This document shows, piece after piece, positions 1 through 64,000 of a stretch of DNA of 64,000 nucleotides. The notes beneath the pieces are model-generated. The model did no database searches. It was not told where the DNA came from and saw only the letters and a program-made list of their open reading frames with translations. The position numbers and the translations under genes were made by a program. The DNA comes from Larus michahellis (taxonomy: Eukaryota > Chordata > Aves > Charadriiformes > Laridae): assembly GCF_964199755.1 (NCBI RefSeq), contig NC_133897.1, positions 124,264,125 to 124,328,124 on the forward strand, in the 5' to 3' direction. Positions within the stretch are counted from its first letter, which is position 1. Each line of letters opens with the position of its first letter.

Positions 1-2977
1 CAGAATTAAATTACCACGTTTCCCATTGTCCTTCCTTTTTAAATTAAAATTGTGGGATCTTTAGGGTGCTTCTTTTTCACATGATTTTATGGAGCTTAGA
101 GTAATAGGCCCTGAGCTTGCTTAATGATAAAAGGAACTATAATAACCCAAATAATAGAGTAAAATACAGAAGACAAATTTCATGGTGCCTTAATCTGAGA
201 GGCACTTATTTTAACCCTTTGGTGAGTGCATAAGATGCTATTCGGAGCCCCACATTAGTTGGTAGCATAATTGCAGTGCTTTGAGCATAAATGTGCACTT
301 TGTTCTGCCTTCGTTTCTTGTACATATTACTTCATTCTGCAGCCTCTGAAGCGAAAAGCACGCCCAAACGGAAGCAAGGGAAGAGAAAAGAGGAAACCAA
401 AGTGATTCAATTATTGCCTTCAGCCTTGAGAAACTCATACAATCAACTTGTAACCGCACATGTGCTGTGGTGGGTTGGCTCTTCTCTGCACACGGAAAGC
501 ACACTTAGGAAGTGAAAGTAAATTGCCAGAACATACTAAAGGAAGGATCTAGCTCTTATTCCCTGTAATGGGCAATCATAAAACCAAAAAAAGTATATAT
601 TTAGAGTATTTGGAGTAACCTCTGGGCAAAAGTACCGTCCTCAGATCTACTGATTTTAAGCAACTCATTCATGAAGAGTTAAAAAAAGCTATGAAACGTG
701 GTATATAGGTTGCTATTATGCAGGTGCCTTTAGAGGAGAGGCTGGCCTTTTCATAGCTTAACTTTGCACTTAAAAGAATAACGTTTAGCACTGGTGTCTA
801 AAATTAAACGTAAAAAAGCAATTGATTTCAGAAAAGAGCGATGAAGGTATTTGGAGTGTGGGGAGCATGTTTTCCTAAGGAATATTTTTAACAGCTGATT
901 ATTTGGATATAGAATCAGAGAATGTAGTGATAGCCAAAGAGATTCAGTGGATAGATTCACCGTGGAGGCAGCTTTTCCCTCATGTTTCAAGAAAGTCATC
1001 GACCAGCAGCTCAGAACAGAATTCAATTTACATTGGTAAATAGCTTGTGCAGGTACAGAAGGGCATTTCTAGAGTAATGAGGTAAAACTATTAATGCAAA
1101 ATGTTTTGGAGAAGTGTCCTGACAGCAAATGGAAAGCAGTCTCACAGGAAAAGCAAGAGAAATTCAGATGCCTGGGAAGTTTATGCTGCAACTGGACAGA
1201 GAGCTAGGGATCTGTGATAGAGCACTCTGTTTCAATTAAAGAGATGAGCCAGAAGAGCTTCTAGCCTTTCCCATCTTTGTGCTTTATGAATACAGGTGTT
1301 ACAGGCATGCAAAGTAGCATATCTTAATTGTCATCTCCAAATCAGACCAGTTCCACTTGTGTTTGGTTTAGCATACTGTATTTTGATGAAGTTTTCATCT
1401 GATTTCCCTTAAGGACAACAGTAGCATTTCCACTCATTCAAGAAGTTGAGCTCTTATGCTATTTCATTTACTATGGGTGTAGAGAATTTTAAGTGTGAAT
1501 TAAAACAATGGAAAAGCCTTTGTGACATGACACAGGAGAGCAAACCTAGAACTTTGACAGTACAAATAGCTGTTGACTGCCAGAGCTTTACTCATACACC
1601 AGTAAAGATTTGCTCTGGGAAGAGAAAGCCGCACAAAGAGCTGCTGGAGCCTAAGGACTTCAAAGTGAATGACATGGAAGTGCAAATCAATACAGTAACC
1701 ACATGAAACTTTTCAAGGGTATTTGATGCCTTCATGTGTTCATTTCGAAATGTTACCTCACAAATTCCCACTAACCCTATCTTTCTTGAACTCCCTAGCT
1801 ATTTCCTGAAAAAAAATCTAACAGGTCCTAGGGAATCGTTGTTATAACCTTGAGATTTTTGTCAGAAGATGCTTGGAGAATATGAAAAGCTTTATTTGAG
1901 CTGGTCTTTTTTTGGTAGAGTGCTTCCTGTAGGGAAAAGGTACAAAACTTCTGTCGTGTGCCTATTGCCTATGTTACTCCAGTTCAGTCCTCTGCAGGAC
2001 TCAGCTGGAGGAGACAAAAGGTGTGCATATGGTCTGTTGCGTTATTTTGCTGAAACGTACTCTTCTTCTAGATATTTGCACCTTGTGTTTATCCAGCTGT
2101 AATCTTCTCAATAAATTGTTGGAATTTTGATTTTGCTATTACTTGCTCCTGCTGGTACCCTAATGTAGACATAGTCCTCTTTAGATTGGACGCCACCTAT
2201 TGCTTATCTGGTTTTGAGCTTTGCGCTTTGTTGAAAATTGAAAGTAGTGTTGTTTCGCACTAGCCAGTAATGAGGAGGCATGATTAGATGATGTTGTAAT
2301 GCTTTTATATAGTTCAGGTCTTGGAGTCCTTTTTCAAATCATCTGAAGAAAAATAATTCATTACTGGATAATTCTTTCCTGTGATATATTAGCTGATATA
2401 CAGTCATAATACATTCACTTGACAGTTCTGATATGTAAAACAGTTTTAACAGAAATATCTTTAATCTTTCTGAAATGGCTATATAAAGTATATTATACTG
2501 TGACTTGACTGCTACTTTAAAAGAGCATCATGCAAATGTTACTGGACTCCTGCAAGGCTCCACTGACTTTGATGAACTTTGGATCAGGCCCAGATTTCCT
2601 AATGTCAGAGTCTCAGGAAAAGTACTATAATAAGGCTGCTCGAGTGGCATCCTTTCAACTGTTAAAATGCAAGAAAGAAGACTTTTAAAAATGTTTTTGA
2701 TAAAGTATATTTCACAATGTTCTTGTACTATCGTAAGTAGCAAAAAAGCAACAGCGTTTTAAAGCAGTCACTCTAGGAGAATGCTCTGTATGGTTTTAAA
2801 TGTTTTATAATGCAGTGGACATATTCCTTTCTAATGTCCAGTACTTGTGAACTAAGGATTTGCATCTGAAATTCACTTTAATCTTCACTTGGTCGTGTAG
2901 AGACACTTACATTTTTCTGTGTTCCAAAGCCTTGATAAACCAGACACAGGTGTTTTCTTTAATTAGAACAAACAACA
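1..2977. other. Intergenic sequence downstream of SNAI2
   Basis: AT-rich sequence with only short chance frames. Near 2556-2596 the text ACTTTGGATCAGGCCC resembles the end of an old amniote interspersed repeat, but the match is by eye and weak. In other vertebrates this side of SNAI2 leads toward CLXN/EFCAB1; no exon of it is recognised here. Confidence 0.6.
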
Positions 2978-2996
2978 GAAATCTTACTTAAAAATG

Positions 2997-3002
2997 TTTA
3001 TT
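2997..3002 (-). terminator. SNAI2: SNAI2 distal polyadenylation signal AATAAA
   Basis: A canonical AATAAA on the minus strand, about 1.08 kb after the stop codon. Cleavage would fall near 2975-2985. It is the last canonical signal in a plausible position, and the implied mRNA of about 2 kb suits the family. Confidence 0.7.
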
Positions 3003-3358
3003 GTAAAAAAGTGGCTAGAAAACAACATAAATTTCACTTCACGCTTTCTTCAAGTTATCTATAGATGCTATAGGCAACAATTCACTTTCATTCATAACAC
3101 ATTCAGTCATATAAAAATAAAAATATTTACATTATGTCCACATACTTTACAAAATCATCAATAAAAAAGGCACTTGGAGGGGTAATGCTGAAAATATTGC
3201 ATTTCCTTTGTGCATTTAAAAAAAATAGTCGTCAAACTCCCGTGAACCCCCTCTCTTGCACTTATTCCCGTTTTTTAAAAAAGATTAAAGTTTAGAGGAA
3301 CTATTTCATATTAAAAGATGGTCAAGCATGCACCAGGAATGTTTGAAGCTACAGTCAT

Positions 3359-3379
3359 TATATATATATATTTTTTTTT
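3359..3379. repeat. (TA)6 followed by T9
   Basis: A short AT microsatellite plus homopolymer in the SNAI2 3'UTR. Confidence 0.85.
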
Positions 3380-3625
3380 AAAAGGCACATGCGGTTAATT
3401 TGTGGCTTTCAATTTTCCGTACATTCTCTTACATGTTTTTTTTCCTGTCTTAATTATGCAGTTTTAAAGCATTTCGGATCATTAATGAAGGCCTTGGCTT
3501 CTAATAAAATAAAAAATAAAAAACACAGCAATGAATAATATTAAACATTTACTAAGGTAAACTTGGAATACTTTTTAAGGCACCTGAGATAAATGGTGTC
3601 TAGCAAAATTCACTTGGGTAGTATT

Positions 3626-3631
3626 TTTATT
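3626..3631 (-). terminator. SNAI2: SNAI2 possible proximal polyadenylation signal AATAAA
   Basis: A second canonical AATAAA on the minus strand, about 455 nt after the stop. Its use would give a short 3'UTR that keeps both miR-203 sites, the miR-30 site and one miR-1/206 site, but loses all three miR-124 sites and the other miR-1/206 site. Confidence 0.4.
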
Positions 3632-3906
3632 AAAAGTTCCACTCAAAATACTGTTTCTTTGGTTGAAATGGCTTGGCAGGAATGTATTGTTAACTTTGCA
3701 GCCTTTTCTAAGCAAGAAAAGACAACATACATTTGGCTTCATCTATAAAGCAAGCTGATAATGCTGCTTCCTTTAGATCTACTTGAAATGTCATGCACGG
3801 TGTCTTTCCCCGTATTTCAGAATTCTCACTTAAGAATGCAAATGCGTGACTGAACAGAAACAACTTAAAGCTCATTTCTACTGACATTCTAAGTTCTTCC
3901 ACTATT

Positions 3907-3980
3907 TTGTTTGTTTGCTTGTTTGGTGGTGTTTTGGGGTTTTTTAGGGTTTTTTTGGTTTGTTTTTTTTTTTTTTTTTT
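3907..3980. repeat. T/G-rich low-complexity tract ending in T18
   Basis: TTTG-type repeats grade into an 18-base T run (3963-3980) on the plus strand. In the SNAI2 transcript this is an A-rich tract inside the 3'UTR, a possible internal oligo-dT priming site. Confidence 0.85.
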
Positions 3981-4080
3981 GGCTGAAAAGCAGACGAGAA
4001 AACGCCTTTGGATTTCCACTTATCATTTGGAACAGGAGTGGAGAAATGCATCGAGTCCAGGTAAACATTGACTGCATGAC

Positions 4081-4262
4081 TCAGTGTGCTACACAGCAGC
4101 CGGATTCCTCATGTTTGTGCAGCAGAGACATTCTGGAGAAAGTTTTGGAGCAATTTTTGCACTGGTATTTCTTCACATCCGAGTGGGTCTGCAGATGAGC
4201 CCTCAGATTGGATCTGTCTGCAAAAGCCCTGTTGCAGTGAGGACAGGAAAACGGCTTCTCTC
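4081..4262 (-). CDS. SNAI2: SNAI2 coding exon 3: zinc fingers 4-5 and C-terminus
   Basis: Encodes the last two bases of codon 209 to the stop at 4081-4083. Finger 4 (residues about 213-235) follows the canonical TGEKP linker, which is split across the intron. Finger 5 (about 241 onward) is the atypical last finger of the family, ending in HKHEESGC rather than a normal His-X3-5-His. The protein ends in CCVAH, as in other vertebrate Slug proteins. The acceptor reads TTTTTAG/GAGAG. Fingers 1-4 are the main E-box-reading fingers in Snail proteins (established knowledge); no ligand is lost here. Confidence 0.97.
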
Positions 4263-5215
4263 CTAAAAAGGAAACATCAAGGAAAAACAGGGTAAATCTT
4301 TAAAAAAGAAGTACACACTTAAGACAGGTAACACTTGCTTTTGTCCTAAGAAACAAACAAACAAACAGAAAGGATTTGTTATAATCAAGAACGTGTAAGA
4401 AAAAGTTAATCAGGCCAGAAATACAACAGCTTTCAGCACTGCTGACCGTACTTGCAGAACTGTGTCTTTTCAGAATACGCTGCTAAGTGCAGTCTCCGAA
4501 GACAAGCTGCTGAGTCCTTCTGCATCTACAGGTGCAGGCAGTACTTTTAGGATGGGCTCCTCCCAACATTTTCAAATCTTTTCATAGAATTTTTGCTGCT
4601 TAACGCTGTCTGAATTACGGGGGACAAGGGCTTTGACTGAAAAGCAGCAGACAGCTGCACAGACAGTACATTCTACCCAGTGTTATACTCAAAATCAAGT
4701 TTTTGCCTCAGCAGAGAAAAAACCCCAAACAACCTGCTTTGGCGATGATGTGTTTCTAATTCTTAAGGACTTGAGATAGCGCCTGCAAAACTTGCCAACT
4801 GCTTAAGGAGTCAGAAAGCAGCCCCTCATGCATTGCCTTTCTGTTTTGCTGCTTGATTTCAGAGCCTTCTCAAAGCCTGAAAGTTAACATAAAATCCTTA
4901 AAGCAAAACCTTCCACTAGTGGAAATGGGCTAAACCATCCTAAAATTATCAAGGGAGCAATGCTGATTTATGTCAGTATCTGGTCCACAGTTATGAGACC
5001 ATCCTACGTTCCCCTCCCATCCACCCCCCAAGAGGGAGAATTTAGCCTTTCAATAATATATTTGAAATTCTGTGGATGCATTTCAGGTTAGTAAAGAAAC
5101 ACTGGGGGTTTTTTGGTTGGTTCCCCCCCCCCACCACCACCTGTGAGGAAAAATAGCAAAAGGGCATCCTGATGTTATAGCAACAAGAAACTGCAATTGT
5201 AATGGTTGGTCTTAC
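4263..5215 (-). other. SNAI2: SNAI2 intron 2
   Basis: A 953 bp intron from the GTAAGACC donor (5215 downward) to the TTTTTAG acceptor (ending at 4263). It includes a short AAAC repeat near 4349-4366 and a C run near 5126-5134, i.e. G-rich in the transcript. No other feature is recognised. Confidence 0.93.
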
Positions 5216-5761
5216 CAGTGTGAGTTCTAATGTGTCCTTGAAGTAGCCAGGGTCTAGAGAAAGCCTTGCCGCAGATCTTGCAGACACAAGGTAGTGTGTG
5301 GGTCCTGATGTGCATCTTAAGCGCTCCCAGGCTGACATACTCCTTGTCACAGTACTTGCAGCTGAACGATTTCCGAGACTGGGCATCACAGTGCAGCTGC
5401 TTATGTTTGGCCAACCCAGAGAAAGTTGAATAGGTCTTGTTGCATAAACCGCACTGAAACTTTTCGGCTTCGATTGCATGGGGGTCTGAAAGCTTGGACT
5501 GGATTCTCTCTTCTTCATCGCTAATGGGACTTTCTGAACCGCTGTGATCTTTGGAGGAGGTGTCAGAAGGTGGAGGTGGGCTGACTCTTCCCAAAGATGA
5601 GGGGTATCCGGAAAGCGGAGAGAGGTCGTTGGGTAATGGAGAGGGTAGCAGCCCGGTTGTAGTCCACACAGTAATGGGATTGTAAGCTACTGAGCTCAGG
5701 ATCTCTGGCTGTGGTATGATAGGGACTGGGTAGCTTTCATACAGGTATGGGGATATAATCA
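5216..5761 (-). CDS. SNAI2: SNAI2 coding exon 2: SLUG domain and zinc fingers 1-3
   Basis: Encodes the last two bases of codon 27 through the first base of codon 209. Residues from about 27 form the SLUG-specific segment ([14 protein letters not shown]) that distinguishes this gene from SNAI1. A Ser/Pro-rich stretch follows, including a [12 protein letters not shown] acidic-serine patch at residues 100-111 that resembles phosphorylation and turnover regions of Snail proteins. C2H2 fingers lie at about residues 128-150, 159-181 and 185-207, each with both Cys and both His ligands visible. The acceptor reads CTCCAG before TGATT; the donor reads ACTG/GTAAG. No frame damage is visible. Confidence 0.97.
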
Positions 5762-6347
5762 CTGGAGAAAGAAGGAAATTTTAAGGTAAGAGAACCAAAA
5801 AGTATTTCAAAAGGCAGCAAAATTAACATTTTGGGGATTAAAAGGTGCATAAATTAAACAACTCAGTATGGTCATCTGAATATAAGGAAGACTAAGGAAA
5901 TACTATTTCATATATATATTCTGGTGGGTAGAGACAGTGCTCTTGAACAGCCAAATTAGAGTTGGAGAGTCACTTCAAGGCAGCATGTGCTTTCTAAATC
6001 TGTGCAGCCTGTTACAATGAGGCAGTGAAACTTCCTGCAGGATCTGTATAAAAGTTTCAATTCCACCACCAGCAGATACAGAACAAGAAAACTCCAACTC
6101 CTCTCTAAGTAACTGAGTTCAAGTGGATGAACAAACTTTGTGATTCATCCTGGGCAGCACTGACATATTTCTCAAAACTCCCTCCTGGTAAGCAAAAGGA
6201 AAAAAAAAAAAAAAAAAAAAAAAAGAGCTAGCCATGAACTAACCCATTCCCTGGCGCCTGAAAAGCACTCCCACTCCTCCTCATTACCGCCACGCAAAGA
6301 CCACGACCTCAGAAGCAACGCGCTGGCGTTCGCCTTCGTTTCGTTAC
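5762..6347 (-). other. SNAI2: SNAI2 intron 1
   Basis: A 586 bp intron bounded by GTAACG (donor, 6347 downward) and CTCCAG (acceptor, ending at 5762). It has no coding content of its own. It contains a 25-base A run (6200-6224 on the plus strand), which is a T run in the transcript, and the in-frame read-through stop at 6172. Confidence 0.93.
6200..6224. repeat. A25 homopolymer in SNAI2 intron 1
   Basis: Twenty-five consecutive A on the plus strand. No LINE or SINE body is visible next to it, so I call it simple sequence rather than a retroposon tail. Confidence 0.9.
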
Positions 6348-6426
6348 CTGTATGAGTGTCCAGTTCGCTGTAATTCGGCTTCTTGGACGAATTGAAATGT
6401 TTCTTGACCAGGAAGGAGCGTGGCAT
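6348..6426 (-). CDS. SNAI2: SNAI2 coding exon 1: SNAG domain
   Basis: Encodes residues 1-26 and the first base of codon 27. It opens with MPRSFLVKK, the SNAG repression motif that must lie at the extreme N-terminus to contact LSD1. This fixes the ATG at 6424-6426 even though the 5'UTR is open in the same frame for more than 100 codons upstream. The start context has A at -3. The exon ends CAG/GTAACG, a good splice donor. If the donor were not used, the frame would run on into intron 1 and stop at 6172, giving a SNAG-only product without zinc fingers; I see no reason to think this is made. The protein is nuclear. Confidence 0.97.
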
Positions 6427-6592
6427 CTTGGAGGCAGGGTTTCTCCTTCTCCCGGGCTCTCCTGGCGGGTGTGTGTAGCGGTCCCCGGCGGGTGTGCGGC
6501 ACCACACGCACGCAATCACTGCCAGCGCATCCGTGCCTGTCGCCTCGCCTGCCCCGCGACGTCCATCCACTCGGGTCCTGTAGCGGCAGCGC
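6427..6592 (-). other. SNAI2: SNAI2 5'UTR (predicted)
   Basis: A GC- and CpG-rich leader between the predicted start site and the ATG. It has no in-frame stop before the start codon, so the open frame extends far upstream. That extension is not taken as coding because SNAG has to be N-terminal. Confidence 0.6.
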
Positions 6593-6665
6593 AGAGGCGC
6601 CTTGAAAAGTGCTGTAAATACCCGCAAGTCAGGTGCAGGGGGGAAGGGTTTCCCGCTCCTCCAAT
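6587..6665 (-). promoter_or_regulatory. SNAI2: SNAI2 core promoter
   Basis: Reading toward the gene on the minus strand there is an inverted CCAAT box (plus-strand CCAAT at 6661-6665), then a CACCTG E-box (plus-strand CAGGTG, 6630-6635), then a TATA-like TATTTAC (6614-6620). This predicts a start near 6587-6592 and a 5'UTR of about 165 nt. The E-box is the class of site bound by Snail2 itself and by Twist; autoregulation of avian Snail2 through E-boxes is reported (recalled, not checked). The surrounding 6430-6610 stretch is CpG-rich, unlike the desert around it. The exact start site is inferred. Confidence 0.65.
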
Positions 6666-6717
6666 CACTTCGGGATGTTCTCAAGCACTTTTTCCAAACA
6701 GGCTGCTGCTTTGCTGG

Positions 6718-6760
6718 TTTTTTTTTTTTTCTTTTCTTTTTTTTTTTTTTTTTTTTTTTC
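6718..6760. repeat. Long T tract upstream of the SNAI2 promoter
   Basis: About 43 bases, almost all T, broken by two C. It lies roughly 130-170 bp upstream of the predicted SNAI2 start. Poly(dA:dT) tracts disfavour nucleosomes, so it may help keep the promoter open; the length could also be an assembly uncertainty. Confidence 0.85.
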
Positions 6761-6962
6761 CTTCTGGGAGGGCTCTGCGGCTGCTGGAGGGAGGGATCCA
6801 ATCCCCGCTCGCAGGGTTTGGTTCAGGTTTCAGCTCCTCCCGCTGGAGACAGCTGTGAACGGAGGAGCAAGCAGCGGGCAGAGCGCGTCCGCCTGCTACA
6901 AAGTGGGTCTACGTTGCTCTGCAGAATTTCTGCCTAGAAAAATGTGTTGGTCAAAGTGCTGC

Positions 6963-6993
<31 letters not shown>
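6963..6993. repeat. T17A14 perfect palindromic tract
   Basis: Seventeen T are followed directly by fourteen A, giving a self-complementary homopolymer junction about 370-400 bp upstream of the predicted SNAI2 start. It is simple sequence that could extrude as a hairpin. Confidence 0.9.
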
Positions 6994-9900
6994 TGGCCCG
7001 TTTACTGATTCATCTGAATTCTTTTTGTCCTTCTGACAGAGACCTGGATAAGTCATAGGCACTGAAACTTCTTTTTCTTTCATTTTTAAACGAGTCTGGT
7101 TTCCAGATGTTTGATATAAGAATTACAATGGAACAAACTGTTCATTAAGGGCAGAAAGGAGGGAGGGGGACACACACTACAAGATAACAAGTTAGCCGGC
7201 AGAGCTAATGGAAGCCTTTGAGCTGAGTGTGTGCCTGCTCCCTTTAGGAACTGCCTTTGAGTAGCTGCACTTAGGCAAGGCCGGAGCGGAGCAGTGGTGC
7301 CTCCCTGCCCTACGCCCCTCCAGGCAGAAGGGCCAGCGAGATACTGCGAGTGAGTTCAAGGAAAGGGGGAAGCCCTGGAAAAGATGACATTTCAAAGCAG
7401 AGTGCTAGGTTTTATATAATATGCATACTGCTTCAGACTGTTCAAATGAAGAATACTTTCTTTTCTACTTTAAAAATCTGCAGAATGCAAAACCTCGACC
7501 TTTCCTTCCCTGGGAGTAGTCATGTCACTCTTTTGCCTATCCTCTTAGAGCACTGCCAAGGAAATTTTCCTAATTATTTAAAGCAGTTAAAAGATGAACA
7601 GATAAGCAAACCCCCCAAAATTATAGACTGGGTAATTTAAACGTCTCTTAAATGTCCTTCTCCATTAGTATATTTAGGACCTCTTGATTTCCTATGAAGG
7701 TATAATCTGTATTATGTATTTCATTTAGGATGAAAGTCTCTTAAATATGCCACAGAATTTTTCTGGTTATCTAGATTGAATTAGAGGCGATGTTTAGTCA
7801 CAGATAGGGGTTTTTTTTAATTTTAAAATATTTGCATTTTGAAAATACGGGCAGCTGAATGCTAGTAAATTTCTAGCACAAATTATACTCTGATTGACTC
7901 TTGGTCTGCCCTCCCCACCCCTTCCCCCTCCTCCTCGTGTATTAACTACACCTGCCTGGGCACATACCGGTATGCCGTGCTGGTGTGCAGCGAGGCCTCT
8001 GTCCTGTCGGGAGGCGGTGCGGAGGGATGTTTTACAGAGACCACCCCAGCCCTTTTTTGTAGCAGGTGTTGGAATAGATATAGAAAAAAAAAAAAGAAAA
8101 AAAGAATTCCCTCTGGTTCTGTTAAGACACGTAAGAGTAAAGTGCTTTGTCAAGCTGCGTGACTTCTTACTCTCGGGGATGCCAAAACAAATGCAGAGAA
8201 AGTTAGCCATGTTCAAGAACTGATTAAAAAGATTCATCTGTTCAGCATCTAACTCCGGTGTCTGTCGGGGAAAGGTGTCACATGGATTTCCAAGCTGCAG
8301 GGAACACACCCAGGCTATGGGAGGAAAGGGAAAGTGGCAAGGAAAGGGACTTCCCAGGTACCTGCTCCGCAGCTGGGGTGGAAGAACAGAGGCAGCTCTT
8401 CCCAGGAGGGAGCGCAGTGTTTGCAGAGACACAAGCCATTGCTTTCCTCAACTCCACAGAAATGAAGAAATCCACAAAGCATTTTTAAAAGGTTGCATTT
8501 GTGGTCCTGCTCCCCCCTCTCTGCTCTGTTCCATCTGAGAAGTCCCCGTCCCCTGCCAACTCTGGGAAAGCATTGCATTTCAGGATGTGAGGCATTAGTC
8601 TGTATCTAAATAGTCTGTTACATGAGCTGTGATTCAGCCCTTGAGCTGGTTTAAGTTTGTGTGTTGAAATGAATGGGGCCATGCAGATTTTCACTGGCTC
8701 GGGATCTGTTCCTTTGTATGTTTGTTAAAAGTAAAGGGTCTGATTCACCAGTGAGGTACTCCCTCTCGGGGCATTTTCACCAGCATAACACCGGAGTGAT
8801 GCAGTTTAAATTAATTGCACTTATATAAATCACAGGAGCGTAAGCAGTTAGCCCACTGGCTGAGCTGATTGAAGGATGTTAGGAATTGGGTGGAAGGCAT
8901 GTTATTACATGGTCCTGAAAGGATATTAGCAGCACATACTACCTGAGTGAGGTCTGCTGTCAAAAAAAGGGAGAGTCTGCGTGAGGAGTGGGTGAGTCAG
9001 AGTAAACAGGTGCTCTGAGTGTTTATGGCAAATGTGGATGAGAGGGCACCGGGAGACGTGCAGCATCCATCCCCCTGCGAGAAACGAAACGCAAAGGTGG
9101 AGCGCAGAAGACGGGAGGTTTCCCCTCCTTGGGGGAGCCAGGGAGGCGCGGGGGTGGCGGAGGGCGGCAGATGGCTCTGACGGTCATGCCGTCTGCGGGC
9201 AAAGCCCTGCTCCCACCTCCAAAAAATCAAGGCCTAGGGCCTCCCCCCCCTCGCGTTTTACAAGTTGTTGGCCTTTTAGAGATTCTTTATGTTTTCACGT
9301 TGAAAGCTCGTGTAAAGCTGTCTTGTTAATGGCACGGTGGTGCTAATTGCCGCTCTGCGAAGCAGGTAGGAAAAGATCCGAGCAATTCTGTTGCTGAAAC
9401 TTTGGCACGTGCTTTGCACCAACAAAATTATTAGGCCTGAAGTTTCCAAAATTTCAACCCTGCAGCAGAAATGGCTTTCTTTTTTTTAATAATTGTATTT
9501 CACATCAGCCCACTTGTTCACGTGCCTAAATAACAACCTGTGCGCCTCACGTTAGTCTCCCCGTTTCTGACAGCTCCACCAAATCCCTTTCCTTGTCAGG
9601 CTTTCTGAGAAGGGCAGCAATTTTTGTAACTCAGCTTTATGGAAATGGAAGGGTGCCAGAACTATGTTTGTTATCAAAGAGGGAAGAAGGGCCCACGCTA
9701 AGCTATTGCCACCTTAGTTCTTCTCATGACAGCGTTTATGTCAGGAGCATCAATTGCTAGCAAGACCACAGATCAGAAAATGTTAAATATCTGGATAAAC
9801 CACAGCAGAATGCAGAAAAAAAAATCCACCTAACAGTTTCAGAATATTAAGTGAGTTATGCTGGATCACTGTTCCCAGAGCACAATATATTTCTCTGGCA

Positions 9901-11718
9901 GGACTGTTAAGCACATTTTGCCTGGACCTGCCATGGAGCCCACGGAAGGCAGCACCGTGAGGTTCAGAGGAACCCCCAGGAGGCACTGAGCCCAGTGGAG
10001 CATACCAAAAATAGCTCTGGAGGTTTATTGATGCGGGTGACGACTTCATCCTGGAAGGGGTAAAAGCACAAGTAACTCACACCTACAGTGTAGCTCTTGC
10101 AATTCGTAAGCCTCCTGCATTTCAAAGGAAAGTGTGAAGTTGTTAATATAAGGAAAAAGAATATGATGAGTTTCCAATAGGCAGTTAAATGTACAACATA
10201 TCACGCTTCAGTCTTACCCTTTGCTTTTGTATTTCCCTCTTAGTGCCAGCTGGTATATCCTGGGAAAGTAGAGAAGTGGTGTAACTTTTGGAAGAAGAAA
10301 AGATTTAATAGAGCTAGAAGGTGAAGAGGACCTCAACTGTGATTAAGTTGGATGTCAGAGAGGAATAAGTCCAAAATTAACAGAGTGGAGAGAAACAGTT
10401 AGAAAATGGTACTCCTTCCCATTGCCCCAACACATATGCCTTCAAAAATTTTTTGGAACACATTTTTAGGATACCTTTTCTTTCATGTTTTGCTCATCCT
10501 TCCAAATGCTCACCTGAACTATCAGCAGAAATGGAAGCAAATTTAAAGAAGGACCATTATGATATCACATCAAGTTCCAGTCTCGTAGGCTTAAAGTTCA
10601 ATGAGTCAAAATAATTTTTGCATCTTGAAAAGTTTTTCCAATTTAAGTAAAAATTCTCCACATTTTGAAGGTTTTGCAAACTTTCAGCTTTTCTAAAATC
10701 AGTAACTTTAAGCCAGAGTTATCAAGTACAGTTCTGTAATAGGATCTAAGCTTGTGAGATTCAAACAGATTAAAAAACAGGTTTGCTTTTAGGACATATT
10801 ACAGAACTAAGTGTTCCGCCATGTTTTGGTCAATTCAGGTTTGTAATTCCAGTTTAAGCCTATTAAAGAGATGATGACTGAACCACAAAAGTCTGATTCA
10901 GTCTGAACTTTCCAATAAGTCAAGGAGCTTTGAAGTGGGTATTTTAGAGGTCTAAGCCCATCTCTAATTTTGAGATACATATATAAAAAATAATGTTCAT
11001 GGCAAAGAAACTTGCATTTATTAATAAGACGCAAAATAGTTCCTTTTGGATCAAGTAGTTCAAACAAGGCTGGCTTCTGTGTGCTCTCTTCTTCACACCT
11101 GTGTAATTTCACAGGCTTAAGAGGGTTCATTTTAGAGTCAATTTAGCCCATAATGAAGAAACCTGGTCATAGTTCAATTTTCCAACATTGTTTCTACATG
11201 AAGATATTTTAACAATGGGCCAAATTCCCCTGTCATTCCCATCTGTAGTATCTCCATTGGCTACAGCTGAGCTATTTCAGATTTACTCAAGCAGAACTGA
11301 GATGAGATTCTAGTCCAATAAATATAACTCTGTTTATGTGCGTAGTACTGTGACAAGTATTCATTAAACAGAAGTGTGTTACAGCCCAGCTAAAGCTATT
11401 ACACCCTGGAAAGCAATGCTTTCTGCATCGTATTACGTTTTCCTGACCTTCCAGTATGCCACTGGAGAGGAACAAAAGATTTGAAAACGCTGACCTTGGG
11501 ACCCAGGGAGTGAGGCGAGGGCTCGCACAAGCGTTAGGCGGTTGGAAAGAGCCATCTGCTGGGCAACAGCCGCAGCCGGCTGGAGGCTGCTCTCCGCAGC
11601 CAGACCTGGACCAGCCGCCCCACCGTGTGGCCAGCCGGTGAACTGGGGATGCTGGGAGGCCTCTGGGATGCACCGCGGGCAGGCAGCTACCGCCGCCGCG
11701 CTGATGGTGGGAGGCGGG

Positions 11719-11742
11719 TGTGTGTGTGTGTGTGTGTGTGTG
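11719..11742. repeat. (TG)12 dinucleotide microsatellite
   Basis: Twelve perfect TG units. The repeat explains the apparent VCVCVC peptides in nearby open frames, which are not genes. Confidence 0.95.
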
Positions 11743-14700
11743 CTGGTGGGGACACCGGGAGGAGAAGCAGCGGGGTGATGGAAACGGTCAAGAAATGGCT
11801 ATATCACCCCCCGGATTTTTAAATATGGCTGAGATCTATGACTTTGTGGGATTTTTTTTTGGTCATTATTCTTTGTTGCCTACAGCAAACCAAGACATGA
11901 AGGCATCAGCTGAGATTTCCTGCTCTGGGGAATGCATGTCTCTGTGTGTGTGTTTATATGACAGAGATGTACATTTGTTTGCCATGTATTCTACATATAT
12001 ATTTACAATGTATTTATGTATCTCTATATACATCTGTTTGTACGTATTCTGACATATGCTTGTGACCATATTTCAAACACCAACAATTCAACCACATGAC
12101 AAATATTTATGGGAGAGAAAGTGTCATTGTCCCTATTTTATAAATTAGTAACAACTGAAGCATGAAGAGATTAAGACGTAAATTTTTAAAGCCTTAGTTT
12201 TTAAGTGTATTTTTAATAAAGCCTTGAGGTGCCCTTCTCTCCAACAATCTATATTCCTGTCTCCTAATGCAGCACAAGTTCCTAAATCATTTCCTATGTG
12301 GCAATTGTTATTATACTTATTTACAGGGTTTTCTGACAATAAAGGATTATACAGAATATAATTTTTATTATAAAATTATAATTTATACTTACATGACCTT
12401 TATCCACAGCCTGCTGCATCTTGATAGTTTTTCACCTTTCATAGATTTCTTAAATACAATAAAAACTAGTCTGATACCTTTTTTAAAATTATCTGCTTGT
12501 CCCTTCACTCTAGTTGGTGGACTAGTGGACTTGGATTTGGCCATCTATGTTTTGCCTAGGTTTTACTTCTGATGTTCTCATACGAAATACTTCACACAAT
12601 GGTTGAAGTGTCAGAAGCCCATGGTACCACTCCTGAGCATGTCCTACCTTGCCAAATGTACCTTTGGGCTCCCCCTCATCTTGTTTTTTGACTGAGTGTC
12701 CTTGAGGTAGTGACGGCCTGCCAGAATCTGCAAATGTAAACCCCACCATCATACACTCTTTGATATTAGATTGAATTGGCTGGTAGCAACTTCCTACCTT
12801 TGGGACAGGTTTATGTATCTACATGACAGTTCCTCTTCTTTTTCACTTTTCCTACACACCTACATAACCAGCTATGTTACGTTTTTCTGATTTCTTCCTT
12901 TTAAAGCGCAGTTGTTTGTTGCCCAATAGGCACAGCTTGCTCACTCCCCTCGCCTTCAGGTGTGCTGGGTGCAGGAAGCGGCTGTCACCTTCAGGCATTC
13001 AGCTTTCACACCCCAGCCAGCCCTCGACTACGGTCTTGTGTCGGGAGCTCTATCGAGCAGCAATAACTGTGTGGGGCAGCATGCTGCGTGTTTTTCCTCT
13101 GCTGCTGAACTCAGTGCTCAGAAATATATGTAGTATATCTGCCAAAAAATGTAACTGACTCTCTTGGGCCGCTATGTTAGTGGATCAGTGAGTGTCTCCT
13201 TTTGTTTATTTATCAGTTACATATTTATTTGTTCAAAGGATTCAAACTCATGAGCTCTTTTCCACATCTATCCAGCTCTTGGCATCTCGGTGGCGTGCAC
13301 TGTAGTTGCACTGCTAACAGCTGGGACGCTTATCTTTGTGCTCCAAAATGAACAGATGATGTCACTCCATAAAGCTAGTATCTCTATTTCAGTATAAATT
13401 CATCATTTTGCTGTGGCAATAGAAGGTGAGAGCTGCTGGTTTTGCTTTAGCGTTACTCTGCTGTTTCACCCTGAGTCTAAGAACCTTCTGTAACCCCTGC
13501 TGCTCAAAACGATAGTGGTGCTACACGGCTGGTTCACCACCTGTATAGCTTAGTCTTCATTCCCTGATTTGCCATTATGTATTGCTTACACACTGGATCC
13601 CATGCAAGCGCTGTACTTGGCTATTCTTTTAATTTCTCACATTGACTTCAAGAACTTGGTCTTTCCATTTCTCGAGGTCTGCTTGGAAGTTCCCAGGACC
13701 CCAGAGATTTCTGATAGTGAAGATTTCTCTTCTGAGCTCCAGCTCCTTTGCATTCAGACCAGTACTCTGCTTCTGGCTCTGGTAGGCTTGATAAAGACAT
13801 CCTGCACTATCTTCTGCTATCGCCTTAGACAATAACCATTGCCAGCTGCAGGCCTGATGTCTGAAACTCCTGGTTTGTCTTTATCTGTTATCGCTGGAAC
13901 AGCTTTGAGGGCAGGCTGATGTCTGGTGCCTTTTATTTTTTTCCTTCAGTGGTACCTGGCAAAAGGCATAGCGCAGATTGTCAGGGGGCTGGGTGATTCA
14001 GCATGCCAGAACCTATTTTCTACATTGCAATCAGAGACCTTTTTAGTCCCAGACAAACCAAGCAGTATATCTTCAGGATTACCACATAGTGACTGCTTTG
14101 CGGGGCTCTGTTCCCTGATGGGAGGTTTCCCAAACATTCAAGACATTCTTGAGGCCTTTTCACCACCTTAAAAATGCTAAAGGCTGCAAAAATGAAAAGG
14201 CACAGCTGCCAACTCTGGTTTCCTTGAGGCTGACGGTGTCTGGGCTTTCTGGTCTCCCCAGTTCCTTCCTCAGCAGCTCCACCAGGCCTGAGGGATGTCT
14301 GCACTTCAGGTTTCTCACCAGCTCTTGTGACAGCCTTCAGCTGACTACAGCATGTGCTAGAGGAGTTGATCCCCTTACAGGATGTCTCTGTTAGGCTGCT
14401 AGAGAGGGCACAGAGTGACTATTATCTTTTCCTTTCATGGTGAGGACAGTCAGACGTCATATTTCAAGAAAACTGGTGGCTTGCTTTAGTAATGTTCCCT
14501 GGCAATGGTGCCACCTTTGCATCAACTACTGTACATTTCAAGTGACAGTAGCTTTGATCATTTTGGTTTTTTAATTTCTGTGTTAACAGCCCGTGTCTGC
14601 CCGCTGGCTTCAAAACTGTTTTATTGCGTGTTGCCAGCACTTGGCCACGCTTCTTCACCCTCATGTTGTGCTGCCTCTTGGTACCAGTGGGAGTGAGCTG

Positions 14701-17700
14701 TAGCTGTCTCTGCACATTGGCTAGAACTGGATCCATCGCTGTTGATCCTAAAGTCCAGTTATAGCTATATATAGAGACATTTATGCAGGATTAATATTTC
14801 CTTCAGTAATTGCCTCTGTAAGGTGGTATGAAGTGCACCATGAATAGGTTTCTAGGAAGACAATTTTTATGCCTCCAATGCTACATGAAAATGCCAGCAA
14901 TCTCAATTTTGTGGTACAAGTATCTCATTCTGCTTCCTTTTGGGGCATATAAAAGCAGCATTTCTCTACAGTCTTGCTCTATTTAATACCGGTCGTTCTG
15001 CCACAGTGCTGCGACCTGGTAGTGTGGTCTCACCAGCATCTCACCAGCCTTCCCCACAGAGGCTGCTGGGGATTCACCCTCATTCCCTCACCTCTGCTCA
15101 GATTGCATTTTGGCTCCCCGCATGTCCCTGCTTGTGGGTAGCATGTATCAAGAAGCCCGGCTTCAGGCTGTACTGCCTTTTATAACACTGTTTTATAACA
15201 CTATAATAACACTGAGAAGATTGCATTGCCACAGGTACGTTGTAGATGTATAGATATATATATGTATGTTACTACATGGAAGAGGTTAGAGACTGCCGTG
15301 ATGCTTAGCATCACAGCTGTCTCAGGTCTTCATGTGTACACTGATCTTTTTTCTGTAAAACAGGGTGGCTACAGCTAAAATACCTATTAGAAACAGTCTT
15401 GCAAAATGCTGAATGATGCCTAGGCCTTAGCTGGGAGGATGCTAATGCTTATAGTCCAAAGTCTTGCTGGGAAAACATGAAAAATGAAGCACTGTAGACA
15501 TTTGTAATCCTGTGCCTTGGCTCTGTTTCATCTGCTAATCCAGGCATATCTTACATTCCTGAAATCAGCCTGATTCTTCATTGAAGGAAATATTTGCCAA
15601 GATGTTGAATGCCGGTATTAAAACAGGACAAATCTCTCCAGTGCCTCATCTACACCCTTCTTTATAAAAGTTCTTTTCCTCCTAACAAGTTACATTACAT
15701 TGTGTATTAGGTCCTAACATGTATCTGTTCAGGAGGGGAAAGAGAAAAAAAATGATGTACTGAACCCAAATTATGCTGTAATTTTACTATGCGTAATTTC
15801 AAAACTTCTAAATCAGCCAGTGAATTTCTAAAATTCAGGTTGTAGATTTTTCCACTGCTACCCCTGCTCTTTAAAACTTCATGTCAGCTTCATTTACTCA
15901 TTATGAAGCATCTGTCTCAATTTATTTTGTATCAGTTTGGTCCTAGCCTCTCATCCATTGCTATTCTCCTATCCTCTTACCCACACCGCTATTGAAAAAG
16001 CTCTAGGTACTTAGTAAATAACTTCAAGACGACTTAGATATTCATGACATCTGGGAAAAAACTGCCTTTGATCCCAAATATCTCACTGTTCCTCATGGCA
16101 GATGTGATAGAGGCAGGTGATAAACTGAAAATGCCGAGTCCTACATTACAAGCATCACCAGGAGGAATAACGAGTAACCAGTATGACCAGCTGACAGCTT
16201 TTGAAGTGGAAGCAATAAAGACTTGCAAGAGGAGGTGACCTGTTGCAAAATCACAACGAAGAAGCATTCTGTGGCTGGGTCCTATTTCGGTAAAGAAAAC
16301 AAAAATGTAGTGGGGACACTATATATGTGATAACCTATATTGCAAGTGGAGAGATGTTTGAACTTTAGAAGAGTCACATCCTTAAGACTCTAAAGATTAC
16401 CTTACATTCTTTTTGCTCAAGATAGAGCAGGAGTCCAAACAGGAGGATTTCAAGATGAAAGGTAACTCTGTGGTTAAGGCTTGATTCACTTCACCCTGAG
16501 AGACATGTTTCATGATTCTTCATCCTGAGAAACAAGTCCCAGTTCTGCAGCAGACTACTACTGTTTGTGTTTCAGCTGCTGTTTCTCATTTCTAAAATGG
16601 GTCTTATGGCACTTCCCTATCTTCTAAGAAGGTCTCAGGACCACTGCTTCAAAGAACAGGCAATATTAATGAGGAGATTAGTAGTGCCTTGGAGTGGACT
16701 GAAGTCTGGAAGAAAATTCAAAGCCAGAGGAGGCCGATGACAAGGGAACAGAGGGAGGAGGAGGAGGCAGGCACAGCTGGAATGTATGCCCTGAAATTCC
16801 TTCAAGGCTGCGTCATTTCCCGTCCCAGAAGCAAAAGGTGGTGCCATGTTACTCTGTGTTTGTCCTCCCTCCTCAGTTCAGCCATTCTGCTCCTGTACCT
16901 TTTGTGCACGTGTCCTTATCGTTTTGCAGAGTAAATCTCTGAGGTACCATTTTGAGAGATTGTGTGCTGGATGAGAAAAAATCTCAAGCTGGAGCTCAGG
17001 CTTTTCATTTCTCTGCCTCCTGGTGAAGCAGAGATATGAATGAATTGCTCCTGTCATGTGTTATTGCATAATTCATGAGTTGAAATAACTATGAAATGCT
17101 TTGCTGAAATTTTAAAGATCAGCAGAGAAAACGTGCATTGCAAAATCTAGTTTAGAGCATTGACAAACATAGAATGTAGAAAAAAGAGGTCTTCAGGGCC
17201 TGTGGATGATAACACTGGCTATACTAGCTGCTAGAAATTGCTCATTTCAGGCAATTACCTATTTTGAAATTGCCTAATCCCCAGTTTATTTATTCACACG
17301 CAGAGTAGATTGCTTTGATGTGAAGTTCAGGCTTTTTCAGTGACTTGAGCAGGCTACAGAGGCTGCTCCTTGAGGAGGTGAAAGGGAACTTGGCCTTAAG
17401 TTTAACTTGATCTGTGCCCCTGTCAGCAGTGACTGCCAAATTACCTACGCTCCACACAGTGATTTTTCTCACTCGATCACTTTTTCCTTATGGAATGAAA
17501 TGAGGTACCCAAAATAACCTTGAGGTCTAAGGCATTTTTTTTTTTTTAAAAAAACCCCAACTAATAAAATGAGCTAATACTGAAACAGCTTCAAAGCCTA
17601 CTGAAAGTCAGACTGAATGGTATAGCATGTAAAAGCAAATATCTGCTGTTCTACGCAGCTCCCAGCTACCGCATGGGTTTGATGTACATATCAGATATTG

Positions 17701-20700
17701 CTTTACAGTTTATTGTTTGTGGACTACTTAGTTGCTTATGCAGCCTTTTTGCTGGGGATTCTTTGTGGAATGTATAATGATGAGAAAGCTTTGTGAAAGA
17801 GAGTCAGATAAAAAGAGAGGAGCATAGTTGTGAGAAGAAAGAATAAGCAAACCAAATAAATGTCAGGTATTGATTTCTCCGATCATGCAAAGCCTTTGAA
17901 AAATATGGAGTCTTTTCAGATGGCAGAGAAGTCCTTTCAATTCTACTTCACTGACCTCTAAGTGCCAGCATAGTGCTGTGGTAGATGACAGGACTCTGCC
18001 TTCTGAACCGCTTTAGGAGTGATGTTTCAATTCCTTCAGATTCTCCCTGAACATCACACTTCAAAAATTCCTTTTTATTCAAGCGTCTTTGCTAAGAACT
18101 TCCCATAGTTTTGCTATCCTAGACTATCATACACTTTTCTTACGCATTTCCTTGGTTCTTTACCTTCTTTTTTTCCTTCAGGAATGCGTACAAGTTTTCA
18201 CATATGAAAAAGATGACAAAAGAATGTGCAGCGCTGTGCAAATTACTAAAACCTGTCTTAACCACTTAGGTGACCTTCCTTTGCCAGAGTAGCCAGGTAT
18301 ATCTGCAATGTGATGGGAGAAGGATGCAGCAGGACAGCTTAGGGCTATTTTGTATATGCCTGGCAATAATGTTGAACACGTGCAGTAAATGACTAAATCT
18401 GGCATTTCTGAGAAGTATGGTGCATGACTGTGCCAGCACAGCCCAGCTGATCTGCACGTGCACTGCAGAAATATCCAGGAGTGGCAGATGTATTGCGCAA
18501 TTTGTCCTTCACCAGCCTGGAGGTCACCCATAACTGTAGAGTCCTCAGATTTCATCCAGACACACCTTCCTTTTGAGAAAAGAGGCTGTATCTGAGGGGA
18601 GCCCATGACTTCTGGTAGGCAGGGATGGGAAATCAGCAGCCTCCTTTTTAGCGATGGAGTACTGAGGCACAGGAGCTAAAAAAACACACTCAAATACATA
18701 AAAAAACCCAACCGTGTAGGAGTGGAGAAGGTCTATCGACAACAAGACTAATTATGGAACAATCTTTCCTTTTCTCAGCATTGTTTTAAGCCTTCGCTGA
18801 AAGAAGACAATTCCATCAGCAGGCCTTTGATCCATGAGCAAGGGGAAAGTCCCCAAGTACAAAGGCAGCTGAGATGGGCAGTAACTGAATAGCACGTTTT
18901 GCTGTGAACCACATAATCAAGTTATTTCTTCAGTTACACGCAGTGTCAACTGATGTTATACCTCATGTCTTGTTAAAGTCTAGAGAAGTAAGCTGTCTGG
19001 AGAACCTGAGTAACATTTGAGAAGACATAATAACACAAAAGATCAAGGGGATTCACTGTTAAGTACTGTCAGGGATGTTAACAAAATTACCAGTGAAGAA
19101 GAAAAAATGAATCAATGATGAATAATCATGTACTATATCAGGTAAGTCAAGCCATTGTCTCTGCAGTAATTAACTGTTCCAATGATATGGGCTGGCAACG
19201 TAATGAAGAAGCAGCAGTGAACACACACTAATTACATTTGCTTTCAAATTCAACAGAAGCTGAACAGCTGTTGGGTGCAGTAGGTAAATTAAGTGCACTA
19301 GTCAGATCCAATTTTGAAGTGAATCCCTGATGATTAATGTGTAGGCTGAACATTTAAGGGCATGATTCAGCTAAAAAATGCTGTCATTTGGTGTCTTATT
19401 ACCTCTTGCTGCCTTGATCACACCTTCCCTCTACAGAAGCCCACATGGGAGGGTGTGTGTGTTTGTGTGTAGGGGGGTAAGGAAGAAGCAGCTGAGGAAA
19501 GTGGCTTCTGTTGTTCTCCTTGTAGGATTTTCTTCTCAGACACTCAACTGTGGGGAGCAGAAAGAGAGAACAGGATTTGTCCTCTCCTCCTGAGAAAACA
19601 GCTGCGGGGACAGTTTGTAAGGCTTACAGTTATAGCCTGTACCTGCAGCCTACTGGATTGGAGGTAAAGTAGGGCACTCATCAGAGAAAAGAGGTGTCCC
19701 AGTTCATCGCATTGCCTTAAAAGGCATTTTAAGCAGGAAAGGAAAATTTTAACTGTAATATGTTAACACATGAACTCTTCAGGAGCTGACTGAGTGGCTC
19801 CGTGGCCTACACCATTGCATGTTCCTAGCTTTTCTATTACAGAGCCAAGTGCTATACAAAGGACTGGGACCTTGGGTTGGAACAATAAATTATAACAATA
19901 CAAACTTTTCTTGCTGTGGTCCTGCTATGTCTGACAAATATATTCTGCATTCTGGTATTGCACATTCTTTCTACCCAGCTTGTAATGAGACATTGATGGT
20001 GTTTCATTTCTGCTGATTTATGCCATGCTCCACAAAACCACCCGATCTCAGGGTGTGATGTGGAAGGGGTTCACACTGGTCAGTAAAAGCTGAAGAATCA
20101 CCACAACTGCTGCTTCTCCATATAAAGGTTGAAAAGGCAAACAGAAATCAAGAGAAAACACATTTACTCTCAGCAAAGTGCCTTGTTAGAGAGAAACAAA
20201 TAGGATTTACTCATTTAAGGCCTTTGCTTATTTACATTCAGCTTCTAATAATGTATGAGGGCTGTTTTTCTTCTTCTATTCTTGAAACCCAAATAAAACC
20301 CATAGGAAAACACAAAGTGTAATGAATGGGATAATCTGTTATCGTTGTATTAGCAAAGGGACTTTCCTGGTGAGTGACATGTGACAAGTCATTGCCTTTT
20401 GTAATTTGAAGCTTAGGTCTTGGTCTGTCTCCATGCCTTGAGTAGCAAGTGCATTTCCTTTATCAATTTACTTCAGTCAGTGCCTCTTCTGTCTGACACA
20501 GTGCTAGATTCCCTTTGATCACTTAAAATATTATTTTAAAAGGAAAGAAGAATATGTCTGTTTGGTCAATGCTGTTTTTGAAAACGAATTAGTTGTGTAT
20601 AGAGATTTTTGTCTCAGGCCAGCACAGGGAATATTTAAGGAGTTACGTTCAACATTCTTGTCTGGATGCTACTTCCCTCAGAGCTCATCAGCAGTCCTGC

Positions 20701-22640
20701 TCTGAAGCATGACTTTGATTTAGGTGCATTTGTTAGCTGCATATAGATGAGAATTAGTTTTAGGATTATTAATGAGTCTAAAAAGACAGAATCATGGCAA
20801 TGAAAGACAGAAAACAGCCTGTCATCCTCCTTTCAATGAAAGATTGTATGGTTTCCAGAAATGAAGTAACTTGGGTGAGTCATATAATCACTATTCACAG
20901 GGTCAGATGCAAATTTATGGTCCTTAAGTCCTCTCTAAATGCAAATACGGGGTCTAGAATCAGTACTTTGCTAAAGAATCAGGTATTGGCAATTTCAGCA
21001 TGGACTGAAATAGGCTTAGTTAAAACACTATTAGTGGAACCAAGCTACATCTTTAAAACTGATCTCCTTGTCTTAAAATTATAGTTTCTCTGTCTAATAT
21101 CATAGAAGCACACAGAAAGCCAGGCATAAAGAAGTCACTACATGCAAAACTTCTTAGATCTCCCTTTTCTGGAAGCACAACATGAGTACAGGACAAAAGG
21201 TTATACAGATTTGCTCAGTAAATCCCATGTTGTAGTCAAGATATGAAAATGTGGTCTGCTAGGCAGCACTGAACCAAATCACATCCATCTCAAAAAATAA
21301 CTTACAGTTGCTTTGCAAGCCTCCTTGAAAGTTAAACTGAAGGTCTACAGAATTGATCACCAAGCACAATCACAGCAAAAACCAGAAACCACCTCCTCTG
21401 TGCTAAAATACAAATATGTGGTGGTGAACTGCCTCTGAGAGGTGTTCATGTGTTTGGGTGGTCGGAGAGAACAGACCTGGAATTAAGAAGGCTCTCTTGA
21501 CCTCTGGGTTATGATTCTTAGGTTGGGATCTCCACCTGAAAGCCAGTCCTTCACTGAAAAACAGGAAGAAAGTACCTCCACCCACAAAGTACACTACTTC
21601 TGTTATTTCTTATCTGTGACATAAATACGCTGAGAGTAATATTGGCAAGACAGACAGCTTAAAGCTAAGAGAGCGTGTGTGGAGGGCATGGAGGGAGACC
21701 AGAAGGGAGACGCACCTTCTTTTTCTTCCTTTACAGTTAGATAATTCACTCCATCGTTTTTTATTGAATCATCTTTGGATCGGTTACCTTTCAAGTCTGC
21801 CTTTAAAATATTTGTGTTATGTGGTTCCTCATTCCTCATCTATTATTATGTCTCAAAGTGTCATGAGGAAGGTATTCACCTAAATTGGTATAAGGCGTAT
21901 GTATCGTATCATACATTACTTATCATATCATTCAATAGTGAAAAAGAATAACAACTCTATGCCAAAAGAAAAGGCTTTACTGACATCTCAAAAACTCTTC
22001 CTTTAATCTTGCCATATCAACATTATTCATTAAGAGGAAAAGATTTCATGGAGATCAGGACGTAACACTTACAGCTTTGCATTGATGTACACAGAAAAGA
22101 TGGATACCAAGAGAAAACAAATGGAAATCAAGGAGAAGCATGTAGCATCTCTATGTCAGCAGAAATCCCTGTGCTTAACTTCCTTCTCAAGGGCTGGTCT
22201 TTTCTTAAGGAAGATAATGCAGTTTGTGAGGGGAAATGGCTATATCATATTGTCAAAAGCACAGCTATGCAATAGGCTCTGTTTGCATATACATACATAT
22301 ACTATCCTACTCGTTTCTATTAAAAACTAGTGACCTATTTTCACCCACTTGCATAATGTTTACCTTATGAAATCTACTACTAAAACTAATACTAAATCCA
22401 GCAATTTCTAAGTTAGACTGTAGATTCTCATTAGGTTTAAAATTTACATGCACGTCTTGATATTTTATCTCAAAATCCAAGTGAAAGGTTAGCTTAATGG
22501 CAAAAAATCCTTTTTGAAATAGTTAAAATATTCTCACATATAAATGTATCCCCTTCTCCCTCCCCACCAAAAATGTGCTTTGAGAATGAAACTGAAAAAA
22601 AGACAATCTGAAGGGAACTGAAAATAGACACTGGAAAAGA
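11743..22640. other. Gene-desert-like sequence, no supportable gene
   Basis: AT-rich throughout, with no recognised exon. Between about 12.9 and 14.75 kb the minus strand carries several short broken frames, the best being 14464-14736 (90 codons, basic N-terminal half), with no family I can name. There is a T13A7 run at 17535-17554 and a TG-rich patch at 19454-19472. Confidence 0.5.
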
Positions 22641-22998
22641 TTGAGAGGATTCTCATCAATGCTTATAAATATCTAAAGGGCAGGTGCCAAGAGGATGGGG
22701 CCAGGCTTTTTTCAGTGGTGCCCAGAGACAGGACAAGGGGCAATGGGCACAAATGGACACAGGAAATTCCATCTCAACATGAGGAGGAACTTCTTTACTT
22801 TGAGGGTGTCAGAGCACTGGAACAGGCTGCCCAGAGAGGTGGTGGAGTCTCCGTCTCTGGAGATATTCAAAACCCTCCTGGACGCGTTCCTGTCCAAGCT
22901 GCTCTAGGTGACCCTGCTTTGGCAGGGGGGTTGGACTAGGTGATCTCCAGAGGTCCCTTCCAACCCCTGCCATTCTGTGATTCTGTGATTCTGTGGTT
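22641..22998 (+). mobile_element. CR1 LINE 3' fragment
   Basis: The 3' end of a CR1 non-LTR retrotransposon. It begins in the conserved block before GTGCCCAGAGACAGG and encodes the ORF2 C-terminal motif [20 protein letters not shown] (frame at about 22695-22907). It ends GATGATCTCC-like / CCCTTCCAACC / CCATTCTGTGATTCTGTG, the short tandem octamers that mark CR1 3' ends. It is 5'-truncated, as most CR1 copies are. Confidence 0.95.
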
Positions 22999-25900
22999 GA
23001 CACAGAACATAACAATACAAATGAATGAGGTGGGTAAAATAACTTTGGAAAAAGTGCAAATGAAATTAAAGGAAAATAGAATTTAACAAGATAGGTGATA
23101 TGATGTCAAACGAAAAATATAGACAAAACCATAAAGGAGACAGGGTGGTCAATCAATAATGATTGAAAATGGAGCGGAGCAATGTACAAGGGTATAAAAA
23201 GGCAGCAACGACAGTGTAAATGAAAGAGAAGGAGCAGGCAAAGAAATTAAAAGAGGCTGATGTCTCACGGCACTAAAATGAATAATTTCAATCATAATGT
23301 TGAAAAAAGCCATACACGTACACTACTGGAGAAAAGTATGAAATGGACGTAGCAATAAAATAACTATGTTCAGAAAGGTTACCTTCTAATTTGTGTCTTC
23401 AGAAAGAGACAGAAAGACAAATGTAAAGAAATTAAACAGTTCAGTAAGTTTCCCTTCCATTAGTAAAGTTAAGATGTGATAAGCTTATGTTTGTATATGA
23501 TTTTGGCAATAAGACTTTTGTCAGTAGCCATTATATGTGAAATTTAAAAAAAAAAAAAAAGCATAGCATATCACATTGTTAATAGTTTGACTTCATATAA
23601 ATTGTGCCTCTCAGCTTTTACATTACATGAAATGAACTTTGCAGTCCCAGGGTACTCAGGCACGGATGAATTTCAAATCATGTATTGTCTGTGTGACTGT
23701 GACAACTCATCACACTCGGGAAATCCAGCCTTTATCAGACCTAAGAGTGTAATAGAAGAAGGGAAAGAGACTAGATCTAAGCTGCTGTAGCAGAGTGGCA
23801 TATTGGACAAACGTCGTAAAATATAGCCAAACTCTGCCTATAACCAGCATTTCTTTTGTGACTTCTTTATTCGAAGCTCTGAGAATCACCAAATTACTCC
23901 TGAAAAATTCCAACAAAGACCCACATGTATCTATCTTGTATGACTAAGAATAAAAAAGAAAGGAAGGAAAAGCTGTTTTGCTGAAAATGGAGTCTCATTA
24001 GCAAAAAGACAATGAAACAAAGAGTACGCTGTTGCAACTGATCTTTTTCCTTTTAAAGGGTTGGAGTCTTGCATTGTTATGAAAGTGAGATAGGACGATC
24101 TGCCAGCATATGACTATCTTGTGATTCTGATATCCAATAACTTCTGCCTAAACTGTGGAAACCCACTTAATCTTTATTATGGTTTTATATGTCCGAAGAG
24201 ACTTATGACTCATGAAATACTTCATCCATTACCATCAATATACAGAAGTGATGTGCTTTGCTTTTGCATTCGCGTTGTCATACTTTCCATGTATTCACTA
24301 TAGAAAAGTTAACTTTCGGTTTGGAAGCCTTTCATACTAGAGCAAAGCATTGAAGAGATCCAAAACAAATGTCTAATTTTTAAGAGAGAGTGTAGCGTTT
24401 ACATATCTGTCTATAACATTGGCCACCTTGAATTCCTTATCCTTTTCCTTTTCAAGAGACAGTGAGATCGTTTCTTTACATTTTAAGCTGCCTTTAAAAA
24501 AGAGAGACAAATCAATCACATAGACCAGTCACGTATTCCTATACAAAACTGAAGACAAATGTTCTGCTATAAAACTAGTAAAAGAATGATGAAGAAATAA
24601 AGCTTTCTAAGCTACTTAACAATATTCATATGATTAAAATCCATAATCTGTCAAATTAAGTCATAAAGTTTTGCCATAGTCTACAATGTAGAGAGATGAC
24701 TACAACTTAAGTTTGCTCACTATCTGCCTGTCTGACTTTCTACTTTGAGAAAAAAATGCTGTATCTTCTGCTAATATAAAATACAACAGATATAAAATAG
24801 AAGTATGCATCAGTTTATGTTATCACTGCAACATTATCCAAAATTCTGAAGGAAAAAAGTTGTATAATGTGCATATGTATACTGTAAATATAGTATAGTA
24901 TATTGTAGTATCACTACAACTTCTTATACTTTAAATCACCAGAAACAGTAATTTAAAGCCCAATATCTTTGCTTAACTATTATTTTGTACTCTTCCAAAA
25001 TTTTTTCTAAGCTTCCATTTTGATACACTGAAATTTAGGTTTGTTGCCAATCTTTTCTGAGGTCTATCAGTGTACCTCTGGATAAGATTGAGGAAATTAA
25101 ATATAACACTCAAATACTTTTTCTGTTTTAAGAGTGATTCTCTTATTTCATATGAGAGAAGGATGTAGGACTCACAGGAAGGGGCCTTGCCAATTTGTGC
25201 CTTTGAGCATAGATGCAATTTATTTTTGAGACTCCAATTTCATTGGTAATAGTGCAAATAAAGTGGCACCCGCTGTCTGTTCCCACTCATGCTTGCTGCC
25301 AGGGGCTCTATCAAAGGGACAGTTAGACTGGGTTAAAGTACATATTGGGGTCACATATTGTAGAGCCTAAGAATCTCCTTCCATGTTCATAAGAGTATTC
25401 TATGAATTTTGTAATAATTTACAGAGCTTTTTCAATTAAGTCTTCTCGGTGTGCGTAGCGGCGCCAGAGCCGTAGACTCCTCTGTCAGCATGGCATTGTA
25501 CTCACTTAACTCAGATGACTGCATTGGCCCTTGGGCTTAATTTCCTCACGATTTCTTGCATTGCATTTTAATGTATTTCCTTCTGGTTGCCTCCTCTTTC
25601 CAACAAACCCTATGTTTCATTGGTCTTCTAGCCCAGAGATCTGAACTGCATATTTCTGAAATTTTCTTGTTTGAAACACTAATGAGACTCTTACAGCTAT
25701 TTCATATCGATACCAGTGTCGAGATGTTCCTGCCTTTCATAAAGTGCTCTTTGAAAGCTATCCCACCATTTTGGGTTTTAACAATGAACTAAAGGAACAC
25801 CAAAGAATAAAACCAAGAGGAACTGAAAAAAGTGCAGAAAGGTGGTTGCATTTTTTAAACATTTTTGATCTAGTTGATCAAAAAGATACTTAAACTGGCC

Positions 25901-28900
25901 CTCTGCAAGGCTGCTGACAAAAAGAAGATTCACTGCATTAAAACTCACAGCTGTTTCTGCATGTGAGAGGAGCAGCTGCCGACCCATGCCAAAATACTAT
26001 GCAAGACAACACTGTATTAAAGACTTGAGTTTAAATGTTACCAGTATAGTATCTTCTGTGGCACAACTAATGTAATACTGACATTTCAATATGCTTATAC
26101 AGTAAAATCAAAGTTTCTGTAAGGGTTCTCTTAAAAATCAGTCATACTCTGAATTTATTCACTGTTGCAAAAAAAAGTGGTGCATGAATGGCCACAGGTA
26201 TGGCAGAACCAAACACATATTCGTGCAAATTAAAGATATGTAATGACAGTTATATGCCAAAATTAAATGAAGGGAATTTGACACTTGAAAAGCATCTTCC
26301 ATCATGAAGTTTCTGTATGAAGTCTAATAAACCCATAGTGACACTGGAATGCTACTAGTATACACCAAATGACCACATATTTTTTGTTTGTTTGTTTGTT
26401 TTTCAACAGTTTTTCTGTTTAAGGATGGTAGAATAGCACACACTCATCATTTTAATTGTATGTATAATTTAAAATGTACTTAAAATTTAAACAAAATCAG
26501 AATAAAGGAAACTATAAGCTAACAGAGGTGTTTCAATGTCATCAGTAGTTTACCACTATAATGCCTTGGTGGAAAACCAAGCAGCATCGTGGAAAGGAGA
26601 AGTGGTGAAAGCTGGTTTTTAGACTTGCTTCCTCTGCTTCTTCTGCTCGTGTCAAATAAGCAGTGAGTTCCGACTACAGCATTTCCTTGGCTGGAAACGT
26701 CATAACATCCCTCTTGGCAATGGATTTCTGAACCTTTTTTGATAGCTGAGGTCAGACTACATCCTTTCAGTGAAGGTACTAAGAAAGCCATCCTCCCCCA
26801 ACTGGCTGCCTTTTTTTTTTTTTTTCTTTACATTTTAGGAACTCAGCACATTAGGACTTGTTCTATCTGTCAAATTTAATAGTGTATACTACAAGCAAAA
26901 ATTAAAGGCTGTGCAAGCTCACATATGCGATGCATACATAAAAGATGATTGCATAAGCCTTGTTTCTTTGGGATAAAAAGGAGTTATGGCTTGCCAGAAG
27001 CATGAAGAATAATTTAAGGGGATTAAGAGAAAAAAAATAAAATTAAATTGCTTCATCCATCCACTCGCTGGCGTTTATTTGCATAGTTCCATATACAGAG
27101 CTAAGGATTAGGTCTTCAAATTTCAGCAAATTCAAAGATGTCTAAAGTGAACTAGTACATGTGAGCATATTTAGCATGTAATGTAACAGGAAATATTTTT
27201 AATGATGCTATAAAATGCTAACCAGTAGATCATTAAAGAAATATTTTTATGTTCTTCACTTAACACTCTCTAGCATCTTTTTTACTTATTCAAGATGATA
27301 GAAGGTTAAAGTGTCTTTGAAACAAGTATATCTGCTCTTTAAAAGCAGAAGTTTGGTACTCCAAAGAGATAATAAACTCAAGGAAGAATCTCAAGGAAGT
27401 CTCATCCTCTGGTTTACTCTTAGAAATTTGACTGGTGCCTGTAAAAATGAAAATCTTCTTACAGGTTAGTCTTCTGTTTCTTTATTTTCCAAGGCAATTA
27501 TTCACCAACTGTCCAACAGTGATGTTAAAATTAGCTGTACAGTAAGACAGAGAAAGAATGTCAAGGTTATTTACAAACTCTGAAATATTTGAAGGGCGAT
27601 CCAAATTTAGCAGGAAGAGAACAACATCAGGAAGAGAAAAAGGGTGCTTATCCTGAAATTTTCTCTTTGAAAACTGTATATGAAGCAGGCTTAAATATTA
27701 CACTTGATATGTTACATCTTATGTTTCCTTTGAGGGGCTATTTTTGTACTACTAGTAAAACCAGTGAAAATAAAATTGGATATTCTTTGTAAAGCAAAAT
27801 GCCCAAATCAGTGAGAGATACTAATTATTAATAACCAGGTTTTCAGTTCGATGTTTTCTGCCTGTTGATTCTGGGTTTCCTTTATTGCTTCCTTCTTTGC
27901 TTATATTTTTTGTTACTTCTTGCATATGAGGTTGAATCTGGTAAGTACATAAATGTTCTAGCCTAGTTGAGAGATTCTCTGTCTCTCATGCCTTTGCAGT
28001 TCAATGTTTTTACTGATCAAAAGCATAACTGAAAATTGCCAGCCATATTTTGTTTCTTTCCATGAATGTCTGTGAATCAATGAATTTGGAAGATTGTGAG
28101 AAGTTGAGGCATCCTTGCTAGGTTTATGTAAATGTGGGAGATTTTATGGTGTATGCTTAATTAGACAGAAGTGAAGACTTCGGGTGAGATACGACCCTCC
28201 TGTAGACAGGCATTTTCTTCCTGAATCTACTACCCCCACACAGAGAAACGGATAAGGTATTTCCCACCAATTCGTTTGATGTTGGTATGTTCTTGAGCTT
28301 ATTGGCAGCTTTTTGCCCACCTTTCTCTGCATCTGAGGTTAATTAGACAGTTAATGGGGTAGCCCCGAGTCGTTAGAGTGGGAGAAAGGGGAGGACTGTG
28401 AAGGGCTGGATGGGGCTGTGAAGGGGACGAGGGCAGGCTCTGCTGCAGGATGGACCCCAACCCTGCTGTGCCCCTTCATGAGGACAGGAGTGTCACCAGA
28501 GTGTGTCTCTGTGATACCGGCCTGCCTACAGCCCTGCCGTGGCTGCCTCGCGTGCACTCCCGCATCCCACCTTATGGCACGAGGAAACGCGGGTCTATAA
28601 ACCTTGCTCAGTGCCCATTTGACATGGAGGAGCATGGAGGCAGAGCACGCACTGGCAGGATGAAGCATTTTCCTCAATTCTAGGTGCATTTCTTTTTTAA
28701 CATTGAGCCTGCGGTTCTCAGGGAGACTTGGTGATATATCTGAAAACTTACAAATGATAGACTTAAAAGATCCACGCTAAAAATTAACATTGATTAAAAA
28801 AAAAAAGGTCATATTAAATTATTCTTTCAATGACAGAAGCAAACTTTTTTCCCACACAGTTTTCAAATAGTTAAGTATTTGGAGGGTGCTTTTGATAAAT

Positions 28901-31900
28901 GGACTACTTAGGTAACTTGCCTAGTGAAAAAAAAAGAAAAGACAACACGTGTCTCTCAAACATCTGTTCTGGCAGATTTTGACATCTGTAGCATTTTGTG
29001 GCAATTGGAGAATTACCACAGTGGCCAAAAAGACTAAGGGTATTAGGGTAGGAGAAGGTTATTGTATTGTAGATGCCTAATCTGTCCACAAGAGAGCATT
29101 GTAAATCCAAAAACGGGCAGTTCAAGCACATGAAGTTCATGAGACCTAAATGTGTTGCTTTTTCCCCACTGCTGTCAGAAAGCTCAAGAAATGATGACTA
29201 TGTTTATTGACGTTAGTATCAGACAGATAATTAATTATTTAGGGTTTTTCCTGAGAAGTGAACAGGTCACCTTCATTACACATAACTTTGAAAAATACCG
29301 TGAGTGATACTGCAGATCATAAAACATTAAAATGCAAGCAGTGCTTGAGAATTTCAGTGCCCATATATTTGTTTTACTTGTCCTTTTGGGTCTGAAATGC
29401 TTGCATTTCTACATTACTGAATGGTGTGTTTTTAAGAAAAACATCATTAACAAACCCTACCTTGAAAATGCAAAGGCTGAGGTCTGTCTTTTTTATTGTG
29501 AGTGGAAGGAAGATGAGAAATGCTGAAAAGAAAGTCTGAGAGAGATTACACACTATTTTTTTTCAACATCAAAAAAGAATAAAAACCTAGTAAACAAAGG
29601 GTCGAGAGCAGAGAAGTGGGAAAATGGAAATCAGGAAGGAAAAAGGAGAAATTAAGCTCCAGGCAAGGAATATCAGAAGGGTAGGCTGGAAGGCAGCATA
29701 AGCAACCTGATTTTCAGTTGTGCACCCTGCCAGCCTCTGGGCATGCACACGACTGCCCACCTCACATCTCTTTCTTTCCAAGCTTCTCCAGCAAGCAATG
29801 ACTGTATTCCACCCCTGTGGATGGGAGGCTGCCAGATCAGCGCTAACAGCTCTCCCCTGGTTCAGCCTTGGAAAATCCCACACCCTGCTTTGCACGTTCT
29901 GCTGATGCTGCACGGTGAGGTTGCTCCAAGAGTCTCACCTTATTTTCTCCCCTTCCTTGTGTGTCGTTTCCAGATGGGGAGTTATTTCTTGTGCAGGCTT
30001 GAAAGAAAGAGCAACACCCTCTCTCCACATTGTCTTGCAATCCCCTTCCTTACTCCCATGACGTTGCACTGCCGTAGAGATCTGTCACCATCTGCAGGAT
30101 GGGGCTGTTCTCTGGGAGACACAGTGTCCCCTCTGGCCTCGCCGCTGAGCAGCAGGTGTGCGGCTGGGGAAATGGAAGCAGAGCACAGTGGGACAAGAGC
30201 CTCTGATCAGAGTTTGTGCCAGAGGCGCATCAGCTGTTTGGGGTGGGATGAGGTGGCATAATGAGTGGGTTGAAATAATAATGGAATGGATTTAAAAAAG
30301 ATAGAATTTTATGTATTATGTCTGCCAGGTTAATGAAGTCTATTTAGGAGGGTTAACAGAGAAATATCAGTAAGTGCCTGCCAAACATGCCAGCTACAGG
30401 ATCTTCCAGCAATGAATCCAGTAACGTTTGAGCAGCTTGATACTTTTATCCAGGTACGCACAACATAGACTTCCAAAACTCACCAAAAATAAACAACGAA
30501 AGATTATTGTGAGTAAAGGGATGGTTCTATGACATCAAACAATGGTGTCAATTCTGTAGGGATTATATTTTAGAGACCAGATTAAAATAGCCTGTAATTT
30601 GCATTGCACTTTCTGTCTCTGCTGGATGGCTCTAGGCCTTTGCAAGTACCTTGAAAAGGAGAAAGAAAAAGTATTAGGACTGGAGGTGAGGCTGAGAGAA
30701 ACAAATGTAATGATATGGCAAAGACAAGGTTATGCATTATATTTCTTGATAATCTTTCTGCCTGAACAATAAGGAACACAGAATGAAACTAGTAATGAAT
30801 TTAAACTTGCCATTCAGGGTTGTTTGCAATGAAGCTGAAGGATGTGCAGTGGGTGCTGAAAAGAGAATTTCTGCTAATAAAGCCACAACATTACTGCTCA
30901 GGTCAGTGTTGGACCCACTCTGCATGCAAAACCACATTTTTATGACTGTAATTGCAAGATTTGGTGGTGTGATCCTGGCCCCAGTGGGAGATTGGAAGAG
31001 GTCCTCAGCAGCATGTGTAGTCGCTTGTCTGAAAGATTTCCCCCTTCCAGTCAGTTGACTGGATGCATTGTATCCTACGGTAATCAACTTCTTCCATAAA
31101 AAGAAAGTATAGACAAAGTTTCCATGTTTTGGTTGCATCTCAAAACTGGTTGTGGGGGGAAAGGGTAGATTTTGCAGCTAAAGACTGAGCAGTGGGGCAC
31201 ATGTGGTGGTTCAGATTGCTGGCACTTCTACTTAGAGGTGGTGTATTTTCACTTTTACCTTAGGTTGGAACCTGGCTGGAATTAAGTGGCTTTGGGAGGG
31301 AGCTTCATAATGAAAGATGGAAGAACTATCATTCGTGTCTCAAGAAGGTAAGATAATATTTTCAGTATTTGCAGAAAATAAGAAAATCAAATACAATGTG
31401 CCTTTAAAAGTGATGGGAGGAAGACTTGCCTATTTTGTCTTCTGGTGGGATGAATGCTTTGAGGTATTCAGGTATCATATTGAAAAGCAGGTTCAGTTGC
31501 CCAGTTCATTTGTCCAGAGCATAAAGAAGCCTGTAGATTTGCAGAGCAAGATGTGAAAGTAAAATTGTGTCTATACCTCCTCTATACCTCTTGCTTTAGA
31601 TGCACCAATATCTCACTTGATAACCTCTTTGGTTATAAACCGGGAGAAATACAGAGCAGCTATTCCACTTCCTTGGCTCTTGTTCTGAATATATCAGCAG
31701 GAAAGTTATTTACAAATATTTTATGAAATAGTGTGGTGTTTCTTTTTTCCAGTGAACTGTCTCAAATATTACTTGCTAACTGTCTTGTGAGGGATAATCA
31801 AAAACTCAGTAGCTCTCTAAGTAAAGTGAAAAAGGCACTGGGGGAAAGAAGAGACCTTGAGGAGAATCCCTAGGACAGCTGTGAATCTTTGACTGTGTTT

Positions 31901-32536
31901 TTTTTGTTATTGTTCCTGACTTACCAAAGAAGCCAAGCCCCAAGGCAGGGTGTAAGCCAGGTCTGTGTGCCCTGCTGAGGACAAGGTGGGGACTTGCTGT
32001 TCAGATGCAGGTTTTGGCTCTGGCAGTGAGAACCTGGCACGGACCACTGGCACTGGCACTTTGATGACAGAAGCCTTAGGGCAGATCTAAGGGTGCAAAG
32101 CCAGGCCAAGGGATACGTCAAAATTCACTTTTGTAACAACAAAAATACCAAAAACCTGGCTAGTTCCCTTGTTGTAGCTGTAGTAAGTGAAACTGTCAGA
32201 TAGTCCTAGCTGCAACATTTTCTTGGATTAAAAATGGGAGTACATTTGGCTTCTTACAGTTAATTCAGGACAGAAACTCAGGATTATTTGACTTCCATTT
32301 TTTTTGCTATTAGATCACAAATCTTGAGCAGTGATTCAGCTCCCAGAACACTACACTAATTTGATACTAATTCATGAAAGGTCATTGCTAGCATAACAAT
32401 ATCCTGTAATAGTAGAACAAGAATATTCAGTGGCATTTTACATGTGCTTGGTGCTGTTAAGCTATCATTTAATGTCACTGTAGATCCTATGCAGTGGTGA
32501 ACATTAAAACTCTTTTCTTTCCTTAATTCTGCTGCC
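22999..32536. other. Gene-desert-like sequence, no supportable gene
   Basis: AT-rich, with an A15 run near 23546, a (TTTG)n stretch at 26383-26401 and T15 at 26811-26825. GC-richer patches at 28360-28690 and 29700-30260 carry chance frames (the longest 172 codons on the plus strand at 29743-30261) with no domain or family signature. Nothing else recognised. Confidence 0.5.
26383..26401. repeat. (TTTG)n microsatellite
   Basis: A short perfect TTTG tetranucleotide run. Confidence 0.85.
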
Positions 32537-33213
32537 TCATGGGGGTGTTGGTTGATGAAAAGCTCAACATGAGCCTGCAATGTGCACTAGCAGCCCAAAA
32601 AGCCGACTGTATCCTGGGCTGCATCAAAAGAAGCATGGCCAGCAGGTTGAAGGAGGTGATTCTCCCCCTCTGCTCTGCTCTGGTGAGACCCCACCTGGAG
32701 TACTGCGTGCAGCTCTGGGCCCCCAAAATAAGAAGGACATGGACTTTTTGGAGCAAGTCCAGAGGAGGGCCATGAAGATAATCAGAGGGCTGGAGCACCT
32801 CTCCTATGAAGGCAGGCTGAGAGAGTTGAGGTTGTTCAGCCCGGAGAAAAGAAGGCTCCGGAGAGACCTCATAGCAGCTTTCTAGTACTTAAAGGAGGTC
32901 TACAGGAAAGATGGAGAGGGACTTTTTGCAAGGGCATATAGTGATAGGACAAGGGGCAATGGCTTAAAACTGAAAGAGGGTAAATATAGATTAGATATCA
33001 AGAAGAAATTCTTTACTGTGAGCGTGGTGAGACAGTGGAACAGGTTGCCCAGGGAAGCTGTGGATGCCCCATCCCTGGAAGTGTTCAAGGCCAGGTTGGA
33101 TGGGGCTTTGAGCAGCCTGGTCTAGTGGGAGGCGTCCCTGCCCATGGCAGGGGGGTGGGAACTAGATGATCTTTAAGGTGCCTTCCAACCCAACTCATTC
33201 TATGATTCTTTGA
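32537..33213 (+). mobile_element. CR1 LINE 3' fragment
   Basis: About 680 bp of a CR1 ORF2 end plus 3' tail. The visible RT-proximal motifs are [22 protein letters not shown] and [15 protein letters not shown], followed after a frameshift by [23 protein letters not shown]. The tail is TTCCAACCCAACTCATTCTATGATTCTT. It is interrupted by an in-frame TAG after AAF (32883) and by frameshifts, so it is inactive. Confidence 0.95.
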
Positions 33214-36018
33214 AACACAAATACGGGCTAAGATAAATAGAAATTGAAAACACTGAGAGGGCAATAGATGCACTGTGAATGTAACGCCAGACTAAATTTG
33301 ATCTTTGATGAGATGCTATCTGATGAGGCAAAACTGAAGCTCAGGGTCTTGATAACTGAGCCAGGAGGGTCTGTCACAGATGAGAGACTATGAAAGTCGG
33401 GATGTACCCAGGGCCCTAAGAATCTGAAAAAACTACTCAAAGTAGAACTGACAGGGTCGTTGATTTCACTGAGGCATTGATTTTGCTACAGGCCTAAGAA
33501 AACTCCAGTTTTATGAGAAATGTAAAAAAATGTTGGATTTGGCCTGATTCAGACCTAGCACTTCTGAATTTTCATCTTCACATTTTCATTACATGATTGT
33601 GTGCTCCCTGACCAGCACTTTTTCCATTAGACAGCCAGCAGAAATTGCGGGCAGGACTGAAAACAATTGGTATTCTCAAGTTCATTACATGCCCAGCATG
33701 AAATACTTTACATGAGACTTATTTTCATAATGCTTGGACTATTATCTGAATAAAAGAGTAAAGCTTTTCTTGTATTCATGTTGAAGGAGTGACAGTCATT
33801 AAAATGAACAAGTGCCTGTTACCTACGAAGTAAGCCTTGGAGCAAATCTCTGATCCAAGCATCCAAGTGAAGGAGGAGACAAGAAGGAGAATGGTAATGA
33901 GAAACTGCAAGGAATTTAAAAAGCAGTTGCCTTTGGCATGTTTTTATTAATTTTGGTTGATATGGGGAAAAAGGTTGGTGTGTTTAGTGAACTTTCAGCA
34001 CTTCACAAAGTTATGATGAAAATAGAAGTTACGGTAAATAAGTGTTGAAGTAAAAATTGCTCAGGCAATATTTATACGAAGAATGAAAAATCAGGCAGCA
34101 AATATTTTTCAAATGCTGCTGCTTTATGTAGGCATCCCATTCATAGTAACAGTTAATATCCAAGTACTACAGAGCAGCACTTTGTGCTGCTGTGTGTGAA
34201 AATGTGTTTTCTATCTGTTCAGTAAAGCCATTAAGAGAAAGGGAAAGCCAGTCACTTTGGTTGTTATTCCTTTCCTGACTGTGCTTTTGAACAAAAGGAA
34301 AAGCCAGCCTTGCCCTTTGCAACTGTTCTTGCCCCAGGCTGTGACTATATTTGTTCCAATATGTGTTAACCTAAAAGACAACATTTTGGTATTGCAAATC
34401 TAGGGGATGGCTTTTTTTAAAAAGTAAACTTAGTGTGTCTGAGCCTTCTTTCACTTTTGCCACTCTCATATTCACAGGTTACAGGTGTCTGTAGTAGGCT
34501 TCTGCTGTTGAATGGCAGGAAATCCATTTCTTCTTTTTGCGCTGGGGACCTCTTTGGAAATATCCATTGAAAGTTTGATTTTGTACTTGCTGTTGCAATA
34601 CCTTAAGACCGGGGCTTCTTCAATTCTTTCAGTTTCTAAAACTCTGTCTGAGAATTTGAACAGCAGTGACCTGGTAGTCTGTTTGAGCACAAACATACTG
34701 GTGCAGCTGATCACTGAAGACCTTCCACAGCTTTTTTTCTTGTTCAGATAACCAATTCCTTTGAGCCAGAGCTCCTCCTTCTGTCCTCTTTGTGTAACTC
34801 GTATGTCTTTTGCTGATGCTTGGAAACTCTTGTAAATGGGAGTTACCAATTGCAATTCTGTCAACCTTTTTTTCCAAACACCAGGCATTGTCTTGGTCTG
34901 TGTAGTTACATACTCTGACTCTGTTCAATGCCTTTGTGGTTAAGGCATCCTTTCGGATGTTGTAGATTCTCTGCTGTGTTCACATTCACTGTTGGAGAAG
35001 AATGATATGGAAAAAAAAATGCAAAACAAGAACAAAAAAAACTCAATTGCATACTCAATAAGCCTACAGATTGTCCAATATGAGAAGCTGCTTCTCCCAG
35101 GACTGTGGGATTTCATTAGAGCTATAACGGCTTTTATATTTTTTTTGCTTATCTGAGGTTTGGATAAGTAATCTGTATAAATCACATCTGTTGCAGAGAT
35201 GAGATGGACATGAATTGCAGCAAAGAACTTTTCTTGCATTACAGGAGAAAAGGGAAGATACAGACTCCCTTCTAATTTAAATATGCACCAACACTAGATG
35301 TTATAAATAGACTTGGTTCACATTTTGAAGATTTTACAAAGGTAAATTTTACAAAGGAAAGGACCTCACAAAGAAAAGTACGTTAGGAACTTCAAAATGA
35401 ACAGCAATCTTTTAAGCTGAAAAATAATGAGAAGCACAAGGAAATCATATATTTCATATCACTTTCCTCATGTAAACAGTCTGGTAATATTTTCCTTGCC
35501 CTCAATTTTTTTCCTGTAAATTTGTGTGTCTGCAGCTCAGTCTCCCTGAGTGAACATTTGTGCAATGTGTAGCTGGGCTGAATCCATGCGACACACCAGA
35601 CTCCAACTGAGCATCTTTGTAACATGAGAGTTCAGTATGGACTTTATTGTCTAGTTGGATCTTTTGTGTAATTTCACAATTGCACATCAAAGATTCATTA
35701 ACCTGTTATCCTATTTCATTTATCTTAATTTAACTTTAATTTTGTAGGGAGAGTTACTTGAGATGACTATGTTGAAATCACTGTAACTTGCCTAATCAAA
35801 CAGTTATTGCATTTGGTTTTGAATAACTTCAAATTCCTCAGGACGGGAGCTGTTACATTTCCATACCTCAAAAATTTTGAATACTCTCAAGAAATAGTCA
35901 ATAAAATAAGTGAATAATTATGATAAAATTATTGTTTATTTTCTTTGAGATTGCCAGGAACATTTGGCATCATTTTTGTTAATGAGGTGTTCAAAACCTA
36001 TCAGTCAAATGCACCAAT
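33214..36018. other. Non-coding stretch between CR1 copies
   Basis: No supportable gene. On the minus strand 34440-35240 has three overlapping frames of 99-138 codons with a lysine-rich composition but no recognised family. They may be chance or a decayed retrocopy. Confidence 0.4.
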
Positions 36019-36424
36019 ATAGAATCATAGAATCATTTAGGTTGGAAAGGGCCTTTAAGATCATCAAGTCCAACCATTAACCTAACGCTGCCAAGTTCAC
36101 CACTAAACCATGTGCCTAAGCACCATGCCTACACGTCTTTTAAATATCTTTAGGGATGGTGACTCTACCACTTCCCTGGGCAGCCTGTTCCAATGCTTGA
36201 CAACACTTTCGGTGAAGAAATTTCTTCTAATATCTAATCTAAACCTCCCCTGGCACTACTTGATGTTGTTTCCTCTTGTCTTGTCACTTGTTACTTAGGA
36301 GAAGAGACCAACCCCCACCTGGCTACAACCTCCCTTCAGATAGTTGTAGAGAGAGATAAGGTTTTCCCTCAGCCTTCTTTTCTCCAGGCTAAACAGCCCC
36401 AGATCCTGCAGCTGCTCCTCATAA
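36019..36424 (-). mobile_element. CR1 LINE 3' fragment, minus strand
   Basis: The plus strand starts AGAATCATAGAATCATTTAG, the reverse complement of a CR1 3' tail. The block CACTTCCCTGGGCAGCCTGT is the reverse of the conserved C-terminal ORF2 motif. It is truncated about 400 bp from the 3' end and close in sequence to the copy at 47124-47661, so probably the same subfamily. Confidence 0.95.
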
Positions 36425-36734
36425 GTATTGTTCACTGTGTTTCAAATTCATAACAAATTAGCTGATTCTCAAATAAATATATCTGTATGTGTGTGAGATG
36501 AATGTGGAGCCACAGAACATCAAGTACATTGCATTGAGTGAAGGCACAACAAAATAAATGAATTAAAAGCTTCAAGCATGTTGAATATTGTTGTGATTAA
36601 AAATGCATATTTTAAAAATTCACTAACAAGATACTATTCACTGTTCTAAAGGTAGATTTTGAATCCATAATAATGACAGATATGAGTAAAGACTGAATAG
36701 TATTTTACAAACTGATTTACTAAGATTGAAGGAC
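36425..36734. other. Short AT-rich spacer between two inverted CR1 copies
   Basis: 310 bp without genes or recognised elements. Confidence 0.6.
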
Positions 36735-38345
36735 AGCAAAAAAAGTTTTTATAAATACATCAACAAAAAGAGAGCCCGGGAGAACCTCCATCCCTTACTG
36801 GATGCAGGGGGGAAAGTTGCAACCAAGGACGAGGAGAAGGCCGAGATACTTAATGCCTTCTTTGCCTCCATCTTCAATAGTCAGACCAGCTATCCCTAGG
36901 GTGCTCAGCCTCCTGAGCTGGAAGATAAGGATGGGGAGCAGAACAACCCACCCTTAATCTAGGAGGAAGTAGTCAATGATCTGCTTCTGCACTTAGACAC
37001 ACATAAGTCTATGGGGCTGGATGGGATTCACCCAAGAGTACTCGTGGAGCTGGCGGAAGAGCTCACCAAGCCCCTCTCAATCATTTATCAACAGTCTTGG
37101 TCAACAGGGGACATACCAGATGACTGGAGGGCAGCTAATGTGACGCCCATCTACAAGAAAGGTCAGAAGGAGGATCTGGGGAACTACAGGCCTGTCAGCC
37201 TGACCTTGATACTAGGAAAGATCATGGAGAGGATCGTCTCGAGTGAGCTCTCACGGCAAGTGCAGGGCAGCCAAGGGATCAGGGCCAGCCAGCATGGGTT
37301 TAGGAAAGGGAGATCCTGCTTAACCAACCTGATCTCTTTCTATGACCATGTGACCCGCCTTCTGGATGCAGGGAAGGCTGTGGACATTGTCTATCTGGAC
37401 TTTGGTAAGGCCTTTGACACCGTCCCCCACAGCATTCTCCTGGAGAAGCTGGCGAATCATGGCATAGACAAGTGTACTCTTCGCTGGGTTAAAAACTGGC
37501 TGGATGGCCGTGCCCAGAGAGTTGTGATTAATGGGGTGAAATCCTCTTGGTGGCTGGTCACCAGTGGTGTCCCTCAGGGCTCAGTTTTGGGGCCAGTCTT
37601 GTTCAATATCTTTATCAATGATTTGTGTGAGGGGATTGAGTGCACCCTCAGTAAGTTTGCAGACAACACCAACCTAGGTGGGAGTGTTGATCTGCTTGAG
37701 GGTAGGAAGGCTCTACAGAGGGGCCTGGACAGGCTGGATCGATGGGCCAAGGCCAGCAGTATGAGGTTTAATAAGGCCAAGTGCCGGGTCCTGCATTTCG
37801 GTCACAACAACCCCGGGCAACGCTACAGGCTTGGGGAAGAGTGGCTGGAAAGCTGCTCGGCAGAAAAGGACCTGGGGGTGTTAGTTGACAGCCGGCTTAA
37901 CATGAGCCAGCAGTGTGCCCAGGTGGCCAAGAAGGCCAACAGCATTCTGGCTTGTATCAGGAACAGCGTGGCCAGCAGGAGCAGGGAAATGATCGTGCCT
38001 CTGTACTCGGCACTGGTGAGGCCTCACCTCGAGTACTGTGTTCAGTTCTGGGCCCATCTGTACAAGAGGGACATTGAAGTGCTGGAGCGTGTCCAGAGGA
38101 GAGCTACCAGGCTGGTGAGGGGTCTGGAGACCAAGAATTACTTTACTGAAAGAGTGGTCAGGCACTGGAACAGCCTGCCCAGGGAGGCAGTTGAGTCACC
38201 ATCCCTAGGGGTATTTAAGAAATGTGTAGATTTGGCACTTCAGGGCATGCTCTAGTGACAGAGATTGTAGGGGTTTTTTTTGTGTGTGTACGGTTGGACT
38301 CGATGATATCAAAGGTCCTTTCCAACCTTGAAGATTCTATGGTTC
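36735..38345 (+). mobile_element. CR1 LINE with a long open reverse transcriptase frame
   Basis: The longest CR1 copy in the window. The 414-codon open frame (37011-38255) carries the non-LTR RT blocks in order: [49 protein letters not shown], then the position of the FADD active site. Upstream in the same frame are two stops (TAG at 36897 and 36960), and the endonuclease domain is absent (5' truncation). The active-site motif reads FADN (AAC at 37665-37667) instead of FADD, and a segment of roughly 70 codons is missing without a frame break between RLVRGLE and [12 protein letters not shown] (near 38130). It ends in the CR1 tail with ATTCTATGG. It is dead as an autonomous element despite its open frame. 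Confidence 0.95.
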
Positions 38346-38701
38346 TATAAGGCAAGAAAAGACGGACTTGAAAATTTTGATTCATTCTGTTTTGGGATAA
38401 GTCCAGAAAAATTTGGATGTTAATTTCATAAAAAGTTTAGCGGAACATACTGCTGTCCCTTATGATTCCTTTGACTCTATCCTGTCTCAACTTCTCAAAT
38501 TTCTCTCTTTTGTCAGTTCTGACATTTACTACACTTTGATAATTTACTGCATCTAAAATCTTTGCTATACCTATAATTTATGCAAGATCATTCTTGTGAT
38601 GAAGCTTCTGCCAGCACACAGTGAAGCCCTTGAAGACTACAAAGGCTATTTCTGTCAAGCAGAACAGACCAACAGAACTTAATCTGTTGGGCAAAATAAA
38701 G
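38346..38701. other. AT-rich spacer
   Basis: 356 bp with no gene or element recognised. Confidence 0.6.
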
Positions 38702-38848
38702 AATCACAGGATTATTTAGATTTGATGTGGTGTCTGGAGGTCACCTAGTCCAGCATCCTGCTCAAAGCAGGTCCGTATAGATCAGGCTGCTAAGTAACTT
38801 TTGTGGTTGTTTTAAATATCTTTAAGGATGGAGATTCCCCACCACCAA
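38702..38848 (-). mobile_element. Old CR1 3' fragment, minus strand
   Basis: A short, diverged reverse-complement CR1 end: AATCACAGGATTATTTAG, then GGTCACCTAGTCCAGCATCC, GCTCAAAGCAGGTC and a trace of AAATATCTTTAAGGATGGAG. It is more decayed than the other copies. Confidence 0.8.
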
Positions 38849-41800
38849 ATAAATAAATAAAAATTCTAATAGGATATCAATATTATACACTTTTCGTATT
38901 CTAGAGTGTTTCTAGTCTCATCTCATAGACCGAATACCCAGAAGTAGAAGGGAATTTTAGGTTTGCTTGCAGAGCAACTCTCCTGGCTTAGCTTTATCTA
39001 AAGAAATTGAGTTCACACAGTTCAAGGTTAGTTTGCTATGTGAACCAAGTGGAGACAATCACTTCAGAAGAGGCTTCCTGAGCTCAACAAAGATGCTCAT
39101 GTTGTCAAACAAGGCTTTCTTTTATGAAGACAACCCTGTCATGACCTCCTGATAGTTCATTTATGTTTCTTCATCTTCTCTCATGACAGCTTTAATGGGG
39201 AACAGAGAAGATTTTCTGTGTTATAATCTGGTAACAGGGATGGCTTCTCCAATTTTGATGGGGATTTCTGGTGAAAATACAGAGGTCTTGAAGCTCCCCA
39301 CAAAGCTATAGGAAATCTGGCATCTGTTAGAGATGAGGAGATGAGACAGATTTCTTGCTTGATAATGATATCTGCAGGAAAGGGATATCAGTATCTGATT
39401 CTCTTTCTCTCTGAAAGAGCAGATTAGTGAGAAAATACTGAAATTCTGGGATAGAATAAGATGACAGGTAAGTACAGGCTTACACCAAACAGATCAACAT
39501 TTTAAATATAGGCAAAAAGAGCATTTTTTTTTCTCCTACAAAAGAAACTTTGTTAGTAGTGGAATTTTGATTACATATATCCTTTTTTTCCCACAGACAT
39601 ATCAGTGAGAGAGGCCAGCTTTTGCTTCCATAATGTGGATCATGCTAGGGATCAGAAGACTCAATGCACAGTTTTTCAGGAAATTACCTTTTTCTGTGCC
39701 TCGTGTTGCTTCTGAAGAAAGTCCTTATGACTTAATGCTTTAAGAAAGTGAGATCTTGTCAGAGTTCTAACTGAAGTTCAGCATGTTGACGGTTAATTGA
39801 CTGTAAATTATAGCCAGTGAACAAACTATGCTCTTGGTTATGCTGGTATAGCCAAGCAGTAACTCAGGTGCTGTTATATTTCTTACAGCTACAGAACACA
39901 GTAGTTTTCAATCTAAACTCAATTTAAGGGAAAAAAGCAAAACTGAGAACAAACCTGAAGCTTCTATGACAATATAACATGAATTTTCTGTAACATAATA
40001 TAAAATTCTGCTTCACCAATGGCCTTTGCCCCTGCACAAATGGATTTGTTAGGATTTATAGGTATGGTACCAAAGCAATCATTACAAATACAAAGCTACA
40101 TGCACTGTGGTTACACCGTGGTAATGTAAACCTCAGAGGTATGTTTGTATACTGTTCTTTTTTTCTGCAATCTTGTAAGAAGGTTCAAAAGTTTGGGTCA
40201 CTTGGAAATATATTGTTCTGGTGCTGAGCTCTCTTTCCTCCCATTTAAATACACATCCATGAATAGTCAGGTCTGGTGGCATGTGGCCAATCTTCTTAAC
40301 AGATAAAGCTATACTACCCTGAAAATAATATAAAACCCTCTCAACACTTTTCAGTGCTTTTTGCTTGGGTTTTTTTTTTTGTTTGTTGGGGTTTTTTTTG
40401 TTTTTTTTTTTTCTCAGTCTTTATTTCATGTCAAACTTGTCCCAGGCCTCATGATAATTAGAATAGAAAATATAGTGAATATCAAGGTAGTGCATTAGGT
40501 CCATTACCCTTTCTTATCTGAAATAACAGCTCTAAATCATCTTTAGATCATGATGAAAATGCTCCTGATGCTTCCACCTAGTACAGATGGTTTCTCATAC
40601 ACTCCATGTGTCTGTGACTGCTTGTGGCACCTCAGGAGAAATGGCAAGAGATGAACAGAAACAAACACAACAGGGTGGATACACATGAGCAGGAATGGGA
40701 AGGAACATTTGAACACTAATTTTCCCACATTATCTAGTACTGTCTGTGGCTCTGTTCCATCTTTGCATGAGTAACTTTTCTTAATGTCCAAGCAGTCTAC
40801 AGGACTGTCTATAGAGGGATGCTTTGTGATACCTGTTGTATAAACAAATATATCTAACACCAAAATGTACAATTTAAGAAGACAAGCAATTTACAGAATA
40901 TGAGAGAGGAAAAATATAATTCAATAAAATAAAAGCGGTGCAATAGGACTGCTATTAGCTTCACTTTTTAAAAATAAAATCAGTTCTACAAAGGTACAGG
41001 ATGGTCACACTCTGTTTTATCTGCTGACATCAGTGGAATAGCATGGGGCATAAATTGAGTTGTAATCCTCAAGCAGGAAGTAACCTCTCTTCATTAAAAA
41101 TAAAACATCCCATTTAATAGAAGACATCAATTGTCCTATGCTTTATGTTAAGGGTAAATCAGAGGTAACTTAATGGAATCAACAGAGTGGTACTGGAGTT
41201 AAATTATTTGGAGATTAGATTTTGCCAGATCAGATTCTTTCCAAAATTTCTAATTATCAGCATATTTTTATGATCCTTTAGTTCTAATTAATTTGGCACA
41301 GAAACTAAGTAGGGTATATCATGTCCTGTAGCCTCTATGTAAACAAAGTAAAGGGTATATGGCAGTTGCTAGACTTCATCCCTCTTGTTTTTTTGACTGA
41401 GGAGATTATAATTTCCTTTCTCCCTTCATTTCAGGAAAAGCTTTTCTGAGTTTGTGTGACAGTTTTTCATGTAAAAGAAACATTCTGAATTCTTGACAAA
41501 ACCATAAATATTGCACATAGTTAGAATCACTAAAGTATTGGCTGATCTGGAGACACAGTGCAAAACGTTGCCATCTCAACAAGGCATCTTATTCCAGGAC
41601 AACGCTTAAAGATGTAGACTTACCAGACAAGTGTTCTCGATGTCAAAGGCTATGACTCAACACTAACACATCGAGTTATTTTTGCCTTTACTGGTGTCTA
41701 ATGGGTAGCATAAGTAACAGTTCAGGACTTGAAAGGAATTCAACATTTTCTCAAAATTAAAGTACTATTCAAAGGACTCAAATTGTTCTTAAGGGTCAAT

Positions 41801-42108
41801 GGACAATAAATTTGAGGAAAAATATGAGTCGCAGAAAAGGATATGCAGGTGAAGACCTTACCTAGATTGTATTTATGAGTGAAGATTTTTGTACAGGAGT
41901 TATTTCACTTAATGCACATATAATCCGATTAAATTTTTAGGATTATATTATACAAGAAACCAGAACAGAAAGTATAACATTCCTTACATTCCTCTAACCT
42001 TACACTCAGCGATGCATTGCCCATATAGATTGATTGCCCATATGGCTGGAGAGCATCTGTGGGGCAAGAGATGTGGGGGTCTGGGTTGATGGCAAGTTGA
42101 ATCTAGAA
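38849..42108. other. Non-coding AT-rich stretch
   Basis: No supportable gene. It contains a T/G-rich low-complexity tract at about 40369-40412. Only short frames are present. Confidence 0.55.
40369..40412. repeat. T-rich low-complexity tract
   Basis: Runs of 8-13 T separated by G-containing interruptions. Confidence 0.85.
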
Positions 42109-43235
42109 CAGAATCACAGAATTGTTTTGGCTGGAAGAGACCTTTGAGATGCTTTAAGAGTCTAACCATCAACCTAACTCTGCCAGCCATGTCCCTGAGC
42201 AGCACATCTACACGTCTTTTAAATACCTCCGGGGATGAGGACTCAACCACTTCCCTGGGCAGCCTCTTCCAATGCTTGACAACCCTTTTCAGTGTCAACA
42301 TTTTTTCCTAATACCCAATCGAAACGCCCCCTGGCGCAACTTGAGGCCACTTCCTCTTGTCCAGTCTCCTGGTACTTGGGAGAAGAGACCCACCCCCACC
42401 TCGCTACAACCTCCTTTCAGGTAGTTGTAGAGAGCCATAAGGTCTCCCCTGAGCATCCTCTTCCCCAGCCGAAACAACCCCAGTCCTCTCATCCGCTCCT
42501 CGTGAGACTTGTGCTCTAGACCCCTCACAGGCTTTGTTGCCCTTCTCTGGACACACTCCAGCACCTCAATGTCTGTCTTCTAGTGAGGGGCCCAAAAGTG
42601 GACACAGTGCCCAAGGTGGGGTCTCACCAGCGCTGACTACATGAAGTATAACCACTTCCCTAGTCCTGCTGGCCACACTATTTCCAAGACAAGCCAGGAT
42701 GCTCTTGGCCTTCTTGGCCACCTGGGCACACTGCTGGCTCATCTTCAGCTGGCTCTTGACCAACACCCCCAGGTCCTTGTGCGCCAGACATCTTTCCAGA
42801 CACTCTTCCCCAAGCCTACGGCACTGCATGGGGTTGTTGTGACCCAAGTGCAGGATCCAGCACTTGGCCTTGTGGAACCTCACACCGTTGGCCTCGGCCC
42901 AGCGCCCCCACCTGTCCAGATCCCTCTACAGAGCCTTCCTACCCTCAGGCACATCAACACTGATGCCCAGCTTGGTGTCATCTGCAAACTTACTGAAGGT
43001 GCACTCGATCCCCTCGTCCGCATCGTTGATAAAGCTATTAAAAAGAGAAGAGGCCCCCGGGGGGAGCCCTGGGGAACACCGTTTGTGACCGGCCGCCAAC
43101 TGGATGTAACTCCATTCACCACACCTCCTTGGGCCCGGCCAGCCAGCCAGCCAGCTTATTACCCAGCGAAGCCTATGGCCGTCCAAAGCCATGAGCAAAA
43201 TGCTCCCTGGCTCTGTGGCAGCTGAGCTGTCAGCA
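42109..43235 (-). mobile_element. CR1 LINE, 5'-truncated, minus strand, next to the ITPRIPL1-like gene
   Basis: The plus strand begins GAATCACAGAATTGTTTTGG, a reversed CR1 3' tail. Reading along the minus strand the ORF2 remnants run from about 43198 to 41984 in several frames: [18 protein letters not shown] with an intact active-site motif (42977-42988), FHKAKCWILHLGHNNP, then [21 protein letters not shown]. Multiple frameshifts break it. Its truncated 5' end lies only about 50-60 bp beyond the predicted 3' end of the ITPRIPL1-like gene, in the same orientation as that gene. Confidence 0.93.
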
Positions 43236-43310
43236 CCCTACGCCTGCATTCCCCCCCCAAAGTGATGCCCGGACACTCACAGACGCAGCGTCTCTGTGTT
43301 AAACAAGTGA

Positions 43311-43316
43311 TTTATT
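43311..43316 (-). terminator. Polyadenylation signal of the ITPRIPL1-like gene
   Basis: AATAAA on the minus strand, about 155 nt past the interrupting stop and 7 nt past the second in-frame stop (43323-43325). Cleavage would fall near 43290. Its presence suggests the true 3' end is kept and the missing part of the Mab-21 domain was lost internally. Confidence 0.6.
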
Positions 43317-43469
43317 GCCGTCTTAGCACAGGGCAAAGCTCCCCAGGGACATGGACTCATTTCTGCAGCAGCAGCTTCTCTGGGAGCTGACCCCATGCCT
43401 GAAGAACTGTGCCTCGGCCACAGCACAGCTCTCTGGCCACGACCTGCTGCCGGTAACAGTGGTCTCTGC

Positions 43470-44390
43470 TTACTCCCAGCTCAGGAAGGCGTACGAGTCG
43501 CCTTGCTTCACTCCAAACGTCATCTCAATGAGGACGGTACTGTGGGAAGCGAGTGTCAGCTGGAGCTTGCAGGAGTGCCTGGCGGGCAGCACCGCTGGAC
43601 AGCAGTTTGTGGATGGCGCCATAAGCGCCCAGGCGTGTTTGACCACTATCTGGAGCCAGCGTGCGGTTCTCTCCATGTCTAGGTAGGGGCCGGTGCAGAG
43701 GGTGCGCAGAGGGCTGGGACCCTGTTTTTGCCTCAGCTCCTCCTGGGGGTGGAGGAGGAAGCAGAGCATGTCCTCCGCCAGCGGCTCCCTCATGCAGGTG
43801 CACTGCAGCTCTACGCGGAGGCTGGACTTCCTTGCCAGCGTCTCCTCGGTGGCGGTGGCCATCTCCAAGTGGAAGGCGTGCCCACGGGGAGGCTTCAGGG
43901 GCACGAGCAGGCGGTAGATGGCATCCTGCTCACAGGGACTCCAACCTCGCAAGGTGCTGCCCACCCCGATGACTGGCATCAGTCGTGGCATGAAGCTGTT
44001 CCTGGAGAGTTTTTGGCAGACACGGAGAACTTCATCCACCAGTTCCTTCACCATCGTGAAGGATTCTGACAGGTCCAGGAGGCGCTTGGCCAAAATGGTG
44101 TGCGCATCCAGGGCAACACTGGGTCTGTCTTCCGTCTTCTCCTCCTTGTCGGCCATGTCTCTGGAAGTGCCCTCCTTGCTGCTGCTGCCTGGCTGGTGGC
44201 TCCATCTCCTCAGCCAGCAGCAGAGCCCAAAGAGCAGGACAAGGAGTGCAGCAGTGGCCCAGAACTGACACTGCTGCAAGGCAGCAAACAGCCGGGCTCC
44301 CCAGGCAAGGGCGCCCAGCTCCAGCTCCCGCAGCACCCGAGTCATGCGCTGGCTCAAGTGCTCCTCACGCTGCTGCTCGCGCTCTCGCAT
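43470..44390 (-). CDS. Longest intact frame of the ITPRIPL1-like gene (306 codons)
   Basis: If translation began at the ATG at 44388-44390, just after the frameshift, it would give 306 residues. These are a charged helix (residues 1-30), a transmembrane helix (about 43-60), a Ser/Lys/Glu linker (66-90) and a Mab-21 N-terminal lobe (about 100-300) ending at YAFLSWE. This product lacks the normal leader and the C-terminal lobe. The open frame actually continues upstream to 44783, but those first 131 codons run through the predicted intron and the leader in the wrong frame (Pro/Gly/Arg-rich) and are not taken as coding. Whether any protein is made is unknown. Confidence 0.5.
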   Translation of the reverse strand: MREREQQREEHLSQRMTRVLRELELGALAWGARLFAALQQCQFWATAALLVLLFGLCCWLRRWSHQPGSSSKEGTSRDMADKEEKTEDRPSVALDAHTILAKRLLDLSESFTMVKELVDEVLRVCQKLSRNSFMPRLMPVIGVGSTLRGWSPCEQDAIYRLLVPLKPPRGHAFHLEMATATEETLARKSSLRVELQCTCMREPLAEDMLCFLLHPQEELRQKQGPSPLRTLCTGPYLDMERTARWLQIVVKHAWALMAPSTNCCPAVLPARHSCKLQLTLASHSTVLIEMTFGVKQGDSYAFLSWE

Positions 44391-44484
44391 GGTCTCGGTC
44401 CAGCTGCTCACTGGCAACCAGCCAGCGCTGGACGACGCTTTGCACAAACAGGGCAAGCGACAACGACATTGTGGCAGCCATGGC

Positions 44485-44787
44485 CTGCAGGAGGAGGGAG
44501 AGAAGGGGTTCAGTGGGGCCGGGAGGGAGGGAGGGAGGGAGAGGGTGGTGGGGGGAGCGGGGACGGGAGCCGCAGGGAGCTGGGGGCAGGTAGGGGTCGG
44601 GGCGAGGCAGCGGGGAGGCAGCAAGGCCTGCGCCCAGCCCCGCCGGCGGCACCATGCCCGGCCCAAGGCGCTGCCGGCAGTGGCCAGGCCCTCGATGCCG
44701 GGTGAGAACCCACCCCCCCCACCCCGGGGTCCAGCGTTTCTGCCCCGGCCCTGGTCCAGCCCAGCCTCCCCCCGCCAGCCCACTCAC
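44485..44787 (-). other. Predicted 5' intron of the ITPRIPL1-like gene
   Basis: A 303 bp intron from GTGAGTGGGC (44787 downward) to a polypyrimidine tract and CTCCTCCTGCAG ending at 44485. The next exon starts GCCATGG, only three bases before the start codon. It contains GGGA-type (plus strand) low-complexity sequence around 44519-44545. Confidence 0.7.
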
Positions 44788-44830
44788 CGCTCTCCTGTGC
44801 CGTACTGGGGCAGCGCTGCCCGCTGGCGCC

Positions 44831-44837
44831 CTTTATA
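44831..44837 (-). promoter_or_regulatory. TATA box of the ITPRIPL1-like gene
   Basis: TATAAAG on the minus strand within GCAGCTATAAAGGGCGCC, in a CpG-rich setting. It places a start near 44805, giving a first exon of only about 20 nt that ends at 44788 with the donor GCG/GTGAGTG. Its preservation suggests the locus was copied as genomic DNA, not as an mRNA. Confidence 0.65.
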
Positions 44838-45009
44838 GCTGCCCCCATTGTCACCCGTCCCCTGTGGTGTCCCAGGCAATGCAGAGCATCAGAGGCACGG
44901 CCGGCAACCGGCCCCGCCCTCGGGACCCCCCTGGCTCAGCAACTCCCCGCTGGCCTGGGGTACTGGTTAAGAGGTCACTTTCTTCACAGGAGCTTGCGTG
45001 GGGCTCTGC

Positions 45010-46143
45010 TCTGGACCTGCGCAAAGCCTTTGACACTGTCCCTCATGACATCCTGGTCTCCAAGCTGATAAAATATGGGTTTGATGGGTCGACAATTCAG
45101 TGGATAAACAACTGGCTTGACGGCCGCACCCAAAGCGTGGCTGTCAATAGGTCCATGTCCAAGTGGAGGCCAGTGACAAGTGGAGTCCCTCAAGGATCAG
45201 TACTGGGACCGGTCTTGTTTAACTTCTTTGTCAGTGACATGGACAGTGGGCTTGAGTGCACCCTCAGCAAGTTTGCCAACACCAAGCTGTGTGGGGTGGC
45301 TCACACGCTGGAGGGAAGGGATGCCAGCCAGAGGGACCTTGACAGGCTGGAAAGGTGGGCCCATGCCAACCTCATGAAGACCAAGTGCAAGGTCCTCCAT
45401 CTGGGTTGGGGCAATCCCAAGCACCCATATAGGCTGGGCAGTGACTGGCTTGAGAGCAGCCCTGAAGAAAAGGACTTGTGGGTACTGGTGGACGAGAGGC
45501 TCAACATGAGCCATCAGTGTGCACTTGAAGCCCAGAAAGCCAATCGTATCCTGGGCTGCATCAGGAGATGCGTGGCCAGCAGGTCAAGGGAGGTGATTCT
45601 CCCCCTCTACTCCACTCTCGTGAGACCCCACCTGGAGTACTGTGTCCAATTCTGGAGCCCCTACTACAAGAAAGATATGGACGTGCTGGAATGTGTCCAG
45701 AGAAGGGCCACGAGGATGATGAGAGGGCTGGAGCACCTCTCCTATGAGGACAGACTGAGAGAGGTGGGGTTGTTCAGTCTGGAGAAAAGAAGGCTCTGAG
45801 GAGACCTTATAGTGGCCTACCAGTATCTTAAGGCGGACTAAAAGAAAGCTGGTGAGGGACTTTTTAGGATGTCGGGTAATGGCAGGACTAGAGGGAATGG
45901 ATTAAAACTAGAGATGGGTCGATTCAGACTGGATGTTAGGAAGAAGATCTTCACCATGAGGGTGGTGAGACACTGGAATAGGTTGCCCAGAGAGGTGGTG
46001 GAAGCCCCACCCCTGGAAGTTTTTAAGGCCAGGCTGGATGGGGCTCTGAGCAACCTGATCTAGTGGGAGATGTCCCTGCCCATGGCAGGGGGGTTGGAAC
46101 TAGATGATCTTTTAGATGATAATTCTATGGCTCTATGATTCTA
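45010..46143 (+). mobile_element. CR1 LINE, 5'-truncated, upstream of the ITPRIPL1-like promoter
   Basis: Starts inside RT ([12 protein letters not shown]), then [15 protein letters not shown], a damaged active site reading FANTKL (one codon lost from the FADDTKL of the family, 45272-45286), [35 protein letters not shown] and LFSLEKRRL, then a TGA at 45797-45799. In later sequence [22 protein letters not shown] appears (about 45869-46063). It ends with TCTATGATTCTAT. The open frame that appears to start at 44654 runs through non-CR1 DNA before entering the element and is not a gene. Confidence 0.94.
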
Positions 46144-47123
46144 TTGCTGTGTGTATTCAAAAGCAGTAAATTGCTCATCATTATTTTATTGCAGGAATGT
46201 AATTAGAAGACTCTGCCATTAGCCAAATGATGATGGCTATCATTTTTTAATCAAAACATATAATTTTATGGCTTATGAGTTAACTAATGGCTGTGGAGGC
46301 TGATTTGAGGTTGATACATCAATCATAACACGGGTATCAAAGAGGATCCTGGTTGATATGACAACAAAAGTAGTTCAAAAGTATGGGTAGTGCCTTGTTT
46401 TGCATCAGTAGTAGTCAACTTTTACTATTCCTAGAGGTAGAGATGAAGACAGGTATATCTAGATTTGTATTGTGATGGTGATTCTCCTTGCTACAACCTC
46501 CTCTGTCTGTAGCACCCTCTGCAACAAAATGGGGTGAGAGCTTCAGCTGTTGATATTTCAAGCATTCACAGTCCATCTCTGATACATCCTGGAAGCACAA
46601 CCTTGGCTAAGGTGTCTGAGAAAGTTGCTAAGTTGAGACAAAGTTGTGACAAAGTCTGTCAAGTCTTGAGACATGCATCATGAGGAGCTCAACAATTCAA
46701 GAAGAAAAATATTGGCCTGGTAGGGCGTAAAATCTTAAAGGGAAGAAGAGGGTGATAAGGATTTTTCCAGCTGTCAAGTGCCATTGGTGTGTTGGTATCG
46801 ATGGAAATGGTGGATGATGGCAGCTCAGCAGAAGTCGGCAGCTCAGCAGAAGTCAGCAGCTCTCTTCCAGGGAGCTGTGGAGGTGACCTCTTCCCCTCAT
46901 GACTGGACCTCTCCTTACCAGCAAAGTCTCTTTGAATATCTTATTGGGGTGGAGAATACACTAATGCCTAGCCTAGCAGCCTGTGAAATACTAGCCAGCT
47001 TCTGTGTGCATTGGCCATTAAATCACTGCTTTGTACTTTTAAATGCTTACATATCATCTTTGCACAGCCTAAGGTACATAAACAAACTGGCCCCAAAACA
47101 TAGCAGTAGCAGTAGGAACATTT
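46144..47123. other. Non-coding stretch with an 18 bp tandem duplication
   Basis: No supportable gene. The imperfect tandem unit CAGCTCAGCAGAAGTCGG occurs twice at 46821-46856, with a partial third start. Otherwise unremarkable. Confidence 0.55.
46821..46862. repeat. 18 bp minisatellite-like duplication (2.3 copies)
   Basis: Two 18 bp units differing at one base, followed by CAGCTC. Confidence 0.9.
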
Positions 47124-47661
47124 AGAATCATAGAATCATTTAGGTTGGAAAGGATCTTTAAGATCGAGTCCAACCGTTAACCTAACACTGCTAAGTCCAC
47201 CACTAAACCATGTCCCTAAGCATCATGCCTACATGTCTTTTAAATACCTCCAGGGACGGTGATTCAACCACTTCCCTGGGCAGCCTGTTCCAATGCTTGA
47301 CAACACTTTTGGTGAAGAAATTTCTCCTAATATCCAATCTAAACCTTCCCTCTCACAATTTGAGGCCATTTCCTCTTGTTCTATCACTTGTTATTTGGGA
47401 GAAGAGACCAGCCCCCAGCTGGCTACAACCTCCTTTCAGGTAGCTGTAGAGAGCGATAAGGTCTCCCCTGAACCTCCTTTTCTCCAGGCTGAACAACCCC
47501 AGTTCCCTCAGACGCTCCTCAGTAAGACCTCAGGGACCTCTTACCAGCATCATTGCCCTTCTTCGGCCAAGCTCCAGAACCTCAATGTCTTTCTTGTAGT
47601 GAGGGTCCCTGGAAACTGAAAACAATATTCAAGGTGTGGCCTCAACATTGCTGAGTACAGG
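47124..47661 (-). mobile_element. CR1 LINE 3' fragment, minus strand
   Basis: The plus strand begins GAATCATAGAATCATTTAGG and continues through CACTTCCCTGGGCAGCCTGT and CTTTTCTCCAGGCTGAACAA to the AATATTCAAGGTGTGGCCTC block, all reverse-complement CR1. It is very similar in layout to 36019-36424 but extends further 5'. Confidence 0.95.
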
Positions 47662-50600
47662 GGGAAAAAAATATGCCTGTATTTTTTTTTTAAGAGTGTA
47701 ACATAGATCTGTGCGCCTCTAATCAAGAAGATTTGCCTGGAAGGATATTTAAGAAAACATACTGGTTTGGGGACAATTCAATAAACCACAGATTTTTCTA
47801 GAGGTACAGGAAAAGAAAGAGAATTGGGATAAGCAAGCACGGCAGCTTGTGAAGAGTAGGAGGGTAAGAACAAGACTGACTGTGTGCAGACCAATAACCT
47901 CATTTTCATCCCTGGAGCTGGTACTGAATGAGATAAGGGACGACCTTCTAAGCCTTAGTTAAAAGAAAGGTGCATGTATACTTCCTTGTGGTATTCCAAA
48001 ATCCTTTGCTTTTGCAGCACTTCCTTCTTTCTCCTGACATTAAAATCGTACTTTGTTTCAAAATGCCGCTGCTTTCCAAAGGAAAGCTAGAAGATTTCAA
48101 AGCCCATCAGGCTGACTGAAGGGTCCTGCTTGGTGCAGCGTGCTCTGAGGTTCAAACCACAGCGAGGGAGCTGCAGAACTCCAGCTGAAGTGGTGATGCG
48201 TTCTCTTGTCCAATGCTACACACTCAGGGAAACTGCAGCAGCGCTCAGAGAAACTAGAGACCCTGAACCTTGACATTCTTAAGTATAATAGCATATAGAT
48301 CTTCAGGGAGCCATCATAACCCGCAACACTGCTTGTTTTTATTTTACTTCTATGATAGTTGAGGAGTGCGCGTGTGTGGACTACTTACATTTATTATTAT
48401 CTCATGTTTCAGGAGCTAAGAACTGGAAATGCCATTTTACGTAAGATACTCTCACCAGGAAACAACTGCTAACTTGTGCTAAATGCACCCTATTGGCACG
48501 TAAATGGAACTAGTCTAAGGTTATCAACACACCTTAGGTAACCAGAAAAGCATGAAAATCCATTTCCTATCTTGGAGGCCCAGATATTATTTAAGTAGAG
48601 ACCAGGCAACGTTTCATTTCCTTCACTTGAATATCAGAAAGAGAACCAAAAGCTGAGGAAATGGAAGGTTGTCCGTTGGATTCAGAGGTGGAAGCGGGAG
48701 TCAATAGGTCATTCTGTGCCGTTAAATCAATCTTCTGTTTGTTTCTTCCCAAACTTGGATGATATTTTCTGATTTGGAACAATTTTTAGCTTGTTTGCAA
48801 GTTGAGCAGCATTGTAAAAAGGATGAATTGCCTGTAATACAGAATCAATACAGTTATTGAATTGAAATAAGGGAAAAGATTTTATGCCTTGGCAAATGTC
48901 AGATGAGTTCAAAGAGAGCTTGGCCATAAATACCCAGGATGGGATTTTACCTTGTTTATAGAAATGCATGTGGCATAAACAGTTTAACTGTTCTATGCGA
49001 TAAGTGGAAGAAATGGTTTCTGCTTTTTTCTACTATCTTTAATCTTTCTTCTCATAACCTAAAAAGTTTTGACTCTGCATATGTATTTCCAAGCAAGCTT
49101 CACTGTTGCGGTGGTGTACAGTCTCTTCTTCTATTAAAATCTGTAATTAAAACAGTGTTGTAGCAGTGTTAGCTAATGAGAGTGCTGCTTGTCTCTCGAG
49201 AATTCTTGCTGAAGGGTGAGGGCTCCAGAGTACTTGTGCTCTAGAGGACAGCGAGTGGCTGCCAACCTGGCTGGAAATCCAAATTTTACCCTGTGGAAAA
49301 TTCTGACATTCTGTAATGTTTTCATCCTAAACAATAAAACTTTACATTTCTCTCAGGAGATAAATTTTCCAGAGAATTTTGATTTGGAAACACCAAAATG
49401 ATCAGGCTAAAATGCTTTCTTCTCCCTAGTTACGTCCAAATGCTTAATTCTGGTAATGCCTGCTGTAATGACACTAACTTCGAATTGCCATCTATGGCAT
49501 GGAATTTAAGATCTCAGATGGAACTGTAGAGAGAAATCAATACCAAATACTGTGTTTTGAGTTTGAATAAGTCTAATAATTTCCCTCCAGAAACATACTC
49601 AAAATGAGCATTTTGTTTTTTGACCAAACAACATTTTGCAATAGACAGCTGTGCTGTAAAAATAAACATTCAAACAGTTCTGTTTGTTATTTCTTAATTT
49701 CAGTCTCATATTGCACAAGTCAGCACTATGAAAAGCTGTACTATTTCAGCATGCAGGGGTCGGTACTAGCTTCTGTCTTTGCTTGTTATTGCATTTTCGA
49801 TTTAAAAGAAAAAAAAGAAGCTCAAAACCTAAATATAATCAAAACTCAAACTATCTTTAAAATATCAGAACAATTGCAAGCTAATACAGCATATGAGTAT
49901 CACGTAAGTGATACATGCAAAGAGAATCACTCTAGGATGGAGTTCACTGTCGCTTACATCTGCCATCAAGCTTAATATCTGTATCATGGTGCTTTTCTGC
50001 TCCCAAGGCTCACTCTTATCATAACTTTTTTTTACATTGAGGCTGGTTTATCATAAAAAGAACAACTGCTCTTTGTCACCCTTAATCTTTTCAAGGTGAT
50101 TTAGATTGTTGTTTGGTTTTTTTTGAAAGAGCATAAGGGACAAATAACTGCCCCATATACCCAGGGACCTGGGATTTTTTTTCTGTCCCTTCTGTTCCTG
50201 ACTGGATTTTCTCCATGCAACCCCAGCGAGGAATCTCTGCCCTTTCAGAACAGAGCAGGTAAACCAGCCAATTCCCAAAGCTCTGCTGGTGTTTATTACC
50301 TGTATTGTGACTATGGGTAAATGAAATAAAACCACAAAAGCACACAAAAGCATAAGGTATGCAGCTTGAAGATAAGGGAGTTGGTGATGAGCATTTCATT
50401 AATGCTAATAAGAAGAGTGCAACTGCATTGTCACATGTTGTGCTGAATATGTACGCTTTAGAGGCTAATAACCCTAATTTCAAAACTGATGAGTACAGTA
50501 GAAGTCTCACACTGAAATGGCAAAAATTATTCCATTGCTTAAATTATTTTTTTACCCCAATTATTTTGGTTTTATCAAAAAGTCTAATAGAAATTGAAAG

Positions 50601-53600
50601 GGAAAAACACTTTGGAGAGCCAAAGTGATTAAATGAGAGGGGAAAACCATTTAGGTTTTTTTTTTGTTAAATGTTGAAGTATAGGAAATCTTAACATTAC
50701 TGGCAGTAAGTAAATAATAACAAATGCAAACTCTTGGCAAATTTTAGCTGCAATTTCTCATGAGAAAGGACCATAAGATCAAAACCCACAGTACAATGCA
50801 GATTGCATGGATGATGATGATGATTTATTATTATTATTTATACTAATGGGTATAAATATGGAGAGCAAACTCTGAAATATCGCCAAGTGACCTTACAATG
50901 GCTGTTGATGGCAGTGCAGAACATCCCTGGGGCCAGCAAGGTTTACTGGCATGTTTCTGCTGGTGGTGGCCCTACCACCATGGAGGCATTCTGCTATGTT
51001 GCCTCTGTCCAAAAAGGGAGATGGCAGCATTTGGTAAAATTCTGGGTGGGACACAGTGGGGACAAGAAGGGGAAGAACTGTGCCATGTAGGAAAGCTTTT
51101 ATATGGCATTAGATTTTAAAATATGTGTACTTCAGAGGGCAGCAACTTGCCTTTTATAAAACCCACAGCCTCAGATTCTCCACATGGGTGCATTAGGAGA
51201 TCAAAGCCTTTACCTGTTAAGTAGATATACAAAGACAATATGAAATTATTCATTCATCTGTTAATGAAACATACTGATTTCCTATTTTAAACTAGTAAAT
51301 GAATTACAAATCTTTATTAATTGGCTTATTATCCAAGAGTCCTTACATTACTAGTTCAGCAATATTTCATTTCGTTAAAATATCATGAAAGAAAGCAGAA
51401 AGTATCTGTTGAAATTCAGATACCATACACTCTGGACAATGTCCAGTTGAGAAAATGAACTGTGGTACCTGCCTGAAGATTAGACACTCATTCACAGCAA
51501 CTTTTAAGTAAATTGCCTGGTTGTAAATTGTTAGGTCCTTGGACCGTGCCTGTGTCTTCCTTTGTTTGTACAAGGACAAGGAAATGGAGAGATTCATCCA
51601 TCATAGTGGATCTTGCAGATTGAAAAAGTTTGTGGGACTTTTTTTATGCTGTTGATTTGAAGTTCCTGTATCCCTGTAAATCCTGTTAGGCTTGGTTCTT
51701 TCCCTTAGATGTACCATGGTGTTGACACGGATCCGGAGAGAGCATGTCCTGTGAGGGAAAATGGTAGCAACAGGGTTGCTGCTGTTACTATGGTTGAGGG
51801 ATATAGTCCCTTCTTTACATGCTGTCAACACAAAATTTTGTGTCCCTCCTGGCATTTGTGTCTTACACAGAAACTGAGTCTGCAGTTACTCAAGTTAATG
51901 ACACAGGACAAGCAAACCAGCTCAGGAATTGTCACATAATTTTAGCATGTTGTTGAATTAAATAAAAAACTTAATTTAATTGTTAGCATGCTTCCTGGCA
52001 TGTTTCAGTCCAGGGCAACCAGTCTCTCACACACAATTCCTGGGTGTGGTTTTGGGGCTGGCACAGACCAGGGTTTCTATCCACAGGCAATCTGACCTGG
52101 AAAGAAGACAGTATATCCATATGGTTATAAAATACGCCTTGCCCCTTCCCAGAAAACAGACCCTGTTCTATTTTATTTATAAGTGCAGTCTGTGATCTCG
52201 CTATAGCTCTATTTGCAGGTGCCAGCTGACCTTAAATGACATGCCCTCCTTAATGGGTCATGCATGTGAAATAGGCTCTCTCTTTTCTCCCACTTGACGT
52301 CAAGTGTTACGAGCCTCAGAGCGCTGGAACGAAGGACCTGATAGAAACTTAGGCAGGAGAAGGACCAAGAACAAGCACTAATAAACATACCCTGGCTCTA
52401 ATTTTCTTTGGTATACAGTGGGAGAAAGGAGGTAAGGGAATATTGTTCCCAACCTCAGCAGCTCCCCTGTATTTCAAGCACTGGAAAATGTTTAGCCCAT
52501 AATAAAAAGGTCTCATTCCAGTCAGATGAGATCATCGGGAAAAAAAGTAAAGCAATAGTATCTCTGTACAGACTGAAGTATTTCTGTATGGCCTGTAATA
52601 ACTCAGCTAGTGCTGAGTCATTACACACCAACTAGTGCAACTTTCCTGTATTTTCCTATGCCCCCTTTCCTGTATTTTCAAGAAGAAAATGACGATACAA
52701 GACTTTCCTGAATTCTAAGCAGACATACGCACATGCATATACACCTATTATAACCTAAATAATATGCAGATCAACATTAGATATTTAATAAATAGTTAAT
52801 GTTGATGGGTCACAGTTACTCTTAACTTGATATTCCTAGCATTGCTGTTCTATAACTAGCTCACATAACATCTGCACGCTTTAAAAGAAAACAGTTGGGA
52901 CTGGCTTATGGTGAAGGACAGCTTACTTGGTTCTGTCTTTTAATAGAAAGTATACAAAGATAATCCATGTGCATGGCATTGACAAGAGATTTTGAGCACA
53001 AAGCACTCTATTATAGTGTAGTCAATTAATTTGTCAACAAGTTAGAACTATTTCAATGGCACACAAGAATCTACCAGGATATCCTGTTTACAAAACAGCA
53101 CCTGAAGAGCATGCAAAATCTGATTCTTACTGGTTTTATTTGCATAAGGTGTTCTGAGAGTGAACTGCATAACATAAAAGAGAATGTAATAAATGTCGAA
53201 CATAAGCTAAGTTGTAAACAACAGAGAAAACCTGAGACGGGATTATTAAACAGCCAACAGAAACTGCTAATTACCATTAAAAAAACCCTGACCATCTTTG
53301 AAGATGGTAAGATTGAGAGACAAGTAATGAACTGGAGGTGTTGCCTATGGCACTATGTATTGATTCAGAATTTATTTTTGCTTTCAAGGTATTTTTGTCA
53401 ACATTAGAAATTACTAGCTTGAAATAATCTGCCTTTGCCTATCTCACTGTGCAGTTGGGACAAACAATTTAAGATGACCCACTGAATCACTGGGTTCAGT
53501 CCTACATGGTTGTGGACAAGAAAAGCAGGGTCGTCTTTCCCCATTGGTGAAGATGGTGCACTCCATCACATGGCAGTGCGTCGTCCAGCCATCACAGAAA

Positions 53601-53948
53601 ACATCTCATGGATTGCTTTTTTCCCATTTGTCTGTGCCACAGCTTTTTCTTACGTTTCTGCTTGGCTTTCATTTCCAACTTTAACTAACAACACGTGAAC
53701 AATCATCTCTGTTAAATGAAAAGTGAAGGGTGACTATGTTCCAGTACTGCAGAGTTACAGATGAATAAGAATACTATATATATAGGATGAAGAAATGTGC
53801 ATTAAATTGTCATTACACTTAATGAAATGGAATTGGTTTCATGAAAAAGATAAATTATAAGAGTTAAAGGTTTTGCCCTTAGAATGCAAAGGAAATACAA
53901 TATGTAAAAGCATACTTCACATCTACAGAAGCATCTTAGCATGGGGAA
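47662..53948. other. Gene-desert-like sequence, no supportable gene
   Basis: AT-rich, with only short chance frames (the longest is 139 codons, minus strand, near 50.1-50.5 kb) and a compound microsatellite at 50811-50839. Confidence 0.5.
50811..50839. repeat. Compound (ATG)n/(TTA)n microsatellite
   Basis: A run of ATG/GAT triplets passes directly into TTA triplets. Confidence 0.9.
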
Positions 53949-54170
53949 TCACAGAAAACAGGTCTGGAAGGGATCCGAGAAGGTCAGTTAGTCTAGCCCC
54001 TGCTCCAAGGCAGGATAAGCTATATATAAATCATCCCTGACAGACGCTGTTTTATGTCCTGCTAAAAAAAAATCCCAGCGAGGGAGACACTATAGCTCCC
54101 CAAGCAGTCTACTCCATTACTCCACGATCTCACCATTAGAGAGTTTATCTCTTGCCGCAGTGTAAGCCCC
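53949..54170 (-). mobile_element. Old diverged CR1 3' fragment, minus strand
   Basis: AATCACAGAAAACAGGTCTGG, then GGTCAGTTAGTCTAGCCCCT, AAGGCAGGATAAG, AATCATCCCTGACAG and TCTACTCCATTACTCCACGA follow the order of a reverse-complement CR1 3' end of an older subfamily. Divergence is high and the borders are approximate. Confidence 0.7.
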
Positions 54171-57100
54171 GTTCTCTTTGCAGCAAGCATGTGTTATGAA
54201 AGAGCAGAACGCTCTCAGGAGAGTGCGCTACATAGGGAGACTGTGATATGGGCCACACTCTTTTCCCAATTGTAGTCTGTGTGTCTATTCAGTAATTAAA
54301 ACTCAGGTAATGAGTCACCCATCTATACAAATTACTGAACAGAAAGCTAAACTGTTAATTTAAATCTTGCTAGTGACTCCCCACCACCTTTCCCTGTGGG
54401 TGCTTTTAACTACGTCTAACTCCCCACCACCTTTCCCTGTGGGTGCTTTTAACTACGTCTACATGACATACACACACGTGTACTCTGTACTCACTCTGCC
54501 CCGGCCTCAGACCAGGACTTTGTGAGCTATGTGTGGTGGATCACTTTAGCAAGACACCGCTGTTAAGCCTGCTAGTTTGTGGGCCAGCTCAGAAAGCAGT
54601 CAGAGAAAACTCACACCCCTCTAGAGCTGCCTTTTTTAGAACCAAAGAACTGCCTGACTACGGAGGTTACTGTGAGTCAAGCCAGGATGCAGACACGGCA
54701 GGGAATGAGCCGTTCCATAAGAAACGCCCTTGTAGGAGTCATGCACTGAACATTAGGTACAGCCTGAACAGAGGAGTGGCAAGGCTGACTAATTAAAAGA
54801 CCTCTCCCTATTTTCCAGTTACAAAGCTTTGTAGGTTGGGTCACACAATGGGAGTCAGGCCACCGTGTGCAGGACCACCAGGTGATGTGGCAAGGGCCCA
54901 GCTACAATGTGACATGGAAGAGGCATGCACAAGGCTGCACATGGAGATGATCTGGTGCCTAGAGGGGCCTGGTAGTTGCAGAGCCTTGCACGGAAGTAAG
55001 GCTACTGGCCTTGGCGCCTGAAAAGAAGTAAGGGCTTTTTACAGCTCTGGGTCTTGTATATGAGGTGCCACTGGTTGGTGAGTCAATGCATGAGTGGCCT
55101 CATGGGGGACAGGGCCACCAGGAGCAGGATGTGTGAGGGTCTGAGTGCAGGGAAGGTAACGCGCTCTAATTTCACACACGCCCTTACTTCTCCAAAATGT
55201 CTCCCCCATATGTTACCCCTAGAAGTATTTTAGTGTGATGTAAGCCTACTTGACATTCCATATGGGGCAAAGTATCTCAGTCTTAACATATAGTATGGAG
55301 GAACCCGAACATGACATACCCTAGCACGCTGATTTCCCCATGTAGATATGCCCACATAGGTAAAAGCAGAATTTAGTTCACATATCAATGTCTTTCAGCT
55401 GACATTTTCTCTTTTCTGCTTTTTTCACTAAATTTCTAACTGACCCCAGTGTCCTCAAAGTAGGGTAAGAATTCAGTAGCTTTCACATGTTATTGAAATT
55501 AGAGAGAGTTCACCCTTCCTTAATACTAAACTAGAAAATTACAAAAGTACACACATTTAGGTTCAATACCTGCTGTAATCTTAGTTCATCCTTTATAACA
55601 TGTACGATTCATAAAACTACAGACTGATACAAGATAATTTTAAGAACAAGAAACACTGCTGAGTGGTTGAGTCAAGAATTTTGATCCCAATAATGAATTT
55701 TCTAGCTTTTACGCTTAATTCCATGTTACAACAGTGAACACATTATTCAGCCAAAGAATCCCCATCCCCACTAACTGAACAAAACAAAAATCATGTAACG
55801 AGCTAAACAGAACTGTGAGAAACACACATATACACTTATTTATTTCAGAACCCTCACAGTATTTCCTTTACTTCTGTGAATATATTAATATTGTGAATAC
55901 ATGACAATAATGAAAATAAGACTAACGGTTTGCAGTAGGATTCTAAAGCTTCTTAATGAAATTGAACAAATTGGAGACAATACTTAATTGCGTAGTATGT
56001 TTGGACTATGGATTCTGTACTTCTGTTCTTGAAAAAGTCTGAAAATAACTCTGTATTGATAGATATATAACAGACATCAGAACATACCTCCTGTCTGCAG
56101 CAGCAGTCCACCTTAGTGTTTTAAAAATAACCATTAGAACTTTGCAAATTATATTCTTCTATCAGTCAAAGAGTGAATGTTTTTTCCCTCAAAACATTTA
56201 TATTTTATGAATGTAGAAGACTGGCATCTCTATAGCTAAGAAAAACATTCCTGAAGAAAGCTTGCCTGAAATCCATCTTTCTTTTCTTTGACATCTGGGC
56301 ATAAGGCTGAGGAAGAAGGGTGGGGTTTGGGTTTTTTTCACTATCTGCAAGAGTATTTTGCTTCCCCGGGCAACTTGCTGAGTTCAGTCTCACGGTGAAT
56401 TTTTAAAATGCCACTTTTATTTATGAATAATTAAGTTATATATATGTATGTGTGACTTTTCAGCATGTAGTTTTAAGGTGGAATGTGTGTGTAAGGATAC
56501 ATAAATACAGAGAGAGTATGTTAAGAGAAAAATTTGTTTCTACAATGTTGTATTTTTAAAACAGTTACACATGCACATAGGGATAATGGAAATGGAATAG
56601 TTTCCATACAATAGAAAATAAGTTAAGGACAGAACTCTCCTGGTGCTATTAACAATAGACACGTTCTTTCTCAGGTTTAAATCCAATATCAACAGACTTG
56701 GTTAAGCCATTAAAATCCACAGAGGTTTGGGACTCTTCGTGTTGCTAGGAATCACAGAACATACGCATCCTCAAAACAATGTGTTTTTGAGACATATCCC
56801 ATCTTGTTTTTCTGGGAAAAATAGATTAAAAAGCCTAAAATAGAGCAAAAAGCCTAAAATATGGCTTTCAGCCACCAAGACAAAGAGCCTTGCATGAGGC
56901 ACACCGTAATTAGCAATTTGCAATACATAGATGCTCTATGCCTTCCCAATCTGCAGGCTAATCAGGATGGTGCAGATCATTAATTCTGTGGCCTGATGCA
57001 GCCTATTATTGTTACCTTTGGGCAATCTTGTCCAGTCTGCAATGGCTCCTTTTCTTACCAGTCTTTTGGGACATGGCAGTTGAATAAGGGAACAGTCCTG

Positions 57101-58748
57101 AATTCTGAAATTGTGACTGTGACCTTGACTGTCTGTTTGAGGGTAAATACTCCTTTTAGTTAAGTCTACAATGACTTATTATGTTCTCGGGTTTAATATT
57201 TATAAAAGCCTTAGACAAAAGGTGCTGCATATTGCAAGTTCCAGTTACAGGACTATGCCCTGAAGTCTTTTTTTCAGTTTGCCTGGTCAGTGGGATTTTA
57301 GTTGAATTAGCATTTGGCCTGTTTATTATTATTAAAGCATACTAAGAGAACTATTTTAGCTTGTTTTGCCTATTTTCAGGAGGATTTAAACTGTTTCAAG
57401 CTGCATTACTGAAGGCAAAACCAGAATTATTAATTTTCTCATACCTGTGTTGAGGTCCTGCAGCATTTTAGCTTAAGACACATGGAAATTCCTTTCTTAT
57501 ACATTAAATCAGAGTACAGAGAGTTTATAGGGAACGAAAAAGAGATTGCATAGAAAATGTTCTAGATGTGACTCATGATCATGCGTGTTCAGTTCAGAAA
57601 TCCGGACTCAAGTTTGCCTAAATGTCAGAGGATGTTGCTTGTACGTAGGGTTAAACTTTCAACTTTTTCCTCATGCTGTTTCTGCTGTATTCCATGGGTT
57701 ACCTTTGCCCCACAAAAGGCTGTTGGTTACTACACACTGTAGTATACGTGAACAGCAAACTAAAAGCAGAGAAACAAGTCTACAGCACAACAGACTATTT
57801 TAGTACCCAGAGAAACTAGGCTAAAGGTTGCAGCTGGTTAACAAATATTTTGGCAGCTCATATAAAGGAGGGAAAAAGGAAATCCAGAATGCTGAAGTTT
57901 GCACTATCAAAGGCTTTTCAATTCGTATTAATTTTTAAACACCATAAAATGCTTGGCTTGAACATACAGGCATAAAATAGCATTCATAATGTTTCTTAAT
58001 ACGAAGGCTTGAAACAAGGAGCTGCTGACACAGATCTTTTGAAGACAGCTCCAGCATTACATTTCAATGAAGGAAATTTACTTTCGAGCTATTACATATC
58101 AAGGCAGATGAATACCTTGGCTGTAAATATAAAGTAGGATGAACCAGTTTATTCCTCTTGCTGTGCTCCTCCTAAATGTACTTCAGCAGAAACAGGATTA
58201 TCTTCTTTTAGGGCTTGACTTCATTGCCCAGGTCAGCTTAAATTACCACACTTGAAGAATACCCACAGGGTTTAACTCACGGTAATGCAGAGACAGAGAT
58301 GGGCAGAACTGGTCTGGAGCGCAGAGAGTGTCAGTATTTGTGGAGGAACCAGATGAGCTCTCCCACTCCACATGAGCATCAACAGCACAGGAGTTGAAAG
58401 CTCTTCCCCAGCCCGACTGCATAAGTACCACCTCCTGTGTGGTGCAGTTTGAACTGGAAGGCTTTGCCGGTCTGGATCAGTATTCACATAGGCACTGAGC
58501 TGTCCTTGTACTCGGGCTGACACTCCTGTCGAGACAGGCATTTAGTCCGGAGTGTGTCCCAGAGCACGGGAAGACCTTTCCTCCTGCCCACCTTGCAAAG
58601 CCAGGCTTGAGGCTGGCTAGGCCGGCTGCCTGGCTCATGTTCACTCTATGGGGTAGGGGCATTCCCTGCACGTGATTTATGCAAGAATTTACAATAGCTT
58701 ATGGAAGGCACTCGTTATTAGTTTGATATTCACTGGAGACTGTGTTTA
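54171..58748. other. Non-coding stretch
   Basis: No supportable gene. It holds the 43 bp duplication (listed separately) and a small imperfect repeat, AAAAAGCCTAAAATA twice near 56829-56860. Short frames at 54533-55021 show no family signature. Confidence 0.5.
54376..54461. repeat. Perfect 43 bp tandem duplication
   Basis: The unit at 54376-54418 (ACTCCCCACCACC ... ACGTCTA) is repeated exactly at 54419-54461. There are no mismatches, so it is recent or an assembly artefact. Confidence 0.95.
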
Positions 58749-59222
58749 AATGGACCTATTGGAGCAAGTCCAGAAGAGGTCCACGAAGATGCTCAGAGGG
58801 CTGGAACACCTATGCTATGAGGACAGGCTGAGAGAGTTGGGGCTGTTCAGCCTGGAGAAGAGAAGGCTCTGGGGAGACCTTACAGCAGCCTTCCAGTACC
58901 TAAAGGGGGCTTATAGGAGAGATGGGGAGGGACTCATAATGAGGGAGTGTAGCGATAGGATGAGGGGTAGCAGTTTTAAACTGAAAAAGGGTAGATTTAG
59001 ATTAGATATTAGGAATAAATTCTTCACTATGATGGTGGTGAGGCACTGGAACAGGTTGCCCAGAGAAACTGTTGATGCCCCATCCCTGGAAGTATTAAAG
59101 CCCAGGTTGGATGGGGCTTTGAGTAACCTGGTCTGGTGGAAGGTGTCCCTGCCCATGGCAGGGAAGTTGGACTAGATGGTCTTTAAGGTCCCTTACAACC
59201 CAAAACATTCTATGATTCTATG
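58749..59222 (+). mobile_element. CR1 LINE 3' fragment
   Basis: Starts in the ORF2 C-terminal part. The 141-codon frame at 58750-59175 reads [33 protein letters not shown] and [20 protein letters not shown] with no interruption, and the copy ends CCCAAAACATTCTATGATTC. It closely resembles the copies at 32537 and 45010, so probably the same subfamily. No catalytic part is present. Confidence 0.95.
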
Positions 59223-62200
59223 GTAAATCAAGCCAAGTTTTTCTTAAAGAGTACTAAGTGTAGATTATTCACAGAAGGCTGGGCAGATAGTAAAACTTTG
59301 TTTACCTCTGAAGAACAGAGATTTTTAGAGTAAAGTTAATGTTGTTTCCTATTTCTCAGAATATCAGTGGACTTCTACCAGTGCAGTATGTAACTTGGCA
59401 TGCTGCGCTATCAGGCGCTCTACTGCATGTTTGCTCTGGTTCTTCCAGCGATCCTCTGTATCTCCCTCACTTGATGCCAGGAAGGGAGGCAGGAGAGGTT
59501 TCAGATGAAAAGTACATGATGTTGTTTTGAACACATTTTTGGAAAATGGAGCGTTATTCTGGAACTTTCTCACCAGTGCAGTCTTTCCCCAACTGAATTA
59601 ACATCAGTGAGTGACAGCAGCAGTCCTTTATACCACAGAACTAGTGTTTGAGGTTTTGCTCCAAACAAAATAAAAGCATTTTCCACAAGAAGCTATAAGC
59701 AATTTAAAATGTATGATTTGGCCTACCATGTATGAGGCAGCTTTATATGAATATGATATAATATGTTAGCAGAGGAATGTTTTGACGTATCCACTTAGAT
59801 GGATAGTCAGTCCACCTTCCAGAGTTTCTCATAATTACATCATGTGCTTTTCAACCACCTCATGTAACATAAGGCAACTGCAGAAGGGATTGCAAGAAGA
59901 ATCTGAGAAAACATAAACTACAGGCCAAACTACACAAAAGATGTATGCTATTACAAGACCTCTGCAAAGTACTTTAACATGCTTTCAACAGGTATTTTTT
60001 TCCACATATGTCTTTGAAAGTTACTTTCTTAAAGAGACTCTGGACATATACAGTACCTAGTTGTTACCATTGTCGTGCTTTTTAGCTTGCTTTCCTGACT
60101 TGTAAGCACGAGTAGTGAAAATTACTTCCCAACAGCACCCCATAATTGTTTCAAAGCAGGGCATGGCCACAAATGTTTTTCTTTTCAGATCAATACACTT
60201 GTGGCAGCAGGTCATACAATTGTTTTTTCATTCTTTATATAGTTTTAAATGAATTTAGTGCATCTAGAAGTTAATGGATTTTGACAGGTGGCACTGTGTT
60301 CCAAGGCTTTCTTCGGAATGAGGTACACACCGAATAACTCAAAAAAAAAAATTGCTGTAAGAATGTGTTTTCCCTTGAATGTGCTAGAAAATGCTAGAAT
60401 TTTCCTCTGCATCTATAACAAAAATAAATAGGTTTACCAGAAAAATGGTGCATAAATGTTTGAACAAAAAACTATGTGAAGCATCAGCTACTACAGAGCG
60501 GCCCTAGGAGAGGATTTTGACCTTCAAGGACTGTAACAAAGTCTTGCTTTTTAACTCATAGTACTAGAAACTGTACCAGGTAGGCGCACAGGATCAGATT
60601 TCAAAGGATCTAGTTTTTAGGACTCAAAATCTTCATAAGGATGGTACAAGTTTTAAACTTCCCACATAGAGGCCAACTCGAAGTTTGAGCAGTGTAGAGG
60701 GACTGTCACACAGAGAACAGTTGTCTCAATTCATACATATCCTTTCTGAGATAAATCAAATGGCACAAAAGACGCCTTGCTGTGCTGAGCATTAGAGTTA
60801 GAGAAAAAACGTACAACCTGGGCTCCTTCCTGTCCCCTTGGAGTCCTGCCTGTCCCAGCAGAGGAGCGGATGGCGCAGCCCCATGTTCCCCAGAGAGTGA
60901 AGCCTGCGGCGGTACTGGGCTTACTTACAGCAGAGGGAAGAGCGCTCTGGTGGTGTTTCTTTGAAAAGAGCAAAGAGATTCTGGCCCTTTGAAAGCTTTT
61001 CATGAAAGCTGACCATGCTTATTCTGTTGTATCAGAACTCAGCCAGAAAACTTTGCTTTCCTAAAGTCAATTCTGTTAAAATCAGCTGCTGCTGTAGTCG
61101 ATGGGATTGTTACAATAAGAATGGATTTTAGGATCCAGCTCCTTTCTTGCATATCACCTTTACTAGAACTCTACATGTGCTTAACAATTAACAGTAGCCA
61201 AAAGTAAGTAAAGATATAAATTTGGATGACATTGTCTATAAGATGGAAAACTGAGAGTACGGGAAAATGCAGGTACGTTGGCAAGTGAAGTGGCAGAGTC
61301 TCCCTCTTTTGCTGCCTTCAAAGCGAGACTAAGTGCTTCCTGAAAGATATTTTTCAGCCAGGTGCAAGTTATTGGACTCAGTGGAGGTCCGTACCCTGTA
61401 GCTTCTTGTGCACAAGCTTGGATGAGTTTATTTACTGGTGCTTAAACTCAATGAATCTATGAAACACAAGAGGAAGGGCTCCAGCCCAATTGGTATGGGC
61501 TGTATGAGCTGAAAGAAAGGTAAGGGAAAGCAAAGACAGCAACGGGGAGAGGAGAGAGAACCTTTCCACTCTTATAAATCAGAAGTGAATCCCTCTTACA
61601 TCAGTGTAACAGCAGAACAAGACCAATATGCAGCTATGTTAAAAAGCCTTGCAAAGGAAAGTATAAAGCTTCTCAAATTTGAGTCTCCCCAGAGGATTTG
61701 AGAAAAAAAAAAAAAAGGTAAAAAAAGCACCCATAAAGGAATTTTTATTTTTAATAGTATGTAAAACATACTGTTGTTTGATGTGTAGAGGTTAATAGTG
61801 TTGCATTTCTGTATTTTGCCTAGTATCACATGCTCTGTAGGTAAATATATTTTTTTCCTGTTGCTGGTAGCTTATGAAGTTTTAATAGTAATATACGTGA
61901 GTAGTGCTGTAAGTACTAGAAAAAGCATTGTAGTACATATCGCAGAGAACCAACAAACAGCCAGCAATGTATGGCTAAATGTGAAATTACTGGCTGCTCT
62001 TCAACAGCGCTCTAGGAAAATTGTGATTTTCAGATACGATCTGTTCAGTCAAATTAAAGTCTGATGACTGCCTCAAGACGTCCATTTATCATCCAAAATA
62101 AATCAAACTGAGAGAACAGGCAACAATACATGATTATATTCAAAGGCAACGCATCAGCACCTATGGGTAAAATTTCCAGCAGCAGTCAGATAACAGCGGC

Positions 62201-63922
62201 AGGAAATAAGAGCACAACAATAGATCACGTCAGGACAGGATATTATAGAATCTCAGCTTGGTTCATAAATATAAAATAACGAACTACTGCTTTCGTAGTC
62301 TTACCTGTCAAACTGTATTAAAATCTTGAAAAAATGTTATTGTTGCCTGTTACAGCTGAAGATTTGGTCAAGGAATTAAAAAGATTGCACTGAAACAAGT
62401 ACACCTGCTTTTTTTATGTATGCAGACCTGAAAGTAAAAAAAAAAAAGATAATAGAATACGTAATGCTAATTTTTAAACTACAATTTCCTCCTTGGTTTT
62501 TGGTTTCGGATTTAGATTAAAATCTTATGAAAGCTTTTGGTGATCTTCAAATTTGAAAGCTTTGCTAGCAAACCTGAAAGATTCCCCAGAGCTATGGTTT
62601 ACTGCCTATGCAAAAGATCAGGAAAAAATTATTTGAAAATTCAGGTGAAAGTCTATGTGGAATTACAATTATTCTCCAAGTATTAGTTGGAGAGTGTGAA
62701 GAATGTCTGAGCAGAAAGTCTGGCCAGCAGATGGAGGATCAAGGTAATTGGAGGTAATACAGATCAACAGATGGAAGCCTGAGAAATATCTGAAAATAAA
62801 ACCTTAAGAAAGCAATTTGTTGTACTGAGTGCTTTGCGTTTTTCCCTGTCTTGCAAAATGTGCAAGTTGCAAAGCAAAAGCATGCCCAAAGTGGATATGT
62901 TAAGTGCTGAGCTAAGTATTAGAAATGGGAAGGAAAGGGACTCCTTCCCTACATGTCAGAGGATCTTTATGCAAGTTGTTACGGCCCTGTGGGCTGTGTC
63001 CCGGCACAATGAGATGGGCCCTTGCACAGCAACAGCTTCTCAACCACTGCTCTGAAAGACTTCTACCTAATTCGATTTGAATCACAGCATTATCAGGAGG
63101 AGGTCTACACCACTGGGCAGACATCTGCTTATATTTACACAACCCTATTCCTTGCAGCACTCTAGAGGAAAAAGCCTAATTTTCCATGTCGCGCAGTCTG
63201 TGAAATGCTCCTGAGGGTGGACTGAAAGCACCCACTGGGGGACAAAACTCTGGAGGCCCTCCCACACAAAATCTGAATAACTCACCAGCTGGACTTTCCC
63301 CACTTAAAGTGCCTACGGCGCGTGAATTAGAAACATTTTTGAAGATTGCTGATGAGAAGGGCCAACTGAGTTAGAGATGAACTAGAAACTGCTCTCCGAT
63401 AAGACTGCACAATGAAGTAGGATGAAACTGTTCATGTGCTGAGGATTTGCAAAAGAATGAGCTAAATATTTGTACTTCCGCAGCCACTTAGGCCAGAAAA
63501 GAGCTCCGTATCCTAATTGCACAGACTCATTTAATTGCAGTGAATGTGACAGCATTTTCATAGAAAGGACATTTCATAGAAAGGGCATATCAGGCCCCTA
63601 GTACCTCACTTGCCATTCAGATTTAGTTATGTAGCTGAACTCCCCATGGACACTGGAGTCATGAGGACAGAGTTGCATACAGCTGGCAGAAGAGGATACG
63701 ACTTGTGGGTGAGCACCTACGCACCACAGATACCACTTTCATTGGGATGAGTGATTGCTGACCGACTACTGCAAGGAAGGGCAGTAGTTCTGAAACCTGC
63801 AGTAGATGTGCACATGGCTCACTCTTACGTGTATGAATTGCCTGTGGGATCTCAGTGATTGTGGAATATGATGGATCGACAGCCCACGTGATTGTATTAA
63901 GCGCTGGGCTTGCCGAGGGAAC
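59223..63922. other. Non-coding stretch to the LTR remnant
   Basis: AT-rich, without recognised genes. There is a small imperfect duplication (TTTCATAGAAAGG units) at 63556-63590. Positions 61571-61615 faintly resemble the same old amniote MITE-like repeat as 8741-8855. Nothing else seen. Confidence 0.5.
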
Positions 63923-63927
63923 ACTGG

Positions 63928-63985
63928 TGTCCTGGTTTTGTCTGGGACAGAGTGTTTAGTTGCTGGCTGGGGTTAAACCACAACA
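63928..63985 (+). mobile_element. Internally deleted ERV LTR remnant with target-site duplication
   Basis: 58 bp beginning TGTCCTGGTTTTGTCTGGG and ending GGGTTAAACCACAACA. These are the two ends of a common avian ERV LTR of the ERVL/ERV3 type, as I recall it, joined with the middle missing. It has the TG...CA ends of an LTR and is flanked on both sides by ACTGG (63923-63927 and 63986-63990), a 5 bp target-site duplication. No viral coding sequence is present. The strand is assigned from the recalled 5' end. Confidence 0.75.
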
Positions 63986-64000
63986 ACTGGCTAGGGAAAA

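What the first reader, a model, noticed from the sequence alone, without database searches (positions are those of the whole stretch)
43290..44807. ITPRIPL1-like gene stranded in the SNAI2 flanking desert and broken in two places
A Mab-21-domain gene of the ITPRIP family sits about 38 kb upstream of SNAI2, where I know of no such gene in other vertebrates. It keeps a leader, a transmembrane segment and the GVGS...RLLVPLKPPRGH core, but has a one-base frameshift near 44391, an in-frame TAA at 43470 and lacks roughly a third of the usual protein. ITPRIPL1-like genes are, as I recall, multicopy in birds, so this may be a lineage-specific duplicate caught while decaying, or a shortened copy with a new role.
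Basis: partly seen in the sequence, partly recalled or inferred. Interest (0 to 1): 0.75.

Follow-up and report, generated by a model that had tools for sequence, protein, structure and literature searches.

The report
Short bird ITPRIPL1-like gene near SNAI2
What looked like a gene broken in two places belongs to an old bird gene family whose proteins normally stop early, without the second half of their enzyme-like domain; only one of the two apparent breaks, a shift in the reading frame near the start, is a real oddity, and a gull has a matching protein that begins after it.

Summary
The ITPRIPL1-like gene is real. It lies on the minus strand (44837-43311), with a TATA box, short first exon, GT-AG intron and polyA signal. 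The TAA at 43470 is not damage. Of 209 related proteins retrieved (all named ones from birds), 90 end at this codon or two codons before it, without the Mab-21 C-lobe; 106 continue over 100 residues further. With the end columns removed, short and long forms fall on two sides of one branch (100/99 support, 106 rows), with waterfowl, gamebirds and Neoaves on both sides. The shortening therefore looks like one old event, and "lacks a third" is normal for this subfamily. A decayed piece of the C-lobe still follows the stop. The frameshift near 44391 is real, but the closest protein (Larus michahellis, 306 aa, 97% identical) starts at the same downstream Met, so it is probably shared with gulls. 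Promoter and intron match other copies, so duplication was at DNA level. Whether this leaderless copy still works is open: neutrality since the window-Larus split is not rejected, and it has lost more conserved sites than most short proteins. The point of interest is the bird-wide half-domain subfamily, of which I saw no description in nine paper searches.

The parts
44832..44837 (-). TATA box (TATAAA)
   Evidence: Direct sequence; models of five other copies (P0105, P0054, P0118, P0099, P0028) match across or beside it on the gene's strand
44788..44805 (-). short non-coding first exon (start inferred, about 30 bases below the TATA box)
   Evidence: Inferred from the TATA position and the donor at 44787
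44485..44787 (-). GT-AG intron (GTGAGT ... CTGCAG), predicted from sequence
   Evidence: the stretch 44485-44990 is matched by 10 of 209 models on the minus strand and 0 on the plus strand with the low-complexity filter on
44365..44481 (-). leader frame MAATMSLSLALFVQSVVQ..., now a 38-codon open frame ending in TGA; ATG in context GCCATGG
   Evidence: similar leaders in other short proteins
44388..44396 (-). site of the net frame change between leader and core (approximate)
43470..44390 (-). main open frame, 306 codons plus stop, from internal ATG; 97% identical to Larus michahellis P0001 over its whole length
44211..44267 (-). transmembrane segment, residues 42-60
   Evidence: Hydropathy maximum 1.93; inside helix 2-64 of the model
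43473..44114 (-). first part of a Mab-21/cGAS-type nucleotidyltransferase fold, residues 93-306
43470..43472 (-). TAA, the usual terminus of the short subfamily
   Evidence: 90 of 209 proteins end here or two codons earlier (81 of 159)
43395..43469 (-). decayed start of the C-lobe after the stop (AETTVTGSRSWPESCAVAEAQFFRH)
   Evidence: Local score 104 to long protein P0069; best of 300 shuffles against all 72 long tails 49; other two frames 34 and 36
43311..43316 (-). polyadenylation signal AATAAA
42188..43216 (-). CR1 element below the gene, broken into pieces (neighbour, not part of the gene)
45011..46060 (+). CR1 element above the gene (neighbour, not part of the gene)
5295..6426 (-). SNAI2 (start codon at 6426; exons located only roughly)
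   Evidence: Peptides MPRSFLVKKHFN at 6426, [15 protein letters not shown] at 5702, [11 protein letters not shown]... at 5369; the name SNAI2 for these peptides is recalled and comes from no database call

Best explanation
This is a dispersed, gull-lineage copy of an old bird subfamily of ITPRIPL1-like genes. Its proteins keep a leader, one membrane span and the first lobe of the Mab-21 nucleotidyltransferase fold, and they end at a stop codon that sits before the helical C-lobe. Shown: the terminus is shared and its proteins form one side of one tree branch; a C-lobe remnant follows the stop in the window; promoter and intron sequence is shared with other copies. Probable: the frame change after the leader is shared with Larus, so the 306-codon frame now starts at an internal Met. 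Inferred: in the subfamily the cytosolic half-domain is non-catalytic (no C-lobe, eroded active-site residues) and works as a membrane-anchored binding or regulatory module. In this copy the strong first ATG yields a 38-residue peptide and leaves the main frame to leaky scanning, so the copy is most likely little translated and under relaxed constraint. If it is made, the bare membrane span acts as a signal anchor that may keep the N-out/C-in orientation.
For: Shared terminus: 81 of 159, then 90 of 209 proteins. Short/long: 1 change on a tree of 106 rows, 100/99, 100% of 200 bootstrap trees, end columns left out. PF20266 found in 41 of 41 long proteins and in 12 of 64 members of an alignment that holds 12 long and 52 short ones. 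Remnant after the stop. Larus protein of 306 aa with the same start and end, 97% identical. Shared 5' region: 10 of 209 models on the gene's strand, 0 on the other. Active-site positions in the first 159 proteins: GS serine 35 of 81 short against 71 of 72 long; ExD aspartate 51 of 81 against 69 of 72; third acidic residue 72 of 81 against 72 of 72. In the long model the stop position (about residue 356) lies between the last strand (350-352) and the next helix (372-386). Window and Larus P0001 each lost 4 of 34 positions that are 95% or more conserved in short proteins; only 5 of 93 short rows, these two among them, lost 4 or more.
Against: The shared frameshift is read from where the Larus model starts, not from Larus DNA. 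The 306-codon frame is free of stops in both species, and seven of eight differences are at positions more variable than the median, which fits some constraint. At sites 85% or more conserved the pair lost 8-9 of 72, in the upper part of the range 0-15 but not extreme. The relatives are predicted proteins. The long-form model is of low confidence (pLDDT 61, under 50 at residues 357-375). The tree has no outgroup. With the low-complexity filter off, the 5' region also gave wrong-strand hits down to E 3.7e-7, so weak matches there are not dependable.
Confidence: 0.82

Rival explanations
1. The gull copy is a working gene: translation starts at the internal ATG 44390 (context ACCATGC), the membrane span serves as a signal anchor, and the loss of the leader is an adaptive or neutral change of start.
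For: 306-codon frame without stop in two species; differences fall at more variable positions than random ones do (P = 0.047, one test); promoter, splice and polyA signals present; 11 of 82 database proteins in the strict short class also begin with under 10 residues before this Met, P0001 and some fragments among them.
Against: Strong upstream ATG in another frame; a neutral simulation ending at 8 amino-acid differences leaves the frame intact with chance 0.12-0.38; loss of a histidine kept by all other short proteins with that column, and two new prolines at conserved leucines; many conserved sites lost.
Confidence: 0.35
2. One reading: a full-length duplicate caught while decaying, with frameshift, premature stop and lost third as the damage.
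For: One real frame change; many conserved sites lost.
Against: The stop and the missing third are shared by the whole subfamily; the copy is old, 70-71% identical to its nearest Larus relative P0002.
Confidence: 0.08
3. Annotation or assembly artefact: short forms are gene models cut by assembly gaps or by unannotated C-lobe exons.
For: Some models are fused or labelled low quality (P0094 and P0005 look fused, P0009 and P0014 bear the label).
Against: The same codon ends 90 of 209 proteins, and they form one group when the end columns are left out; in the window the DNA itself shows a stop and then a decayed C-lobe.
Confidence: 0.04
4. Retrocopy made by CR1 machinery, since CR1 elements lie on both sides.
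For: CR1 at 43216-42188 and 45011-46060.
Against: Promoter and intron are kept and match other copies; the two CR1s are about 75% alike in their longest aligned piece; CR1-derived peptide was found in only 2 of 209 models with the filter on, and in a third, P0118, with it off; no direct repeat over 23 bases around the gene.
Confidence: 0.03

Closest known systems
ITPRIPL1 (CD3L1) of mammals
   Same: Name given to most relatives; single-pass membrane protein with a Mab-21 type domain. Literature (start of abstract and passages seen): type I membrane protein, highest in testis, extracellular domain binds CD3 epsilon (PMC11357910; PMC13365830).
   Different: Mammalian ITPRIPL1 carries the C-lobe (recalled, not tested here). 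The window copy lacks the C-lobe and its leader is out of frame. CD3 binding could not be tested.
Long avian ITPRIPL1-like proteins (for example P0036 Ciconia, P0080 Larus)
   Same: Leader, membrane span, first lobe, and 5' region in four of them; 45-56% identity to the window frame
   Different: They continue about 160 residues past the short terminus into PF20266
Short avian ITPRIPL1-like proteins (for example P0002 Larus, P0083 Anser, P0158 Excalfactoria)
   Same: Same terminus and domain content; P0002 and P0083 are on the short side of the tree, P0158 was too like P0104 to be kept there
   Different: Most keep the leader in frame; this copy and Larus P0001 do not
cGAS, MiD51, MAB21L1, cGAS-like receptors
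   Same: Fold of residues 91-306
   Different: They have a second lobe (recalled; their chains run 325-403 residues, of which the match covers about the first 200); the short proteins lack it and many have lost active-site residues

Membership tests
Short (C-lobe-less) avian ITPRIPL1-like subfamily | Terminus at the codon before the C-lobe | tested here: met
   Window ends FLSWE*, where 90 of 209 proteins end within two codons
Short (C-lobe-less) avian ITPRIPL1-like subfamily | Groups with short proteins when the end columns are left out | tested here: met
   short/long one change, 100/99; window inside a short clade of 7 charadriiform rows, 100/99
Short (C-lobe-less) avian ITPRIPL1-like subfamily | Leader in frame with the core (usual, not treated as defining) | tested here: not met
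   Frame change near 44391; 11 of 82 strict-class database models also lack most of the leader
ITPRIPL1-like (ITPRIP family) | Homology over leader, membrane span and first lobe of the Mab-21 domain | tested here: met
   46-97% identity to 15 chosen relatives, most of them named ITPRIPL1
ITPRIPL1-like (ITPRIP family) | Mab-21_C domain PF20266 | tested here: not met
   0 Pfam families at E <= 1 for the window frames and 0 at E <= 0.01 for the 306-residue frame
Active Mab-21/cGAS-type nucleotidyltransferase | GS motif and three acidic residues (motif positions recalled from cGAS) | tested here: met
   Window has G144-S145, E154, D156, E289
Active Mab-21/cGAS-type nucleotidyltransferase | Two-lobed catalytic domain | tested here: not met
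   Frame ends at residue 306, which aligns with about residue 364 of human cGAS
CD3 epsilon ligand (CD3L1) | Extracellular part binds CD3 epsilon | not testable with these tools
   Needs a binding assay
Processed retrogene | Intron and promoter absent | tested here: not met
   TATA box, donor and acceptor present; 5' region shared with other copies

The most novel reading that the evidence does not exclude
Before waterfowl and gamebirds parted from other neognath birds, a stop codon at the lobe boundary of an ITPRIPL1-like gene founded a family of membrane-anchored half-nucleotidyltransferases. The family has since spread to several chromosomes and works as non-catalytic partners or decoys of the long proteins, possibly in testis or immune signalling; in gulls one copy has also dropped its leader and uses its membrane span as a signal anchor.
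Probability: 0.2. Interest if true: 0.7.

Novelty: new variant of a known kind. Interest (0 to 1): 0.45.

Why it matters
It turns an apparent pseudogene into evidence for an undescribed (as far as my searches show) bird protein architecture: the first lobe of a cGAS/Mab-21-type domain, tethered to a membrane and without its second lobe, found in many bird orders and on several contigs per species. ITPRIPL1 has drawn attention as an immune checkpoint ligand, so knowing that birds carry many long and short relatives matters for anyone transferring that biology. It also shows that 'premature stop' calls in multicopy families need a family-wide check.

Tried and rejected
Decay reading of the stop: rejected. 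CR1-driven retroposition: rejected. One fused gene model (P0094) was counted as long by the length rule and fell inside the short clade in the first tree, which therefore needed 2 changes; reading it showed pieces of a long, a short and a long copy, and I dropped it from the second tree. It is still among the 106 counted as long. The rule put 82 database proteins in the short class; I added 8 by hand (P0003, P0004, P0006, P0011, P0020, P0022, P0051, P0122) that end there or two codons earlier but fell just under its letter count; one search had classed them as short. Thirteen of 209 fit neither class; four of them (P0097, P0101, P0129, P0164) have tails of 4-31 residues and no C-lobe and were put with the short ones for the tree. 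For that tree rows with 220 or fewer residues in the shared part (5 of 200) and rows 80% or more identical to one already kept were dropped (195 to 106).

Purifying selection on this copy: not shown. The neutral simulation gives 0.12-0.38 for an intact frame. My first count of lost conserved sites used eight comparison proteins that I chose; I repeated it on all 93 short rows with enough columns. The first shuffle control of the C-lobe remnant used 40 of 72 long tails (best 47); repeated with all 72, the best was 49. Pfam found nothing in the window frames, and the sequence search of solved structures gave one match at E 0.33, taken as chance.

Paper searches: nine, openly licensed PMC papers only. 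Those joining ITPRIPL1 or its full name with bird terms listed all they found (3, 4, 4 and 1 papers; one search found 0). Searches showed 40 of 119, 5 of 33,499 and 8 of 27. No title or abstract start that I saw dealt with the bird family or with forms lacking the C-lobe. PMC8709867, which names ITPRIPL1 once in a study of birds and mammals, was listed but not opened. PMC11210043 (passage seen) lists a chicken ITPRIPL1-like locus of about 1.13 kb on chromosome 1, a size that fits a short form; not checked in sequence.

Full report
What is there. The window holds a single ITPRIPL1-like gene that I could find, on the minus strand. Read in the gene's direction it has TATAAA (44837-44832), a donor GTGAGT at 44787, an acceptor CTGCAG ending at 44485, a start codon in the context GCCATGG at 44481, the leader frame, a frame change near 44391, a second ATG at 44390 that opens a 306-codon frame, TAA at 43472-43470, and AATAAA at 43316-43311. 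SNAI2 (named from recall) starts at 6426, also on the minus strand, so the gene lies about 38 kb upstream. CR1 elements flank it on both sides, 43216-42188 on the minus strand and 45011-46060 on the plus strand.

The stop is normal. A protein search with the frame found 157 proteins (120 listed), a search with a profile of short forms 692 (120 listed), and a third from basal short forms 105. From the listed rows I collected 209 different proteins; all that bear a species name are from birds. In an alignment of these with the window, 90 end at the window's stop codon or two codons before it (82 by rule, 8 added by hand), 106 continue for more than 100 residues and 13 fit neither class (in the first 159 the short class held 81). 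The shared ending reads FLSIE, FLSLE, FVSME and the like where long forms read FLSSQSTEA. In a tree of 106 rows (47 short, 59 long) from which the last columns were left out, short and long are the two sides of one branch: one change, support 100/99, 100% of 200 bootstrap trees, against a mean of 35 changes for shuffled labels. Waterfowl (Anser, Cygnus, Anas, Aix), gamebirds (Phasianus, Cyrtonyx) and many Neoaves are on the short side; waterfowl, guineafowl (Numida) and Neoaves are on the long side (names). The split is therefore probably older than the divergence of these groups, though the tree is unrooted. Direction is shown by the window itself: the 25 codons after the stop still match the start of the long forms' C-lobe (score 104; best of 300 shuffles against all 72 long tails 49; 34 and 36 in the other two frames), so the short form came from a long one.

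The frame change. The closest protein is a Larus michahellis prediction of 306 residues, 97% identical, with the same first and last residues as the window's main frame (eight differences). It lies on a 170-Mb contig. If Larus had the leader in frame, the model would be expected to include it, so the frame change is probably shared and not an assembly error in the window; this is an inference from the model. The next Larus protein, P0002, is 70-71% identical, keeps its leader and is on another contig. Window, P0001 and P0002 form a group (99/71) inside a charadriiform clade of 7 rows (100/99) with Numenius and Calidris copies. The copy is thus not freshly made.

How it spread. The stretch 44485-44990 (intron, first exon, promoter) is matched by 10 of 209 gene models on the gene's strand and by none on the other strand when low-complexity sequence is filtered; 6 of the 10 are short and 4 long. 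With the filter off, wrong-strand hits down to E 3.7e-7 appeared as well, so I rely on the filtered result. Several of those models appear to have translated the TATA region by mistake, which shows that the DNA is shared. So copies carry their promoter and intron, and duplication was at DNA level. Models of the short kind lie on contigs of several sizes within one species: Larus michahellis 170, 95 and 88 Mb; Anser cygnoides 213, 164 and 85 Mb; Aix galericulata 201, 154, 116 and 37 Mb. Two of the Aix models, P0164 and P0177, are not among the 90, and different assemblies of one species are not excluded. CR1-derived peptide was found in 2 of 209 models and, with the filter off, in a third, P0118, so CR1 is not shown to be involved.

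Does this copy work? Against: the first ATG has a strong context and leads into a 38-codon frame that overlaps the second ATG. Window and Larus each lost 4 of 34 positions that are 95% or more conserved in short proteins; of 93 short rows only 5, these two among them, lost 4 or more. One of these is a histidine kept by all other short proteins with that column. For: the 306-codon frame is open in both species, and seven of their eight differences lie at positions more variable than the median (P = 0.047 for the mean). Neutral evolution would leave the frame intact in 12-38% of simulations, depending on mutation bias and an assumed indel rate, so neutrality is not rejected. At positions 85% or more conserved the pair lost 8-9 of 72, high but within the range of 0-15 seen in 93 short rows. 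I put a working leaderless protein at about one in three.

Topology is inferred: the span (residues 42-60) has net charge +1 on its N side and +2 on its C side over 15 residues, which only weakly favours N-out/C-in.

What is known. Mammalian ITPRIPL1 is described as a type I membrane protein, highest in testis, whose extracellular domain binds CD3 epsilon (PMC11357910, start of abstract and passages) and interacts with NRP2 (PMC13365830, start of abstract and passages). ITPRIP has a Mab-21 fold shared with cGAS (PMC6550788, passages). In nine paper searches no title or abstract start that I saw dealt with the bird family or with forms lacking the C-lobe; three of those searches listed only part of what they found, and most subscription papers are not in that library.

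Verdict. The gene, its frame change and its stop are real. The stop and the missing third are not damage. The locus is an old, dispersed member of a bird-wide short subfamily, with one lineage-specific change that probably silenced or altered it. The subfamily is the point of interest.

Noticed in passing
36963-38255 (+): A CR1 reverse transcriptase frame of 430 codons without a stop; the other CR1 pieces found with it in the window are 30-71% identical to it at protein level.
   Followed up: partly
54376-54461: Two tandem copies of a 43-base unit, 100% identical.
   Followed up: no
44832-44850 (-): CAATGG lies just above the TATA box (GTGACAATGGGGGCAGCTATAAA). The residues QW in the translated 5' ends of P0054, P0091 and P0099 suggest it is kept in those copies; three other models (P0082, P0124, P0142) lack them there. 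It resembles a SOX-type site (recalled).
   Followed up: partly
P0129 (Anser), P0164 (Aix), P0097 (Antrostomus), P0101 (Apus): Four proteins with short-form features read past the usual stop for 4-31 residues without reaching a C-lobe, as if the stop was lost again.
   Followed up: partly
P0188, P0189, P0190, P0202 (passerines): Passerine proteins of 780-844 aa annotated as uncharacterized appear in the family; they may be fused models or double-domain forms.
   Followed up: no
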